Positions 1 through 64,000 of a stretch of 64,000 bases of DNA are shown in pieces. The stretch is taken from the NCBI GenBank assembly GCA_028710885.1, contig JAQTTG010000001.1:496001-560000 (forward strand). Reading direction: 5' to 3'. Source of the DNA: Sulfuricurvum sp. Its GTDB lineage: Bacteria; Campylobacterota; Campylobacteria; Campylobacterales; Sulfurimonadaceae. A program made the position numbers and the translations under genes. Within the stretch, counting starts at the first letter, position 1. Every line of letters begins with the position of its first letter. The notes beneath the pieces are model-generated. The model was not told where the DNA came from, did no database searches, and saw nothing but the letters and a program-made list of their open reading frames with translations.

Positions 1-66
1 TTCCCACGCCGCACCAAATGACAACGATGCGAACAACATGCTGATAAGGATAAACTTGAATTTCAC
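1..66 (-). CDS. N-terminal end of an exported protein (cut by window edge)
   Basis: Reading the minus strand from a GTG at 66 gives 22 codons that run off the window start. They encode a basic start (V-K-F-K), a hydrophobic core (FILISMLFASLSF) and a G-A-A-W turn, which is a typical Sec signal peptide. A G-rich ribosome-binding stretch lies just upstream on the minus strand (about 70-78). Only the leader is visible, so the mature protein cannot be named. An internal ATG at codon 10 is possible but would remove the charged start of the leader. Confidence 0.55.
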   Translation of the reverse strand, partial: MKFKFILISMLFASLSFGAAWE

Positions 67-265
67 AGGAGACCCCTTTGATAACTTTTTATTATTGTAA
101 CGCTATTCTCGCTCAATAAGTATGAACGCTATATTAATGCAGTCTCTTCGTCTCAAATTCTACGATTAAAAATCCGAAATAAAACGGCAAACACAATAAC
201 CCCAACGATATCAAAACCAAACACGATTAACGAACCGAGCCCTCCTCCATCGCCTCACTTCTCCA

Positions 266-373
266 AAACATGCGGTTGGGAACCATGTGACAGCATTGCA
301 CCGTTCGTCGTTTGGGAATTTGACGTTGGGGGATTTAGAGGTTTGGGAGTATCAGATTATCAAATACGAGTAA
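266..373 (+). pseudogene. C-terminal remnant of an RsuA-type pseudouridine synthase
   Basis: The frame ending at the TAA at 371-373 contains AVGNHVTALHR followed by a G-N-L-T-L and W-E-Y pattern. This resembles the C-terminus of E. coli RsuA as I recall it (AVGNHVVELHR, then G-G-I-T-L and G-E-Y). There is no start codon in context, no catalytic domain, and upstream codons of the same frame do not look like RsuA. I read it as a decayed gene end. The match is by eye over about 33 residues. The rest of 67-411 shows no gene. Confidence 0.5.
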
Positions 374-411
374 AACCAACTTATGGGTTTTTAATTGGCT
401 CTGCTAATTTG

Positions 412-918
412 TTAAACTTTTTTACCAATAATTTCTAAGTCTCCATTTTCTCCATCTAAGACCATGATCAAGTTTTCAATTATATTTTCTTCAATTAAAT
501 GACGACCAATTTCTTTTTCCAAATTATGAATATCAAATCGAATTTTTTCTAGCTTTGTAATAGCTTCGATATAAGCATCATTACTCATCAGAGGCCAACC
601 ATAATCTCTTAAAATATGATGAGCAACATAATTTCTTTTTTCTACTGTTTCCTCAAGCAAGATGGTAAGCTCTGAATTTTGAAAATGTTTTTTAAATCTA
701 TTTGCAATCCATCCCAAAGTTTTTGTTGAAAGTAACTCTTGATTTTCTTTAAAATTTTTATCCGACTGATTGTTTTGTGTAAGTAACGCTGAAAATTTAA
801 AAGACAAAGAAGCCTCAAAAACCTGAATTTCTGCAACTGTAGCACCCAATAGCAAAAATAAAGCGTGATCAGCATCTTCAAAGTCAAAATTAAAAGCTGT
901 TTCACCAATGATAAGCAT
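412..918 (-). CDS. Small HEPN-like protein of unknown function (168 aa)
   Basis: This is an intact 168-residue alpha-helical-looking protein preceded by a good Shine-Dalgarno (AGGAGA, 6 nt before ATG). I do not recognise a named family, but residues 95-101 read R-N-Y-V-A-H-H, which fits the R-N-x-x-x-H signature of HEPN-fold ribonucleases and antitoxin-regulated toxins. It is divergent from the MntA/HepT pair at 1050-1710, so the spot may be a small defence or stress island. There is no signal peptide or membrane segment. It is AT-rich compared with the housekeeping genes later in the window, which fits lateral acquisition. Function is an inference from one motif. Confidence 0.6.
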   Translation of the reverse strand: MLIIGETAFNFDFEDADHALFLLLGATVAEIQVFEASLSFKFSALLTQNNQSDKNFKENQELLSTKTLGWIANRFKKHFQNSELTILLEETVEKRNYVAHHILRDYGWPLMSNDAYIEAITKLEKIRFDIHNLEKEIGRHLIEENIIENLIMVLDGENGDLEIIGKKV

Positions 919-999
919 ATATCTCCTATATTGCGTTAAACTAGAATTTTTTTCCTCAGTACTAATATTGTATCAAATAAAACTACACCCTTTCCCCTT

Positions 1000-1028
1000 T
1001 TGACAAAAACACTATAGAGGGATATAAT
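1000..1028 (+). promoter_or_regulatory. Consensus sigma-70 promoter for the mntA-hepT pair
   Basis: TTGACA (1000-1005) and TATAAT (1023-1028) are separated by exactly 17 bp. The expected start of transcription is near 1035, directly before the AAGGAG ribosome-binding site at about 1037-1042. This is one of the few promoters in the window with both full consensus hexamers, so strong constitutive transcription is likely unless it is repressed. Confidence 0.8.
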
Positions 1029-1049
1029 TTGAGAAAAAGGAGTTTAAGA

Positions 1050-1346
1050 ATGCCCTGCACCAAACAAACCATTCTAAGCTACCTTACAACGCATATCCAA
1101 GAATTTAAAACCAAATACGGTGTACAGCAAATCGGGCTGTTTGGCAGTTATGCCAGAGACGAAGCAACCGATACGAGTGACATCGATCTGTATGTCCATC
1201 TCGAAAAAAACACTTTTGACGCGCTCAGCGGACTATGGGTTCAAATCGAAAACGATCTACTCAAGAAAGTAGATTTGATCGCTTCTCATGCTCACATGAG
1301 ACCCGGATTAAAAAGCACTATCGAGAACGAAGTGATCTATGGATAA
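1050..1346 (+). CDS. mntA: MntA-type nucleotidyltransferase antitoxin
   Basis: The 98-residue protein is a minimal nucleotidyltransferase. It has G-S-Y at 32-34, the D-x-D metal pair in SDIDL (D44, D46) and a third acidic residue in KVDLI (D75). In characterised HEPN/MNT modules the MNT protein adds AMP to a tyrosine of HepT and silences it. The ATG at 1050 was chosen because an AAGGAG site lies 8 nt upstream; the longer TTG start at 1029 overlaps the -10 box and cannot be transcribed from the visible promoter. Its end overlaps hepT by 8 bp, so the two are probably translationally coupled. Confidence 0.85.
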   Translation: MPCTKQTILSYLTTHIQEFKTKYGVQQIGLFGSYARDEATDTSDIDLYVHLEKNTFDALSGLWVQIENDLLKKVDLIASHAHMRPGLKSTIENEVIYG

Positions 1347-1710
1347 AAAAAGCGCACAGGAGCTTTTAGAGTTCATCGCGGAGAGTATCCAAATCATTAA
1401 AAAGCGGATGAGCGTGATAAAAAGTATCGATGACTTTTTGGATACCGATGAAGGTCAGGAAAAACTCGATTCCATCTTGATGCGTATCCAAGCGATTGGA
1501 GAAGCTACCAAAAATCTAAACAAGAGAAATGCGGAACTCCTTGAAAAGTATAGAGACAACACCTATTGGAGTCAAGTCATCAAAACGAGAGAAGTTATTT
1601 CACACCACTACATCGACATTAACGCTGAAATCGTTTTCGACATCGCGACCAATAAATTAGATGATTTATACTCCGTTGTTAATACAATCCTCGAAAAAGA
1701 ATTTGCGTAA
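1339..1710 (+). CDS. hepT: HepT-type HEPN ribonuclease toxin
   Basis: This 123-residue, mostly helical protein has the HEPN active-site pattern R-x4-H-x-Y at R84, H89 and Y91 (REVISHHY). In the family, Arg and His form the RNase site and the Tyr is the residue AMPylated by MntA. Its length is close to the usual 110-140. It overlaps the antitoxin gene and has no promoter of its own. All key residues are present, so the pair looks functional. Confidence 0.85.
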   Translation: MDKKSAQELLEFIAESIQIIKKRMSVIKSIDDFLDTDEGQEKLDSILMRIQAIGEATKNLNKRNAELLEKYRDNTYWSQVIKTREVISHHYIDINAEIVFDIATNKLDDLYSVVNTILEKEFA

Positions 1711-1742
1711 AGATAGGAGGGGCTTCCCTTATCCCCTTTCGC

Positions 1743-1748
1743 TATAAT
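1743..1748 (+). promoter_or_regulatory. -10 box of a probable leaderless transcript
   Basis: TATAAT lies exactly 6 nt before the ATG at 1755. With the usual 6-7 nt from -10 box to start point, transcription would begin at or next to the start codon. No Shine-Dalgarno lies in the spacer. No clear -35 is seen, as is common for sigma-70 promoters in this phylum. The same geometry recurs at 33028 and 61994. Confidence 0.6.
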
Positions 1749-1754
1749 CACATC

Positions 1755-2417
1755 ATGCTAATCTATGATCACCCCTCTTTTCTCCTACTCACCAAAAATG
1801 CAGGTGCCAACTTCCACTCCGAAGACTCGGCTGGATTTGTCGTGCAAATGTCCGAGCAGTTCGGTATCCCCCTTTTCCCCGTTCATCGTCTCGACAAAAT
1901 GACTTCCGGACTGGTGATTCTCGCCAAAAATTCCGAAACGGCGGCGCAGTTTGGGAAAATGTTTGAAAACCGAGAGATCGAGAAATACTACCTCGCGATC
2001 TCGATGCGCAAGCCGAAAAAAAAGATGGGATGGATAAAAGGGGATATGGATAAAGCGCGGCGGGGGGATTATAAACTCCTCACCACCATGAACAACCCCG
2101 CTATCACCCAATTCGTCAGCTGTGCCCTGCGTACCCATGAACGGGGATTCCTCATCAAACCCCATACGGGCAAGACTCACCAAATCCGTGTCGCGCTAAA
2201 AAGTCTCGGTTCCCCCATCGCCGGAGATGAGCGCTACGCACAAGCTGATATTGCGCGTAAAGAGGATCGCGGGTATCTGCACGCTTATGCATTACGCTTT
2301 ACCTTGAACGGCGAGGAATTTAGTTTTGTAGTCCCGCCTGATGAGGGGGAACGGTTTATGAGTGCAGAGATGAAAACACAACTAGAGCACTGGAACAACC
2401 CGTGGGAGTTGTTTTAA
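1755..2417 (+). CDS. RluA-family pseudouridine synthase
   Basis: The 220-residue protein is a small RluA-type enzyme that isomerises uridine in structured RNA. Motif I is present as HRLDKMTSGL (about residues 44-53) with the catalytic Asp, followed by the usual L-A-K-N. The motif near 135-145 (H-T-G-K-T-H-Q-I-R) is also intact. It lacks an S4 domain and is shorter than RluC/RluD, resembling the stand-alone short Rlu group. The rRNA or tRNA target cannot be told from sequence. It seems to be translated from a leaderless message and stands alone between the toxin-antitoxin pair and a lipoprotein gene. Confidence 0.85.
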   Translation: MLIYDHPSFLLLTKNAGANFHSEDSAGFVVQMSEQFGIPLFPVHRLDKMTSGLVILAKNSETAAQFGKMFENREIEKYYLAISMRKPKKKMGWIKGDMDKARRGDYKLLTTMNNPAITQFVSCALRTHERGFLIKPHTGKTHQIRVALKSLGSPIAGDERYAQADIARKEDRGYLHAYALRFTLNGEEFSFVVPPDEGERFMSAEMKTQLEHWNNPWELF

Positions 2418-2475
2418 AACCAAACAATGGTTAAGTCCTGTATAATCTTGTTTTATCTCCTACAAAAAGTTATAT

Positions 2476-4023
2476 ATGACACATTCTAAAAATATTTCAT
2501 TTATTGGTTTTTTCCTTTATTTATTTCCCCTGCTGTTTTTCATCGGCTGTGGCGGCGGTGGCGGTAATTCAGGAAGCGTAGCTATCTCAGACCTCTCATT
2601 TTATTCTTGGAACGGTAATAGCGGATATAACACCGTTAAAACCAATTTTCCAAATCGTACACTGACAATTTATCTCAATCAAGATGCCAACTTCACAACC
2701 AATGCACAGCAAATGGAATCATCCGGTTCTAACGTTTGGATGCTCGGTTCGGGGCATCCAACACAGGCGACGATTGATCAATGGGTTAATCAGATCACTA
2801 CTTACAACGCTTCAGGGGGGAAAGTAATAGGGCTAAGTTTGGATATCGAACCATGGACTACATTTGCCAATCAAACTGATCCCGCAAATATCCCCGCATG
2901 GCAAGCCTATCTTGATCTCGTAACCTATGCGAGCACTACTCTTCACGCTCATGGATTAAAACTCTCAGTATCACTCCCCTATTGGCTCGATCTCATCGCT
3001 ACGACAGGCTTTCCCAATAATAGAGCTATCGATTATACTATTATCGATTTGGCAGATGAAACCATTATCATGAATTACACTAATGACTTTGCCGCTTTTA
3101 GTTCCAATTGCCAAAATGCCCTCCTCTATGCTGATGCTAAAACAGGAAAAAGCATTAAATTAGCAATCGAAACGGTCGCTTCCAAAGAGCCAAATGTCTC
3201 ATTTTATACAGATCCTCAGTCTGTTCATACCATTTTGAATACGTCGATCACTAACCGCTCATTTCAAGGTTATGTGATTCATCAGCTTGACACCTTTGCC
3301 TCCTTCTCTCCTGCGCTTAAGGCATCCTCAATGCCCCATTTTAGAGGGACATTAATCCCCCTTTATACCTATCCAAGTGATTCAAGTTGGCAAAAAGTAG
3401 CGCAAACGGCTCACGCAAAAGAGACCATCGCTATCATCAATCCCAATAGCGGACCCGTTGATTGTAATACTTCAACTGCAAGTGATTATCGACTAGGAAT
3501 TTCAACCCTGAAAGCCTCATCCGTAAAAGCCATAGGCTACGTTTATACCTCCTATGGTGCACGCTCCGAGCAAGCCGTTAAAAATGATATTGACAGCTAT
3601 TATGGTTGCTACCCGGATTTAGACGGTATTTTTCTCGATGAAACTAACTCCTCTGCCGATGTTAATCACTATTACGATCGATTGTACCGCTATGTAAAAG
3701 ATCACAATCAATCAAGCCGTGTGGTTGTCAATCCGGGCGTTTATCCTGATGAATCGGTTATTAGAGCTTCGGATACGGCTGTCATTTATGAAGACAATGG
3801 CATGAATTATGATACGCTCTCTCCGCCGGCTTATACACTCCATTACGGTGCAGGACGATTTGCCCTGCTGGGATACGGTGCAACGATTAATTCTGATAAA
3901 ATAACAAAGCTATCATCCTATCAGTTAGGGTATATTTATCTCACAAGCGATACCCTCCCAAATCCATGGGACACATTAACAACCTATTATGATAGTTTAA
4001 TAACTTTTATCGATTCACTATAA
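2476..4023 (+). CDS. Lipoprotein with two barrel-like domains; C-terminal spherulin-4 (GH135-like) domain
   Basis: The 515-residue protein starts with a lipoprotein leader: a hydrophobic stretch, then F-I-G-C with Cys25 and a glycine run. The lipobox is slightly non-standard (Phe at -3). Residues about 295-515 match the spherulin-4 family: PLYTYPS start, IINPNSGP, GYVYTSYG, DLDGIFLDE with the acidic pair, and VVNPG. That family includes GH135 endo-alpha-1,4-N-acetylgalactosaminidases acting on galactosaminogalactan. The N-terminal half (30-285) looks like another TIM barrel, with GLSLDIEPW as a likely acidic strand end. A role in cutting a galactosamine-containing exopolysaccharide is an inference. 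TATAAT at 2441 may be its -10 box. Confidence 0.7.
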   Translation: MTHSKNISFIGFFLYLFPLLFFIGCGGGGGNSGSVAISDLSFYSWNGNSGYNTVKTNFPNRTLTIYLNQDANFTTNAQQMESSGSNVWMLGSGHPTQATIDQWVNQITTYNASGGKVIGLSLDIEPWTTFANQTDPANIPAWQAYLDLVTYASTTLHAHGLKLSVSLPYWLDLIATTGFPNNRAIDYTIIDLADETIIMNYTNDFAAFSSNCQNALLYADAKTGKSIKLAIETVASKEPNVSFYTDPQSVHTILNTSITNRSFQGYVIHQLDTFASFSPALKASSMPHFRGTLIPLYTYPSDSSWQKVAQTAHAKETIAIINPNSGPVDCNTSTASDYRLGISTLKASSVKAIGYVYTSYGARSEQAVKNDIDSYYGCYPDLDGIFLDETNSSADVNHYYDRLYRYVKDHNQSSRVVVNPGVYPDESVIRASDTAVIYEDNGMNYDTLSPPAYTLHYGAGRFALLGYGATINSDKITKLSSYQLGYIYLTSDTLPNPWDTLTTYYDSLITFIDSL

Positions 4024-4044
4024 CAAAATAAGGGCGTATAGATT

Positions 4045-4977
4045 TTGAAAACCTTTACCTCCGAAACCATGCACGACATCCTATCATGGGGGCAAACAGC
4101 ACTCCAAGAGTCTGATAACCTCACCTTTGAAATCCTCAATCCAGATATCGGCCGCGGACACTACGCCGGCGAAACGATAACGGTTGCTGGCACTTCCTAT
4201 CTCTATCGCAGCTACAAAGCGCTCAGCGATCTGGGCGAACTGCTCTTTTGCCGGATGCTCACCCCGAAAGTAATTTCTGAACACATCGTGCAGATCACCT
4301 ACGAAAAACTTGATCTCAGTGACTCGTTTCACGCTAGCGAAGCCAAAGAGGAAAAATACGGAACAGCATCGCGTTTCGCGGCAATCCATAAAAACGAAGA
4401 GCCTGCATTTCTCAGTGCCTATCTGCGCGCGCTTCGGAGCGTCAAAGTCGGGGAGAAAAAACGGATTTTGAATCTGGGGATCAATACAGGTGACGAATTC
4501 GATCTTATTCGTCAAATACTTCCACATGAAGAGTATATGAATCTCTCCCTCGTAGGTATCGACCACTCGCCAAGTGCGATCACCGTTGCCCGTGAACGGT
4601 TTGATGAGGGAAATGCCATCTTTTACGTCCACGATATTAATGATCTCGCTTCACTGGATTTAGGACGTTTTGACCTCATCATTACGATCGGTACTTTGCA
4701 AAGCAGTACATTGGAGTTTAAATCACTGTTTGCCTCTTTAGTACAAGAGTACCTGAATAAAGAAGGGGCAATGATTTTAGGATTTCCAAACTGCCGCTGG
4801 ATGGGAGGAGAGATGATTTACGGAGCCAAAGCACCGAACTACCCCTACTCAGAGATGTCGATACTGATAAAAGATATATACTATTGTAAAAAATATTTGC
4901 AGCAAAAAAAATTCAGAGCAACTTTGACCGGAAAAGATTACATTTTTTTGACAGGAACCAAAATCAATATATCCTAA
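4045..4977 (+). CDS. Class I SAM-dependent methyltransferase
   Basis: This is a 310-residue protein whose middle carries the Rossmann methyltransferase core. Motif I is ILNLGINTGDE (about 141-151), an acidic end of strand 2 follows in VGIDHS, and a motif-IV-like stretch reads FDLIITIGTL. The N-terminal 110 residues are a separate region I do not recognise. The substrate is unknown. The start is a TTG at 4045; an in-frame ATG at 4069 is the alternative and neither has a strong Shine-Dalgarno. It begins 22 bp after the lipoprotein gene, so co-transcription is possible. Confidence 0.75.
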   Translation: MKTFTSETMHDILSWGQTALQESDNLTFEILNPDIGRGHYAGETITVAGTSYLYRSYKALSDLGELLFCRMLTPKVISEHIVQITYEKLDLSDSFHASEAKEEKYGTASRFAAIHKNEEPAFLSAYLRALRSVKVGEKKRILNLGINTGDEFDLIRQILPHEEYMNLSLVGIDHSPSAITVARERFDEGNAIFYVHDINDLASLDLGRFDLIITIGTLQSSTLEFKSLFASLVQEYLNKEGAMILGFPNCRWMGGEMIYGAKAPNYPYSEMSILIKDIYYCKKYLQQKKFRATLTGKDYIFLTGTKINIS

Positions 4978-5068
4978 ATCCTTTTCATTAAACTCACATT
5001 TGTAAAAATAATCTTTTTTTTGATATCATAAGTAAAATCTATAAGAATAATCTACATAGGGGATAAAA

Positions 5069-5779
5069 ATGAAGCCGATTATTTTATTCTCTTTGATGCT
5101 CATTTCTTTGAACCTCTTTGCCCGCAGTGATCTCGAATCCATCGATATTTCTTTACAATCCCTCCAATCAAATGAATCTATCTTGGACACCCCTGTGTTA
5201 GACAATACCCTCGATCATTACCGAGGAACCATAGCCCCTTTATTTAAACGTTATCATGAGACGACAAAAGATCAAGCACATATCGAAGCAAAATTTGCAG
5301 ATGAAGGAATCCCTCCTTTTTTTGCTCTCATCCCCTATGCAGAATCAAAATTTAATCCTAAAATAAGAGGATATGGAACAGCAGGTCTATGGCAATTAAG
5401 TAAACAAAGTGCAAAAAATTTCGGCCTATCGGTTAAGAAAGGCAATGACGGACGCCTTGATATAGATCGCTCTACCAAAGCAGTCGCTCGATATATTCTC
5501 TATCTAAAAAAAGAGTTTGGAACATGGTATTTAGCCGATTTTGCCTATGCTATGGGAGAGGGGACATTACAACGCCTCATCACTCATAACGGCAGCAAAA
5601 ATATATCGATTTTACTCAAAGATCCCCATTTTCCCTCAGGTGCAAAAGCACATTTTGCAAAAACACTTCTTTTGGATGCCAAAATACATTATAGTAAATC
5701 TGAAAAGGATGATAACAATGAGACGAAGAGTGAAGAGGAGCAATTTTCTGCCGTCCAGAAGCAATCTTTAGTGCCTTAG
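5069..5779 (+). CDS. Periplasmic lytic transglycosylase (SLT domain)
   Basis: A signal peptide (M-K-P-I-I-L-F to L-F-A-R, about 19 residues) is followed by an SLT domain at about 80-200. The catalytic Glu sits in PYAESKFNP; AGLWQLS and the A-Y-A-M-G-E-G stretch near 155-161 are the usual second and third motifs. The enzyme cuts peptidoglycan between MurNAc and GlcNAc to form 1,6-anhydro ends. The C-terminus is a charged tail (E-K-D-D-N-N-E), and its last codons fall in a repeat-like sequence also seen near 25897. A GGGGA site precedes the ATG. There are no LysM repeats, unlike full MltD. Confidence 0.85.
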   Translation: MKPIILFSLMLISLNLFARSDLESIDISLQSLQSNESILDTPVLDNTLDHYRGTIAPLFKRYHETTKDQAHIEAKFADEGIPPFFALIPYAESKFNPKIRGYGTAGLWQLSKQSAKNFGLSVKKGNDGRLDIDRSTKAVARYILYLKKEFGTWYLADFAYAMGEGTLQRLITHNGSKNISILLKDPHFPSGAKAHFAKTLLLDAKIHYSKSEKDDNNETKSEEEQFSAVQKQSLVP

Positions 5780-5790
5780 GCTCATGCGTA

Positions 5791-5813
5791 ACCAAAGGGA
5801 TTATCCCTTTGGT
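5791..5813. terminator. Hairpin between convergent genes
   Basis: A perfect 10-bp inverted repeat (ACCAAAGGGA / TCCCTTTGGT) with a 3-nt loop sits between the lytic transglycosylase and yebC, which converge. Neither side has a long T-tract, so it may be a weak or Rho-assisted bidirectional terminator. Confidence 0.6.
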
Positions 5814-5832
5814 GTTCTAAAATAAATGTAGC

Positions 5833-6540
5833 TTAGCCAATATTAGTATAGACAGCTTGGACGTCATCGTCCTCTTCGAGTTTATCAATCAGCTTTTCGA
5901 TATCTGCCATCTGCTCATCACTAAACTCTACCGGAGAATTTGCAATACGCTCCAGTGCAGCACTATCAGGGGTAATCCCCATTTTTTCAAGTTCAGCAGA
6001 CAAAGCTCCGAATGCGGTGTATTCACCATAAACGCTCACTTCACCCTCTTCTTCTTCGATGCTGTCAATCCCTGCATCGATAAGAGCAAATTCGAGTTCT
6101 TCTAAATCCATAGCAGGCTTAGGAAAACGAAATACCGCTTTACGGCTAAACATAAATTCAAGTGAACCATTATTAAGCGTTTCACCTTTAGCCCGTCCGA
6201 AGATCGTTCGTACGTTTGAAATAGTTCGCGCATTATTATCAGTAGCACACTCGACGAAAAACAAAACGCCATGCGGCCCTTTTCCCTCGATATTCATCTC
6301 TGCCAACGAAATAGCATCTTTACCGGAAGCCCGTTTGATTGCCGCATCGATATTATCTTTTGGCATATTTTGCGCTTTTGCAGTCAAAATAGCACTGCGG
6401 AGTTTTGGGTTCATATCAGGATCTTCACCCCCCTCTTTAGCCGCCATTGTGATAATTTTTCCGAGTTTTGGAAATACTCTCGACATATTTCCCCAACGCT
6501 TCATTTTTGCCGCTTTGCGATATTCAAACGCTCTTCCCAT
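5833..6540 (-). CDS. yebC: YebC/TACO1-family protein
   Basis: The 235-residue protein has the full-length YebC fold signature: [16 protein letters not shown] start, N-I-D-A-A-I-K-R-A in domain I, and the acidic C-terminal stretch [19 protein letters not shown]. Members were long called transcriptional regulators (PmpR); work on TACO1 and YebC shows they bind ribosomes and relieve stalling at proline-rich stretches. It is monocistronic here and ends at a hairpin shared with the convergent gene. Confidence 0.95.
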
Positions 6541-6634
6541 ACGGTATGCTCCTGTAAAAATTACTTAAAAAATTATCGCAATTATAGCGCGTTTAGATAG
6601 GATGTTCAAATCATCAAATTCTTTATCACCTGCA

Positions 6635-7930
6635 TCATTTTTGAGCAAAAAACTGAAATTGATGCCGACCGCTATTTTTTGATTTATACATTGCTGAATC
6701 AGCGTTATTAATGAGTCCTTCCGCATCCTCTCCATCTTGAGGAAATATACTAATACCAATACTACATGCACTATAAATTTTTTGGTTGTTTATTATAAAA
6801 GCTTCATCAAAAAGGCGTTGAATCTTTTCGGCAATTTTGCCAAAATAATCCCCATGAGCTCCATTTTCAATAATCAGAACAAACTCATCTCCACCAAAAC
6901 GCGAGAGTGTATCCCCTTTTCGGATCATATTTTTCATCCTGTTTGCCGCTTCCATCAATAATTTATCTCCGCTTGCATGACCGAGGGAATCATTAATCTC
7001 TTTAAAATGGTCTAAATCAATAAAGAAAACAGCAAACATCTCATTGGTACGTTTTTTACGTTCAATCGATTGTTCGAGTCTATCCATCAAGAGACGTCTA
7101 TTCGGTAAATGAGTTAGTGGATCGTGCAGTGAAATATGTGAAAATTTTTCTGTCTCAGCCAAAAGACGATTTTGAGCAGTCAAATATTTAGTAATATCAT
7201 GCGTCATTTCTACATAAGCCGTTATCTCTCCCTCAGCATCTAAGACAGGACGCATATGCACTTCAACATACCGATTATTTCCCTCTTTATTTTTACGAAG
7301 ATGTCTCAATGTTACCGGCTGTTTTATTTTTCGAACACTGCTCATTGGGCATGAACTACCATCCTCTGAACATGCAGGGATATTTTTTTGTGCAAGATTA
7401 AAGCATTTATTAACCAATACCGAATCATCAGCTTGATCTTTTGCCGCCTGATTCATCATCGAAATTGTATAATCAGGTTCGATATAGAGAATAGGATCCG
7501 GAATTCCATCGATCATTGTCTGCATGATTGTACGCGTAGTATTGAGTTGCTTTTCTAAGCTGATAATTTTGGCAGCCTTCTCTAAAACATGCAACAATTG
7601 ATACGGATCCGTCGGCTTGAGAATATAACTATCGACATGCAGTGCGATACTGCGCAGCAGCAAATGGGTATCGCTAAATGCAGAATTAACAATTATCGGT
7701 AAAACTGGATATCTTTGACGTATGTGTGCTATCATCTCCAAACCACTCATTTTAGGGAGTTGTAGATCGGTAATAACAATATCTGGTGTTTGTTTTTCGA
7801 AAAGTTCTATCCCCTCTTCCGCATTACGTGCAACAACTACCTCTTTAAAATAATCACCAAATGCACTGATAAAAGAGCGTATTGTCGGTTCATCATCTTC
7901 GACGTATAACAGTGTCAAAGTTTTAAGCAT
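6635..7930 (-). CDS. Response regulator with PAS and GGDEF domains (diguanylate cyclase)
   Basis: The 431 residues contain a receiver domain (1-120; acidic pocket LLYVEDDE, phospho-acceptor Asp in DIVITDLQLP), a PAS domain (about 125-250) and a GGDEF domain (about 265-425). The catalytic motif RFGGDEF is intact, and an RxxD inhibitory site (RKGD) stands five residues before it, so product inhibition by c-di-GMP is expected. The gene start overlaps the upstream CheB-CheR-kinase gene by 8 bp, which makes that kinase the likely phosphate donor. It is the last gene of the LOV-regulator operon. Confidence 0.9.
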   Translation of the reverse strand: MLKTLTLLYVEDDEPTIRSFISAFGDYFKEVVVARNAEEGIELFEKQTPDIVITDLQLPKMSGLEMIAHIRQRYPVLPIIVNSAFSDTHLLLRSIALHVDSYILKPTDPYQLLHVLEKAAKIISLEKQLNTTRTIMQTMIDGIPDPILYIEPDYTISMMNQAAKDQADDSVLVNKCFNLAQKNIPACSEDGSSCPMSSVRKIKQPVTLRHLRKNKEGNNRYVEVHMRPVLDAEGEITAYVEMTHDITKYLTAQNRLLAETEKFSHISLHDPLTHLPNRRLLMDRLEQSIERKKRTNEMFAVFFIDLDHFKEINDSLGHASGDKLLMEAANRMKNMIRKGDTLSRFGGDEFVLIIENGAHGDYFGKIAEKIQRLFDEAFIINNQKIYSACSIGISIFPQDGEDAEGLINNADSAMYKSKNSGRHQFQFFAQK

Positions 7931-10900
7931 TCACACATCCTGTATTTAACTCTATTTCCGTTTTCATCCCATTTTGAGCCGATTCCATACGAATTAAACC
8001 GTTCATACTGTTTTCGATAATCATCTTGGACATGTACAGCCCTATCCCCGTGCCATCTTTTTTCTCTTTGGTCGTAAAATAGGGTTCAAATGCCCGTTCT
8101 ATCACCTCAGCAGTGGATCCTCCACCGTTATCGGTGATGGTGACGATTGCACGATTTTCTTTGCATAAGATTTGGATATCGATAGACCCATGCTCTATTT
8201 GATTGGTGAGAATAGCATCTTTAGAGTTATTGAGAATATTAATAAGCACTTGGGCAAACTCATTTTCATACCCAAAAATTTCGAGATCATCTTCGCCTGA
8301 TTTTGTGAGTGCTATCCCATGATTTTTAAACGAATCATGGACGAAAGAGATCGTTTTATCAATCACATAAGAGAGTTTAAAACTCATTTTCGCCTTGTTA
8401 GGATTGAAAAAATCACGAAAATCGTCTATCGTGTTGGACATATGCTGAATCGTCTTTTGGGATTCCTCGACAAACGTATGAAAGTCCTCTTTATCAATCG
8501 TATCGGTATTAAACTTTTTATCCACGGCAAAAAGATTCAACGCCAAAGAGTTAAGCGGTTGACGCCATTGGTGGGCGATGTTACCGATCATCTCTCCCAT
8601 ACTCGCAAGTTTAGACTGCTGAAACATTAACTCTTGGTTACGGATAATATCGGTTTTGTCGGTAAAGCCGATGATGACGCCGAAATCATCGCTTGAGAAG
8701 TTGATCGATTTGATTTGAAACCAATAGATACGATTGTCGACAATCAGATCGTATTCCACCTCTGTTTTATTTTGCACCACATTTTTCACGTTCTCAAACA
8801 AATTGGGTATGGATACCAAGGCGTTGATAATAATCTCACTGAGATTGATTTTATGGGTATAGTTAATTTTGAAAAATTTCTCCATCCCTTTGGTGTGGAG
8901 AAACAGATCGAGATTTTTATCCAGAATCAACACCTCGGTATTAATAACCTCGACTACTTTGTTGAGTGCTTCATTGACAAACGCCAACTCTTTGTTTTTG
9001 TGTTCGAGTTCATCATTAACCGTATGAAGCTCTTCATTAGTACTTTGCAGCTCTTCATTCGAGGTTTCAAGCTCTTCGTTGGTACTTTGGAGCTCTTCAT
9101 TCGTACTTTGCAGCTCTTCGTTGGTGCTTTGCAGCTCTTCGTTCGATGTCTCTAGCTCTTCGATCGTAATTTGCAACCGTTCTTTAAGAGCGGTCAACTC
9201 ATTTTCGAGAATGTTGACATCATTGATATCATGCACTTGCATTTGATGGGAGAGGAGAACGGAGCGATCTGTTTCATTGATCTCATCAAACGTAATGAAA
9301 TAACTGTTTTCAGAGAGCTTATTACGTGGAAGAGGGAAAATAGATATTGTAATGTAAACACGATCATCCGTAAGCGGCATAACGCGGATTTTTTTCGAGA
9401 CACTGACACACTCATTTCTCACAGCTTCATTTAACGTCGCTCGCAAATCGAGTCGAAGAAAATCAGCAACCTGCTTATAAATGTCATTCGTTGCAATCCC
9501 GCTGGGATGAGAGATGTATTTATTCTCTCCCTTATAAAACAAAATACCGCCACTCGAATCGACAACAAGGCCATTTTTAGCAAAAAATCCGGCTACGGCG
9601 TTGTTGATAGAGCCGTTAATATCTAACGCATTCACTTCATCCCGTAATTTTCGTGAACCGCGCTGAAAATCTTTTTTTTGAAAATAGGCGAGCGCCTCAA
9701 TATCGACATTACCCATATCGTTGGATTTACGATATATTTTGTACTTGTTCTCGACTATCGTAAAAATAGAGACGAGATTACCGATGGTTTCCGATAACCC
9801 TAAAAACATCAACCCTTGGTAGCGCAGTGCATACGAAAAAATGCTCATTACACGCTGTTGGAGCTCAGAATTAAAATAGATCAAGAGGTTACGACAACTC
9901 ACCAAATCCAAATTTAAAAATGGGGGATCTTTGATGACGTCATGCTTTGAAAAGACGATCATATCCCGAATCGGTTTTATAGGGGTGTATCGGTGGTTAT
10001 TGTTGACAAAATAGGTCGATAGGATGTTTGGATCAATCTCACTGATCTCTTCGGGACTAAAACTTCGGCTACGCGCTTCATCAATCGCCTCTTCACTCAC
10101 ATCAGTTGCAAAAATGGTCACTTTTTTAGTGATCCCCATTTTTTTGAGTATCTCACTGATAACAATCGCCAAAGAGTAGGCTTCATCCCCCGTAGCACAT
10201 GCCGCAACCCAAACACGAAGATGGTTATCGAGTTTCTCCTCTAAAAGATGCTCAACCTCTACGGCTAATGCTCTAAACGCCTCTTTATCACGGAACAAAG
10301 AGGTAACAATAATCAAAAGCTCTTTTTTGAGGTTCATAATTTCAGCAGGGGAACGCTGTAAAAGATCGATGTAATCATTCACGCTTTCGGATTTTGTATC
10401 GATGATTCGACGTTCCAAACGACGGTGGATCGTATTTTCTTTGTAATCGCTAAAGTCGACTTCACTTTTTTGGTTTAGGAGGCGAAACACTTTATCGATG
10501 TTGTCTAACAGATCAAAATGACGATCAAAATATTTCGGATCATCAATCGCATAGGGGATACCTTGCGCTAAGAGTTCTGAGGGGAGGACTGCATCCACTG
10601 CGTGCGTGTCAATAGCCGCTTTTGGCATCGAAAAATATTTGGCATTTTCATTTTCAGCGAGGGCGATACCACCGCTTTGTTTGATCGCTATGATCCCCTC
10701 TGCACCGTCACTCCCCGTTCCGCTGAGGATGATTCCGATTGCTTTTTCTTTTTTTTCCAGTGCCAATGATTTTAAAAACCGATTGACTGAGGGTTTCGGA
10801 TAGGGTTTTAAAGAGGGTTCGACAAGTTTAAAATGACCATCTTCTATCAAAATATCCGAATTTGGAGGACAATAGTAAATATGATCCGCCAAAGGGGTTA

Positions 10901-11126
10901 ATCCATCACTAACCGCAATAATAGGAATTTTTGAAGAGCGTTCCAAAAGCGTCCCGAGCATTGTCGGCTGTTTAGGATCGAGATGCTGAACGATAACATA
11001 GGCGATGCGTTCCGATGGCTCGATATTTTGGATGAATTTTTGCAGTGCTTCAAATCCGCCTGCGCTTGCACCCAATCCCACAATGGTTAAATTGGCATAG
11101 TTCTTATCCACTTTTCTCTTTGCCAT
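7923..11126 (-). CDS. CheB-CheR-coiled coil-PAS-histidine kinase hybrid
   Basis: The 1067-residue protein has a CheB methylesterase domain without its own receiver (1-190; [22 protein letters not shown]), a CheR methyltransferase domain (about 205-480; [20 protein letters not shown]), a linker with heptad-like repeats of E-E-L-Q-S-T-N (about 645-710), a PAS-like domain (720-830), then HisKA (His in [12 protein letters not shown], about 851) and HATPase ([15 protein letters not shown]). There are no membrane segments. CheB/CheR fusions of this type usually serve PAS-linked signalling rather than flagellar chemotaxis. It lies 2 bp after the LOV regulator and overlaps the response regulator gene by 8 bp. 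Confidence 0.9.
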
Positions 11127-11128
11127 CT

Positions 11129-11857
11129 CTATAACATCCTTTTGATTTGTTGAATCAGCTTTTGAATTGCGGTGACATTTTTTTGTACACCTAAATAATA
11201 TTTTAGTTTTTCGGTTTTTTTATCAAAAATAGGACTGATGGTTAACTCGTTAAAAATGAGCTCACCACTTTTGGAGTAGTTGCGAAGTGTCGCGGTAATA
11301 TCTCGCTTTTCACTGATAGCACTTTGAATCTCTTTAAGCGCAATCTGGTCCCGATCCTCACCGTGCAAAAATCGACAATTTCGACCAATCACCTCTTCGG
11401 GTGTATATCCGAACAGTTCACTAAACGCTTCATTGACAAAAATCACTGGGTTATCAGGTAGATTAGGATCAGAAATGGTTATCCCATTTTTCGCTTGATC
11501 GAGGATCTCAAGAACGTAATCAGTGATATCGGGGATATTATCTCGATATTTTTTGAGGACATAACGCCCTCCATAATAATTATTTATACTCAAACAGGGG
11601 ATTCTTTTACGTAGGTTACTAATCAGATTTCGTACATTTTTAGGATTAAACTCTTTTTCATAATCATCCCAAACATGGAAAAAAATATCAACACTACTGA
11701 CAGGTTTATCATGATGATCAATCAATATTTCTAATAGTTTTGTCATACTCGATGTCAGAACTAAAATTTGATTCTCTTCACTGAGTGTCTGTGTCAACGG
11801 ATTCCAATAACATTTATCACATAACTTTATCAGTGTTTTTGTATTCATAACAGCCAT
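11129..11857 (-). CDS. Winged-helix/LOV-domain DNA-binding photoreceptor-like regulator
   Basis: Residues about 15-102 form an OmpR-type winged helix (LTSSMTKLLEIL, VSSVDIFFHVWDD, NVRNLISNLRKRI, GGRYVLKK). Residues about 115-232 are a LOV-type PAS domain: GRNCRFLH carries the photo-adduct cysteine (C161), and the flavin-contact residues N193 (R-N-Y), N203 (F-N-E-L) and Q225 (G-V-Q) are all present. The usual Gln after CRFL is His here. LOV domains bind flavin and form a Cys adduct in blue light. There is no receiver domain, so light or redox state of the flavin may control DNA binding directly. It is the first gene of an operon with a kinase hybrid and a GGDEF regulator. Confidence 0.85.
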   Translation of the reverse strand: MAVMNTKTLIKLCDKCYWNPLTQTLSEENQILVLTSSMTKLLEILIDHHDKPVSSVDIFFHVWDDYEKEFNPKNVRNLISNLRKRIPCLSINNYYGGRYVLKKYRDNIPDITDYVLEILDQAKNGITISDPNLPDNPVIFVNEAFSELFGYTPEEVIGRNCRFLHGEDRDQIALKEIQSAISEKRDITATLRNYSKSGELIFNELTISPIFDKKTEKLKYYLGVQKNVTAIQKLIQQIKRML

Positions 11858-11900
11858 TCTAATACAAAAGTATCTTCAAAGTGCCTTTTTTTCCGCTTTA

Positions 11901-11920
11901 CAAATACGATCAAATACGAC
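11901..11920. promoter_or_regulatory. Tandem 10-bp direct repeat, candidate operator of the LOV operon
   Basis: Two adjacent copies of CAAATACGA(T/C) occur at 11901-11910 and 11911-11920, 44-63 bp upstream of the regulator start. OmpR-type winged helices bind tandem direct repeats spaced about one helical turn, so autoregulation by the adjacent winged-helix/LOV protein is plausible. The rest of 11858-12155 is very AT-rich; TATAAT near 12123-12128 fits a promoter for the divergent gene. Confidence 0.45.
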
Positions 11921-12155
11921 AATACTTAATACAGTATTTTCAAAGCACTTTACTAAAAAATAGTCCAGAAAGTAGGCACAAAATGCATTATCTTATTATA
12001 ATTATAATATTTAACTTAAAGAATATATTTTATATATTTTTAAGTTAATATGCAAATATCTCGCTATATAAAGATAATATATAAAGACATACAATTATGC
12101 TATTATCAGTATCTTAATTTAATATAATTTATAAAAAAACAAAAAGGGGAGTTGT

Positions 12156-15100
12156 ATGGCTTTTCCCAAAAATCAATCATCATTATTCATAAATCATTTA
12201 TGGCAAATGAGTGTTGTGTTCTTGCTTTTCATCTTATCTTTTAGCATATATGTATATTCAGAAAAACAACTGGACCGCGCAAATGAAATGCGGCTGAACT
12301 CTTTTTTACTTGCCAGTGAATTACGGCAATCCTCAGATGATCTTACCCGTATGATCCGTACCTATGCCGCTACTGAAAATATCATATATAAACAACACTA
12401 CCAAGAAATACTCGATATCCGCAATGGGGTAAAACCTCGACCGCTCAATTATCAAAACATCTACTGGGATCTTGTCGGTTTAGACGGAAAACGCCCACGA
12501 AACTTTAGTAATCAAACTATTCCCCTTATCGAAATGATGCGGCAAGCTGGATTTTCCCAAGAAGAATTTGCAAAACTCTCAGAAGCAAAAAATAATTCTG
12601 ATGCATTGACTAAGACTGAATTTACAGCAATGAAGCTAATTGAAGGCAAAGGCACTGATGTCGAAAAAGCCAAACAAAAAGCTAAAGCGCTTGAAATTTT
12701 GCACGATGAAGCGTACCACAAAGCTAAAGCTTCCATCATGCGCCCGATAGATGAGTTCTATATTCTCATGGAAAAGCGCACTGAGAGAGCTGTGCACAAA
12801 GCAGCTCTAATCGCTACTGCCCTTCGAATCATATTTGTAATGATTGGGATAGTTTTGTTTTTTATGCTTTTACGCCTCTATCGAAGTATGCAAATCATAT
12901 TAGGTGGTAGCATTGATGAAGTTCACAATCAAATTTCACGGATTGGAAAAGGTGATTTTTCTGAAACGATACATATTCCAGTCGGTGCTGAAAACAGTAT
13001 TTTAGGATGGCTTAGCGAAACACAACAACGTCTAAAAGAGCTTATAAACCATAACGAACGCCTCAAATTGCTCTATTCTGCTCTCAGTCAATGTAATCAA
13101 GCCATTGTACGATCCAAAAATGAAGAAGAACTTTTCCCAATTATATGCCGTGATGCTGTCAATTTCGGTGGAATGAAAATGGCATGGATCGGTATGAGTG
13201 ATGAAATAACAAAACAAATCAAAGTTGTCAGTTCTTATGGAAACGGAATCGAATATCTTGAAAACATTCAAATTTCTATCGAAGATACTAACCCAACTTC
13301 ACATGGACCGACAGGAAATGCTTTTCATACTGACAAATCGTATTGGTGTCAGGATTTCCTACACAGTGACGCTACTAAACTGTGGCATGAACGAGGAAAA
13401 GCATTTGGATGGGGTTCATCTGCCTCAGTACCTTTGCACTGTAATGGCAAAGTTGTAGGAGTTTTTACCCTCTATGCAGAAGAAGCCAATGCTTTTGATG
13501 ATATAGCGCAAAAGCTTATCGAAGAGATGGCTATGGATATCAGCTATGCACTGGATGGTTTTCAAAGTGAAATAGAACGCAAACGAGTTGAAAATGCATT
13601 ACGCGAAAGTCAGGAACGTCTCGAATCAATCATCTTGAATGAGCCTGAATGTGTCAAACTAATCGGACTTGATGGCAAATTAATCGACATGAATCCGGCA
13701 GGTTTAGCTATGATGGAAGCGGATACGCTTCAAGATGCCCAAAATTACAACTTAAGCAACTTTTTACTGCCGGAGTGGCGAACCCCATTTATAGAAATGC
13801 ATCAATGTGTTATAAACGGAGGAAATGCAAAACTCGAATTTGAGATCCTAGGGCTCAAGGGGACACACCGTTGGTTAGAGACGAATGCAGTTCCAATGCA
13901 TGATGCCAATGGAAACGTTTCTATGCTCTTAGGTATTACCCGTGATGTGACCGAGCGAAAAGAAAATGAAAAACGGATTCACTATCTTGCAAACTTCGAT
14001 GGACTGACCGGCTTACCAAACCGTTCACAACTCGATACCCGCATTAAAGATTTGCTGAGTCTCTCCAAACGCCATCATCGAGATATGAGTGTGATGTTTC
14101 TCGATCTAGACCATTTTAAAGATATCAATGACTCTTTAGGTCATAGTATCGGGGATCATTTATTAGTCAAAGTTGCCAAAAGTTTAGAATCTGTCTTACG
14201 TGAGGAAGATACCATCGCACGTCTTGGAGGGGATGAATTTATAATTTTGCTTCCTAATATCTCCATGAACGGAGCGGCTAAAGTTGCACAAAAGATGTTG
14301 GATACATTAAAAAAATCTTTCCATATTCAAGGGCACGAGCTCAGCATAAGCGGCTCAATCGGAATCGCTTTTTTTCCAAATGACGGCAACGATTTTGAAA
14401 CATTATATAAAAATGCCGATACCGCGATGTATCGAGCCAAACAAGATGGACGTAATGCATTTTGTTTTTTCACTGAAGAGATGCAAAAAAATTCTGTACG
14501 CCATCTTGAACTAGGTAATGCCCTTCGGCATGCACTCGATCGTGATCAATTTGAACTCCATTTTCAACCGCAGTTTTCTGCAAAAGACAAAAGTATCATT
14601 GGGGCAGAAGCTCTTTTACGATGGCATCATCCCGAATTTGGAACTGTTTCTCCCTATGAGTTTATACCGATTGCCGAAGAAAATGGAACAATTTTAGCCA
14701 TAGGAGAATGGGTTCTTAAAACTGCTACATTGGCAGCAAAAAAATGGATGGATCAGGGAATGGCTCCGATCATTGTGGCAGTCAATCTCTCCGCCGTACA
14801 GTTTCGTTCACTCGATCTTCCAAATCTCATTTCCGATATTCTGAAACAAGTAGGGCTTCCTCCTGAGTACTTAGAGCTGGAACTGACAGAGAGTATTGCA
14901 ATGCATGACCCGCATAGTGCAATCAATATTATGAATGATTTGCATAAAAGAGGGATTCGAATGTCAATTGATGACTTTGGTACAGGATATTCTTCTTTGA
15001 GTTATCTCAAAAAATTTAATATCTATAAACTCAAAATTGACCAATCTTTTGTTCGGGATATCAATGTTGATCCAGAGGATAAAGCAATCGTTTCCGCGAT

Positions 15101-15266
15101 TATCAGCATGGCCAAAAGTTTAGGATTACAGACGATTGCTGAAGGTGTCGAGACCATAGGACAACTCGATTATCTCAAACAACAAGGGTGTGATGAAATT
15201 CAGGGATACTACTTTTCAAAACCTCTTCCGATAGAAGAGTTTGAAACATTTAGAAAAGAGTTCTAA
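12156..15266 (+). CDS. Membrane GAF-PAS-GGDEF-EAL c-di-GMP enzyme
   Basis: The 1036-residue protein has two membrane segments (about 15-32 and 212-240) around a periplasmic helical region of about 180 residues, then a HAMP-like linker, GAF (about 305-470), PAS (490-605), GGDEF (about 615-780; RLGGDEF intact, RxxD inhibitory site as REED) and EAL (795-1036; AEALLRW, ELTES, DDFGTGYSSL, KIDQSF all intact). Both synthesis and hydrolysis of c-di-GMP are possible. It is divergent from the LOV operon across a 298-bp AT-rich region. A good AAGGGGAG site precedes the ATG. Confidence 0.9.
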   Translation: MAFPKNQSSLFINHLWQMSVVFLLFILSFSIYVYSEKQLDRANEMRLNSFLLASELRQSSDDLTRMIRTYAATENIIYKQHYQEILDIRNGVKPRPLNYQNIYWDLVGLDGKRPRNFSNQTIPLIEMMRQAGFSQEEFAKLSEAKNNSDALTKTEFTAMKLIEGKGTDVEKAKQKAKALEILHDEAYHKAKASIMRPIDEFYILMEKRTERAVHKAALIATALRIIFVMIGIVLFFMLLRLYRSMQIILGGSIDEVHNQISRIGKGDFSETIHIPVGAENSILGWLSETQQRLKELINHNERLKLLYSALSQCNQAIVRSKNEEELFPIICRDAVNFGGMKMAWIGMSDEITKQIKVVSSYGNGIEYLENIQISIEDTNPTSHGPTGNAFHTDKSYWCQDFLHSDATKLWHERGKAFGWGSSASVPLHCNGKVVGVFTLYAEEANAFDDIAQKLIEEMAMDISYALDGFQSEIERKRVENALRESQERLESIILNEPECVKLIGLDGKLIDMNPAGLAMMEADTLQDAQNYNLSNFLLPEWRTPFIEMHQCVINGGNAKLEFEILGLKGTHRWLETNAVPMHDANGNVSMLLGITRDVTERKENEKRIHYLANFDGLTGLPNRSQLDTRIKDLLSLSKRHHRDMSVMFLDLDHFKDINDSLGHSIGDHLLVKVAKSLESVLREEDTIARLGGDEFIILLPNISMNGAAKVAQKMLDTLKKSFHIQGHELSISGSIGIAFFPNDGNDFETLYKNADTAMYRAKQDGRNAFCFFTEEMQKNSVRHLELGNALRHALDRDQFELHFQPQFSAKDKSIIGAEALLRWHHPEFGTVSPYEFIPIAEENGTILAIGEWVLKTATLAAKKWMDQGMAPIIVAVNLSAVQFRSLDLPNLISDILKQVGLPPEYLELELTESIAMHDPHSAINIMNDLHKRGIRMSIDDFGTGYSSLSYLKKFNIYKLKIDQSFVRDINVDPEDKAIVSAIISMAKSLGLQTIAEGVETIGQLDYLKQQGCDEIQGYYFSKPLPIEEFETFRKEF

Positions 15267-15287
15267 ATACTCTAATCAAGAAAAAGA

Positions 15288-16010
15288 TTAATCGTCGATA
15301 TAAACAATATCACTTTGTATATTATTGAAAAGTAAAGAGCGGTTATCGACGCGGTGCTGATACAAAAAAGTATGCGGTTTCATATTACGCAATACAGTCG
15401 TATTGTAATAATAGGCATTTGAACATCTTCCGATATAGAGAAATGAAAAAATCAATTTAATACGCGGATTTTCAAAAATCTCATGAGGCTGTGTCAAAAA
15501 TGTCAAACCGAATTTTTTGAGATTAACTAAGTCAAAAGTGTAAAATATAAAGTCTTCAAATTTAGTATAAAACCCTTCTACATTTGCAATATCTTGCATA
15601 AAATAATAATAATTATTGAGCAATTCACGCTTCTGCATCATTTGAGAAAGTTTACTTTTGATGTCTCGTTTGCTGGCAAAAAAAGATGGATTTACAGCCA
15701 TATAGATATTCTTGCGTTCCGCAATTGCAGTGTCAAGAACACTATTAAATTCATCACTTTCGTCAAAACGCATATAATGAAAATCACTCCCATGCTTAAA
15801 TCGCTCTTCGATTTGATCCAGTTCAGGATCTGAAAAATCAAGATAAAGAGTTGGTATACCACTCTCCATAACAAACTCACGAATCTTATTTGCTAAATGG
15901 GTTTTTCCTGAGTTTGGTTCTGCAAGTATCAGGGTATTCTCTGTTAGTACGCGGTCTTGAAGCTCTAATTTCGCAATAGAACTTTTAAATTTTCCGATTG
16001 TTCTTTTCAT
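15288..16010 (-). CDS. P-loop ATPase of unknown role
   Basis: The 240-residue protein has a Walker A motif, AEPNSGKTHLA (about 30-40), and a likely Walker B-like strand (TLYLDFSD). The rest is rich in Phe and Tyr and does not match a family I can name. It may be related to small HerA/DUF87-like or AAA proteins. It converges with the GGDEF-EAL gene, only 21 bp apart, and is upstream of nothing obviously coupled. No membrane segment is seen. Confidence 0.6.
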   Translation of the reverse strand: MKRTIGKFKSSIAKLELQDRVLTENTLILAEPNSGKTHLANKIREFVMESGIPTLYLDFSDPELDQIEERFKHGSDFHYMRFDESDEFNSVLDTAIAERKNIYMAVNPSFFASKRDIKSKLSQMMQKRELLNNYYYFMQDIANVEGFYTKFEDFIFYTFDLVNLKKFGLTFLTQPHEIFENPRIKLIFSFLYIGRCSNAYYYNTTVLRNMKPHTFLYQHRVDNRSLLFNNIQSDIVYIDD

Positions 16011-16094
16011 TCTTTAATCCATTCGTAATGTAAATCTATTGTGACAAGTATAACCTATGCAGATGGATTTAGAGGTAAAGAATCCGTTCTATGA

Positions 16095-16622
16095 TCAGTT
16101 CCAGCTCTCTTGTGTTACCGTTATATCACCACGTTCGCTGTGAAAGCTGAGTTCTCCATCACTGATATTACATTGCAGTCGCATAGTACGTTCACACAAT
16201 GATTCAATACCTTCAACGTGTAAATGGATCACTCGAAGATTTTTAAAACGCTCAAACGTCATGCCGTATTGTTTCCACCACGCTACAGCTGCCTTGTAGT
16301 TATAGGTATAAACAATCACTTGCTCGGAGCGTCCACACGCTTTACGGAGCCGCTTTTCATCCATCTGCCCCAAATCGATCCACACTACCACTTCATCACC
16401 ATAGTTTTTTTCCCAGAGTTCGGGTTCGTCATCTGAGCCAATCCCTTTGGTTATCACCATGCGTTCACTCGCGTTGAGTGCAAAGGCTGCGAGTCGGATC
16501 ATCAAACGCAAATCGGTTTCTGAGGGGTGCTGGGCTATCGTGATATCATGGGTCTCATAGTAGTTACGATCCATATCGGAAATGCTCAGTTGTGCTTTAT
16601 AGATCGTGGAACCTGCAGCCAT
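16095..16622 (-). CDS. yaeQ: YaeQ family protein
   Basis: The 175-residue protein matches the YaeQ family over its full length, including AGSTIYKAQLSISDMDRNYY at the start, HPSETDLRLMIRLAAFAL and EVVVWIDLGQMDEKRLRKA. YaeQ has a PD-(D/E)XK nuclease-like fold; its cellular role is not settled. A strong AAGGAG site precedes the ATG. Two short inverted repeats lie between it and the next gene, one of them at 16661-16680 (GCTTAGA / TCTAAGC). Confidence 0.92.
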   Translation of the reverse strand: MAAGSTIYKAQLSISDMDRNYYETHDITIAQHPSETDLRLMIRLAAFALNASERMVITKGIGSDDEPELWEKNYGDEVVVWIDLGQMDEKRLRKACGRSEQVIVYTYNYKAAVAWWKQYGMTFERFKNLRVIHLHVEGIESLCERTMRLQCNISDGELSFHSERGDITVTQESWN

Positions 16623-16759
16623 AATGACTCCTTATAAGTGTGTTATTATGGCACAAGGGGGCTTAGAAGCTTATCTAAGCAATATTTTGATGACAATTCC
16701 GTATAATTTAATCGTAAATAATATATTTAATTATTTATTTCTACTATTTAAGGAAAAAA

Positions 16760-17542
16760 ATGAAGTCAAAATTTTCTCTTTTTACATCCATATTCCTCAT
16801 CAGTGCTTACACAGCACAAGCTAGCGATCAATCTACAAGAGATGATTTAATCTCCGTATATGGAACACACAGTTCATACGACATCAGTAACAACAGTAGT
16901 AACAGCTATGGTCTTGCCTATGATACGGAAAAACTCAAACTAAGTATTGCAGGTGCATCAGGTCTTTTTGCTACAAGTGCATTATATAAATTTGATCCGA
17001 TGAGAGATCGACAATGGTTTGTAAAAGTTGGTGGAAATTACACTCATCAAGACTTCTCAACGGTAAAACTGACTGCACTTGGCGCTACATTAGCCACTGG
17101 ATACATGGTACAAGATGATATTTATGTCGAAGCTGGAGGAAGTATCACAAAACATGATGACACTACCAATCTTGCAAATGAGAGAATAAAGATAGCAAGT
17201 ACTCATGCAGTTAAACGTTTTGAAACTTCTATGGGCACTGTGGATACTGCGATAGGTTTTAACCGAATCTATCGAAACATATCGGATGAAAATTTTTACA
17301 TTGGAACCCTCAATTATTATCCGGTAGATAATGCGCGACTCGGATTTGGGTACGCTTATTCTAACAACAGCATTTCAAACAATTTTACTGTTGATTATGG
17401 CTATTTGCATACCAATCACACCAGAAACTTAACGACTGATATGACGACAACAACTATCGGTGTTCAATTCGCTTTTTCAGACATTACGGATTTTGCAAGC
17501 TATAAAATGCCTACAAATATCAAGCGACATATTTCGGAGTAA
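16760..17542 (+). CDS. Putative outer-membrane beta-barrel protein
   Basis: A clear signal peptide (M-K-S-K-F to A-Q-A-S, about 22 residues) is followed by alternating polar/aromatic stretches typical of beta strands (WFVKVGGNYTH, RLGFGYAYSN, TTTIGVQFAFSD). At 260 residues it would form a small barrel. No specific family is recognised. An AAGGA site precedes the ATG. It ends before a hairpin at 17557 and stands alone between divergent yaeQ and the toxin-antitoxin remnants. Confidence 0.65.
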   Translation: MKSKFSLFTSIFLISAYTAQASDQSTRDDLISVYGTHSSYDISNNSSNSYGLAYDTEKLKLSIAGASGLFATSALYKFDPMRDRQWFVKVGGNYTHQDFSTVKLTALGATLATGYMVQDDIYVEAGGSITKHDDTTNLANERIKIASTHAVKRFETSMGTVDTAIGFNRIYRNISDENFYIGTLNYYPVDNARLGFGYAYSNNSISNNFTVDYGYLHTNHTRNLTTDMTTTTIGVQFAFSDITDFASYKMPTNIKRHISE

Positions 17543-17556
17543 AAAAGTAGAGGAAA

Positions 17557-17574
17557 TTCCCGCCAAAGCGGGAA
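17557..17574. terminator. Hairpin between convergent genes
   Basis: A 7-bp GC-rich stem (TTCCCGC / GCGGGAA) with a CAAA loop lies just after the outer-membrane protein gene and before the end of the convergent toxin-antitoxin block. There is no long T-tract on either strand. It is likely a bidirectional terminator. Confidence 0.65.
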
Positions 17575-17591
17575 AGAAAGAAAATAACTAT

Positions 17592-17765
17592 TTAAATCGC
17601 TTTTAGCTGATCGGAGAGAGGAGGGTTTTTCGGGGTCAATACACGCCCTATTTTTTTATCTGAAAAAGTAATACCTCGTTTTTTTCGTCCCATTGCAAGA
17701 TCATAAAATCTTTTAAATGTTGAACTTTCCATTTTTTTTGCTTTTAGTTGTTCGTAATTCGTCAT
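17592..17765 (-). CDS. 57-aa product coupled to the RelE-like toxin; likely shortened antitoxin
   Basis: Translating from the ATG at 17765 gives 57 residues beginning MTNYEQLKAKKMESSTFKRF. The ATG overlaps the toxin stop as ATGA, which signals translational coupling. The first 20 residues look like the start of HigA/Xre-type antitoxins paired with Gp49-like toxins, but no helix-turn-helix follows: the chain turns basic (MGRKKRG) and stops. It is either a truncated antitoxin or a reduced one that only neutralises. Confidence 0.55.
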   Translation of the reverse strand: MTNYEQLKAKKMESSTFKRFYDLAMGRKKRGITFSDKKIGRVLTPKNPPLSDQLKAI

Positions 17766-18127
17766 TTGCTCTCCTTTTCTGTATGAGCTGAACGAAGCGC
17801 TTTTGCGCGGTCTATTTCTTTTCGCGGGGTTTTTTGTGTCTTTTTTATAAATCCGTGTGTAATTATAACACGCTTTCCACTAACATAAAAGTAAAGTGTA
17901 CGTGCAATTCCATCTGCAAATGTTGTTCTAAGCTCGAAAATTCCATCTTCCAATGCCTTAGAAAGATTTTCTTTGATTTTCAAAGAATTATTTTTCTTAT
18001 GGATAAAATCGTCAATCGTCGCAAAAATTTCAGCTTGTACTTCTTCACTCAAGGAATCAATAAATTCTAAAAATGGTTGATGACCATTTTCAAGTTCTAC
18101 AAACTGCACTTTATATTTATTCGGCAA
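17762..18127 (-). CDS. RelE/HigB-like toxin (Gp49 family)
   Basis: The 121-residue protein shows the Gp49/HigB pattern: FLEFIDSLSEEVQAEIF, then GIFELRTTFADGIARTLYFY and IITHGFIKKTQKTP, ending in the R-A-K-A helix. Such toxins are ribosome-dependent mRNA interferases. The start is a TTG at 18127 with a GAGG site 7 nt upstream; no ATG fits the frame. In this family toxin-first order is usual, and the next gene (57 aa) should be the antitoxin. Confidence 0.8.
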   Translation of the reverse strand: MPNKYKVQFVELENGHQPFLEFIDSLSEEVQAEIFATIDDFIHKKNNSLKIKENLSKALEDGIFELRTTFADGIARTLYFYVSGKRVIITHGFIKKTQKTPRKEIDRAKALRSAHTEKESK

Positions 18128-18134
18128 GGAAACC

Positions 18135-18329
18135 TCATATTAATTGTGATTTTTTCAACAATTCTTCTTTATTCTTAGCTCTGAGAACCTGCACCAGTAA
18201 CTTGATCGACTCGAACCACACTTTCGGTTCATCAGCTTTGGGTGTATACTCCCCTTTTGCGATGGCGATGGTACGTTTGATGTAATCTGCTTTGCTCAAG
18301 ATTCCGACGTTTAGTATTTTTGACTCCAT
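18135..18329 (-). pseudogene. Truncated winged-helix regulator/antitoxin
   Basis: The 64 residues (IKRTIAIAKGEYTPK, EPKVWFES) match the N-terminal part of a family of about 100-120-aa predicted transcriptional regulators. The C-terminal winged helix (normally with an S-N-L-S-R-T-L recognition helix) is missing: the frame stops after KNKEELLKKSQLI, 8 bp before the toxin start. I read it as a broken gene left in front of a different toxin, though the product may still be made. Confidence 0.55.
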
Positions 18330-18338
18330 GTTTCTCCT

Positions 18339-20279
18339 CTATTTATACAAGTTCAATAAAGTGTCAATCCAATCAGGAATATTAGAATTATTAGATAATT
18401 CAGAATATATTTTAGCTATTTCATTTTTTGTTTCTAAATTTTCCATAATATAATCATATACCTTCTGCTTTTCGTCTTGTCCTTCTACTTTCAAGAGTTT
18501 TAAAAATGCTAAATCTTTAGATACATTTGCATATTTTGATTTTTCATTATATTGAAAATATTTGATAATTTCTTTTAATTCTGGATCATTTTTATACTCG
18601 ATGTATTTGTTTACTGCATCAAAATACACTTTTGCATCGAGACAATCTTCCATTTCTGTTTGATCATACAAGCCCGATTTTTCCAATGAAAGCAAATCTG
18701 TTACATCTCCATTTATTTGTAAACGTCTAATATATAATTTTTTCTTTTTATCATTACCAATACTTGAATTACCTTCAAAATTAACTCTTTGTTTGTCTGA
18801 ATCAATCAAACATACAATTGTTCCATTAAGCGCTTTCTGTTCACTTTTTTCTTGGACAGGAATACTTAAATAGTTAAATAGTTTTATAACATTCCCAGAA
18901 CCACCAACTGGTAAAATAATTATATCAGTACGTTTTTTTATTTCAAAAAATGTTTTCAAATATTGGGCGTCATCAGCACCTTCACATATAAGCCAATTGG
19001 TTTTTTTTGTTCTACTCAAAGATAGAATAGACGTAACTAAATCAAAATAACTTTTAATTTCTATATCATCAGGCATAGTACCACGATTATCAAAAGCTAA
19101 AGACAAATCAAATACACTGATTTTATCCTCTTCTTTATCTATATGACACCATGTACCTGATTCAGCCAGTGGAATAAAACCATACCAATGCGTTGTTATC
19201 AATGTCTGATAATGATAAGTGTTAGCAAGATTAGAAACTCTTAAAAATTGTTCAAAGCAAGCGGCAGTATTTAATGAAGCTTCAGGCTCATCTAATGCAA
19301 AAATAACTTCGTATTCAGGTTTATCATCTTGAGCTAAAAAAGCATATGCCACATCTATTAAAGCTGTTCTTTGTTCACCTGAACTTAAAATATCTAAATC
19401 TTTTGTTGTTTTTTTTAGGCTAATTGTTGAGAAGTATGTATCAATAATCTTTTCTCTTATGATTTTTGTCGATAGTTTTTGTGCGACACCTTGACTAGTT
19501 TTATAACTGTATTGATCATCTATTTCTGACATAGATTTGTTGATATTTTTAATAAAATCTAATAGTTTTTTATTGATAAAGCTTACAATACTATCTTTTC
19601 CATCAATTATTTTGTTATCAAGAACACTATCGATTTCTGATACTATATCCTTACCCATTAGATATTGCATTTTTGTTGAATAAAGCTTAGTTGCTTCGCT
19701 AACAGAAGTTTCAACCGGAAAATAAATATATGCATATGAATCCCAAATTTCTTGTCGTAATTTTTCAATATACTGTTTAATATTAATATCAGGAAATTCG
19801 GTAGTAAAAAAATTGTTTAATGTTCCTACACCAAAAGGACTATCTATTTTCGTTTCTCCAAGATCCTTTTCATATGGCAGATAGGGCAAGCATACAAGAA
19901 AATATTTAGTATAATCAATATTCTTTTTTAATTCTTCTTTGTAATGAAGAAATTCTTGTAAAGCAGCTATATTATTTGTATCTTTTTTTGAAAACTTCCA
20001 TAAAACATTACCTATTTCAATCAACATTTTTTGTTTATATTTTGATTTTTCCAAAAGAAATATAGGAGCTACAAGTGCCTCATCTCTTTTTCCATTTTTT
20101 AATAAATTCCAATCTCTTTCAATATTAAAATAGTAATCTAATACTTCCAATATAGCAGATTTTCCTGCCCCATTAGCCCCTGAAAAAACAGTGAATTTAT
20201 TGTTTAAATCATTTGTTAAATGAATATAATTTAAACCATTGTAATTTTTATAAGCTCGTAAAAATAGTCCAATAAGCAT
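18339..20279 (-). CDS. OLD-family ATPase with TOPRIM nuclease domain
   Basis: The 646-residue protein has an SMC/ABC-type ATPase: Walker A SGANGAGKSAIL (about 35), signature LSSGEQRTALID (about 300) and Walker B VIFALDEPEASLN (about 330). A TOPRIM domain follows (WLICEGADDAQYL with the catalytic Glu, CLIDSD with the Asp pair, about 435-510). OLD-type proteins cut DNA and are often phage-defence effectors (P2 Old, GajA). No UvrD-like Gabija partner follows. The gene is distinctly more AT-rich than its neighbours, a sign of transfer. A GAAGGA site precedes the ATG, 24 bp after the nuclease gene. Confidence 0.85.
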   Translation of the reverse strand: MLIGLFLRAYKNYNGLNYIHLTNDLNNKFTVFSGANGAGKSAILEVLDYYFNIERDWNLLKNGKRDEALVAPIFLLEKSKYKQKMLIEIGNVLWKFSKKDTNNIAALQEFLHYKEELKKNIDYTKYFLVCLPYLPYEKDLGETKIDSPFGVGTLNNFFTTEFPDINIKQYIEKLRQEIWDSYAYIYFPVETSVSEATKLYSTKMQYLMGKDIVSEIDSVLDNKIIDGKDSIVSFINKKLLDFIKNINKSMSEIDDQYSYKTSQGVAQKLSTKIIREKIIDTYFSTISLKKTTKDLDILSSGEQRTALIDVAYAFLAQDDKPEYEVIFALDEPEASLNTAACFEQFLRVSNLANTYHYQTLITTHWYGFIPLAESGTWCHIDKEEDKISVFDLSLAFDNRGTMPDDIEIKSYFDLVTSILSLSRTKKTNWLICEGADDAQYLKTFFEIKKRTDIIILPVGGSGNVIKLFNYLSIPVQEKSEQKALNGTIVCLIDSDKQRVNFEGNSSIGNDKKKKLYIRRLQINGDVTDLLSLEKSGLYDQTEMEDCLDAKVYFDAVNKYIEYKNDPELKEIIKYFQYNEKSKYANVSKDLAFLKLLKVEGQDEKQKVYDYIMENLETKNEIAKIYSELSNNSNIPDWIDTLLNLYK

Positions 20280-20302
20280 TTTTTTCCTTCATTTTCTAAT
20301 TT

Positions 20303-21202
20303 CTAATACGTCTGCACCCCAAACTTCAAAAGCATCTTCGGCAAGACATCATCAAGATTAAAAACGTCCTCATCACGCAACTCTATCAATTTGAAATTAT
20401 ATTTCTCATATATCGCTTTTTTCAACCGTTTTCGTTCGGCATATTTGGGATCATTTTCCATCCCCCAAAACTCGATATACACTTTACCCGTCGGGATGTA
20501 AAAATCACAATAGACCTCTTCCTCTATCGGAAGCCGTCTCTCATACGCATGGACGATCTCCGCCATATAAAGCCAGTTATCGATCAGCATCTCCGCTTTG
20601 CTTCGCACGAAATGCCCGTCAGTCGCGCGATGTTTCGCCTCGAACTTGCTACGAAAGGCATTATCTTCGGATTTATCAACTTTGGCTTGGGTATCTTCTC
20701 CCGCATCGCCTTGTACCTCTTTGACCACCGATACAAAAGCGGGATTCTCAAAAATACTCTCAGGCCATTCGACATAGGGGACACCTGATTGGGTGTTCTC
20801 TTTTTGTACTCCGCCGTTTTTGATCCCCAGAGCGGTGATCGTCCATCCTTTGAGATAACGTTGTATCCATCCGATCTCGGAGAGCATCATGTTGAGTTTT
20901 TGCGCCGTGATGTTGTATCGATTCCCGATAGCGGTGGCTTTTAAAAATTCTTTACCCTGTGTGATCGTTTTATTGGGGATAGCGACGTTTTCAGGCCAAA
21001 CGATATAAGTTCCGTACTTGGGACTGGTTTGCCATTGCCCGCCGTGATTTTCACCGATTTTTGTGAGGATAAAGTTTTCATTTTCTCGCTGTATGAATCC
21101 AGCATTTAAAAGTAGCTCATCGAGAGCATGTTTTGTGATGGAAAGATTTTTGGAGAGTTGACTAGTAGAAATGAGTTTTACATCCGACATTAATTTTCTC
21201 AT
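20303..21202 (-). CDS. Protein with twin N-terminal repeats and a PD-(D/E)XK-like nuclease domain
   Basis: Two similar units occupy about 8-75 and 83-155. Each has an L-x-K/I-T-x-L-G-x-x-x-G-G turn and a (Y/V)-x-W-P-E end, so they look like a duplicated DNA-binding unit. The C-terminal 110 residues (HFVRSKAEMLIDNWL, VYCDFYIP, VYIEFWG, then conserved lysines and LIELRDED) fit a PD-(D/E)XK nuclease with Asp and Glu on adjacent strands. The family has no role I can name. Base composition is close to the chromosome, unlike the OLD gene after it. Two ATGs are possible (codons 1 and 5). Confidence 0.65.
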   Translation of the reverse strand: MRKLMSDVKLISTSQLSKNLSITKHALDELLLNAGFIQRENENFILTKIGENHGGQWQTSPKYGTYIVWPENVAIPNKTITQGKEFLKATAIGNRYNITAQKLNMMLSEIGWIQRYLKGWTITALGIKNGGVQKENTQSGVPYVEWPESIFENPAFVSVVKEVQGDAGEDTQAKVDKSEDNAFRSKFEAKHRATDGHFVRSKAEMLIDNWLYMAEIVHAYERRLPIEEEVYCDFYIPTGKVYIEFWGMENDPKYAERKRLKKAIYEKYNFKLIELRDEDVFNLDDVLPKMLLKFGVQTY

Positions 21203-21291
21203 TTCTCGTTTTATTTCGTAGAAAGAGAATAGCTCAAAAAAAATAAAAAAGCAAATACGTCTTAGGGGACTAGGCGGGATATTTTAAGGGC

Positions 21292-21327
21292 AAAAAAAAA
21301 GGCCGAGGGGTAATTAATCTCTCGACC
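21292..21327 (-). terminator. Intrinsic terminator downstream of acs
   Basis: On the minus strand a stem of about 11 bp with one mismatch and two G-T pairs (21301-21327, loop AATTA) runs directly into nine T residues (21292-21300). This is a standard Rho-independent terminator for the acs transcript. Confidence 0.85.
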
Positions 21328-21407
21328 ATTGCCGCTCCATTAACTACAACAAAGCTATACTCACGAAAAAATTATACCCTTTTTTAAATCGTTAGAGAAA
21401 ATCTATG

Positions 21408-21426
21408 TGCGGGACTGAAGTCCCAC
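21408..21426. repeat. GGGAC-TGAA-GTCCC palindrome after acs
   Basis: A short stem (GGGAC / GTCCC, extended by GTG/CAC across one bulged C) lies 20 bp after the acs stop codon. It has no T-tract. It resembles dispersed REP-like palindromes more than a terminator. The true terminator is about 80 bp further on. Confidence 0.45.
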
Positions 21427-21446
21427 TTCCGATTACGGGCAAAAAC

Positions 21447-23405
21447 TTACCCTTTGACTTTTGCTTCGATGGTTGCAACGATTGACGGATCTTCGAGAGT
21501 CGAAATATCCTGAGTGATCGCATCGCCTTTCGCGATAGAGCGAAGAATACGACGCATGATTTTACCTGAACGAGTTTTCGGCAAGCCCGGTACGAAAACG
21601 ATATCATCACAGATAGCGATGTTACCGATCTCTTTCATGATCACTTTGTTAATCTCTTTGACCATTTCCATCTCTTCACCGACGGTGTCATCGCTTTTGA
21701 GAACGATGTAGGCGAAGATCCCCTCACCTTTGATATCATGCGGTTTACCGACAACGGCAACTTCGGCGACGTTCGGGTGTTTTTTACATGCCGCTTCAAC
21801 TTCAGCAGTACCCATACGGTGACCCGAAACGTTGATAACATCATCCGTACGACCGGTGATCGTGATGTATCCGTCTTCGTCGTAGATCGCGCCGTCACCG
21901 GTAAAGTATACCGGTTGTCCGTCTTTTTTCACATCGCCGAAATACGATTTCACGAAACGTTCCGGATCACCCCAGATACCGCGGATCATTGACGGCCAAG
22001 GACGTGTTACACACATATAACCGCCCTCTCCTGCTGCAACTTTGACACCCGTTTGCGGGTCAAGGATCTCAGCCATGATACCCGGAAGCGGGAATGTCGC
22101 ACACGCCGGTTTGATCGGAGTAGCCCCCGGAAGTGGAGAAACGATGTGTCCCCCCGTCTCGGTTTGCCAGTAGGTATCGACGATCGCGCATTTGCTTCCA
22201 CCGACTGCTTCATAGTACCATTTCCATGCCGGAGGATCAATCGGCTCACCAACGGTTCCAAGGACTTTGAGAGAGCTGAGATCGTATTTAGCCGGCTCAT
22301 CTTCTCCCATTTTGTGCAATACGCGGATTGCGGTCGGAGCGGTATAGAATTGGTTGATTTTGTACTCTTCGACCATTTTCCACGGACGTCCCGCATCTGG
22401 GTACGTAGGTACCCCTTCAAACATAACAGTAGTCGCACCCATCGCGAGTGGTCCGTAGACGATGTAGGTATGTCCGGTAATCCAGCCAACGTCAGCTGTA
22501 CACCAGTAAGTGTCGTTTTCTTTGACGTCAAATACCCATTCCATCGTCATTTGTGCCCAGAGGATATACCCTGCGGAGTTGTGTTGAACCCCTTTTGGTT
22601 TTCCGGTTGAACCAGATGTGTAGAGGAGGAAAAGAGGATCTTCCGCATCCATCTCTTCGGCTTCACAAATGCTCGATTGGTTTTTGATGAGTTCGTTATA
22701 CGAATAGTCGCGTCCCGCTACCCAAGTAATATCTTCGTTATTTCGCTCAACAACGAGGACTTTTTCAACCGGAGATTTTTCGTCAATCGCTTGGTCAACA
22801 ACCGGTTTGAGCATGTACGGTTTGTCTTTACGAAATGCGCCATCCGCAGTGATAACTACTTTGGCTTCTGCATCTTCGATACGATCTTTGAGTGCTTCAG
22901 AAGAGAATCCGCCGAATACAATCGAGTGGATTGCACCGATACGGGCACATGCGAGCATCGCATACGCCGCTTCCGGGATCATCGGCATATAGATAACAAC
23001 ACGATCCCCTTTTTTGACATGAAATTCGTTTTTAAGGAGGTTAGCAAATTTGTTGACGTTGTAATAGAGTTCAAGATAGGTAATGATTTGTTTATCACCA
23101 CGGTCACCTTCGAAAATAATTGCCGCTTTGTTTTTGCGTGAGCTGAGATGACGGTCGATACATTGGTGAGCGACGTTTAGTTTACCGTTCACGAACCATT
23201 TGTAAAACGGTGCATTGCTCTCATCGAGCACTTGGGTGTACGGTGAAAACCAGTCGATTTTCTCATTAGCAAAACTGCCCCAAAACCCTTCATAATCTTC
23301 ACTTGCCCAAGTTTGAAGGTCATGGTACTCACACATATTTTTAATACGGGCTTGCTTAGCGAACTCGCGGTTCGGCTGAAAAGTAGGTTTTACGATATCA
23401 CTCAT
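21447..23405 (-). CDS. acs: Acetyl-CoA synthetase
   Basis: The 652-residue protein is a full-length AMP-forming acetate-CoA ligase, the usual size. It has the ATP-binding [10 protein letters not shown] motif, the YWQTETGG motif, and the C-terminal [10 protein letters not shown]-like stretch ([12 protein letters not shown]), whose Lys is the known acetylation site in the family. It activates acetate for entry into central metabolism. An AAGGAG site precedes the ATG. It closes a run of minus-strand genes that also encode the acetate symporter, so transport and activation are linked. Confidence 0.97.
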
Positions 23406-23423
23406 GGTTAAGGCTCCTTGTGT

Positions 23424-24041
23424 TTAGTTTAATTTTGTCGTATTTTTTAATTTTATATAGACCATTGCGGTCATGATTGCATCGTTTAACGCATTATGCT
23501 GACCCATCCTAGGGATTTTGAGATCACGAAGGATTGTATCAAAGCGCAAATCAATATTTCCTTGAGGAATCAGGGCAATTTTCTTGTCAAAATAAATCCC
23601 AGATATCTCAATCTGTTTATGGGGAAGTTCACACCCCAGCCATGGTTTGATTAAGCGATTCATCATCGCCATATCAAACTCCAAATAATACCCTACTAGT
23701 GGGCGATTTCCAATAAAATCAAGAAACTTTTTGGCCCCTTCTAAAGGCTCGATTGCGTGTTCCAAATCACAGGGGCGAATATGGTGGATTTTGATGCTTT
23801 CGACACTAATTTCTTTATGAGGTTTTAAAAAAACTTCAAAGCTTTCAGAAGTGAGAATTCGATCTCCTTTGACCTTCACTGCACCGATACTGAGTACGGC
23901 ATCTTTTTTAGTGTTCAGCCCTGTCGTTTCAGTATCAAATACAACTACTTCATCACCATCATAAGGGTCAAAAAGCCATCCGTAATTCTCATCACGCAAC
24001 TTTTTTCGATTCCAATTACGCTTGAATGACTCAAACATCAA
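23424..24041 (-). CDS. DnaQ-like 3'-5' exonuclease
   Basis: The 205-residue protein has the DEDDh exonuclease motifs: VVFDTETTGL (Exo I), VGYYLEFDMAMMN (Exo II) and QHNALNDAIMT (Exo III with His and Asp). It is not the replicative epsilon subunit by context. As I recall, the same order (acs, DnaQ-like, CBS/DUF294) occurs in Vibrio acetate loci. Its start overlaps the DUF294 gene as ATGA, 4 bp. The substrate is unknown; a nucleotide-degrading role in signalling is possible. Confidence 0.85.
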   Translation of the reverse strand: MMFESFKRNWNRKKLRDENYGWLFDPYDGDEVVVFDTETTGLNTKKDAVLSIGAVKVKGDRILTSESFEVFLKPHKEISVESIKIHHIRPCDLEHAIEPLEGAKKFLDFIGNRPLVGYYLEFDMAMMNRLIKPWLGCELPHKQIEISGIYFDKKIALIPQGNIDLRFDTILRDLKIPRMGQHNALNDAIMTAMVYIKLKNTTKLN

Positions 24042-25861
24042 ACAACCATGCCTAGATTAAAATGGTAGGTCAAAAATTTTTTAAACGTATTAACAATTTT
24101 GAAAGCGTCTTTTAAGAGATCTCTTTCAGCTTTTGTCAAAAGTTTTGGATTGATATAATTATTTTCAACACTAGATTGTTGCTGAGACAGCATAAAACGC
24201 AAGCGGATACTGAGTAAAGTATCGTATGCTTCAATCAATTCACTCGCAAACTGCTTATCAAATACACCAAGGTTATTGAGTTCTTTTATCCGCTCTGTTG
24301 TATTAGTTATCGAAATTTTGTATTCCAATGCCAAAACCCGAATTCCGTGGAGAATGGCAAAAATTCCCCCTTTTTTAATATCGAGTTCACTTTCATGTTC
24401 TGCACGCCCTAATACAAATCCTGAAAAAAGGCTAAGAGGCGTATCAAAAGCAAGCGTTGATTTTGCCAAATGAGCCAATACATCACTTCGTCCGTCAAAC
24501 TGTTTTGCTAAGAAAATTTTACACTCATCCAATAATCCCTCATCGCCAGCTACACATTGAGCATCCATAAAAATCGATAATCCCATCAATGTTTCTTCAT
24601 TCAGGGTATCAATCCAACCCGAAATTGCTTTTACATATCCACTTACACTTCTGCGCCAATAAGGGTTGCTAACCATAACATTACCATTGCATTTTGGAAA
24701 GCCAAGATGCAATAAATATTCATTAAATTGCATCATACACGGTTCGAATTCAGCTTCATCAACACCATCTCGAATGATCAATCCATTGTCCTGATCCGTT
24801 CTAAGAACCTGTTCACCACGTCCTTCACTTCCCATTACGATCAATGCACATCGATCTTGTAAATGTACAGGTACTACCATCTCAAATACTTTACGATAGA
24901 CCTTTGCATTCAGTTCACTCACTAATTTGGAAACATATCGTACACGTACCCCTTTGGTCGTCAACGACCGAACAAGATGGGTCAATGAACGCTGTGCGTT
25001 TTGAAGTTCATCTATACTCACCGCACGATCAATCGATGCCGCAATGAGATGGGTATGGTTGGCAAAATGGCTTAAGAGGTCAAGCTGTTCCAAAATGCCG
25101 ACAACCACGTCATTTTCAACAACGACCAGCCGCTTAATACCGTGTTTGGTAAAAAGTAACAGTGCATTGAATAGAAAATCGTTCCGCTCAATAGTAATCA
25201 AACCGTATGTTGCGATCTCACCGATCGGATCGGTGCGGCTTTTATCGCTTAAGAGGAGTTTTTCGCGTAAATTGGTGTCAGTTACGATTCCCATTCGCTC
25301 GCCATCACGAACTAAAATAACATTACCGTCTTTATCCGCCATTTGTCGCAACGCGTCTTTTATCGGTGTTGTAGCGTCAACAAAACAGGGAGTATGCAGA
25401 TAAATTTCATCCACACGCGAAACCATAAATGGCGTCAACTCATTTTGATGTTGCCGTTCTTTGAGATTTTGATGTTTAGTGATAAAGTCTTGCATAAAAT
25501 AATTTTGAAACGATTCGACATCTTGGAGAAGGTTGAGGAAAAATTCTTTGGGGAGTTCGTAACAGATGAGATCTTCAGCGACGCTAAATGTGCTTTGGGT
25601 ATTTCCGTATATCAGGGAGTTCGCATCAAAACTGTCGCGTTCCCCGTACACATTTTGGAGTTCACCCTCAATACTTTCGTTGACTATACCCTTGATAATG
25701 ATGTAGAGCGATTCCGCCCGTACCCGAGGAGCGATCAAAACTGTCTCTTTGGGGTAATAGGCGATATCCATCTGGGACATCAGTTTTTCGATCATCCTCT
25801 CACCCAAAAGGTCAAAAGGATGAATCGACATCAATAGTGCTTTTTGGTCAAACAGACTCAA
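24038..25861 (-). CDS. cNMP-binding/CBS/DUF294 nucleotidyltransferase-like signalling protein
   Basis: Domains in order over 607 residues are: a cyclic-nucleotide-binding-like barrel (about 15-130), a CBS pair (about 155-270), a DUF294 nucleotidyltransferase-like domain (about 300-440; VMGSEGRGEQ, then R-T-D-Q-D-N) and a helical DUF294 C-terminal domain. The GlnD-like G-S-x-(A/G)-R core is intact. The architecture is common next to acetate and other carboxylate transporters. It probably senses adenine nucleotides and controls uptake or Acs, but the target is not known. A 95-bp gap with hairpins separates it from actP. Confidence 0.85.
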   Translation of the reverse strand: MSLFDQKALLMSIHPFDLLGERMIEKLMSQMDIAYYPKETVLIAPRVRAESLYIIIKGIVNESIEGELQNVYGERDSFDANSLIYGNTQSTFSVAEDLICYELPKEFFLNLLQDVESFQNYFMQDFITKHQNLKERQHQNELTPFMVSRVDEIYLHTPCFVDATTPIKDALRQMADKDGNVILVRDGERMGIVTDTNLREKLLLSDKSRTDPIGEIATYGLITIERNDFLFNALLLFTKHGIKRLVVVENDVVVGILEQLDLLSHFANHTHLIAASIDRAVSIDELQNAQRSLTHLVRSLTTKGVRVRYVSKLVSELNAKVYRKVFEMVVPVHLQDRCALIVMGSEGRGEQVLRTDQDNGLIIRDGVDEAEFEPCMMQFNEYLLHLGFPKCNGNVMVSNPYWRRSVSGYVKAISGWIDTLNEETLMGLSIFMDAQCVAGDEGLLDECKIFLAKQFDGRSDVLAHLAKSTLAFDTPLSLFSGFVLGRAEHESELDIKKGGIFAILHGIRVLALEYKISITNTTERIKELNNLGVFDKQFASELIEAYDTLLSIRLRFMLSQQQSSVENNYINPKLLTKAERDLLKDAFKIVNTFKKFLTYHFNLGMVV

Positions 25862-25896
25862 AGCTAACTCCTAAAAATTCTGCCTCAAAAGAGGCA

Positions 25897-25956
25897 AGCT
25901 TTAGTGCCATAGCGGCAAGCGTAGCCGAATGGAGCTTTGCCCCGTCGGCGTTCCAA
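25897..25956. repeat. Degenerate intergenic repeat, second copy of the 5764-5820 sequence
   Basis: CTTTAGTGCC(A)TAG, a GCGTA-CC-AA-GG stretch and GTGTTCTA occur in the same order here and at about 5764-5820. A separate hairpin, TGCCTC-AAAA-GAGGCA, lies at 25881-25896. The region between actP and the DUF294 gene is therefore highly structured and could end or attenuate transcription. The match is by eye and imperfect. Confidence 0.4.
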
Positions 25957-27618
25957 TTAGTGTTCTACAGCACCTTCAGCACCAATACCGGTTTGGCTTC
26001 GGATAAATTGAGCTTCATACGCCTCTTTCTCTTTTGCAGCAGTTTCACTGCTATCAGTGATAGAGAAGAACCAGATTCCAATAAACGCTGCACTTACAGA
26101 GAAGATAGCTGGATATTTATATGGAAAAATCGCCTCTGCATGTCCTAAGAAATCCACCCATACAGTTGGACCCAAAATAACCAAAACCGCAGCAGTCAAA
26201 AGACCTAATGATCCACCAAGCAATGCACCGCGAGTCGTCAATTTTGACCAATACATAGAGAGGAACAAGATCGGGAAGTTTGCACTAGCAGCAACAGCAA
26301 ATGCCAATCCGACCATAAACGCGATATTTTGAGATTCAAATACGATTCCCAAATAGATTGCAACGATTCCCAAAGCAACAGTAGCTATTTTAGAGACTTT
26401 CATCTCCATCAATCCATCCGTTTTACCTTGTTTGATTACGCTTGCATAAAGGTCATGTGAAATCGCAGATGCCCCCGCCAAAGTAAGACCGGAAACAACC
26501 GCTAAGATTGTTGCAAATGCTACCGCAGAGATAAATCCGAGGAAGAAGTCGCCGCCCACTGCATGTGAAAGGTGAATCGCTGCCATGTTATCGCCACCAA
26601 GAATCGGGAAACCACCATCAACCGCTTGTTTAGCCAAATCAAGATATTGTGGATTTTTAAATACCATAACGATCGCACCGAAACCGATAATAAATGTCAA
26701 GATATAAAAATATCCGATCAAACCTGTCGCATAGAAAACCGATTTACGTGCTTCTTTTGCATCACTGACGGTGAAAAAGCGCATAAGGATATGTGGAAGA
26801 CCAGCTGTACCAAACATCAATGCTATACCGAGTGAAATTGCTGAAATTGGATCACTTACCAGTTTACCAGGAGCCATAATCGCTTGATCTTTCATGCTAA
26901 CCGCAGTTGAGAACAATGTTTCAAAGTTAAAGTTATAGTGTGCCATAACCGCAACCGCCATAAATGTCGCACCAGAGAGCAACAAGAACGCTTTAATAAT
27001 CTGAACCCATGTTGTTGCAAGCATACCGCCAAATGTAACATAAAGGATCATCAAGACACCAACCAAAATAACCGCTACTTCATAATCAAGACCGAAAAGA
27101 AGTTGGATGAGTTTTCCTGCTCCAACCATTTGGGCGATCAAATACAAAATAACCGTTACGATAGAACCAAACGCCGCTAATGTACGAATAGGTGTTTGAC
27201 GTAAACGATACGATGCAACGTCAGCAAATGTGTATTTACCGAGGTTACGAAGCTGTTCAGCCACCATAAACAAGATAATCGGCCAACCGACCAAGAAACC
27301 GATAGAGTAGATCAAACCATCATACCCTTTTCCGTAAACAAGGGCAGAAATACCCAAAAATGATGCCGCTGACATATAGTCACCCGCGATTGCCATACCG
27401 TTTTGGAACCCTGTGATTCCTCCGCCGGCAGTGTAAAAATCTTTTGCCGTTTTGGTACGTTTTGCTGCCCAATAGGTGATCCCGAGAGTTGCACCGACAA
27501 AAATAACGAACATAGTAATCGCTGACATATTCAGCGGTTGTTTTTCTACTGCACCAGTGAGTGCCTCACCGGCAAATGCAGCCATTGAAAATAAAAGTGC
27601 CAATAACGCTTTCATCAC
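25957..27618 (-). CDS. actP: Cation/acetate symporter
   Basis: The 553-residue protein is an SLC5-type sodium/solute symporter of the ActP group. It has about 13-14 hydrophobic segments, a short leader-like N-terminus, and typical stretches such as [31 protein letters not shown] and [15 protein letters not shown]. It takes up acetate with a cation. The gene overlaps yjcH by 4 bp, the usual yjcH-actP coupling. Together with acs it makes an acetate-scavenging route. Confidence 0.95.
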
Positions 27619-27929
27619 TCTCCCTTTGCTTTAGCTTTAATTTTTGCAGTCAATTCATCAAATTCACCGTTTGCACGACGAACATAAATACCCGTAAGGA
27701 TAAATGCACTAATAATTACCGCTACACCGACAGGAATACCAATCGTAGTCACACTTCCTGCTGACATCGGTGCACCCAAAATAGACGGATCAAATGCGAT
27801 CGTCAAAACAAACCCGAAATAAATAACCAACATCACAATTGTCAATGTCCATGCAAACGAGCTGCGGGTTTTGACAAGATGAATAAAATCTGGATCGTTT
27901 TTAATACGATCTACCATCTCTTGTTTCAT
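27615..27929 (-). CDS. yjcH: YjcH-like DUF485 membrane protein
   Basis: The 104-residue protein has two membrane segments (about 29-50 and 63-85) and the DUF485 pattern [15 protein letters not shown]. It sits directly before actP with a 4-bp overlap, as in many proteobacteria. It is thought to assist the symporter, but its exact role is not established. Confidence 0.92.
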
Positions 27930-27941
27930 TCTAATACTCCT

Positions 27942-29288
27942 TTAAAAGTTATAATTGACGATAAAACGGTATTCATCCCAACTCATACCACCGGTAGAAG
28001 CTTGAAAAAAGTTATCCGCATAGTTAGCACGAAGCCGTAATTGAAGGTTTTTGATTTTTTCTGGAGAAAAAATCATATCAAAACCAGACTCTTTTGCTGT
28101 CCAAGCATAATTTGCTGAATAGCCATTTAGAGCATCCATTTTAAACGTTGCATAGTATACGCCCGTATTTAGATTAATTCCAAAGTCTTTCCAATTATAG
28201 TTTCCGGCTACTTTCATAGCATTCGTTCCTGCCATGAATTGATGACGCGTTACCATACCTTGAGTATATGCCGGCATACCACCCCATGGAGAAATAGTTC
28301 CACCATTTGCTGCAGCACTTGCATCTTTACTGTTATGTGAAATTGCTCCGTAGATATCAAAATTAGCAACTTTTGCCCCTACTTTAGCAGCCATAAAGTC
28401 ACTTTTTACTTTTGTGATTACATTATTGCTTCCAACATCACGCTCATTAATGTATTGAGCAGCAACATAAGGGGCTACACTTCCTGCAGACCATCCATAA
28501 TTTGCTTCACCATAAACAGCATTAAGTATATCGCGTGCATAATAATCCCAAACTTGAAGTTTCAGACCAGGGATGCCAGAATAAATCGCAGCAGCAGTTG
28601 TTACACCGCTAGTGCTGTCTCCAATAGCATAAGTTCCCATATTGACAAATTGTCCAGTATCTACATCTCTGATATTGTTTAATGAATATCCGCTTGTTAC
28701 ACCTAAAACACCACCTGTATAAGCACGTCCAAATGTACCTTGTGAAAACTTAGTCACTTGTGCTGCAAGCAAAGTCGTATCTTTAACATCAGTATTACTC
28801 ACTACATACGCTTCAAAAAGGCTTGGAAGCATACGTGCATCATCGCTACCTGCCATAGGAGTATCAAGTTTTTGACGCCCCCCTTTAAACGCAGTATTCC
28901 CTTTTTTGTATTGGAGATACGCTTCTCCCAAATAAAGGTCGTTACTATTATTGTTACTTAGTAATGTCGGATCCATTTCACGATTTGCAGTGGATCTGTT
29001 ATCGCCAAGGCCAACACCAATAGTCCCATATGCTGCTGCACCCATACTAAGACCATTGAATGAACCGGTTTCATATTTTACATATCCACCAATAGTATTC
29101 GCTTTACGCGTATAATCATTATTCACTACGGGTCGAGTATCATCAATGGTTCTATTGATAGAAAATTCACGGAATTGCCCGCTTACTTTTCCTTCTTTAA
29201 AAGCTCCTGCCAAATCATCGGCAGCTGAAGCACTCATTACTAATATTGAGGCTAAAAGCGAAAGACGTACTGTATGTCTCATTCCCAC
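27942..29288 (-). CDS. OprD-type outer-membrane porin
   Basis: The 448-residue protein has a signal peptide (to A-S-A-A, about 22 residues) and a beta-barrel body ending in YRFIVNYNF, with the aromatic C-terminus needed for barrel assembly. The start FREFSINRTIDDTRP and the strand pattern fit the Campylobacterota OprD-like porins. It is the first gene of the porin-yjcH-actP group, so it probably admits acetate or other carboxylates into the periplasm. AAGGAG lies before the ATG, and tandem repeats mark its promoter. Confidence 0.8.
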   Translation of the reverse strand: MGMRHTVRLSLLASILVMSASAADDLAGAFKEGKVSGQFREFSINRTIDDTRPVVNNDYTRKANTIGGYVKYETGSFNGLSMGAAAYGTIGVGLGDNRSTANREMDPTLLSNNNSNDLYLGEAYLQYKKGNTAFKGGRQKLDTPMAGSDDARMLPSLFEAYVVSNTDVKDTTLLAAQVTKFSQGTFGRAYTGGVLGVTSGYSLNNIRDVDTGQFVNMGTYAIGDSTSGVTTAAAIYSGIPGLKLQVWDYYARDILNAVYGEANYGWSAGSVAPYVAAQYINERDVGSNNVITKVKSDFMAAKVGAKVANFDIYGAISHNSKDASAAANGGTISPWGGMPAYTQGMVTRHQFMAGTNAMKVAGNYNWKDFGINLNTGVYYATFKMDALNGYSANYAWTAKESGFDMIFSPEKIKNLQLRLRANYADNFFQASTGGMSWDEYRFIVNYNF

Positions 29289-29325
29289 TCCTTCAAGTTT
29301 TTCGTCAGTGTTATTATGAAAACGA

Positions 29326-29344
29326 AACGTAGCATGAACGTAGC
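29326..29344. promoter_or_regulatory. Tandem AACGTAGC repeats, candidate response-regulator site for the porin operon
   Basis: AACGTAGC occurs at 29326-29333 and again at 29337-29344, exactly 11 bp apart. A minus-strand -10-like CATAAT lies at 29313-29318, so the repeats cover the -35 position, where no consensus -35 is present. That is the layout of an activator-dependent promoter bound by an OmpR-type dimer, and such a regulator is encoded just upstream at 29415-30080. A one-base variant (AATGTAGC) lies at 29406-29413. Confidence 0.55.
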
Positions 29345-29414
29345 AATAGTTAAATTAGAAAAATTTATCCATAAAATTGAAGGCTAGAAAAAAAATATGA
29401 GTAGAAATGTAGCA

Positions 29415-30080
29415 CTAGTGAATGCGAGGAATATCGATCATGTAACCTAGAGCGCGAATATTTTGAATGAAATCTTCTTTGAGGCTTTTCTTGAGACGGC
29501 TAACTTCAGCTCTAATTGTAGCATTGTCCACGTACTCATCATCCCATATATAGGTACGAAATTGGTCAAAATCAACGACACGACCGCGATTGCGTGCGAG
29601 AAGATCAATAATCTGAAGCTGCCGTTTAGTCAATGGCTGTGTTACATTATCACACATCAATGTTGACCTGGATGCATCATAAGCGTAACTTTTTGAAAGC
29701 CGCAAATGATTTTGAGGTGTCATACAGTTTTGCATCACTTTATCAATACGCAATGAAAGTTCTTTTAGATGAAACGGTTTTTTGAGATAATCATAACATC
29801 CTAAATCATATGCGCGGCTAATCCCCTCAATATCAACAAGAGCACTGATATAGATGGCGGGAGGACGGATTTTGAGGACATGAAGTTGCTCGAGCAAATC
29901 CAATCCATCAATTCCAGGAACATTAATATCCAAAATCAACAAATCAAATGTTTCACTTTTGAGACATTTCAGAGCATCTAGCCCATCAAAAAAAGAGTTA
30001 ACTTGATGTCCTAAAGAGAGGAGATACTCATTGATTGCCTCGCTAAGCATTTGTTCATCTTCAAGCAGAAGTATTTTCAA
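29415..30080 (-). CDS. OmpR-type response regulator
   Basis: The receiver domain (1-115) has LLLEDE, the phospho-acceptor Asp in LLILDINVPG and the Lys in LKKPFH. The winged helix (about 135-220) has LTKRQLQIIDLLARN, DEYVDNATIRAEVSRLKKSL and ALGYMIDI. I chose the TTG at 30080 because AGAAAGG lies 7-8 nt upstream and the product then starts M-K-I-L-L-L-E-D-E as is usual; a TTG at 30107 would only add a non-conserved tail. It overlaps the kinase gene by 20 bp. It probably controls the acetate/porin genes next to it. Confidence 0.9.
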   Translation of the reverse strand: MKILLLEDEQMLSEAINEYLLSLGHQVNSFFDGLDALKCLKSETFDLLILDINVPGIDGLDLLEQLHVLKIRPPAIYISALVDIEGISRAYDLGCYDYLKKPFHLKELSLRIDKVMQNCMTPQNHLRLSKSYAYDASRSTLMCDNVTQPLTKRQLQIIDLLARNRGRVVDFDQFRTYIWDDEYVDNATIRAEVSRLKKSLKEDFIQNIRALGYMIDIPRIH

Positions 30081-31296
30081 AATCGCCCTTTCTAAACCGA
30101 TACTCAAACCGAGTTACATCATTATTAGAGAAAATTTTAATCTCTACTGCATCTTCATCACATATTGATTTTACCAAACTCAATCCAAGTCCAAAACCAT
30201 CTGTTTTTTTTCGTTCCCGATAGTATGCCTCAAAAATCTTTTGCTCATCATGAATTTTTTGAGATTTACTTTCCACCCAAAAGAGACACTCGTCGATATG
30301 ACTGCTGACACCAACGCGAATGCTCTCTCCCTTTTTTGTATATTTAATAGCGTTAGTGAGATTGTTATCAATAACTCTCTGTAGTTTCGTCTCATTAAAC
30401 AAAATCCATGCCGGAAAGTCACTTTTTGTATATTCAAAAGATAAGTTAGAAAACAAAGCGACCTCATCGAAAAATTCAAGTCGTTTTTGGACATATTCGC
30501 CCAAATCAATTCCTTTTTTTGGATATTCGATTTGATCTTTTTTGACAAGGTAACTCAAATCATCATAAATACTAAATACATTTTTTACCGCAGCCTCTAT
30601 CTTCGCGAGATAACGATTCCGCCCCTCATTCATCGTAAAAAGTTCTATATTTGCCATAATTACCGATAATGGAGTATGCGTTTCATGAATTGCATATCGG
30701 ATAAACTGTTTGTGCGATTCTAATAATCCTTGGGAAAACTTTTGCTCCTCTTCGAGCGCACTATTTTTTTGGAGAAGGGCTTGCGTTTTCATCCGTACCC
30801 GCTCTTCGAGCCCTGCATTTAAATTTTGTAATGACTCTTTTTGCTCTTCAAGCGTAGTTGCCATCTCATTTGCATATCCTGCCATCCGTTTAAACTCACT
30901 AAAATAAAGCTCTTTTACATCTATAGGTTCTGTTTGATCTCTAGCCGATTCAAAAAAATCCATAAATCGTTCCATATCCCGTGCAATCATACTATTAACG
31001 ATTTTAGATATACCGACGATAAAACCAAATAGTATCAATGCTAACGTCGAGATTTCTAATACGATCTTGATCAAACGCCCTTTAATGGCAGCATGAGATA
31101 AAGCGGCTGATTGGGTAATATTACTGTCACTTTGAGTTAAAGTTTCCAAATGAACAGTTTTTTCAAATCCTTTATATTCATCATAAACCAATAATGAAGA
31201 AAAAATGACCGTAAAAAGTAGAATAAAAACAATCGTATGAAAATTAAGCTCTCGCAGAGAGATAGACGACAAGCGACGTTGTAACCACGACTCCAT
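30061..31296 (-). CDS. Membrane sensor histidine kinase
   Basis: The 411-residue protein has two membrane segments (about 17-40 and 75-100), so only a short periplasmic loop of about 35 residues. A coiled-coil region (about 150-195) leads to HisKA (His in AIHETHTPLS, about 206) and a HATPase (NNLTNAIKYT, GFGLGLSLV). The pair with the following regulator is clear. It is not a CrbS-type kinase, because it lacks the symporter-like domain that marks the Vibrio/Pseudomonas acetate-switch sensor. Confidence 0.9.
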   Translation of the reverse strand: MESWLQRRLSSISLRELNFHTIVFILLFTVIFSSLLVYDEYKGFEKTVHLETLTQSDSNITQSAALSHAAIKGRLIKIVLEISTLALILFGFIVGISKIVNSMIARDMERFMDFFESARDQTEPIDVKELYFSEFKRMAGYANEMATTLEEQKESLQNLNAGLEERVRMKTQALLQKNSALEEEQKFSQGLLESHKQFIRYAIHETHTPLSVIMANIELFTMNEGRNRYLAKIEAAVKNVFSIYDDLSYLVKKDQIEYPKKGIDLGEYVQKRLEFFDEVALFSNLSFEYTKSDFPAWILFNETKLQRVIDNNLTNAIKYTKKGESIRVGVSSHIDECLFWVESKSQKIHDEQKIFEAYYRERKKTDGFGLGLSLVKSICDEDAVEIKIFSNNDVTRFEYRFRKGDFENTSA

Positions 31297-31398
31297 ACTA
31301 CCCCCGAGGAATTAATTCGCTCTATTATAACCGATTACACCGGATTGGTTAAGATTTATCTACTATAATTTCAAAAAAATCTTCCAAGGATCATACTC

Positions 31399-31905
31399 AT
31401 GTTCGGACGTAAAGAACTCAAAAACTACAACGCTACCGCTGAAGAGCTCGCATCTTACCAATGGGCAAAAATGACCACAGCAAAAGGGGTTATGTGGATC
31501 AAACTTTACAGTGATGAAACACCAAATACTGTGGCTAATTTTGCTGCACTTGTAAATAGTGGTTATTATAACGGTCTTAATTTTCACCGTGTAATTCCAG
31601 GGTTTATGGCACAAGGCGGATGTCCTCACGGAACCGGAACCGGCGGACCAGGTTGGGCTATCCCATGCGAAACAGCACTTAATAAGCACCGTCATATCAA
31701 AGGAACACTTTCTATGGCACACGCAGGACCAAACACCGGTGGAAGCCAATTCTTTATCTGTTTCGTCAGCACACCTCATCTTGACGGAGTTCACACAGTT
31801 TTCGGCGGTATCGAAAGTGATGATGCAGAATCTATGGCGGTTCTTGACAGCATCCAAATGCGTGACACCATTGAATCTGTAGAGATTTTAGCTTCTCGCG
31901 ACTAA
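31399..31905 (+). CDS. Cyclophilin-type peptidyl-prolyl isomerase
   Basis: The 168-residue protein has the cyclophilin core: NFAALVNSGYYNGLNFHRVIPGFMAQGG with the catalytic Arg, the G-G-S-Q-F-F-I stretch, and HLDGVHTVFGG. There is no signal peptide, so it is cytoplasmic. It speeds cis-trans isomerisation of X-Pro bonds. TATAAT at 31364-31369 is a probable -10 box. queH starts 2 bp after its stop, so they are probably co-transcribed. Confidence 0.93.
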   Translation: MFGRKELKNYNATAEELASYQWAKMTTAKGVMWIKLYSDETPNTVANFAALVNSGYYNGLNFHRVIPGFMAQGGCPHGTGTGGPGWAIPCETALNKHRHIKGTLSMAHAGPNTGGSQFFICFVSTPHLDGVHTVFGGIESDDAESMAVLDSIQMRDTIESVEILASRD

Positions 31906-31907
31906 TC

Positions 31908-32987
31908 ATGCTCGTCCACATCTGCTGTAGCGTCGATTCTCACTTCTTTATCGAAAAGCTCCAGCAGGAATACCCCGATGAAAAACTCATCGGGTTCTTC
32001 TATGACCCCAATATCCACCCTTATAGCGAATACCAATTACGCCTTTTAGACGTTGAACGTAGTTGTAAAAAACTGGGGATTGAGCTGATAGAAGGCGAAT
32101 ACGATTTTGAGCGCTGGATGGACGCCGTCCGAGGCTTGGAGAGCGAGCCTGAAAAAGGAGCACGCTGTGAAGTGTGCTTTGATAAGCGTTTCGAGGTCAG
32201 TGCGTACAAAGCACTCGAACTCGGTGAGAAATCGATGACCACCACATTGCTCGTCAGCCCGAAAAAATCTCAAGAACAGCTTACCCGAAGCGGTGAAGCA
32301 TTCCATGCTTCCCACGGCGTTGAGTTTATCTCCTTTGATTACCGCAAAAATAATGGAACCACCGACCAATCCAGAGTGAGTAAAGAAGAACAGCTCTACC
32401 GTCAAGACTATTGCGGCTGTCTCTACGGGCTCTCCATGCAGCGTGATCAACAACACCGCCTGATGGATGAGATGTTCTCTCCCATCTCCCATCAAATCCT
32501 CCCCGCCTCCATCGAAGAGAGGCTGGAACTCTACACCCGCCGCAATGAACTCGAAGAGCAAAATACCCCCTACCGTATCATCAAAGAGCGTTTTTTAAAC
32601 TACCGTTTGATCCGCTCATCTCTAAAAGTCGGCTCCGAAATCGTCGCATCCTATCCCCTCTTTTATTCGACGATCAATCGAACCTCCACCGAGGGGAAAA
32701 TCGATTTTGAACTAAACGGACAGTTTTTTCTCAACCGCGAAGAGGTACGTTTTATCACTTTAGAAACCTTTAACGCCCTCACCTCATCGTCATATATAAA
32801 CACGCAAGAATTGATGTTTAATGCACCTTCCGTCGATACCGATATTGCGTTACGCACACATCTCACCAATAATTCATTCAGTATCTCAGCCATTATCGTA
32901 GTCGATGAAATCCCTAGCTCTAAAATTGTTTTAATATTGGAGACAAAAACGTATGAGGATACGAGAGAAAAACTGTTCATTCTTTAA
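31908..32987 (+). CDS. queH: Epoxyqueuosine reductase QueH with C-terminal extension
   Basis: The N-terminal 180-190 residues are QueH: vicinal Cys at 6-7 (HICCS), ARCEVCFDKRF, and QDYCGCLYG, the cysteine set that binds an iron-sulfur cluster and a second metal and reduces epoxyqueuosine in tRNA to queuosine. The remaining 170 residues have no domain I recognise (TINRTSTEGKIDFEL, then beta-like strands). Longer QueH forms occur in this phylum, so the extension is probably real and not a fusion artefact. Confidence 0.85.
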   Translation: MLVHICCSVDSHFFIEKLQQEYPDEKLIGFFYDPNIHPYSEYQLRLLDVERSCKKLGIELIEGEYDFERWMDAVRGLESEPEKGARCEVCFDKRFEVSAYKALELGEKSMTTTLLVSPKKSQEQLTRSGEAFHASHGVEFISFDYRKNNGTTDQSRVSKEEQLYRQDYCGCLYGLSMQRDQQHRLMDEMFSPISHQILPASIEERLELYTRRNELEEQNTPYRIIKERFLNYRLIRSSLKVGSEIVASYPLFYSTINRTSTEGKIDFELNGQFFLNREEVRFITLETFNALTSSSYINTQELMFNAPSVDTDIALRTHLTNNSFSISAIIVVDEIPSSKIVLILETKTYEDTREKLFIL

Positions 32988-33027
32988 CCCGCCTACTTTT
33001 TAACCACTCTTAGCACATTCCTTGCAC

Positions 33028-33033
33028 TATAAT
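33028..33033 (+). promoter_or_regulatory. -10 box of a probable leaderless transcript
   Basis: TATAAT ends 6 nt before the ATG at 33040, the same geometry as at 1743. No Shine-Dalgarno is present between it and the ATG. Transcription starting at the usual distance would give a leaderless message for the antiporter. Confidence 0.55.
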
Positions 33034-33039
33034 GCTCTT

Positions 33040-34638
33040 ATGGAAACACTATTACTCTCAATCTTTTTAACTCTTGCCATCGCAACAGTTCTCAACATCA
33101 TCCTAAAACGCTTCGGTATCTCACATATCATCGGCTATATCGCGACGGGAACCATCGTGAGTACCCTCTTTGGATTCAACGGTTCCGCGAACGACTCACT
33201 CGATTTTATCGGAGAATTCGGGATCGTTTTTTTGATGTTTACCATCGGGCTGGAGCTGAGTCTGGAAAAAATCAAAAAGATGAAGGACATCCTCCTCACC
33301 AACGGGATACTTCAAGTACTCTTCAGTGTCGTGGTGATCTTTTTACTCTCATATTTTCTATTTCACCTTGATTTCAACACCTCGCTCATCATATCCTTAG
33401 CATTTTCTCTCTCATCGACCGCCATCGTCCTCACCTATCTCAAAGAGTCCAAGGACATTCACACCCCATACGGGCAAAAATCAATGGGAATTTTGATCTT
33501 CCAAGACCTCGCGGTAATCCCGATTTTGCTCCTCATTACCTTTTTGTCAAACGACACCCTCTCATTGGGTGAAGTATTAGTCAAAACCGTTTTATCCGCC
33601 CTCTTTGTCGTCGCCTTTATGTTCACCATTGGCGATAAAATCGTCAATGCGCTGTTACAATTTTCCGCCAAAACCGAACTCGAAGAGCTCTTTTTAGGTT
33701 CAGTTTTTTCCATCCTCATTGGAACCTCACTCCTCGCACACTCTATGGGGTTCACCTATTCGCTCGGTGCCTTTATCGCGGGTATGATCATCGCCGATAC
33801 TCGCTACAACGTCAAAGTCGAATCGGATATTTCCACCTACAAAGACCTCCTGCTCGGGGCTTTTTTCTTCGGAGTTGGGACAAAAATCGATATTTTTTAT
33901 TTTGCACAAAATATTCACATTATTCTATTTGTATTTATCTTTGCCATGCTCTTTAAAGCAGCGGTTATTTATACCATTATTCGACGCAATTCAGATAAAA
34001 ATACCTCCGCTAAAACTGCACTCTCACTTGCTCAAATCGGGGAGTTTTCGTTTGCCGTGTTCGCATTGGCGGGAACGCAAAAACTGATCAGTGAAGAGAT
34101 GGCTAGTTTTCTGATCTTAGTGAGTGTTATTTCGATGATTCTCACCCCGTTTATAATCGGAAATATTTATAAACTTTCATCTTATTTTGAAAAAGAATTT
34201 TACGAATCCGACGTCATTACCCCGATTGAGCGCAAAGATCATATTATCGTTGCCGGATTTGCGATGTTGGGAAAAATCGTTGCCTCAAATCTGCAAGCAC
34301 AAGAGGCAAATTTTGTTATCATTTCCGATAACCTAAAACACGTTTTACATGCCAGAAAATTAGGGTATATGGCCTACTTTGGGCACTTAAATAAACTTCC
34401 CGTACTTGAATCTCTGATGGTCAAAGAGGCCAAAGCAATCATTGTTACCATGAGCAGCGAGGAGAATCGACGACTCATCAGTGAAGCCGTACTCAGTTAC
34501 GATGAAAATGCCAATGTAATCGTTAAAATCGACAGCGTTGATGAAAGAAAAAGTATGAGAGATTTACCAAAATTAGAGTTTGTGGATGCAAGTTTTGAAA
34601 TAGCAGACCTTCTCGTCAATCGTGCCATTAAACATTGA
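33040..34638 (+). CDS. Kef-type cation/proton antiporter with TrkA-N domain
   Basis: About 12 hydrophobic segments fill residues 1-380 in the CPA2 pattern (GYIATGTIVSTLFGF, GEFGIVFLMFTIGLELS, FQDLAVIPILLL, TYSLGAFIAGMIIADT). A TrkA-N Rossmann domain follows (about 395-520; HIIVAGFAMLGKIVA). This is a potassium or sodium/proton antiporter gated by nucleotide binding. The ATG at 33040 fits the hydrophobic start better than a TTG 18 nt upstream that lies over the -10 box. Ion choice cannot be read from sequence. Confidence 0.9.
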   Translation: METLLLSIFLTLAIATVLNIILKRFGISHIIGYIATGTIVSTLFGFNGSANDSLDFIGEFGIVFLMFTIGLELSLEKIKKMKDILLTNGILQVLFSVVVIFLLSYFLFHLDFNTSLIISLAFSLSSTAIVLTYLKESKDIHTPYGQKSMGILIFQDLAVIPILLLITFLSNDTLSLGEVLVKTVLSALFVVAFMFTIGDKIVNALLQFSAKTELEELFLGSVFSILIGTSLLAHSMGFTYSLGAFIAGMIIADTRYNVKVESDISTYKDLLLGAFFFGVGTKIDIFYFAQNIHIILFVFIFAMLFKAAVIYTIIRRNSDKNTSAKTALSLAQIGEFSFAVFALAGTQKLISEEMASFLILVSVISMILTPFIIGNIYKLSSYFEKEFYESDVITPIERKDHIIVAGFAMLGKIVASNLQAQEANFVIISDNLKHVLHARKLGYMAYFGHLNKLPVLESLMVKEAKAIIVTMSSEENRRLISEAVLSYDENANVIVKIDSVDERKSMRDLPKLEFVDASFEIADLLVNRAIKH

Positions 34639-34770
34639 TTTTCACGATTAGTATCTACATACCTTCACCGGAAATTTTTCATATAAGCCCAAGTATGGAA
34701 ATACATTATGGTTTATTAACAATTTTTGCGGTAAAATTGGGCGATTTTTTACGTTAAGGTGTCCCATAAT

Positions 34771-35214
34771 ATGATAGATGTAGTTCAAATACAAAAAATT
34801 TTACCTCACCGTTTTCCTTTTCTTCTTGTCGATCGGGTCACAACTCTTACTCCAAATGAGTCGTTAATCGGTTTTAAAAACGTCACTATCGGTGAGCAGA
34901 TTTTTGAAGGCCATTTCCCGGGTCACCCTATCTATCCGGGCGTTATGATTTTAGAAGGGATGGCACAAGCCGGTGGAATCTTGGCATTCCAAAGTATGGA
35001 TATGACCGAAGAAGAAGCGGCACATAAAGTGGTCTATTTTATGAGTATCGACGGTGCAAAATTTCGTTCACCTGTCCGCCCGGGTGACCGCTTGGAATAT
35101 CGAATGCGCGTTGTCAAACACAAAGGTTCGATCTGGGTATTAGAAGGTAAAGCTTACGTAGACGATACGCTTGTCTCAGAAGCTGAACTCAAAGCCATGA
35201 TCGTTGACAAGTAA
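34771..35214 (+). CDS. fabZ: 3-hydroxyacyl-ACP dehydratase
   Basis: The 147-residue protein has the FabZ hot-dog fold motifs: [14 protein letters not shown] near the start and [20 protein letters not shown] with the catalytic His and Glu. It dehydrates 3-hydroxyacyl-ACP in fatty acid synthesis. The ATG at 34771 gives the family's usual start (M-I-D-V-V-Q-I-Q); a GTG 12 nt earlier sits in the ribosome-binding stretch. It heads the fabZ-lpxA-clpX-mreB-mreC run that is conserved in Campylobacterota. Confidence 0.95.
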
Positions 35215-35224
35215 GCGAGCGCTG

Positions 35225-36010
35225 ATGAGTAAAATTTCTCCACTCGCCTTTATCGAAGAGGGTGCAATAATCGGCGAAGATGTTGAAATCGGACCGTTTT
35301 GTTACATTTCCGGTAAGTCCAAAATCGGGAAAGGGACAAAAATTGCCGCAAGTACCTGTATTTACGGTAACACAACAATCGGCGAGTATAATGATATTTT
35401 TTCACATGCCGTTTTAGGTTCTGTTCCTCAAGATTTGAAATACGCAGGTGAAGAGGTCGAACTCATCATCGGTGATCACAATAAAATTCGTGAATTTACC
35501 CTCTTTAATCCGGGCACTGCCGGAGGTGGTGGGAAAACTGTTGTCGGCAATAACAACTTGTTTATGGGATATGTTCATCTAGGGCATGACGTCATAATCG
35601 GTGATCATTGTATCCTTGCAAATGCTGCAACATTAGCTGGACATGTCGAAATGGGCAACCATGCCGTCATCGGCGGTATGACTCCGATTCATCAATTTGT
35701 TAAAATCGGTGATTATGCTATGATCGCCGGAGCATCTGCCCTTTCTCAAGATATACCACCATATTGTCTGGCTGAGGGGAACCGCGCAGTACTACGTGGG
35801 TTAAATCTCAATGGTTTGCGCCGACATGTAGATCGAAGCGACATTGATGCACTTCGTTCAGCTTATCGTGATCTATTTGAATCAGGAAAACCTCTTCAAG
35901 AACAAGCATCCCATTTGCTTGAAGAGACAACCAGCGAATTGGTTAAAAATTTATGTTCATTTATCGTCAATACCAAACGGGGAATCCCTTATGAAAGGAA
36001 TCAATCATGA
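35225..36010 (+). CDS. lpxA: UDP-N-acetylglucosamine acyltransferase
   Basis: From the ATG at 35225 the protein is 261 residues, the usual LpxA length. It is a left-handed beta-helix of hexapeptide repeats ([20 protein letters not shown]) followed by a helical C-terminus. The catalytic His lies in [14 protein letters not shown] (about residue 120). It adds the first 3-hydroxyacyl chain in lipid A synthesis. fabZ competes for the same substrate pool just upstream. Its end overlaps clpX by 4 bp. Confidence 0.95.
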
Positions 36011-37239
36011 TTCATCGCCATTGCAGCTTCTGTGACGCACAAGAGAGTGATCACAATCCGCTTATTGCCGGAACCAATGTATATATATGCAAAAATTGTG
36101 TATTTTCTGCCTATAAAATCATGTTCGGTGATACCGATGGAGAAAGTGCATCTGCTCATGAGCATAACCATGCTGAACTGCTTACCCCAAAAGAGCTCAA
36201 CACCTTTTTAGGACAGTACATTATTGGTCAACAACGTGCACGAAAACTTCTCTCAGTTGCCGTATATAACCACTACAAACGTATTTTTAAACATACCCTT
36301 GTTGAAGATGAAACTGAAATTGCTAAATCAAATGTCTTGCTAATCGGGCCAACCGGTAGCGGAAAAACATTGATGGCACAAACGATAGCGCGTGTTTTAA
36401 ATGTTCCTATTGCTATTGCCGATGCAACCAGCCTCACTGAAGCGGGATATGTTGGAGAAGATGTTGAAAATATTCTAACCAAACTGTTACAAGCAGCTGA
36501 TGGGGATGTAGAACGAGCTCAACAAGGAATTGTTTTTATCGATGAAATCGATAAAATCTCCCGTATGAGTGAAAACCGCTCCATTACCCGTGATGTATCG
36601 GGTGAAGGGGTTCAACAAGCACTTCTAAAAATCATCGAAGGTGCCGTCGTCAATATCCCTCCAAAAGGGGGACGCAAACACCCTAATCAGGATTTCATTC
36701 AAATTGACACATCCGGTATTCTCTTTATTTGCGGCGGAGCATTTGATGGTCTTGGGCAAATTTTAGAGCGAAAACGCGGAAATAACATTATGGGCTTCGG
36801 ACATGAGAAACGAAGCACTACCGATATCGATGATAGTTTTGAAAACGTCGAACCGGATGATTTAGTAAGTTATGGACTCATTCCTGAGCTTATCGGCCGA
36901 CTCCCGATTATCGCATCACTGAATAAAATCACTGAAGAAGAAATGGTTCGTATCCTTACAGAACCAAAAAATTCTTTGGTCAAACAATATACAAAACTTT
37001 TTGCTATTGATGATGTTGAACTTACTTTTGAAAAAGAGGCTTTAAACGCAATTGCGGCAAAAGCAATAGCTCGTAAGACAGGTGCACGTGGACTTCGAGC
37101 TATAATGGAAGAGACTATGGGTGATACGATGTATGAACTTCCCGAATACAGCGGATATGAAGTACTTATCACCAAAGATGTAGTAGAAGAAAAAACTCAA
37201 CCAGTCTACATTAAAAAATCGAATCAAAAAAGCGCATAG
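36007..37239 (+). CDS. clpX: ATP-dependent Clp protease ATP-binding subunit ClpX
   Basis: The 410-residue protein has the N-terminal zinc-binding domain (CSFCDAQ and Y-I-C-K-N-C), Walker A GPTGSGKT (about 115-122), Walker [10 protein letters not shown], and the pore loop region (GYVGEDVEN). It unfolds substrates for ClpP. Usual length. It is coupled to lpxA by a 4-bp overlap. Confidence 0.97.
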
Positions 37240-37247
37240 GAAGTACA

Positions 37248-38285
37248 ATGCTATTTAATAAACTTATCGGAATGTTTTCAAACGACCTCTCTATTGACTT
37301 AGGAACAGCCAATACTATCGTCATAGCAAAAGGGAGAGGTATTATTATCAATGAGCCCTCCGTTGTTGCCGTCAAAATGGAAAAGTACGGTCAACAACGA
37401 GTACTAGCAGTTGGTCGTGAAGCCAAAGAGATGGTCGGAAAAACTCCGGGCAATATCAAAGCAATCCGTCCTATGAAAGACGGTGTTATCGCCGATTTTG
37501 ACATGACTGAAAAAATGATCCGCAAATTTATCGAAAAAGCGCACGGACGTACTACCCTCATCAGCCCGCGTATTATCATCTGTATCCCTTACGGTTTGAC
37601 TCAAGTAGAACGTAAAGCGGTACGTGAATCGGCGATGAGTGCAGGTGCTCGTGAAGTTTACCTGATTGATGAACCAATGGCAGCTGCTATCGGTGCCGGA
37701 ATCGATATCCGTGAACCTAAGGGGAATATCATCGTTGATATCGGTGGTGGTACAACTGAAATCGGTGTTATCTCTCTCGGCGGTCTTGTGCTTTGCCGCT
37801 CTATCCGTGTTGCCGGAGATAAAATCGATCGTGCTATCATGGATTATGTCAAACGTAAATATAATCTACTCATCGGTGAACGTATCGCAGAAGATATCAA
37901 AATCAATATTGGTACAGCTATGCCGTTGGCACAAGAGCTTAAAATGATTATCAACGGCCGTGATCAGGTAGAAGGTCTTTTGACCTCCATTGAACTCAGC
38001 AGCGAAGATGCTCGCGAAGCGATGCGTGATCCTCTCAAAGAGATACTTGAAGCGGTACGTGACGTACTCGAAAACATGCCTCCGGATTTGGCAGGGGATA
38101 TCGTAAATAATGGACTAATTCTTACCGGAGGGGGAGCATTAATCCGTCAGCTGGATAAATATCTCTCTGAAATTATCAGAATTCCGGTTTATGTTGCAGA
38201 TGAACCTCTATTATGTGTTGCTCGCGGAACCGGACGTGCTTTAGAGGAAATCGATCAACTTCACGAACTGTTCGATAATGAATAA
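37248..38285 (+). CDS. mreB: Rod-shape determining protein MreB
   Basis: The 345-residue protein has the actin-type phosphate-binding motifs: IDLGTANTIV, VVDIGGGTTEIGVI and LTGGGALI. It forms membrane-bound filaments that guide cell-wall synthesis. It overlaps mreC by 8 bp. An AGGAAG site precedes the ATG. Confidence 0.97.
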   Translation: MLFNKLIGMFSNDLSIDLGTANTIVIAKGRGIIINEPSVVAVKMEKYGQQRVLAVGREAKEMVGKTPGNIKAIRPMKDGVIADFDMTEKMIRKFIEKAHGRTTLISPRIIICIPYGLTQVERKAVRESAMSAGAREVYLIDEPMAAAIGAGIDIREPKGNIIVDIGGGTTEIGVISLGGLVLCRSIRVAGDKIDRAIMDYVKRKYNLLIGERIAEDIKINIGTAMPLAQELKMIINGRDQVEGLLTSIELSSEDAREAMRDPLKEILEAVRDVLENMPPDLAGDIVNNGLILTGGGALIRQLDKYLSEIIRIPVYVADEPLLCVARGTGRALEEIDQLHELFDNE

Positions 38286-39039
38286 ACAAAAGTTTTCATT
38301 TTTCCTTTTACTCGCCGCTTTGGTGGGTGGAGCACTCTATTTTACCAATTTTCTCCAATCTCCGATTATTCGGCTCTCCCTTGCATTTAAATCTTCTTAT
38401 CTTCACGCGATAGAAAATATTCAACACGGTATTGATGAGCACTTCAACCAACAAGCAACAATTATCGATTTACGCCGAAAAAATCTTTATTACGAACAAG
38501 AGCTACTCAATCTACATCAAGTAGCTGATGAATATCAAAACATACTCAGAGAAGAAAACAGCTCAATCAAAACCGACGCACATGTTGTACTGGCACGGAC
38601 TCTTTCATATGTTCGCTTCGGAGATACACACCGCGTGTGGATAGAAATGGATCATTTTAATCCAACTCAAGTTTATGGGCTCCTCTATAGAGGTTATGCC
38701 GCCGGTATTGTAGTTGCTAACGATAATCGTCCTATGGCACTACTCAATGGAGATGTGAAAAGTTCCTATGCAGTCAATGTCGGTACCTCCATGGCGCCAG
38801 GAATCGTCAGAGGAAATAACGGACGGCATCTAATAGTTGAATTTATACCTACTTGGATTCCAATATCAGTAGGTGATGAAGTCGTCACTTCCGGTCTGGA
38901 TAAAATATTTTTATCCGGTTTAAAAGTGGGAAAAGTTACTTCAATTACAAGGGCACAAGGATATCAAAGTGCCATCTTAGAACCCTACTTCTATGGTAAA
39001 AATCCTGCTTACTTTCATGTCATAACCAAGGTCAGATAA
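38278..39039 (+). CDS. mreC: Rod-shape determining protein MreC
   Basis: The 253-residue protein has one N-terminal membrane segment (about 5-25), a coiled coil (about 50-95) and the periplasmic MreC beta domain (MALLNGDVKSSYAVNVG, GDEVVTSGLDKIF). It links MreB to the wall synthesis machinery. No mreD follows in this window, which is common in this phylum. Confidence 0.93.
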   Translation: MNKQKFSFFLLLAALVGGALYFTNFLQSPIIRLSLAFKSSYLHAIENIQHGIDEHFNQQATIIDLRRKNLYYEQELLNLHQVADEYQNILREENSSIKTDAHVVLARTLSYVRFGDTHRVWIEMDHFNPTQVYGLLYRGYAAGIVVANDNRPMALLNGDVKSSYAVNVGTSMAPGIVRGNNGRHLIVEFIPTWIPISVGDEVVTSGLDKIFLSGLKVGKVTSITRAQGYQSAILEPYFYGKNPAYFHVITKVR

Positions 39040-39096
39040 TCCGATTTTAAGTGCTTCTCGTCTATAATAATAAAATTTTTATGACGAGGGGTCTCA

Positions 39097-42000
39097 ATGC
39101 CAAAACGCGACGACATCAAAACGATATTACTCATCGGATCAGGCCCGATCGTCATCGGTCAAGCCTGTGAATTTGACTATTCAGGAACACAAGCGGTTAA
39201 AACGCTCAAAGAGCTTGGCTACCGCGTAGTTTTGATTAACTCGAATCCGGCAACGATTATGACTGACCCTGAATTTGCCGATCGTACCTACATCGAACCT
39301 ATCAAACCTGAAATCATTGCTGAAATCATTAAGAAAGAAAAAGTTGATGCGATCCTCCCTACCATGGGTGGACAAACAGCTCTCAATGCTGCGATGAAAA
39401 TGCACGAACTCGGAATGCTTGAGGGGATCGAATTTCTCGGTGCCAACCCTAGCGCAATTAAAAAAGGGGAAGACCGCCAAGCATTCAAAGAGTGTATGGT
39501 TAAAATCGGTATGGACCTTCCGATCTCCCGTTATGCGTACAATATGGATGAAGCGATGGCAGCAGCCGAAGCGATCGGATTCCCGATTATTATCCGTGCA
39601 TCGTATACCCTCGCAGGGGGCGGAAGCGGTGTTGCTTACAACATCGATGAATTTAAACTTCTCGCTCAACGCGGACTCGATGAATCTCCGATTACCGAAA
39701 TTTTGATCGAAGAATCTCTCCTTGGTTGGAAAGAATACGAAATGGAAGTTATCCGTGACCGTAACGATAACTGTATCATCGTCTGTTCCATCGAAAATTT
39801 CGACCCTATGGGAGTTCATACGGGTGACTCGATCACTATCGCCCCTGCCCTCACATTGACTGACAAAGAGTACCAACGTATGCGCGATGCATCGTTTGCA
39901 ATTTTACGTGAAATCGGTGTTGATACCGGTGGATCAAACGTACAATTCTCTGTCAATCCTGAAACCGGACGTATGATCGTCATCGAAATGAACCCGCGTG
40001 TGTCGCGTTCATCCGCTCTCGCATCCAAAGCGACCGGATACCCTATCGCCAAAGTTGCTACACTACTTGCCGTCGGATTTACCCTTGATGAGATAACCAA
40101 CGACATCACCGGAACTCCTGCGGCGTTTGAACCGGTCATCGACTATATCGTTACCAAAGTTCCTCGCTTTACGTTTGAAAAATTCCCTGAAGCGGAGTCA
40201 ACCCTCACCACCAGTATGAAATCGGTCGGTGAAGCGATGGCAATCGGTCGTACTTTCAAAGAGTCAGTTCAAAAAGCTCTATGCTCACTTGAAACGGGTC
40301 TTAGCGGTTTCGATCCGATTGAAGGTGATCTCGAATTCGTGAAACACGAAATTCGCCGTCCGAATAGCGAGCGTATCCTGTACGTCGGGCAAGGGTTCCG
40401 AATGGGACTTTCTAAAGAAGAGATTTTCGAACTCTCTAAAATCGATCCGTGGTTCCTAACCCAAATCGAAGAGATCATTGCCCAAGAGAAAACAATCACT
40501 ACGGCTACACTCACAGATGAACCTCAGCTTCGCCGTCTCAAAACCGAAGGATTCTCGGATAAGATGATCGCTAAATTGATCTCTCAAAACGGCGGAAGTG
40601 CAAAAGAAGGCGATGTTTATAACGCCCGCAAAGCGCTCGCAATCGCGTTTGAATACAACGAAGTTGATACCTGTGCGGCGGAGTTTGGTTCATTGACACC
40701 GTATCTCTACTCGACTACCAATATCACTCGCCTCGGACTTCAAGCTCCGCGTCAAAGCGACAAGAAAAAAGTGATGATCCTCGGCGGAGGACCGAACCGT
40801 ATTGGACAGGGGATCGAGTTTGACTACTGCTGTGTTCATGCCTCATTCGCACTCAAAGAGATGGGAATCGAGACGATCATGGTCAACTGTAACCCTGAAA
40901 CGGTATCTACCGACTATGATACTTCTGACGTTCTTTATTTCGAACCGATCGATTTCGAACATGTCCGCTCTATCGTCGAAGCGGAGCAACCTGATGGAAT
41001 CATCGTCCACTTCGGAGGGCAAACACCTCTTAAACTGGCAAACGGCCTTCATGCCATCGGTGCAAAGATTGCGGGAACCTCGGCAGAAGTGATTGATTTG
41101 GCGGAAAACCGTGAAAAATTTTCTGCATTCGTCGTAGAGCAAGGGCTAAAACAACCTGAAAATGGTCTCTCAATGACCAAAGAGGGGGCATTTGAGATCG
41201 CTAATAGACTTGGATACCCTGTTCTTGTACGTCCATCATACGTTTTGGGTGGACGTGCGATGCGTATCGTCTACAATGACGATGAGCTCCGTACCTATAT
41301 GGACGTTGCCGTATCGGTGAGCAATGATTCTCCGGTTCTTGTCGATAAATTTCTCGATCAAGCTATCGAATTGGATGTTGATGCGATCAGCGACGGTACC
41401 GAAGTTTATATCGGCTCTGTCATGCAGCATATCGAAGAGGCGGGAATTCACTCAGGAGACAGCGCATGTTCACTTCCACCTGTAAGTTTGAGTGCTGATC
41501 TTCAGGCTCAAGTGGAGCAACAAACTAAAAAAATTGCATTGGGTCTGGGAGTTATCGGATTGCTCAATATCCAATATGCGATCTATCAAAACGAGGTCTA
41601 TCTCATCGAGGTTAATCCGCGCGCATCTCGTACTGTTCCATTTGTATCGAAAGCAACCGGTATGCCGTTAGCAAAAGTCGCAACTCGTGTTATGCTCGGC
41701 GACAGCTTACGCAATGCACTTGCTTTCTATGACAACTACAATATCGTGATGGAAGGCGATGGCTTACTCAAACCACGCCTAAAAGGACACGTAGCAATCA
41801 AAGAGGCCGTCTTCCCGTTTAACAAACTCTATGGTGCTGATTTAGTCCTTTCCCCTGAGATGAAATCGACCGGTGAAGTTATGGGAATCAGTGCCAACTT
41901 CGGTATCAGTTTTGCAAAAAGCCAGCTTGCGGCAGGAAATAAAATACCGACATCAGGGACTTGTTTCCTCTCTTTTATCGAAATGGATAAAGTCCATGCA

Positions 42001-42354
42001 GCTGAAATCGCACTTGGTCTTCATAACCAAGGCTTCAAGCTTGTTGCTACTCGCGGTACTCAAAAAGCTATCGAAGCAGCTGGTATTCCATGTGAAGTAG
42101 TTCTAAAAATTTCTGAGGGACGACCAAACATTGAAGATATCATGAAAAATGGTGATATATCTCTTGCCATCAATACTTCAGACAATAAAACATCGAAAAA
42201 AGATGCCGAGCAAATTCGTCAAATCGTTTTGCGCATGGGTATCCCTTATTTTACAACGCTTAGTGCGGCGCGTGCTGCCATTGAAGCAATGGGACATATG
42301 AATGATGATACGTGGATGACACCAGGTGCATTACAAGATTATCTACGCTCATAA
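39097..42354 (+). CDS. carB: Carbamoyl-phosphate synthase large subunit
   Basis: The 1085-residue protein has the two homologous halves, each with an ATP-grasp domain ([36 protein letters not shown]), and a C-terminal MGS-like regulatory domain ([17 protein letters not shown]). Length is normal. It makes carbamoyl phosphate for arginine and pyrimidines. TATAAT at about 39063-39068 and a GAGGGG site precede the ATG. carA is not in the window. Confidence 0.97.
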
Positions 42355-42357
42355 ACC

Positions 42358-42786
42358 ATGAGAGTATTCCTCGCACAAACCGACACTACTGTCGGTTTTC
42401 TCTCTCAAAATCCCCAACGATTAGAAGAGATAAAAATGCGAAAAGGAAATAAACCTTTTCTAAAAGTCTACTCTGATTTAAAAATTCTTCGCAACGATAT
42501 CCGTATCCCAAACCGATATAAACGACTTATCCGATATGCGCATAAAACGACTTTTGTTGTTAAAAACCAAGCATTTCGATATGTCAACGATCCTCATCAC
42601 TCACGATTGATTCAACCCTACGGATGGCTTTACTCTACATCAGCAAATGAAAGTGGAAAATGTTATGACTCCGATTTTTGTCAATTCATGAGTGATTATG
42701 TCATCGAAGATTTTCGGGGGCTCAGTGAAAAAAATGCATCAAAAATATTTTTACTGACCCAAACACAATTAAAACAACTACGATAG
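42358..42786 (+). CDS. Short Sua5/YciO/YrdC-related protein
   Basis: The 142-residue protein carries part of the YrdC fold: P-F-L-K-V after a K-x-R-x-x-x-K-P segment, and STSAN-E-S-G near residue 102. It is shorter than TsaC/Sua5 (about 185-350) and lacks the full ATP/threonine site, yet similar short forms occur next to carB in relatives, so it is a conserved paralogue and not a fragment. Function is unknown. It starts 3 bp after carB. Confidence 0.75.
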   Translation: MRVFLAQTDTTVGFLSQNPQRLEEIKMRKGNKPFLKVYSDLKILRNDIRIPNRYKRLIRYAHKTTFVVKNQAFRYVNDPHHSRLIQPYGWLYSTSANESGKCYDSDFCQFMSDYVIEDFRGLSEKNASKIFLLTQTQLKQLR

Positions 42787-42796
42787 GAGAATATTT

Positions 42797-43381
42797 ATGA
42801 AGCATTTCACCACAGCAAATACTATTATGACGGGAAGCGTAGGACTATTAGTACTCAGTGTTCTTAGCGGATGTCAAAGTACTCAAGAAGAAAATAACCA
42901 ACAAGCAGAAGGCGAAAATAAATTTCTTGTTGTTGAACAACAACCAAACGGTAAATACGTCGTAATTGAAGAAGCTCCAACGAATGGACCTAGCCATGCG
43001 ATTATCCGCTCAACCGATGCAAATGGAACCGTCACTGAGCGAGTCATGAGCGAAGCGGAGATGAAAGAACTTGCCGATCAAGAATATAAAAAAATGCAAT
43101 CCGGTCAATCAGAATTAAACGCTGAACCGCATAGTGAAGGGATGGGATTAGGGGGAACGATTCTCGCTGCTGCCGGAGGGGCATTATTAGGAAACATGAT
43201 TGGAAATGCTTTAATGAATAATACAAATTTTCGTAAAAATCAAGATGCTTCTAACCGTTCAGCCTATCATCGTTCTGCTAGCGGTTCAGGATTTTCTGGT
43301 GGATCTAACACTCAGAAAAAAAGTTTTTTCGGTAATTCAGGATCTAAAAGCACCACTAGCGGTGGATTTTTCGGAGGATGA
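42797..43381 (+). CDS. UPF0323-type lipoprotein
   Basis: The 194-residue protein has a lipoprotein leader with lipobox LSGC (Cys about 26), then GKYVVIEEAP, the ERVMSEAEMKELADQEYKK stretch, a glycine-rich membrane-like helix (GTILAAAGGALLGNMIGNAL) and a Ser/Gly-rich tail. This fits UPF0323, a family typical of Campylobacterota. Role unknown. It overlaps the next gene by 4 bp. Confidence 0.88.
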   Translation: MKHFTTANTIMTGSVGLLVLSVLSGCQSTQEENNQQAEGENKFLVVEQQPNGKYVVIEEAPTNGPSHAIIRSTDANGTVTERVMSEAEMKELADQEYKKMQSGQSELNAEPHSEGMGLGGTILAAAGGALLGNMIGNALMNNTNFRKNQDASNRSAYHRSASGSGFSGGSNTQKKSFFGNSGSKSTTSGGFFGG

Positions 43382-44562
43382 AAATGGTTAATTTACAAAA
43401 AATAAATCCTATCAGCGACAAAGCTTTAGAAGAGATTGGCTTTAGCTGGCATACCGATAGCGATGAGAGTAAATACGTTGCTGACGAATTAGTACTTGTC
43501 ACCAATCGTGAAGCAGAAGCCTACTATGAAGCGGTCAATGAATTGTATGATATGTTTGCAACTGCAGCACAACATGTCATTGATAATAACCTATTTTTCG
43601 ATTTAGGTATACCATTTAATCTGATTGAAGCTATCAAAAAAAGCTGGGATAACGATGTCCACTGGCACCTTTATGGACGTTTTGATCTAGCTGGCGGAAT
43701 AGGCGGTACACCAATTAAACTTATCGAATTTAATGCTGACACGCCAACAGCACTTTTTGAAACAGCTATTTTACAATGGGCATTACTCAAAGAGAATAAT
43801 TTAGATGAAGAACGACAGTTTAATAATATATATGAAGCAATCAGCGATAATTTTCATCGCCTCATCACCCTATTTGATGATCCTGATACATTTGCATCTA
43901 TATACGATGGGTGGAAAATTCTTTTTAGTTCCATAAGTGGTAATGTAGAAGAAGAACAAACCGTTCGCTTACTGCAACAAATGGCAATAGATGCAGGATT
44001 TGAAACCGGGTTTGAACCACTCGGCGGGGTAAAATTTGATGAAGAAGGGATCTATGACGCTCAAGACACCCCTTATGAATATTGGTTTAAACTCTTTCCA
44101 TGGGAAGATATAGCAATTGAAGAGCCTGAACTTGCAACATTACTCACAACAATTATGAATAACCAAAAAGCAATTATTCTAAACCCAGCCTATACCTTAT
44201 TATTTCAATCCAAAGGAATGATGAAAATACTGTGCGACCTCTTTCCAGATTCACCCTATCTACTAAGAACCTCTTTTGAACCATTAAATGGTATTAACCA
44301 TGTGGAAAAACGGATGTTTGGTCGCGAAGGGGCAAATGTGCGGATCATTGATGCATTAGGTGATGCAATAGAAGCCAATGACGGTCCATACGGTAATTTT
44401 AAACCCATCTATCAAGAGTATGTCGAATTTCCGAAAGATGCACAAGGAAACAGCTATCAAGCGGGAGTATTCTTCGCTTATGAAGCATGCGGATTAGGAT
44501 TCCGTCGCGGAGGAAAAATTTTGAATAATATGTCTAAATTTGTAGGGCATATTCTACGATAA
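43378..44562 (+). CDS. Glutathionylspermidine synthase-like ATP-grasp ligase
   Basis: The 394-residue protein matches the C-terminal synthetase domain of Gsp: GRFDLAGGIGGTPIKLIEFNADTPT, then LFPDSPYLLRTSFEP and RREG-like MFGREGANVRI. The amidase domain is absent. It forms an amide bond using ATP, but the true substrate in this phylum may not be glutathione and spermidine. It is coupled to the UPF0323 lipoprotein gene, a pairing seen widely. A terminator follows. Confidence 0.85.
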   Translation: MKMVNLQKINPISDKALEEIGFSWHTDSDESKYVADELVLVTNREAEAYYEAVNELYDMFATAAQHVIDNNLFFDLGIPFNLIEAIKKSWDNDVHWHLYGRFDLAGGIGGTPIKLIEFNADTPTALFETAILQWALLKENNLDEERQFNNIYEAISDNFHRLITLFDDPDTFASIYDGWKILFSSISGNVEEEQTVRLLQQMAIDAGFETGFEPLGGVKFDEEGIYDAQDTPYEYWFKLFPWEDIAIEEPELATLLTTIMNNQKAIILNPAYTLLFQSKGMMKILCDLFPDSPYLLRTSFEPLNGINHVEKRMFGREGANVRIIDALGDAIEANDGPYGNFKPIYQEYVEFPKDAQGNSYQAGVFFAYEACGLGFRRGGKILNNMSKFVGHILR

Positions 44563-44578
44563 TCATTTTACAAGTAAA

Positions 44579-44616
44579 ATTACATCGCAATAAATTGTGA
44601 TGTAATATTTTTTATT
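44579..44616 (+). terminator. Intrinsic terminator
   Basis: A 12-bp stem (ATTACATCGCAA / TTGTGATGTAAT, one G-T pair) with a TAAA loop at 44579-44606 is followed by ATTTTTTATT. It ends the UPF0323/Gsp-like transcript and insulates the LuxI-like gene. Confidence 0.85.
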
Positions 44617-44627
44617 AATACTTTTAA

Positions 44628-44665
44628 TTTCAGCATTCATTAATCACATATTGACTATCTTTAGT
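44628..44665 (+). promoter_or_regulatory. Shared upstream element, copy 1 (LuxI-like gene)
   Basis: TTTCAGCA (44628-44635), TTAA inside the spacer, and TTGACTATCTTT (44651-44662) followed one base later by GT occur here with a 15-bp spacing between the two blocks. The same element with the same spacing lies at 47340-47377. TATCTT may act as the -10 box, which would put the start point about 17 nt before the ATG at 44685 and leave room for its GAGG site. Confidence 0.55.
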
Positions 44666-44684
44666 AAAAAAAATGAGGTCTGTA

Positions 44685-45239
44685 ATGGAATGCAGAGTTG
44701 CATTAACGGAAATAGAAAAAATAGCTATATTGCAACAACGTCATGATGTTTTTATTGAAGAGTTTAATTTTTTTACACAGCGAACCGATAATGCACGAAT
44801 AGAATCAGATAAATATGATGAATACGCTCTTTTACTAGGAGTTTGGGAAAAAAATATTTTAATTGCATCTTGTCGACTCATTCTTCCGGATAACCCTTTA
44901 GGACTGCCAACACTAATGTCAATGCAAATTGATTCTAAAAAATATCTGGTTAAACAAAAAACAGCTGAAATTTCTCGCATTACTGTTGCTTCTACCCAAA
45001 GAGCATTCAAAAAAACAATAAGAATTCTTCAAACTATGCAAAAAGAAATCAATAGAGTTTCTATAGAGCACAATATAGTTCAATGGATTGGAGCAGTTGG
45101 ACCTGCTTTTTTGCGACTTCTTAATCAATCTCGTTTACCATATCACCCTATAGGTCCACTTCAACTACATATTGGAATTGAACGCTATCCTATTGTTCTT
45201 ACACTTCAAGAGTATACTTTTGCATTAAATTCCAAGTAA
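44685..45239 (+). CDS. LuxI-like N-acyltransferase (possible autoinducer synthase)
   Basis: The ATG at 44685 has a GAGG site 6 nt upstream and gives 184 residues; an ATG at 44673 has none. The invariant residues of LuxI-type acyl-homoserine-lactone synthases can be placed: R19 and F23, D42 and D45 (S-D-K-Y-D-E-Y), R64 (ASCRLI), E95 and R98 (AEISRITV), with near-family spacing. The usual Trp is Phe30 or nearby. Related GNAT proteins of exosortase systems share this pattern, so the product is uncertain. No LuxR-type gene is in the window. It faces a GGDEF-EAL gene. Confidence 0.65.
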   Translation: MECRVALTEIEKIAILQQRHDVFIEEFNFFTQRTDNARIESDKYDEYALLLGVWEKNILIASCRLILPDNPLGLPTLMSMQIDSKKYLVKQKTAEISRITVASTQRAFKKTIRILQTMQKEINRVSIEHNIVQWIGAVGPAFLRLLNQSRLPYHPIGPLQLHIGIERYPIVLTLQEYTFALNSK

Positions 45240-45295
45240 TTATTTGTTGTTGACATAAAAAAATATTTATTCTTCTCTTAATAAATCGAATCACC

Positions 45296-47209
45296 TCAAA
45301 GTGAGGCTGGTTTACCCGTAAAATACCCTTGTGAATAATTTACACCCAATTCTTTAATACTATTGAATATCTCTTCATCCGATACAAATTCTGCAATTGT
45401 TTTCGCACCGATTTTTTGTGCAAAATCAATAATCGTTTCTACGATAATATGATGACGAGCATTCCCTGTAATCTCTCGTATAAGAGATCCATCTATCTTA
45501 ATATAATCAACATTTAATTTTAAAATATTTTCAAAATTAGAATATCCTGTACCAAAATCATCAATCGCAATTTTCGCACCCAATGCTTTTACCTTGGCAA
45601 TGAAATGAATCACCTCCTCATAACTCTCTATCCCTTCTGATTCAAGAATCTCAAAAACGACTCGTGATGCGGTCCCTGTTTCAGTAATGGTTTTAATGAT
45701 CTCACTCACGGTCTGAGGATTACGTATATCACTGTCAGAAAGGTTTATTGAAAATTCTTCACTGCGTGTCGAGAATAAAGTACATGCTTGATATATTACT
45801 TCACATGTAATTTGAGGATAAAGTTTAGTCTGCTTTGCGATCGGTAAAAAATCCATAGGTAAAATTATATTATTTTCATCATCAATCATCCGAACTAATG
45901 TTTCATATTTAGCTATTTTCCCACTTTTGATATCTATGATAGGTTGATAAAAGCATATTATACGATGCTCAAAGAGTGCTCGTCGGATATTTGAAGCCAT
46001 GGTTAGATTTGATCGATATTGTTTTTCAATCCCTTCGTACTCATTATAAAATGCTATCTGTTTTTTATTCTCTTTTGCATGATGCAAAGCTATATCAGCA
46101 CGAGTCAGCCCCTTGTCACTGCCAATCGCTACACCAATAGTAACCCTGATGCTCAGACTCTCCTCATTGACTATAAATGTCTTTTCATCTAACAGTTTTA
46201 TTAACATTGACAGACGATGTTCTAAAGTTACTATATCCAATGACTCAAAAAACGTCAAAGCAAATTCATCGCCCCCTAAGCGATAGCATGCACCGGGAGT
46301 AAGTTCATTCAACCATTGAGCAAACAGACCCAATACATCATCACCGATTGCAATTCCAAAAAAATCATTGACCTCTTTAAAATCATCAATATTTACAATG
46401 GCTAAAGCACTAATACCACTTTTTTGTAATCTCTCTTGCAGTCGATAACGATTTGGCAGCCCCGTCAATTGATCCATGTAATATTGATTTTCCAATTCAT
46501 CCGTTTTCTCGTGAACTGCTATTTCCAATGAAGAGTTCATCACTTCCATCTCTTGAAGGTAAACTTGCGTCGTTTCTTGCATCGCTTTAAATGCAGTAAC
46601 TATCTGTTCAATTTCCACACTCCCGTCTTCTTCAAATTGCATTTGATCTCCGGGTTTATAAAAACGGACTTTTTTCGCTATTTTAGTAAGCGGCGAAAGT
46701 AGATAACGCACCCACCATACGGCAAGAAAAAAAAGAATCGCCATACTGATACCGATAACATACATTATTTTATGCAGAGATTGGCGGGTCTCATCAAAAG
46801 CTCGATCACTGTAAGATAACGAAATCGATCCCATCAAACGTCCACTCACAGGTTCCTTGATAGAATGGATAAGTTTAACGGCTTCATGCCCTGAACGCAC
46901 TTTATTAATATAGTGATACAGTACCTTTGAATTTTGATCTAAAACAACCAGATCAACAACATCAGATACCGATACGACAGGATATATTTTTGGTGCTATT
47001 TGATCGTAAAACTTTAGATAAAGGGTAATTTCAAGTGGTTTTTCAATGGTTTGTAGCAATAAGTTTGCTTTTTGTTTTTCGGAGACTGAAATCGTATTTT
47101 CTATGACCAGATTAATTACAAAACCTAACGATACAAATATCAATAAAAAAATAAAAATTAAAGAAGTAACAATTTTATAAGAAAGACGAGGTTTTGGAAA
47201 AAAAGTCAT
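45296..47209 (-). CDS. Membrane GGDEF-EAL protein with periplasmic sensor (YfiN-like layout)
   Basis: From the ATG at 47209 (AAGG 9 nt upstream) the protein is 637 residues; a TTG at 47239 has no site. Two membrane segments (about 10-32 and 140-165) bracket a periplasmic domain of about 105 residues, followed by a HAMP-like linker, GGDEF (RLGGDEF, about 312) and EAL (YETLVR about 436; EILESEG, DDFGTGYSNF, KIDGS). No RxxD inhibitory site precedes GGDEF (P-G-A-C instead), so cyclase activity would not be feedback-inhibited there. The layout plus a divergent YfiR-like gene suggests a YfiN-type switch. Confidence 0.85.
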   Translation of the reverse strand: MTFFPKPRLSYKIVTSLIFIFLLIFVSLGFVINLVIENTISVSEKQKANLLLQTIEKPLEITLYLKFYDQIAPKIYPVVSVSDVVDLVVLDQNSKVLYHYINKVRSGHEAVKLIHSIKEPVSGRLMGSISLSYSDRAFDETRQSLHKIMYVIGISMAILFFLAVWWVRYLLSPLTKIAKKVRFYKPGDQMQFEEDGSVEIEQIVTAFKAMQETTQVYLQEMEVMNSSLEIAVHEKTDELENQYYMDQLTGLPNRYRLQERLQKSGISALAIVNIDDFKEVNDFFGIAIGDDVLGLFAQWLNELTPGACYRLGGDEFALTFFESLDIVTLEHRLSMLIKLLDEKTFIVNEESLSIRVTIGVAIGSDKGLTRADIALHHAKENKKQIAFYNEYEGIEKQYRSNLTMASNIRRALFEHRIICFYQPIIDIKSGKIAKYETLVRMIDDENNIILPMDFLPIAKQTKLYPQITCEVIYQACTLFSTRSEEFSINLSDSDIRNPQTVSEIIKTITETGTASRVVFEILESEGIESYEEVIHFIAKVKALGAKIAIDDFGTGYSNFENILKLNVDYIKIDGSLIREITGNARHHIIVETIIDFAQKIGAKTIAEFVSDEEIFNSIKELGVNYSQGYFTGKPASL

Positions 47210-47266
47210 TAATGAAAACCTTAAAAAATATCTAAACAATCACAAATAATATCATAATTCATATCT

Positions 47267-47301
47267 AAATTCCCAATATAGACACATGATTTTGGGAATT
47301 T
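47267..47301. promoter_or_regulatory. 10-bp perfect inverted repeat in the divergent control region
   Basis: AAATTCCCAA (47267-47276) and TTGGGAATTT (47292-47301) form a perfect inverted repeat with a 15-bp centre. It lies 58-92 bp before the GGDEF-EAL start and 190-224 bp before the receptor start. The arms are centred 25 bp apart, so it could be an operator or a leader hairpin of the GGDEF-EAL transcript. Confidence 0.5.
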
Positions 47302-47339
47302 TATACAAAACTAAAACTAATATTTTTCTTCAAAACATT

Positions 47340-47377
47340 TTTCAGCAACACTTAACGATTTTTTGACTATCTTTCGT
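47340..47377 (+). promoter_or_regulatory. Shared upstream element, copy 2 (TonB receptor gene)
   Basis: TTTCAGCA (47340-47347), TTAA in the spacer and TTGACTATCTTT (47363-47374), then GT one base later, repeat the element at 44628 with the same 15-bp spacing. If TATCTT is the -10 box the leader of the receptor gene would be about 110 nt. Confidence 0.55.
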
Positions 47378-47490
47378 CACACCAATTGAAAAGATGTAAA
47401 GTTCATGCACTCTAAACTTGTATCCTCAGATGTTAAAAAGTATGACATGCCCCTAAAATGTAATAAAAAATTTGTGATGGAACAATCTCA

Positions 47491-49545
47491 ATGTTAAACC
47501 GTTTTTCCCTTTCTCTTTTTTTCATCCCTATGGCTCTATTCTCTGTAGAAAATGATTCTCAGCTTTTCACGAATCTTACAGAAGATATGAACACAATTGC
47601 CCAAACTGCTAAAAATCAACGGGCAAATATTGACTATCTCCCTTATATCATGAGCGTGTTTGATGGAGAGGAACTTTCACATGCAGGAGTTTCATCACTT
47701 AAAGATGCTCTTAGTTTAGTCGCCGGTGTCAATATCGCCAGCGATAATCTTTCCCTCTTTAATCCTGTTTTTCGAGGTTCTAATCCAGTAGCCTACGGTC
47801 AGAGTAAGCTGATCGTAGATGGCGTCGAAGTTAATGATCTTTTTTTCGACGGCTACACCGCCTATCTGAGTATGCCGATCGATATGATTAAGCGGATTGA
47901 AGTCGTTAGAGGACCAGGAAGCTATAGTGATGGTCACTCAGGATATGCAGGTTCCATTATCGTTACAACACATAAAGGAGAACCTACACAAATGAGTGGC
48001 GTGCACTGGTTTGCTTCTGCCGGATCTTATGGCACACGTAAAGCAGGTGTTTCATACACAACCAAACATGATGATCTCTCATTTGCCGCAGATATCTATA
48101 CAGTGCATGATGATCTGGCTCTTTCGTATGGAATGGATGGGCTTTCCAATAATCTTTTAGGTGTTCCTAATGCTCATCTCTCTCGATCCGGAGATGCACC
48201 ATCAGCTACCGATGCAACTATGGCCTCTGTGTCTGTAAAAAAAGGCAACTTTTTCGTCGATGGACGCTTTTCTGCTTATAAACATGGTTCAGGAGGAGGT
48301 ATCAACTTTGCTCTCGCCGCAGATGGAGACCATTATAATGTCGATCAATGGCAAATAGACACAGGTATACATTACAAAGTAAAAGATTTTAACGGAAAAT
48401 TTCAAGTGGCTATGGTGCAAGATAGTTTTACTAGCCATCAGCTTTTAGCCCCAGCAGGATTGATTCTACCATCACTCACACCACCAACGACTATAGTCAG
48501 CTATCCAAACGGCTTTTATGGTATCCATGAGGCTTTCATACAAACACTAAAGGTCAACAATACCCTCTCCGGAACAGTGTATGGTGGAGAGCTTACTATT
48601 GGGATGAGTGGGTCACGAAGCAGTGTTACCTCTGAAAAAACCATTACGACTGATAGAAACACTGGAACAGGAATGAGTGATTATTCATCTATCCTTCCAT
48701 TTTTTAATCCGGATGGTTTTATCAATGAAGCAACTGCTTATGTTACTTACGAACGTCCTCTTTCTGATTCCTGGGTAGGGTATTCATCACTCACTATTGA
48801 TAAACGCAATGCTCTTTCATCTCAATTTGATCCGCGTATTGCTGCTGTCTACACAATAGACCCTAGCAACCTCCTCAAATTTTCAATCTCACGTGCTCAT
48901 AGAAATCCCTCATGGCAAGAGATGTTTACCCTCAATAACAAAGCACGTTGGGGAAATCCAAATTTGACCCCTGAAACGGTCATAGCCTATGAAACCCAAT
49001 ATATTCATCATTTTGAAACTGAACATACACTTTCTATCAATCTTTTTCAACTCAATAACAATGACCAAATTTATTTACAATACAATCCGACTCTAGCCCG
49101 AAACGAATATATAAATGGGTTAAAAAGCACTCTAAAAGGTATCGAAAGCGAATGGAGAAAACGGTATCAAACAACTACTTTCTATGCTGCATATAGCCAT
49201 ATTTTGGCAGAAGATGGAAAAGGAAATACCCTTCCAACTCCCACAGATACTGCGAGAGGGTTTATTACCCATAATATAAATGAAAATTGGTATGGCTCAC
49301 TCGCAGGTCGATGGCAAAGCTCTACACCAAGAGTTGCAGGGGATACACGAAGTAATATGAAATCAATTACCGTCATTGACAGTTCTATTGGCTATAAACT
49401 ACCTCAAAAACATTGTGAAGTGCAGTTAAGTGTTAAAAATTTATTCAATGCAACTGAGCTTTATCCTAGTCCAATTGGCACTTACAATAGTGATTATCCC
49501 GCGCCAGGACGCACATTCTTAGTCACTTTCAGGGGGAATTTTTGA
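47491..49545 (+). CDS. TonB-dependent outer-membrane receptor
   Basis: The 684-residue protein has a signal peptide (about 18 residues), a plug domain (about 50-165; LPYIMSVFDGEEL, SLKDALSLVAGVNI, IKRIEVVRGPGSY) and a 22-strand-type barrel (ISRAHRNPSWQEMF, LTPETVIAYETQY, LSVKNLFNATELYPSP, final aromatic GNF). The substrate is unknown; the coupled YfiR-like gene suggests a signalling or surveillance role besides uptake. Its stop overlaps the next start by 4 bp. Confidence 0.92.
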   Translation: MLNRFSLSLFFIPMALFSVENDSQLFTNLTEDMNTIAQTAKNQRANIDYLPYIMSVFDGEELSHAGVSSLKDALSLVAGVNIASDNLSLFNPVFRGSNPVAYGQSKLIVDGVEVNDLFFDGYTAYLSMPIDMIKRIEVVRGPGSYSDGHSGYAGSIIVTTHKGEPTQMSGVHWFASAGSYGTRKAGVSYTTKHDDLSFAADIYTVHDDLALSYGMDGLSNNLLGVPNAHLSRSGDAPSATDATMASVSVKKGNFFVDGRFSAYKHGSGGGINFALAADGDHYNVDQWQIDTGIHYKVKDFNGKFQVAMVQDSFTSHQLLAPAGLILPSLTPPTTIVSYPNGFYGIHEAFIQTLKVNNTLSGTVYGGELTIGMSGSRSSVTSEKTITTDRNTGTGMSDYSSILPFFNPDGFINEATAYVTYERPLSDSWVGYSSLTIDKRNALSSQFDPRIAAVYTIDPSNLLKFSISRAHRNPSWQEMFTLNNKARWGNPNLTPETVIAYETQYIHHFETEHTLSINLFQLNNNDQIYLQYNPTLARNEYINGLKSTLKGIESEWRKRYQTTTFYAAYSHILAEDGKGNTLPTPTDTARGFITHNINENWYGSLAGRWQSSTPRVAGDTRSNMKSITVIDSSIGYKLPQKHCEVQLSVKNLFNATELYPSPIGTYNSDYPAPGRTFLVTFRGNF

Positions 49546-50075
49546 AAACATTACTCTTATTATTGATTACGACAACTCTTAGCTGGGGGGTTTCGTATGA
49601 TCCATTTCTATTGGACACGCAACTCTCATTATTACCTAAAATTGCTATGCTTGAAAAAAATCTTTTACCTCAAGGTAAATCCCCGATTAAAATTCTAATC
49701 GCGTATGATAATGGAGATATAGATACAGCAGAATCATGTGTAAAAATTCTAATGACAAAATTTAATGGCCATATAAATGCTCATCCCATAGTTGCAACGA
49801 TACTTCCATTTGATAAGCTAGATAATTCAGCATCATACCATTTGATTTATGCACTCAAAGCAAGCCTAACGCAGCTCAAAAAAGTACATAATGCAGTTGG
49901 ATCATCCGGTGCAGTTACTGCTTTATATGATGCTGATAAGCTTGGCGATGATGGGCTATTACTCTCCATTCAAATGGAACGAGCGCCAGTTATCATGATT
50001 AATGCCAGAGCTCTTCGAGAAAATCGTTTTTCATTTCCCGATAGCCTGCTTGAAATAGCAAGAATAATACAATAA
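49542..50075 (+). CDS. YfiR-like (DUF4154) periplasmic protein
   Basis: The 177-residue protein has a signal peptide (to about 17) and the YfiR/DUF4154 pattern: a sensor-like strand IKILIAYDNG, a central LTQLKKVHNAVGSSGAVTAL segment and the C-terminal PVIMINARALRENRFSFPDSLLEIARII. YfiR binds the periplasmic part of the YfiN cyclase in Pseudomonas and represses it. The divergent GGDEF-EAL protein has the matching topology. No paired cysteines are present, unlike the disulphide-stabilised P. aeruginosa protein. Confidence 0.75.
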   Translation: MKTLLLLLITTTLSWGVSYDPFLLDTQLSLLPKIAMLEKNLLPQGKSPIKILIAYDNGDIDTAESCVKILMTKFNGHINAHPIVATILPFDKLDNSASYHLIYALKASLTQLKKVHNAVGSSGAVTALYDADKLGDDGLLLSIQMERAPVIMINARALRENRFSFPDSLLEIARIIQ

Positions 50076-50088
50076 GATAATCTTTTTT

Positions 50089-50883
50089 TTAATGTATCTC
50101 TTTTTGATTCATCTTTGCTTGCAAAGCATTTGATATATTCATTAGAGAAAACGTAACAATAAAAATCATTAGCCCCGGGAAAAAGCTTACCCACCATGCA
50201 ATATCAATAACTTCTTTTCCGCCGCTTAGTATACTTCCCCAACTCATTTGCGGTGCAACAATCCCCAATCCCAAAAAAGAAAGCCCTGATTCTGCTAATA
50301 TAGCTCCTCCTACCCCAAATGTAAAGCTCACCAAAACAATAGGTGCTAACAACGGTGCATAGTACTTGAGCATGATTTTTAATGGATGAACGTTTCCAAT
50401 GTGCAATATACGTATAAAAGGTTTTGATGAAATTGCAAAACTCTCAGATCGAATCAGACGCGCTGTTCCCATCCATCCCGTCACCGATATAATAAGTACA
50501 AGAACCAAAATCGATGCATTAACATAACTGACAAGTGTTAAAAGCAAAAAGAGAGTGGGAAATGTCAAGAATAAATCGACAATGATAATAAATACTTTGT
50601 CAAATCCTCCACGTAATAATGCAGCGCTAATACCATATAATAATCCAATAAGTGTGGAAATCAATGCACTGGAAAATCCAATGATCAGTGATACCTGCCC
50701 CCCTTCCATTAAACGTGCCAACAAATCACGCCCTAATCGATCCGTTCCAAACCAATGAGAAGTTGAAGGAGGTAATAAAATAGTATGTGAATTTAAAAAG
50801 AGAGGATCAACGGTATAAATAAAAGGGCCTATAAAAGAGAAAATAACGATTCCCACCAAAATAATAACACTATAAAATGGCAT
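50089..50883 (-). CDS. DppC/OppC-type ABC transporter permease
   Basis: The 264-residue protein has about six membrane segments, the N-terminal HWFGTDRLGRDLLARLMEGG motif of oligopeptide permeases and the EAA-like loop (RILHIGNVHPLKIM). The ATP-binding and substrate-binding partners are not in the window. It is joined to flgK by TAATG, so it is translated from the flagellar transcript. Confidence 0.88.
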   Translation of the reverse strand: MPFYSVIILVGIVIFSFIGPFIYTVDPLFLNSHTILLPPSTSHWFGTDRLGRDLLARLMEGGQVSLIIGFSSALISTLIGLLYGISAALLRGGFDKVFIIIVDLFLTFPTLFLLLTLVSYVNASILVLVLIISVTGWMGTARLIRSESFAISSKPFIRILHIGNVHPLKIMLKYYAPLLAPIVLVSFTFGVGGAILAESGLSFLGLGIVAPQMSWGSILSGGKEVIDIAWWVSFFPGLMIFIVTFSLMNISNALQAKMNQKEIH

Positions 50884-52757
50884 TAAGCTTTAATGCCCAA
50901 TAGGGTTGTCATCATTTGATCAATCGTCGTAATTACTTTAGCCGCAGCTCCATATGAAGTTTGATAGCGAATCAAATTTGCCATTTCTTCATCAATATTT
51001 ACAGCACTGATTGAATCATATTGCTGCTTGACCGTATTATATTGGGCCGTCAAAGTATCATTATTTGTCTTAGCTGCATTAGCAGCTGTTCCGACTTTGG
51101 TTGCTAATGTGTCATAATATCCATACAAGGTATCATTATTTGTCAATCCTGAAGTATTATGAAATACCAAAGAGGAAAATTGCAATTGAACCATATCTAG
51201 AGCAGTTTGATTATCTCCTGCCATAGGTGATTTAAATGCATTGATGATTGTATTATCATTTTTCATATTATTGTTTAATGAGATAGTTTTTGCATTAGTA
51301 CCGTCAAAAAATCTACTTAAACCCGTCGCACCTGCAAAATTTGTCCCTTTATCTTCAATCGCAAAAGTATAACCTTGTGATGCATAAGTCGGGTTAAGAT
51401 CAAACTGCAAAACATTTTGAGTTGAATTAAATGCCGGATTGATAATACTGTTAATATCATTCAAAGCATTGTTATCACCATTATCATCTTTTTGAATAGA
51501 CAGTTGCTGAACAATACTATTTGGAGTCACACCATCAGCAAGGAGATTAGTTGCAGAAGCACTATCTAGAACAGTATTCTGATCAATTGTAACACTTCTT
51601 CTGGCAACTTCATTTCCGTTAACATCATACGCAACGAGATCAAATGTTCCAGCAGCTATTGTTTGATTAGTATTTAAAAGCGGCTGATTAGCTGATGAAC
51701 CCAATGGGTTTGAGCGCATTGAAGACGTTGCACTTTGCGCATAAATATTATTGGTTGATTCAATCAAAGTTTTTGAAAATGTGTCAAGGTTATTAATTGT
51801 ATCTTGCAATAAACCATCTTGAAACTGACCATCAGTTCCAATACTTGAACCGCGCAATTGCAAAATTGCACCTACTTGACCACCTTTAATATTTTGAGCA
51901 AAAGGGATTTTTGTACCATCTTGGCGCTGATAATATAGATCATTATAACCATTTTTATTGCCTGTCGAATCAACTCCAATAGGGTGGAAATTGGCGCCAT
52001 CAACAATATTAAAACCACCAATTTGAATGGTATAAGTTCCAGTTGAATCAGCTGTACTGTTACCTATAGATGTACTTGTTTGTACTTTGCTCATCGTAAC
52101 GGTTGAACCTACTAGATTGGCAAGGTTCATTTCCAGCTGATTACGCTGATCTCTTAAATCATTTGCATTATTACTTCCACCGGCTTCAGTCAAATCAATT
52201 GATTTATTCAAATTCGCTATTTGTTGAGCTACTTTATTAACTTCATCAATATTGGATTTTAACTGATCGTTTAATGTATTTTGCATAGACGTTATTTGAT
52301 CACGCGTTTGAGTGATATGCTGAGTCATCGTTTGCGCTTGTTGTGCTAATGAGACCTTTAATGCATTATTTCCCGGATTATTTGCAAAAGATTGCCACGC
52401 ATTAAAATAATTTTGCATGTCATTTTTTATCCCAATATTATTAATATCAGGAAAATAAGTCGAAAGTGTTTGTAAATTTTTCGTCAAAGTATCTGAGTAC
52501 TGTTTGTTTTGAGATGCCGACGCATAACTATTAAAAACAAACTGATCAAACACACGAGCTATTTGAGCAACTTGAGTACCTGTCCCTAATGCACCTGGAG
52601 TAACATTTAACGGGGTCGATGCTTGCGTGATTACACGCTGACGTGAATACCCAGGCGTTGATACATTTGAAATATTATGGCTTGTTGTATTAATCGCTAC
52701 CTGCGACGCATTTAAACCGCTATAACCGCTGTATAAAGAATCAAGAATAGATGGCAT
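50883..52757 (-). CDS. flgK: Flagellar hook-filament junction protein FlgK
   Basis: The 624-residue protein has the N-terminal hook-associated pattern (LYSGYSGLNASQVAINTTSHNISNVSTPGYSRQ) and C-terminal coiled coil (NIDEEMANLIRYQTSYGAAAKVI). These ends pack together at the hook-filament junction; the middle is variable. flgN and flgM lie directly upstream. Confidence 0.96.
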   Translation of the reverse strand: MPSILDSLYSGYSGLNASQVAINTTSHNISNVSTPGYSRQRVITQASTPLNVTPGALGTGTQVAQIARVFDQFVFNSYASASQNKQYSDTLTKNLQTLSTYFPDINNIGIKNDMQNYFNAWQSFANNPGNNALKVSLAQQAQTMTQHITQTRDQITSMQNTLNDQLKSNIDEVNKVAQQIANLNKSIDLTEAGGSNNANDLRDQRNQLEMNLANLVGSTVTMSKVQTSTSIGNSTADSTGTYTIQIGGFNIVDGANFHPIGVDSTGNKNGYNDLYYQRQDGTKIPFAQNIKGGQVGAILQLRGSSIGTDGQFQDGLLQDTINNLDTFSKTLIESTNNIYAQSATSSMRSNPLGSSANQPLLNTNQTIAAGTFDLVAYDVNGNEVARRSVTIDQNTVLDSASATNLLADGVTPNSIVQQLSIQKDDNGDNNALNDINSIINPAFNSTQNVLQFDLNPTYASQGYTFAIEDKGTNFAGATGLSRFFDGTNAKTISLNNNMKNDNTIINAFKSPMAGDNQTALDMVQLQFSSLVFHNTSGLTNNDTLYGYYDTLATKVGTAANAAKTNNDTLTAQYNTVKQQYDSISAVNIDEEMANLIRYQTSYGAAAKVITTIDQMMTTLLGIKA

Positions 52758-52758
52758 G

Positions 52759-53190
52759 TTAAACTCTTACTTCCAAAAAAGTTGCATCACTAATGGCAAC
52801 TTTTTTATAACCTTGCATTTGAGTCGGAACAACCCTCTCAAGCAAAGTATTATAAAACGATCCTACACTTAGAACCATTTTTGCGTATTGTTGATTGATT
52901 TCTCGAAGAATTGAAAGATGATCTTTCAAAGAGTCTAGCTGTTGATGTTGTTCGTTATCTAAAAGTTCTGAAAGAGGTTTAGCAGGTTCAGCTGTCATTA
53001 ATTTTGATATTTCACGATCAATCATTGCTTTTTTTTGTTCAAAACTTTTTATTTTTTCTTCTTTGATCGCTAGTCGTTCGAATTGCGGATTATGTTTTGC
53101 CTCTTTAATATCAATAATATCTTCTTGGGATAAAGAGATAAGGGCATCAAGATCTTTGATGGCACTTTGTAATTGATAAGACAACATCAT
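52759..53190 (-). CDS. flgN: FlgN-like export chaperone
   Basis: The 143-residue, highly helical protein lies 1 bp before flgK and after flgM, the usual position of the FlgN chaperone for FlgK and FlgL. FlgN proteins are poorly conserved; the pattern ALISLSQEDIIDIKEA, REINQQYAKMVLSVGSFYNTLL fits (conserved N and Y near the C-terminus). The identification rests mainly on context. Confidence 0.75.
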   Translation of the reverse strand: MMLSYQLQSAIKDLDALISLSQEDIIDIKEAKHNPQFERLAIKEEKIKSFEQKKAMIDREISKLMTAEPAKPLSELLDNEQHQQLDSLKDHLSILREINQQYAKMVLSVGSFYNTLLERVVPTQMQGYKKVAISDATFLEVRV

Positions 53191-53204
53191 AAACTCCTAT
53201 ATAA

Positions 53205-53411
53205 TTAAGTCAACGTTTGCGCGATGCGCTTAGCCAACGATTCAATATCGACACGGTATTCCCCTTTTTCGATTGAGGCTTTTAACTCATCGATTCGGCT
53301 TGTGTCACCTTGCTTTGTAATAGATTGCGTGGATTTCCCCTGCTCTTTGGTTTTAATCGATGTGTCTTGATATGCTCCGCGTATAAGCGAGCCATTTACA
53401 CTTGAAATCAT
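53205..53411 (-). CDS. flgM: Anti-sigma-28 factor FlgM
   Basis: The 68-residue protein ends in the FlgM sigma-28-binding pattern (RIDELKASIEKGEYRVDIESLAKRIAQTL). It is short, as in Campylobacter and Helicobacter. It holds FliA inactive until the hook is finished. Its own promoter is a sigma-28 site (53451-53477), giving negative feedback. Confidence 0.9.
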   Translation of the reverse strand: MISSVNGSLIRGAYQDTSIKTKEQGKSTQSITKQGDTSRIDELKASIEKGEYRVDIESLAKRIAQTLT

Positions 53412-53450
53412 GTTGAATCCTTGTTATTCCGTTTATGATGTTATGACATA

Positions 53451-53477
53451 ATATCGGCAAAAATCCTTTATGATTTA
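53451..53477 (-). promoter_or_regulatory. Sigma-28 (FliA) promoter for flgM-flgN-flgK
   Basis: On the minus strand TAAA (53477-53474) and GCCGATAT (53458-53451) are separated by exactly 15 nt, matching the FliA consensus TAAA-N15-GCCGATAA in all but the last base. It starts just after the flgJ stop codon. Confidence 0.85.
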
Positions 53478-53479
53478 AT

Positions 53480-53770
53480 CTATTTCACTGTTTTTATTCC
53501 CTTTTGACTCAAATTTTCATATAACATTTGTGAAAATCCAAATCCACCTGCACTTGCATTTGAAAGTTCATCTCGGTACATCGATTTATAAATTTTATCC
53601 CCTGGATCATTACTTCCAAAAAGATTTTTTTCATCTTTCATCGCTTCATCCAGCATCATTTTAATAATTACAGCTTCAAACTGATCCGTTTTCTCCCGCA
53701 ATGCTTTGTTATCGTCTTTACTTCCGATAGCAGGAATGGCCTTTTGATATTGTACGTTTGAAATGTCCAT
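53480..53770 (-). CDS. flgJ: Flagellar rod-binding protein (FlgJ N-terminal type)
   Basis: The 96-residue protein matches only the rod-binding domain of FlgJ (FEAVIIKMMLDEAMK, GGFGFSQMLYENL). The muramidase domain found in enterobacterial FlgJ is absent, as is normal in this phylum. It follows flgI by a 1-bp overlap and ends next to the sigma-28 promoter. Confidence 0.9.
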   Translation of the reverse strand: MDISNVQYQKAIPAIGSKDDNKALREKTDQFEAVIIKMMLDEAMKDEKNLFGSNDPGDKIYKSMYRDELSNASAGGFGFSQMLYENLSQKGIKTVK

Positions 53771-54816
53771 TAGATCACTTCCAAATCAACAGAGATTGCT
53801 CCGGCACTTTTCATCGCTTGTAAAATTGAGATCATTTGTTTTGGAGAAGCTCCAAGTTTATTAAGTGATCGAACGATATTCGCAACTGTCGTCGTCCCCT
53901 TTTCCGTATAAACTTCATTTTCATTCAGTCCAATAACTAAACTTTTATCCATAGTTACACTTCCAGCAGGTTTTGAAACACTGTTTTGGGATAAGATTTT
54001 TACCGTGATATCACCTTGCGTAACAACAACCGGTTTTACCTCAATATCTACTCCTGCGATAATAGTTCCAGTCCGCTCATTGATAATAATTTTTGAATCC
54101 TGCGTGTAAGCAATATCGAGGTTTTCTACTTCAGCTAAAAATTCAACCATTGTTTTATTGCCCGGCAATCGTAAATTAATAGTGCGAGGATCAATAGCAA
54201 TAGCAATTTTTTCTTTGTATTTATTGTTAATTGCATTTTGAATTGATACAGCATTTTCAAAATTTGATGTTTTTAATGATAATGTGGCGTTTTGCTGATG
54301 AAATAAATCTTGATTGATTTCGCGCTCAACTAATCCTCCGCCATATACCATACCTGCAGTTGGATGAGATTCTGCACCAGCACCTTTTTCATTTTTTCCG
54401 CCAATACTGATCGGTCCTTGTGCTAATGCATAAATTTTGCCATCGACGCCTTTGAGAGGAGTCATCAACAACGTTCCCCCTTCAAGTGATTTTGCATCAC
54501 CAATAGAGGAAACTGTAACATCAAAAGAATCCCCTTGACGAGCAAATGGGGCAAATTTTGCCGTTACAACAACAGCTGCAACGTTTTTGGATTTAATATC
54601 AGTCGGGAGCATATCGATATTCATAGCTTTAAGCATGTTGGCGATTGATTGGAGAGTAAATTTTGATGTAGTACCATCTCCGGTTTTTTTCAAACCGACA
54701 ACCAATGAATATCCAATAATTTGATTGTCACGAACACCTACAACATTGGCTACTTCATTAATACGGGCTGCTTGCAAGAGCGTTAAAAGTGAAAAAAGAA
54801 ATATAATTATTTTCAT
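53770..54816 (-). CDS. flgI: Flagellar P-ring protein FlgI
   Basis: The 348-residue protein has a signal peptide (to about 16) and the conserved FlgI body (ARINEVANVVGVRDNQIIGYSLVVGL, GSIGDAKSLEGGTLLMTPLKG, TIIAGVDIEVKPVVV, LGASPKQMISILQAMK). It forms the P ring in the periplasm. A sigma-54 promoter lies just upstream. Confidence 0.96.
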   Translation of the reverse strand: MKIIIFLFSLLTLLQAARINEVANVVGVRDNQIIGYSLVVGLKKTGDGTTSKFTLQSIANMLKAMNIDMLPTDIKSKNVAAVVVTAKFAPFARQGDSFDVTVSSIGDAKSLEGGTLLMTPLKGVDGKIYALAQGPISIGGKNEKGAGAESHPTAGMVYGGGLVEREINQDLFHQQNATLSLKTSNFENAVSIQNAINNKYKEKIAIAIDPRTINLRLPGNKTMVEFLAEVENLDIAYTQDSKIIINERTGTIIAGVDIEVKPVVVTQGDITVKILSQNSVSKPAGSVTMDKSLVIGLNENEVYTEKGTTTVANIVRSLNKLGASPKQMISILQAMKSAGAISVDLEVI

Positions 54817-54844
54817 GCCAATCCTTTACTAATCAAAAGGATAG

Positions 54845-54862
54845 AGCAAATAGTATTCCAAA
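54845..54862 (-). promoter_or_regulatory. Sigma-54 promoter for flgI-flgJ
   Basis: The minus strand reads TTGGAATACTATTTGCTC. The GG (54859-54858) and GC (54847-54846) are separated by 10 nt, the invariant -24/-12 spacing, and flanking bases match TTGGAA and TTTGCT. It lies 29 bp before the flgI ATG. Confidence 0.8.
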
Positions 54863-54867
54863 AGAAA

Positions 54868-55455
54868 TTAAGCGTAATAAGTTAACGAAGTTTTTCCAAA
54901 ACGTTTTGATTTTAATCGATTGAAATGACCAATTGATTCAGGTAATTCCAAAGTACTCATATGTTCAATGATAATCAAATTTGCTAACTCTAGAGGAAAA
55001 GATGCGATCAGATCAATTGTTTTGTCATATATCTCTTCCATCCCTTCACGGTATGAAAATGGTGGGTCAACATAGATAAAAGCACCACCACCTAAAGCAT
55101 TTAACCGTTTCTTAACGGTCGAAATATTTAAAAAGCTATCCCCATCATAGATTTCACACGCACTTGGATCCGTTTGAGCAATATTTTCACGTAATGCTTT
55201 AATAGCATCACGATCTTTTTCCATAAAAATAATTTTTTTCGCCCCTCGACTAAGTGCTTCAAGTCCAATTGAGCCACTACCAGAAAAAACTTCTACTAAA
55301 ACGGCATCGATAATATCAAACTGTAGCGTATTAAAAAATGATTCAACTACAATAGCTTTAGAACTCCTTGTTGTCTCTTTCGAGGGGAGCTTAAGTGTTT
55401 TGCCTTTGAATTTGCCGGCAATAATTTTTTTAGTTAATATAGGACTATTTTTCAT
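54868..55455 (-). CDS. rsmD: 16S rRNA (guanine-966-N2) methyltransferase
   Basis: The 195-residue protein has the RsmD motifs: ITAGKFKGK-like start (IIAGKFKGKTLKLPS), EVFSGSGSIGLEALSRGA as SAM-binding motif I, and FIYVDPPF as the catalytic DPPF motif. It methylates G966 of 16S rRNA. It overlaps the upstream gene by 11 bp. Confidence 0.93.
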   Translation of the reverse strand: MKNSPILTKKIIAGKFKGKTLKLPSKETTRSSKAIVVESFFNTLQFDIIDAVLVEVFSGSGSIGLEALSRGAKKIIFMEKDRDAIKALRENIAQTDPSACEIYDGDSFLNISTVKKRLNALGGGAFIYVDPPFSYREGMEEIYDKTIDLIASFPLELANLIIIEHMSTLELPESIGHFNRLKSKRFGKTSLTYYA

Positions 55456-55837
55456 AAAATGCTCGAATCGCTTTAATTATATTGGCTTGATATTCGGAAG
55501 TCAATTTTTCAATATGACGTTCAAGTATCTCAAAACTAACCCCATCTTGTGGAGTTTCTGATAATGTCATTTTTGACAAATCGGGCTGATGGAGTAAAAC
55601 TTCTTTTTTTTCATCAATTTTTTGACTCAATGCATGAAATAATTGTGCTTTTGAAAAAGGTTTAATAAGATCTGCTGAGACGGTGGAACCTATAATAAAA
55701 GTAGGATGAATATCATCACGGATATCTTTATCACGAATCAAAATATCGCATTGTCGTATAGAAGTTAAATATCCATCCAAAAAAAGTTCCAAAGAACGTT
55801 GTAACAATGGAGAATCACACTGCACGGCTACTTTCAA
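55445..55837 (-). CDS. Uncharacterised 130-aa protein, receiver-like N-terminus
   Basis: I do not recognise a named family. The first 75 residues have a beta-alpha pattern (MKVAVQCDSPLLQRSLELFL, CDILIRDK, PTFIIGS, LIKPFSKAQLFHAL) that recalls a receiver fold, with K-P-F at the usual place but without a clear phospho-acceptor Asp. It overlaps both neighbours (4 bp with the exonuclease, 11 bp with rsmD), so it is surely translated with them. Confidence 0.6.
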   Translation of the reverse strand: MKVAVQCDSPLLQRSLELFLDGYLTSIRQCDILIRDKDIRDDIHPTFIIGSTVSADLIKPFSKAQLFHALSQKIDEKKEVLLHQPDLSKMTLSETPQDGVSFEILERHIEKLTSEYQANIIKAIRAFYEK

Positions 55838-56538
55838 AACTGTTTCCTCAAATAATATTCGATACTGTAGCGTAAATCCTCATCCATGTCCATCAAACTC
55901 TCTATCATCCATTTTAAATATCCAGGATCTTTTAGAGCAATCTCTTCAATACGTTTTTTACCGTATTTTCCAAACGGAAGACGTGTTAAGAGTACATAAC
56001 TTTTTGATATCTCTATAAGCTTTTCACTATTTGCCAAATCAAGTAAATACTCTAATACCATCTGTGTATGCAAAGAATCACTTAGTGCATTGTGTGGTGT
56101 GATCGAGATACCATATTTCTCAAAAAGAGTCGCTTCATTACGATAGAGTCTAAGCTCATAACGTAAAAATTGGAGGCTATAACCTTCCAAATCATCCATC
56201 AAAGATTTAGAGCATTTCAGCGTATCAATAACCCTTCCCTGCCATGCAATCCCCTCTTTTTCAAGCATACCCAGTTCAAAAGGGGCATTATGAGAAACTA
56301 AAATATTTTCTACCGTATTGAGTTCTTTAATCTTTTCGGCACTAATGGATTGAGAAAAAGAGGGAGCTTCTCGTACCATTTCATTAGTAATATGATGAAT
56401 CGCCGATGAGGACGGAGGTATTTTTTTACCGGGGTTAATCAGTTCATAATGAGTGATATCCCCTTCGATCAAGCCAACAGCACAAATCTTATCCTTGAGT
56501 TCCAATCCTGTTGTTTCCGTATCGAGAAAAATAAACAT
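55834..56538 (-). CDS. DnaQ-like 3'-5' exonuclease
   Basis: The 234-residue protein has DEDDh motifs: FIFLDTETTGLELKD (Exo I), LVSHNAPFELGML (Exo II) and PHNALSDSLHTQM (Exo III, His and Asp). It differs from the exonuclease at 23424 in length and C-terminus (MIESLMDMDEDLRYSIEYYL). Probably a repair or RNA-processing exonuclease. It overlaps the next gene by 4 bp. Confidence 0.88.
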   Translation of the reverse strand: MFIFLDTETTGLELKDKICAVGLIEGDITHYELINPGKKIPPSSSAIHHITNEMVREAPSFSQSISAEKIKELNTVENILVSHNAPFELGMLEKEGIAWQGRVIDTLKCSKSLMDDLEGYSLQFLRYELRLYRNEATLFEKYGISITPHNALSDSLHTQMVLEYLLDLANSEKLIEISKSYVLLTRLPFGKYGKKRIEEIALKDPGYLKWMIESLMDMDEDLRYSIEYYLRKQF

Positions 56539-56540
56539 AT

Positions 56541-56975
56541 TTATTCCGGTATTGCCGTTTTTAACTCAGCAATCAAATTATGATAATGTTCTAACGTGCG
56601 AAAACTTTTCTCAAACCGCCATCCCAAAACAAATGAAATAATCTCATTTTTTTGTACAGTACTCAACTTCTCAGCACGTCCGTAATAACCCAATGAAATA
56701 TTTTTATTTTTAACTTTCGCGTTTTTATCATAGATAATTGCAATAATTTGTGCATATTTACCCTCTTTGATTGCACCCAAATCTTCATCGGCCAATGATA
56801 ATCCGGAAAGATTGATTGCTTTATAGGTAAATAAATCTTCAAATACTTCTATTTTGTCTGCAATACGCAACTTTTGATAGAGTTCTTCAACTCTTTTAAG
56901 ATTACTTTTGCGTTCCAACTCATAGCTGGAGATCTGTGCTGTCAGGTTTTTTAGACGATCAAGTGCCGAACTCAC
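56541..56975 (-). CDS. Uncharacterised helical protein (144 aa)
   Basis: No named family is recognised. The first 35 residues form a likely coiled coil (LDRLKNLTAQISSYELERKS). The rest mixes helices and strands (YAQIIAIIYDKNAK). It lies 2 bp before the exonuclease gene and is divergent from murA; both may be driven from the short shared region 56976-57061. Confidence 0.6.
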   Translation of the reverse strand: MSSALDRLKNLTAQISSYELERKSNLKRVEELYQKLRIADKIEVFEDLFTYKAINLSGLSLADEDLGAIKEGKYAQIIAIIYDKNAKVKNKNISLGYYGRAEKLSTVQKNEIISFVLGWRFEKSFRTLEHYHNLIAELKTAIPE

Positions 56976-57061
56976 ATTATCTCCTTTGAGATTCCTAATT
57001 ATTGGTAATTTTAACCTACCTTGACTTATAATACGACACTTTTTATCATTGTGGGAATTTA

Positions 57062-58324
57062 ATGGACTATTTACGAATTCAAGGGCCGACTAAACTCAGC
57101 GGGACTGTCACCATCTCAGGCGCTAAAAATGCCGCTTTGCCACTCATTACATTGGCTCTTTTAGCACACAATCCGCTTAAGATAACCAATATGCCGGAAG
57201 TTGCCGACATCAAAACCCTGCTCAAACTGCTCCAAAATTTAGGGGCAAGCTGTACACTCCAAAATCATGTTCTAAATGTAGACACTTCTACCGTAAACCA
57301 CACGATGGCAAACTACGATATCGTTAAAACCATGCGGGCTTCTATCCTTGTTCTCGGACCTTTACTTGCCCGTTTCGGACACTGCGAAGTCTCTCTTCCG
57401 GGCGGATGCGCTATCGGACAACGCCCTATTGATCTCCACCTCAAAGCGTTGGAACAGATGGGGGCACAAATCACCATTCATGCAGGATATGTTCATGCCC
57501 TCGCGCCAGAGGGTCTCAAGGGAGCACATATCATTTTTGATAAAATCACTGTTACGGGAACGGCAAATATCGTTATGGCAGCCGCTTTAGCACATGGTAA
57601 AACCGTCCTTGTCAACTGTGCAAAAGAGCCCGAGGTCGTTCAACTATGTGAAATCCTCCGTGATAGTGGTATTGATATTACAGGAATTGGCACATCTGAA
57701 CTCACCATCATTGGAACAGGTGGAAAAACAATTGATATGGTTGATTTTGAAGTAATCCCCGACCGTATCGAAGCGGGTACTTATCTCTGTGCTGGAGCCA
57801 TTACCAACTCTACCATTACGTTAGAGCGCGTACGCCCTGATCATCTCGATGCAGTAACGGCGAAATTAGAGCAAATGGGATGCCGTGTCGAGTGCGGGGA
57901 AACGACCATGACAATCCATCCTGCCGAACGACTCAAGCACGTCGATATTATCACCCAAGAATACCCCGCATTCCCAACCGATATGCAAGCACAATTCATG
58001 GCACTTGCAACGCTTTCCAGTGGAACAAGCATCATAGAGGAGCGTCTATTTGAAAATCGCTTTATGCATGTCAGTGAACTTCAACGTTTAGGCGCTGATA
58101 TCAAACTCAACGGCCATACCGCAATGGTCACGGGTGGATCACCGCTTTTTGGAGCTGATGTTATGGCAACCGATTTACGTGCATCTAGCGCTTTGGTACT
58201 CGCTGCGATGACAGCAGAGGGAACAACAAATGTCCACCGTATCTATCATCTCGATCGCGGATATGAGAATTTAGAACAAAAGCTTCAAGCACTTGGTGCA
58301 TCGATTGAACGGCTAAAAGAATAA
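57062..58324 (+). CDS. murA: UDP-N-acetylglucosamine 1-carboxyvinyltransferase
   Basis: The 420-residue protein is full-length Mur[11 protein letters not shown] near the start, [13 protein letters not shown] with the catalytic Cys (the fosfomycin target), and [13 protein letters not shown] near the end. It starts peptidoglycan precursor synthesis. TATAAT at 57027-57032 is a probable -10 box. A hairpin follows the stop. Confidence 0.97.
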
Positions 58325-58339
58325 TACTTCCACAAGAGT

Positions 58340-58359
58340 TTCCCACATTTTCGTGGGAA
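58340..58359 (+). terminator. Hairpin after murA
   Basis: A 7-bp stem (TTCCCAC / GTGGGAA) with a 6-nt loop lies 15 bp after the murA stop and is followed by a pyrimidine-rich CATATTTTCTCTTC. It is a likely terminator. A second small stem (TTCCTC / GAGGAA) lies near 58527-58542, and the remaining bases to purL show nothing else. Confidence 0.65.
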
Positions 58360-58550
58360 CATATTTTCTCTTCTCTTTATTCCCCACAACGATAGCTAAG
58401 ATTGGTAATGTAATATTCGCAATAGTTTTTCGGACGGATCCGAAAGATTTTTCTGAGTAATTTTTTCATATAGAACTACTTGCAAAAAGTGTTCCAAAAT
58501 GGGGATTTATGAAAGAAGAATTGCACTTCCTCTTGCGAGGAAAAAAGTGA

Positions 58551-60764
58551 TTAAAGATCTCCTTCGATCACTTTTTTGAAGGTATTGTAGTAAATGTTTT
58601 GCATCTCAGGGAGACGCATCGTTACATCATTCACGCTAAACGTATCTCCGCCGACAGTCCCGATTTTTTGACATGCCATTGAGCCAACCATCGCTTCAAA
58701 TGCCACACAATTTTCCGGAGCCACTTCGATGATCGCACGAGACATACTCTCTGCAAAAATGTCACGGGCATCGTCAACTACTATAGAAGCATGTACCCCT
58801 TTATCGCTCACACATGCCATTTTGGCTAACGCTATTGCCACACCGCCGGAACTACAATCTTTGGCAGCTGAAAGAAGTCCTTTTTTATTCGCTTCGATGA
58901 CGAGATTCCACAAAGCACGCTCTTTATCATAATCGATAGCCGGAATGGTTCCCGCTACAACATTGTAGAGTTCTTTCATATAAAGTGATCCGCCGAATTC
59001 CGAACGGTTTTCACCAACGAGATACAATACATGTCCATTTTCTTGGAAAGCGGACATCAATACTTTATTTTGATCTTCATTGACCCCTACCATCGCGATA
59101 GACGGAGTCGGGAAAACTGATTTACCATTTGTTTCATTATAGAGAGACACATTTCCGCCGATAACTGGAGTGTTCAATTCAGCACACGCTTCTTTGATTC
59201 CTAGACACCCTTGACCAAACTGCCACATTACTTCCGGATTTTCAGGATTACCGTAATTGAGACAGTCCGTGATCGCTTTCGGTGTCGCACCACTCATCGC
59301 TACATTACGTCCGCTCTCGATAACCGCTGCCGCCGCTCCCGCTTTCGGATCGATAAAGCAGTAACGTACATTACAATCGGCACTCATAGCCAACGCTACA
59401 CCGTTTTCCTTGATACGGATAACAGAAGCGTCTAGTTCCCCACCTTTTTTTACTGTGTTGGTTTGGACCATTGAATCGTACTGCTCATAGATCCAATGTT
59501 TATCCACAACTTCCATCGATGAAAGGAGTTTTTCAAACGCTTTTTGATTCTCAACCGCTTCAAAATCATTCAACGTTACTTTTGCAATCTCATCCAAATA
59601 CGCAGGGCGAGACATAGGACGATCGAGTATCGGAGCCTCTTCACTCACAGGATCAACAGGTACTTCTGCACATTTTTCACCGTGCCAGAAAAGCTCCATA
59701 TTTCCCGTCGCCGTTACTTCACCGATAACGGCGCAGTCAAGATCCCATTTTTCGAAAATATCGATGATCGCTTGTTCTGAACCTTTTTTCGCACAGATGA
59801 GCATACGCTCTTGTGATTCGGAGAGCATAAATTCGTACGGCATCATCCCCTCTTCACGAGCAGGAACTTTATCGAGATGCATAATCATCCCGCTCCCTGA
59901 ACGTCCCGCCATCTCGAATGAGCTCGACGTTAGACCTGCCGCACCCATATCCTGAATCCCGACAACGTAATCGGTTTTGAAAAGCTCTAAACACGCCTCT
60001 AAGAGGAGTTTTTCGGTAAACGGATCACCCACTTGAACGGTAGGACGAAGCCCTTTGGACGCTTCGGTGAAACTGTCCGAACTCATAACTGCACCGCCGA
60101 GACCGTCACGCCCTGTTTTAGACCCGACGTAGATGACCGGATTTCCGATCCCTTCTGCTTTTCCGTAGAAAATCTCGTCGCTTTTCGCAAGTCCGAGGGT
60201 AAAGGCATTGACAAGGATATTACCGTTATAGCACTCATCGAAACTTGTCTCACCGCCGATCGTCGGAACCCCCATACAGTTACCGTATCCGCCGATACCC
60301 GATACGACACCGCGTACGAGATAACGCTGATGCGCACTGATGTCATCTTGGTTCAGGACGTTTCCGAAACGAAGCGCATTAAGGTTGGCGATCGGGCGGG
60401 CACCCATCGTAAAAACGTCACGCATGATCCCGCCGACACCCGTCGCGGCACCTTGGTACGGTTCGATAAAACTCGGATGGTTGTGGCTCTCCATTTTGAA
60501 AACCGCCGCATATCCGCCGCCAATATCAATAACCCCTGCATTTTCACCCGGTCCTTGGATAACCCACGGTGCTTTGGTCGGAAAACCGCTCAAATGTTTT
60601 TTAGACGATTTATAGCTGCAGTGTTCGCTCCACATAGCTGAAAAAATCCCGATTTCAACGAGGTTCGGCTCACGTCCGAGAATTTTTTTGATATGGGCAT
60701 AATCGTCCATGGACAATTTATGCTGTTTTAGAACTTTTTCGATGTCTGGCAGGGGAGTGCTCAC
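58551..60764 (-). CDS. purL: Phosphoribosylformylglycinamidine synthase subunit PurL
   Basis: The 737-residue protein is the small-type FGAM synthase II that works with PurS and PurQ. It has [39 protein letters not shown] and [14 protein letters not shown]. It makes FGAM from FGAR with ATP and ammonia. The start is GTG at 60764 with AAGGA upstream. Confidence 0.96.
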
Positions 60765-60897
60765 GGCAGTTTCCTTAGTAAAATAATAATAGTTCCGCGA
60801 TTATACCAAAGGGTACAAAAGCGCCCCCTTAATTTACCCTCTATTTACAAAATAGATTTACATTTATAGTTCTAAATTCATTATTGGAGGTTACTCT

Positions 60898-61383
60898 ATG
60901 ACTCTGTACAAACATCTTATAATCGCTTTTGTCGCTGCCCCGTTATTTGCCACTGCAGCCGTCACACCCGCTCAAGTAAAGTCCGAAAAACCGTGTGAGC
61001 AAGGTTGTCCGTTTTGGAATATGGAAGATATGGAAAGTTTTTTCAACCGTCCGTTTTCCCGTATAAGTGGAACCTATACGGCTTCGACTATGAAAGAGAG
61101 TGACAAAGATTACCTCATCAGCATCGATCTGCCGGGAATGGATAAAAAAGATATCTCTATTGAAACATATGGAAATGGATTAATGATTTCGGGAGAACGA
61201 AAAGAAGATTCTGAAAATAAAGAGGGGTCTAAACACTCGTTTCGTCAATTCAATCAAAGTTTTTCACTCCCAGATGATGCCAATCTAGAAGCGATAACCG
61301 CCACATCAACCAACGGGGTGCTAAAAATTACTGTTCCAAAAACTGGAGGAAAAAAAGTCTCTAAAAAAATAGAGATAAAATAG
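60898..61383 (+). CDS. Small heat-shock protein (Hsp20) with a signal peptide
   Basis: The 161-residue protein has an alpha-crystallin domain at about 65-160 (DLPGMDKKDISIETYGNGL, ISGERKED, FRQFNQSFSLPDDAN, NGVLKITVPK). Residues 1-21 form a good Sec signal peptide (KHLIIAFVAAPLFATAA), and two cysteines follow (C-E-Q-G-C). Most Hsp20 proteins are cytoplasmic, so this one is probably exported to the periplasm. GGAGG precedes the ATG. No CIRCE element was seen upstream. It converges with greA, 2 bp apart. Confidence 0.88.
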   Translation: MTLYKHLIIAFVAAPLFATAAVTPAQVKSEKPCEQGCPFWNMEDMESFFNRPFSRISGTYTASTMKESDKDYLISIDLPGMDKKDISIETYGNGLMISGERKEDSENKEGSKHSFRQFNQSFSLPDDANLEAITATSTNGVLKITVPKTGGKKVSKKIEIK

Positions 61384-61385
61384 AA

Positions 61386-61916
61386 TTATTTAAACCCGAA
61401 ATCTTTCTCACTTCGAATATTTTTTTTGAGTGAGAAAACATCGATATAGGTAATTTTTACCACTTCAAAACTTTTCTTTCCTGCGGGGAGATGAACGCTA
61501 AACTCATCCTCCTCTTCTTTTCCCAACATCCCGCGAGCCAGTGGCGAATGAACCGAAATGAGACCGTTTTCGGGTTCGCTTTCCAACGTTCCGCAAATCG
61601 TATAGCAAAACTCTTCCTCGCTGTTGACATCCATAATCGTGATGGTGGCACCGAAATGAACGCGGGAGTGATCGAGTATCGAGGGGTCAATCATTTGCGC
61701 TTTTTCAATCATCGAGTTGAGATAGAAGAGACGTTTGTCGATGTGACGAAGCTTCTCTTTCGCCGCATGGTATTCGGCATTTTCACTCCGATCCCCCAGC
61801 TCTGCCGCACGCTGTTTTTCCTGATTGACACGGGGTTTTTCGACGTCTTTGAGAAATTTAAACTCCCGCAAAAGTTCATCGTACCCTCGCGGGGTCATCG
61901 GTTCTTTTTGGCTCAT
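61386..61916 (-). CDS. greA: GreA/GreB-type transcription elongation factor
   Basis: The 176-residue protein has the coiled-coil tip with the acidic residues (ELGDRSENAEYHAAKEKL) that enter the RNA polymerase channel, and the C-terminal FKBP-like domain (LISVHSPLARGMLGKEEEDEFSV). The G-D-R-S-E-N form is closer to GreB; the length is longer than usual GreA (about 160). It rescues backtracked polymerase. The exact assignment, GreA or GreB, is open. Confidence 0.88.
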   Translation of the reverse strand: MSQKEPMTPRGYDELLREFKFLKDVEKPRVNQEKQRAAELGDRSENAEYHAAKEKLRHIDKRLFYLNSMIEKAQMIDPSILDHSRVHFGATITIMDVNSEEEFCYTICGTLESEPENGLISVHSPLARGMLGKEEEDEFSVHLPAGKKSFEVVKITYIDVFSLKKNIRSEKDFGFK

Positions 61917-61970
61917 TTATTTATCCTTTTGCCTACATACTATCGAATAATATCCTAGAAATAGCATCTC

Positions 61971-61999
61971 TTGACATTTTGTACTAATCAGTCTACAAT
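61971..61999 (+). promoter_or_regulatory. Promoter of the TetR gene with operator in the spacer; leaderless
   Basis: TTGACA (61971-61976), 17 bp, then TACAAT (61994-61999). TGTACTAATCAGTCTA (61980-61995) is an inverted repeat inside the spacer, so a bound repressor would block polymerase. The ATG at 62006 is 6 nt after the -10 box, so the message should be leaderless. Copies of the operator recur at 62650 and 62713. Confidence 0.75.
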
Positions 62000-62005
62000 T
62001 ACAGC

Positions 62006-62596
62006 ATGAGAACAACTGTAGGTAGACCAAAGTCATTTGACGAAGGCGAAGTATTAGCACTAGCAATGAACTATTTTTGGGAGCATGGGTATGAAAACTC
62101 AAGTCTCGATGATCTTCTTACGGCAATGGGAATTAAAAAAAGCAGTTTTTACCACACCTTTAAAAACAAAGAGGATCTATTCTCTCGTTGCCTTGAGCTT
62201 TATGGAAAAACATTATTGCACTATTTTGAAACACTGAAAAATGAAGTCGGACCTAAAGCGGCACTGTTAGCCCTGAGTGAGGGGATGATAAACGAGCTCA
62301 AAGAGACCGGAAAGATCAAAGGGTGTTTGCTTATGAACTCTGGTAAAGAGTGTTACAATCGCCACAGTGCCTTGAGTCACCAAATTGGAGTTGGTCTTCA
62401 ATTTTTGCTTGAGGTATGTGAAACGTTTGTCAAAGAAGCGCAAGAGCGGGGAGAAATATCTAACCTGAAAGAGGCAAAGCAAATAGCAGGAAGATATATC
62501 AACGCTTTTAATGGCATGATTGTAACAATTCAAGCTGGAGCGAATCAGGAAGTCATAAATGATTTAAGAGAACATTTGAGCGAACTATTAGAGTAG
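62006..62596 (+). CDS. TetR-family repressor
   Basis: The 196-residue protein has a TetR helix-turn-helix (about 14-58; ALAMNYFWEHGYENSSLDDLL, GIKKSSFYHTFKNKEDLF). The ligand domain has C107 in KIKGCLLMNS and C116 in GKEC, a layout like the thiol/electrophile sensor NemR, though thiol sensing is not shown. The operators at its own promoter and at the next gene point to autoregulation and control of the AhpD-like/SDR pair. Confidence 0.9.
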   Translation: MRTTVGRPKSFDEGEVLALAMNYFWEHGYENSSLDDLLTAMGIKKSSFYHTFKNKEDLFSRCLELYGKTLLHYFETLKNEVGPKAALLALSEGMINELKETGKIKGCLLMNSGKECYNRHSALSHQIGVGLQFLLEVCETFVKEAQERGEISNLKEAKQIAGRYINAFNGMIVTIQAGANQEVINDLREHLSELLE

Positions 62597-62649
62597 CTTT
62601 AAAATCCAAAAAATGGGTTTTAGAGGTGCTCTTTTTATTTCTCTATTTT

Positions 62650-62665
62650 TGTACTAACTGGTACA
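62650..62665. promoter_or_regulatory. TetR operator, second copy
   Basis: TGTACTAACTGGTACA is a near-perfect inverted repeat (TGTAC / GTACA) matching the operator at 61980. It lies 81-96 bp before the AhpD-like gene and could aid repression by cooperative binding with the copy at 62713. Confidence 0.65.
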
Positions 62666-62712
62666 CTAATACAGCAAGGAAAGTGCTCGCGTAAATTTGA
62701 GGTGTACATTTT

Positions 62713-62728
62713 TGTACTGTTTAGTCTA
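62713..62728. promoter_or_regulatory. TetR operator, third copy, at the AhpD-like gene promoter
   Basis: TGTACTGTTTAGTCTA matches the operator at 61980 in 12 of 16 bases, including both half-sites. It overlaps a probable -10 box, TAAAAT (62727-62732). AAGGA precedes the ATG at 62746. Confidence 0.7.
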
Positions 62729-62745
62729 AAATAAAAGGATACAAA

Positions 62746-63273
62746 ATGAGTTTATTACATACAGTGGAAGAAAATGTTGCTACAGGCGTAGTTAAAGAGG
62801 TTTATGATGAGTTGAAAGGGATGTTTGGAGCGGTCCCGGATGGTCTAAAACTATGGAGCTTGAAGCCAGAAGCTCTGCAACACCACTGGGAAGAGATCAA
62901 AGAAGGTTTTGCAAAAGATACTGAAGCACAAAAATTTGATGCAATCGTGCGTTATTTGGTCTCTGAGGTGGAAGAGTGTGAGTATTGTGTCGGGTTTAAC
63001 GGCGGATTGCTTATCAATATGTTTGGCATGACGCAGGATGAACTTGCTTTGATGATAAAAGAACCGCAAACGGCACCGCTAGGAGAAAAAGATATGGCAC
63101 TTTTACTTTTTGCTCTCAAAATCGTAAAACAGACAAAAGATGTAAACAGCGAAGATATCTCAACACTAAAAGCGCTCGATATATCTGATAAAGAGATCTT
63201 TGATATAGCATACACGGCTACCTCTTTAGTCATGGGAGACATGCTTTTGAATATATTTAAAGCACAAGACTAA
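62746..63273 (+). CDS. Carboxymuconolactone decarboxylase/AhpD-like protein
   Basis: The 175-residue protein has the AhpD-like core (VRYLVSEVEECEYCVGFNGGLL) with C78-x-x-C81. The His that follows four residues later in AhpD is Asn85 here, so the proton relay may differ. AhpD-type proteins are small peroxidases or disulphide reductants. It lies between a TetR gene and an SDR gene and is probably induced by an electrophile or peroxide. Confidence 0.88.
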   Translation: MSLLHTVEENVATGVVKEVYDELKGMFGAVPDGLKLWSLKPEALQHHWEEIKEGFAKDTEAQKFDAIVRYLVSEVEECEYCVGFNGGLLINMFGMTQDELALMIKEPQTAPLGEKDMALLLFALKIVKQTKDVNSEDISTLKALDISDKEIFDIAYTATSLVMGDMLLNIFKAQD

Positions 63274-63283
63274 AGGCAAAACA

Positions 63284-64000
63284 ATGCGAATGGAAAACAA
63301 TACTATTCTCATAACAGGCGGTGCAAGCGGTATCGGCTATGAATTGGCAAAACAACTTTGTGAAAAAAACACGGTCATTATTACAGGTCGCAATCAAGCA
63401 AGATTGGAAAAAGCAAAACATGAGTTGAAAAATATTCATATCTTTAAAAGCGATGTTGCTGATCCTCAGGAGATAGTAGCATTGTATGAAATGATTTCAA
63501 AATCATTTCCACGCCTCAATATCCTGATTAACAATGCGGGTATTTCGAAAAAAATCAACATGCATGATGAGCATGATTTCATCCATTTAACGCAAGAGAT
63601 CAACACCAATCTAAGCGGTGTCATTTATATGTGTAACCAATTTTTACCTCTTTTAAAACGACAAAAAACTGCCGCAATCATCAATGTCAGTTCTGCGCTA
63701 GCATTTGTGCCGTTGTCGATTACTCCGGTATATTGTGCTACCAAAGCCGCTTTACATTCCTTTACCCGTTCACTTCGTATTCAGCTAAAAAACACCCCTA
63801 TAAAAGTTATCGAGTTGATGCCTGCGGGTACAGAAACACCCCTATTGGATGAGTTTGAGCAAAGTGAAAAAGACAAAATACCTATTATGCCTGCATCGCA
63901 AGTCGTAAAAATTGCTATCAAAAAAATAGGTGCCGGTGTTGTGGAAATTAGAACTGGACAAAGCAATGCCCTTAAAATGATGAGTCGTATAGCTCCAAAT
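63284..64000 (+). CDS. Short-chain dehydrogenase/reductase (cut by window end)
   Basis: The frame from the ATG at 63284 (AAGG 7 nt upstream) stays open to the last base, 239 codons. It has the NAD(P)-binding ITGGASGIGYELA, the LINNAGIS motif, a catalytic Ser in INVSSALAF and the Y-C-A-T-K active site. The ELMPAGTETPLLDEF region resembles DltE-like members. It lies 10 bp after the AhpD-like gene and should share its TetR control. Substrate unknown. Confidence 0.9.
   Translation, partial: MRMENNTILITGGASGIGYELAKQLCEKNTVIITGRNQARLEKAKHELKNIHIFKSDVADPQEIVALYEMISKSFPRLNILINNAGISKKINMHDEHDFIHLTQEINTNLSGVIYMCNQFLPLLKRQKTAAIINVSSALAFVPLSITPVYCATKAALHSFTRSLRIQLKNTPIKVIELMPAGTETPLLDEFEQSEKDKIPIMPASQVVKIAIKKIGAGVVEIRTGQSNALKMMSRIAPN

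Follow-up and report, generated by a model that had tools for sequence, protein, structure and literature searches.

In EL222 of Erythrobacter litoralis, a LuxR-type helix-turn-helix (HTH) domain is located after a LOV domain, and this direct linkage of LOV to a DNA-binding domain needs no phosphorelay. EL222 binds DNA in a blue-light-dependent manner (PMC4844311). A 2014 census counted approximately 1,390 bacterial LOV proteins, of which 18% carry GGDEF or GGDEF plus EAL domains and eight carry an HTH (PMC4844311). The LOV-activated diguanylate cyclase 8c05 joins LOV and GGDEF in one chain, and the aureochromes of heterokont algae, which are eukaryotic, combine a bZIP DNA-binding domain with a C-terminal LOV domain. 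OmpR/PhoB response regulators act on tandem 11-bp direct repeats, at sites overlapping the -35 region, through a winged-helix fold.

The locus described here lies in a 64,000-nucleotide stretch of a Sulfuricurvum sp. genome, hereafter the window. Three genes on the reverse strand encode a winged-helix-LOV regulator (11129-11857, 242 amino acids as annotated), a CheB-CheR-coiled coil-histidine kinase hybrid (7923-11126, 1,067 amino acids) and a REC-PAS-GGDEF protein (6635-7930), with a 2-bp gap between the first two and an 8-bp overlap between the last two, in the frames and spacing given in a preliminary description of this DNA. The regulator resembles EL222 in its direct fusion of LOV to a DNA-binding domain, but whereas EL222 has a LuxR-type HTH C-terminal to LOV, here a PhoB-type winged helix stands N-terminal to it and a tandem direct-repeat operator is predicted. 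Its domain order recalls that of the aureochromes, although theirs is a bZIP domain in a eukaryotic protein. It shares its fold with the OmpR/PhoB response regulators but lacks the N-terminal receiver (REC) domain of a two-component response regulator; the sensor is instead the C-terminal LOV domain, and thus no phosphorylation is expected. With 8c05 it has in common a LOV domain (40% identity over 129 residues) and a c-di-GMP output, although these are here divided between separate proteins of one operon. We regard it as probable that this is an autoregulated blue-light one-component regulator driving its own kinase/c-di-GMP operon, carried on a cassette that has spread horizontally.

Translation of the regulator probably starts at the second ATG, at 11848, because the ATG at 11857 overlaps a conserved -10-like box and the next one is where the proteins of close relatives start. 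The likely 239-amino-acid form (11129-11848, reverse strand) comprises a winged helix (residues 1-100), a LOV domain (approximately residues 107-226) and a C-terminal helix. Pfam detects Trans_reg_C (30.8 bits against a cut-off of 26.2) and PAS (PAS_9) but no REC domain, in agreement with the OmpR-type DNA-binding domain without a receiver that had been proposed. The four LOV flavin-site residues listed in the preliminary description, C161, N193, N203 and Q225, are correct for the 242-residue ORF and correspond to C158, N190, N200 and Q222 in the 239-residue numbering; the reactive Cys lies within a GxNCRFL motif and is accompanied by the flavin-binding N, N and Q. A dN/dS of approximately 0.04 against relatives indicates purifying selection and an ORF far beyond chance.

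An AlphaFold2 model of the regulator built on 35 relatives (pLDDT 84.8) contains four strands, three helices, a two-strand wing, the LOV core and a final helix, while the pTM of 0.55 for the full model leaves the packing of the winged helix against LOV not firmly defined. The model predicts a LOV fold with flanking helices, matching 9vf7 (Z 20.1, rmsd 1.6 over 131 residues) and, in its LOV part, 8c05 (Z 19). As whole-model fold matches were all filled by LOV chains, the winged helix was also folded and searched alone (pLDDT 90.4), which gave TM values of approximately 0.75 to the DNA-binding domains of PhoB, PhoP, SaeR and OmpR. Its sequence profile matches CssR (9e-8), and both sequence and predicted fold thus place it in the OmpR/PhoB winged-helix family.

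The kinase hybrid, recognized by its Pfam order CheB-CheR-HisKA-HATPase and by its motifs, and conserved beside the LOV gene, has intact active-site motifs for CheB (Ser/His/Asp), CheR, the H-box (H852 in AHQWRQPLN) and the ATP site. Hydropathy analysis found no clear membrane helix in it (top 19-residue window 1.58, within the CheR region), consistent with the soluble kinase described earlier. The REC-PAS-GGDEF protein, defined by Pfam, motifs and conserved order, has a phospho-acceptor at D55, GGDEF at 346 and an RxxD I-site at 337 (RKGD, five residues, GGDEF), and is likely a diguanylate cyclase with a product-inhibition site. Sequence, fold and conserved gene order support both the winged-helix-LOV reading of the first protein and the earlier pairing of kinase and response regulator with a predicted c-di-GMP output. 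In addition, the third protein has three cysteines in its PAS domain, C176, C187 and C194 (CPM), which recur in relatives L106, L107 and L115 and possibly form a metal or redox site.

Immediately upstream lies the proposed operator/promoter GGCACTTTGAAGATACTTTTGTATTAGAAT (11856-11885, reverse strand), in which two ACTT half-sites 11 bp apart are followed in phase by a TAGAAT -10-like box. Eight close cassettes have unrelated flanks, and upstream of them only the approximately 35 bp directly preceding the LOV gene can be aligned, with the shared sequence GRCACTTnnnAGRYACTTTTnnnnTAnAAT. Since the -10-like box stands in phase after the ACTT repeat, the repeat overlaps the -35 position. In pho-box promoters a direct repeat likewise overlaps the -35 position, and the cassette comparison gives the predicted site the tandem direct-repeat layout, with a period of approximately 11 bp, of OmpR/PhoB operators. 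Distant cassettes show the same pattern ahead of their leading gene, whether this is LOV, CheB-CheR or GGDEF-EAL. With a matrix built from clade I only, the best match across the whole locus fell in front of the cassette in 23 of 24 clade I loci (leave-one-out) and in nine of the 11 held-out clade II loci, a twelfth being cut by a contig end, compared with 0 of 36 for a reversed-matrix control. A hand-drawn operator consensus was derived partly from the loci to which it was applied and is not independent of them. Of the 32 regulator-bearing genomes, 17 contain an exact match to the operator pattern, versus 2 of 196 without the regulator, the reversed pattern giving none; these 228 genomes of the family share ancestry, and the counts are therefore not independent events. 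Approximately 6-8 bp separate the end of the -10 box from the ATG in most cassettes that begin with LOV, a short distance that suggests a leaderless message.

G043 has an additional predicted site before an MCP gene, and G405 one before a GGDEF gene. Beside a LOV/phytochrome cassette, a separate copy of the repeat lies at 1593, 49 bp ahead of the MCP gene at L040:2-1543, which suggests light control of taxis. A scan of the source genome found the cassette site to be the only credible copy of the repeat. A local regulon was considered there and rejected, because further sites resembling the repeat with 2-3 mismatches do not outnumber those of the reversed control; the two best of these have no ORF after them on that strand. 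Within the source genome, its own operon appears to be the regulator's only target. Near-identical GACACTT repeats also precede REC-type and other genes (L124, L125 and L127) in G399 and G470, genomes without the LOV regulator, which may mean that a different PhoB-type regulator also recognizes this sequence. It nevertheless seems quite improbable that the repeat belongs to such a response regulator while the LOV protein has other targets, given how strongly exact sites are concentrated in genomes with the regulator and given that the window's genome has no second credible copy.

Searching other genomes for the winged-helix-LOV architecture, a check put forward in the preliminary description, revealed a patchy distribution: 32 of the 228 family genomes carry a full-length relative, and further ones occur in a few Sulfurospirillaceae and in one additional family. 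Beyond Campylobacterota, a single scan of genome contigs returned only LOV-domain relatives and no full architecture. The winged-helix-LOV genes usually adjoin c-di-GMP genes. Of the 36 cassettes compared for gene order, most begin with LOV, followed by CheB-CheR-kinase and finally REC-PAS-GGDEF, to which EAL is sometimes added. In others GGDEF-EAL or CheB-CheR leads and LOV closes the cassette, and a few contain only LOV, next to MCP or PAS genes. A 1,115-amino-acid ORF starting MKILSLDLGVTS, at L041:3231-6578, possibly encodes a Cas9-like protein.

The tight coupling of the regulator gene with those for the kinase and REC-GGDEF protein would also suit a regulator that acts mainly through contact with one of these proteins and not as the operon's transcription factor. 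We judge this very improbable, as several cassettes without a kinase or REC domain still keep the winged helix, LOV and operator, and the recognition helix holds some of the regulator's best-conserved positions.

The residues needed for LOV photochemistry are kept unevenly. All four (C, N, N and Q) are present in 19 of 24 members of the window's clade, while at least one is altered in 17 of 36 relatives despite a kept winged helix, with Gln to Tyr/His and loss of Cys among the changes; standard LOV photochemistry is thus dispensable to the regulator in such relatives. Retention of the protein despite Cys or Gln loss, an NCBIfam match to NifL (below the cut-off) and the three conserved-looking cysteines of the REC-PAS-GGDEF partners would fit a NifL-like sensor of flavin redox or oxygen, with the operon under redox control. 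Such a sensor is unlikely, and for the window's copy light is better supported than flavin redox, because redox sensing alone would not require the four residues that most of its clade keeps and because photolyase and phytochrome genes neighbour sister cassettes. The preliminary description had called a light- or flavin-redox-controlled switch unexpected in a probable chemolithotroph; this goes too far, LOV proteins being common in non-phototrophs, many of them with GGDEF, but LOV fused directly to a DNA-binding domain is rare (PMC4844311). The DNA-binding fusion, not LOV as such, is the unusual feature.

In G305, a photolyase gene lies 54 bp upstream of the cassette on the same strand. No operator site is visible before the ybgA-like/photolyase pair of the source genome. 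A suspicion that the source genome's own photolyase is broken was rejected; the gene is intact (436 amino acids), with the ybgA-like gene upstream.

Phytochrome genes were found in six of 34 regulator-bearing genomes versus none of the 31 others tested, and all six genomes have one phytochrome copy within the cassette. Heme oxygenase was identified by Pfam in two of these cassettes (G368 and G376); G325 and G477 contain comparable reading frames, and several show CEKEPIHIPG, the N-terminal biliverdin-site motif. LOV residues are altered in five of the six phytochrome cassettes (to Ser/Glu, Pro, His, Thr/Tyr, or a stop at the Gln codon), G376 being the one with intact residues. At L109 (G325), whose cassette includes heme oxygenase-like and phytochrome genes, an in-frame TAA falls exactly at the conserved Gln codon of the regulator. 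Most clade II copies have also lost the Gln, in genomes that have no phytochrome. The comparison is suggestive of input swapping from LOV to phytochrome. Only tentatively would we extend this to a movable cassette with a dedicated operator and exchangeable light input, all copies of which feed c-di-GMP and chemotaxis-type signalling: the input would be blue light (LOV) in some copies and red/far-red light (phytochrome and heme oxygenase) in others, and with a phytochrome present the winged-helix protein would keep its DNA-binding half while its LOV domain decays.

Comparison with empty sites places the cassette at approximately 6587-12155, between yebC and a GGDEF-EAL gene. The yebC-flanking site is empty in five congeners (G305, G170, G137, G212 and G288), while in G365 the cassette adjoins the same yebC. 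The divergent GAF-PAS-GGDEF-EAL gene (12156-15266), or another neighbour, adjoins yebC in congeners. CarB is 90-94% identical to that of four congeners without the cassette; in Sulfurospirillum G183, by contrast, CarB is 76% identical, yet the LOV protein is 85% and the kinase 88% identical. In the near relative G305, CarB is 99% identical (over the larger fragment), whereas the first two cassette proteins are only 75-81% identical and the cassette lies elsewhere in the genome. These comparisons point to horizontal spread of the cassette among Campylobacterota, between genera. The transfers are not recent, given that silent sites are close to saturation. No compositional trace of transfer (cassette GC 0.390 versus 0.396 for the window) and no mobile-element borders around the cassette were found. 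Carriage by plasmids or phages was considered and rejected: plasmid matches are to the LOV domain only, none covering 80% of the query, and viral-contig matches are likewise to the LOV domain only, none reaching the winged helix.

In the favoured mechanism, blue light would produce a cysteine-flavin adduct in the C-terminal LOV domain, as its residues and fold suggest, and the adduct would alter dimerization or exposure of the N-terminal PhoB-type winged helix. The winged helix would bind the tandem 11-bp direct repeat that replaces the -35 box at 11856-11885, and the bound regulator would activate, or less likely repress, the operon, probably through a leaderless message. The resulting soluble CheB-CheR-histidine kinase and its presumed REC-PAS-GGDEF partner would then shift c-di-GMP and change sessile or motile behaviour.

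In a literature search of incomplete coverage, we found no description of this winged-helix-LOV protein and no light sensor of this kind for sulfur-metabolising Campylobacterota. The protein represents a rare natural LOV-DNA-binding fusion in bacteria, one for which an operator is predicted and cassette comparison supports autoregulation, and its small size and defined repeat make it a potentially useful optogenetic part. It also makes light control of c-di-GMP in sulfur-metabolising Campylobacterota directly testable.
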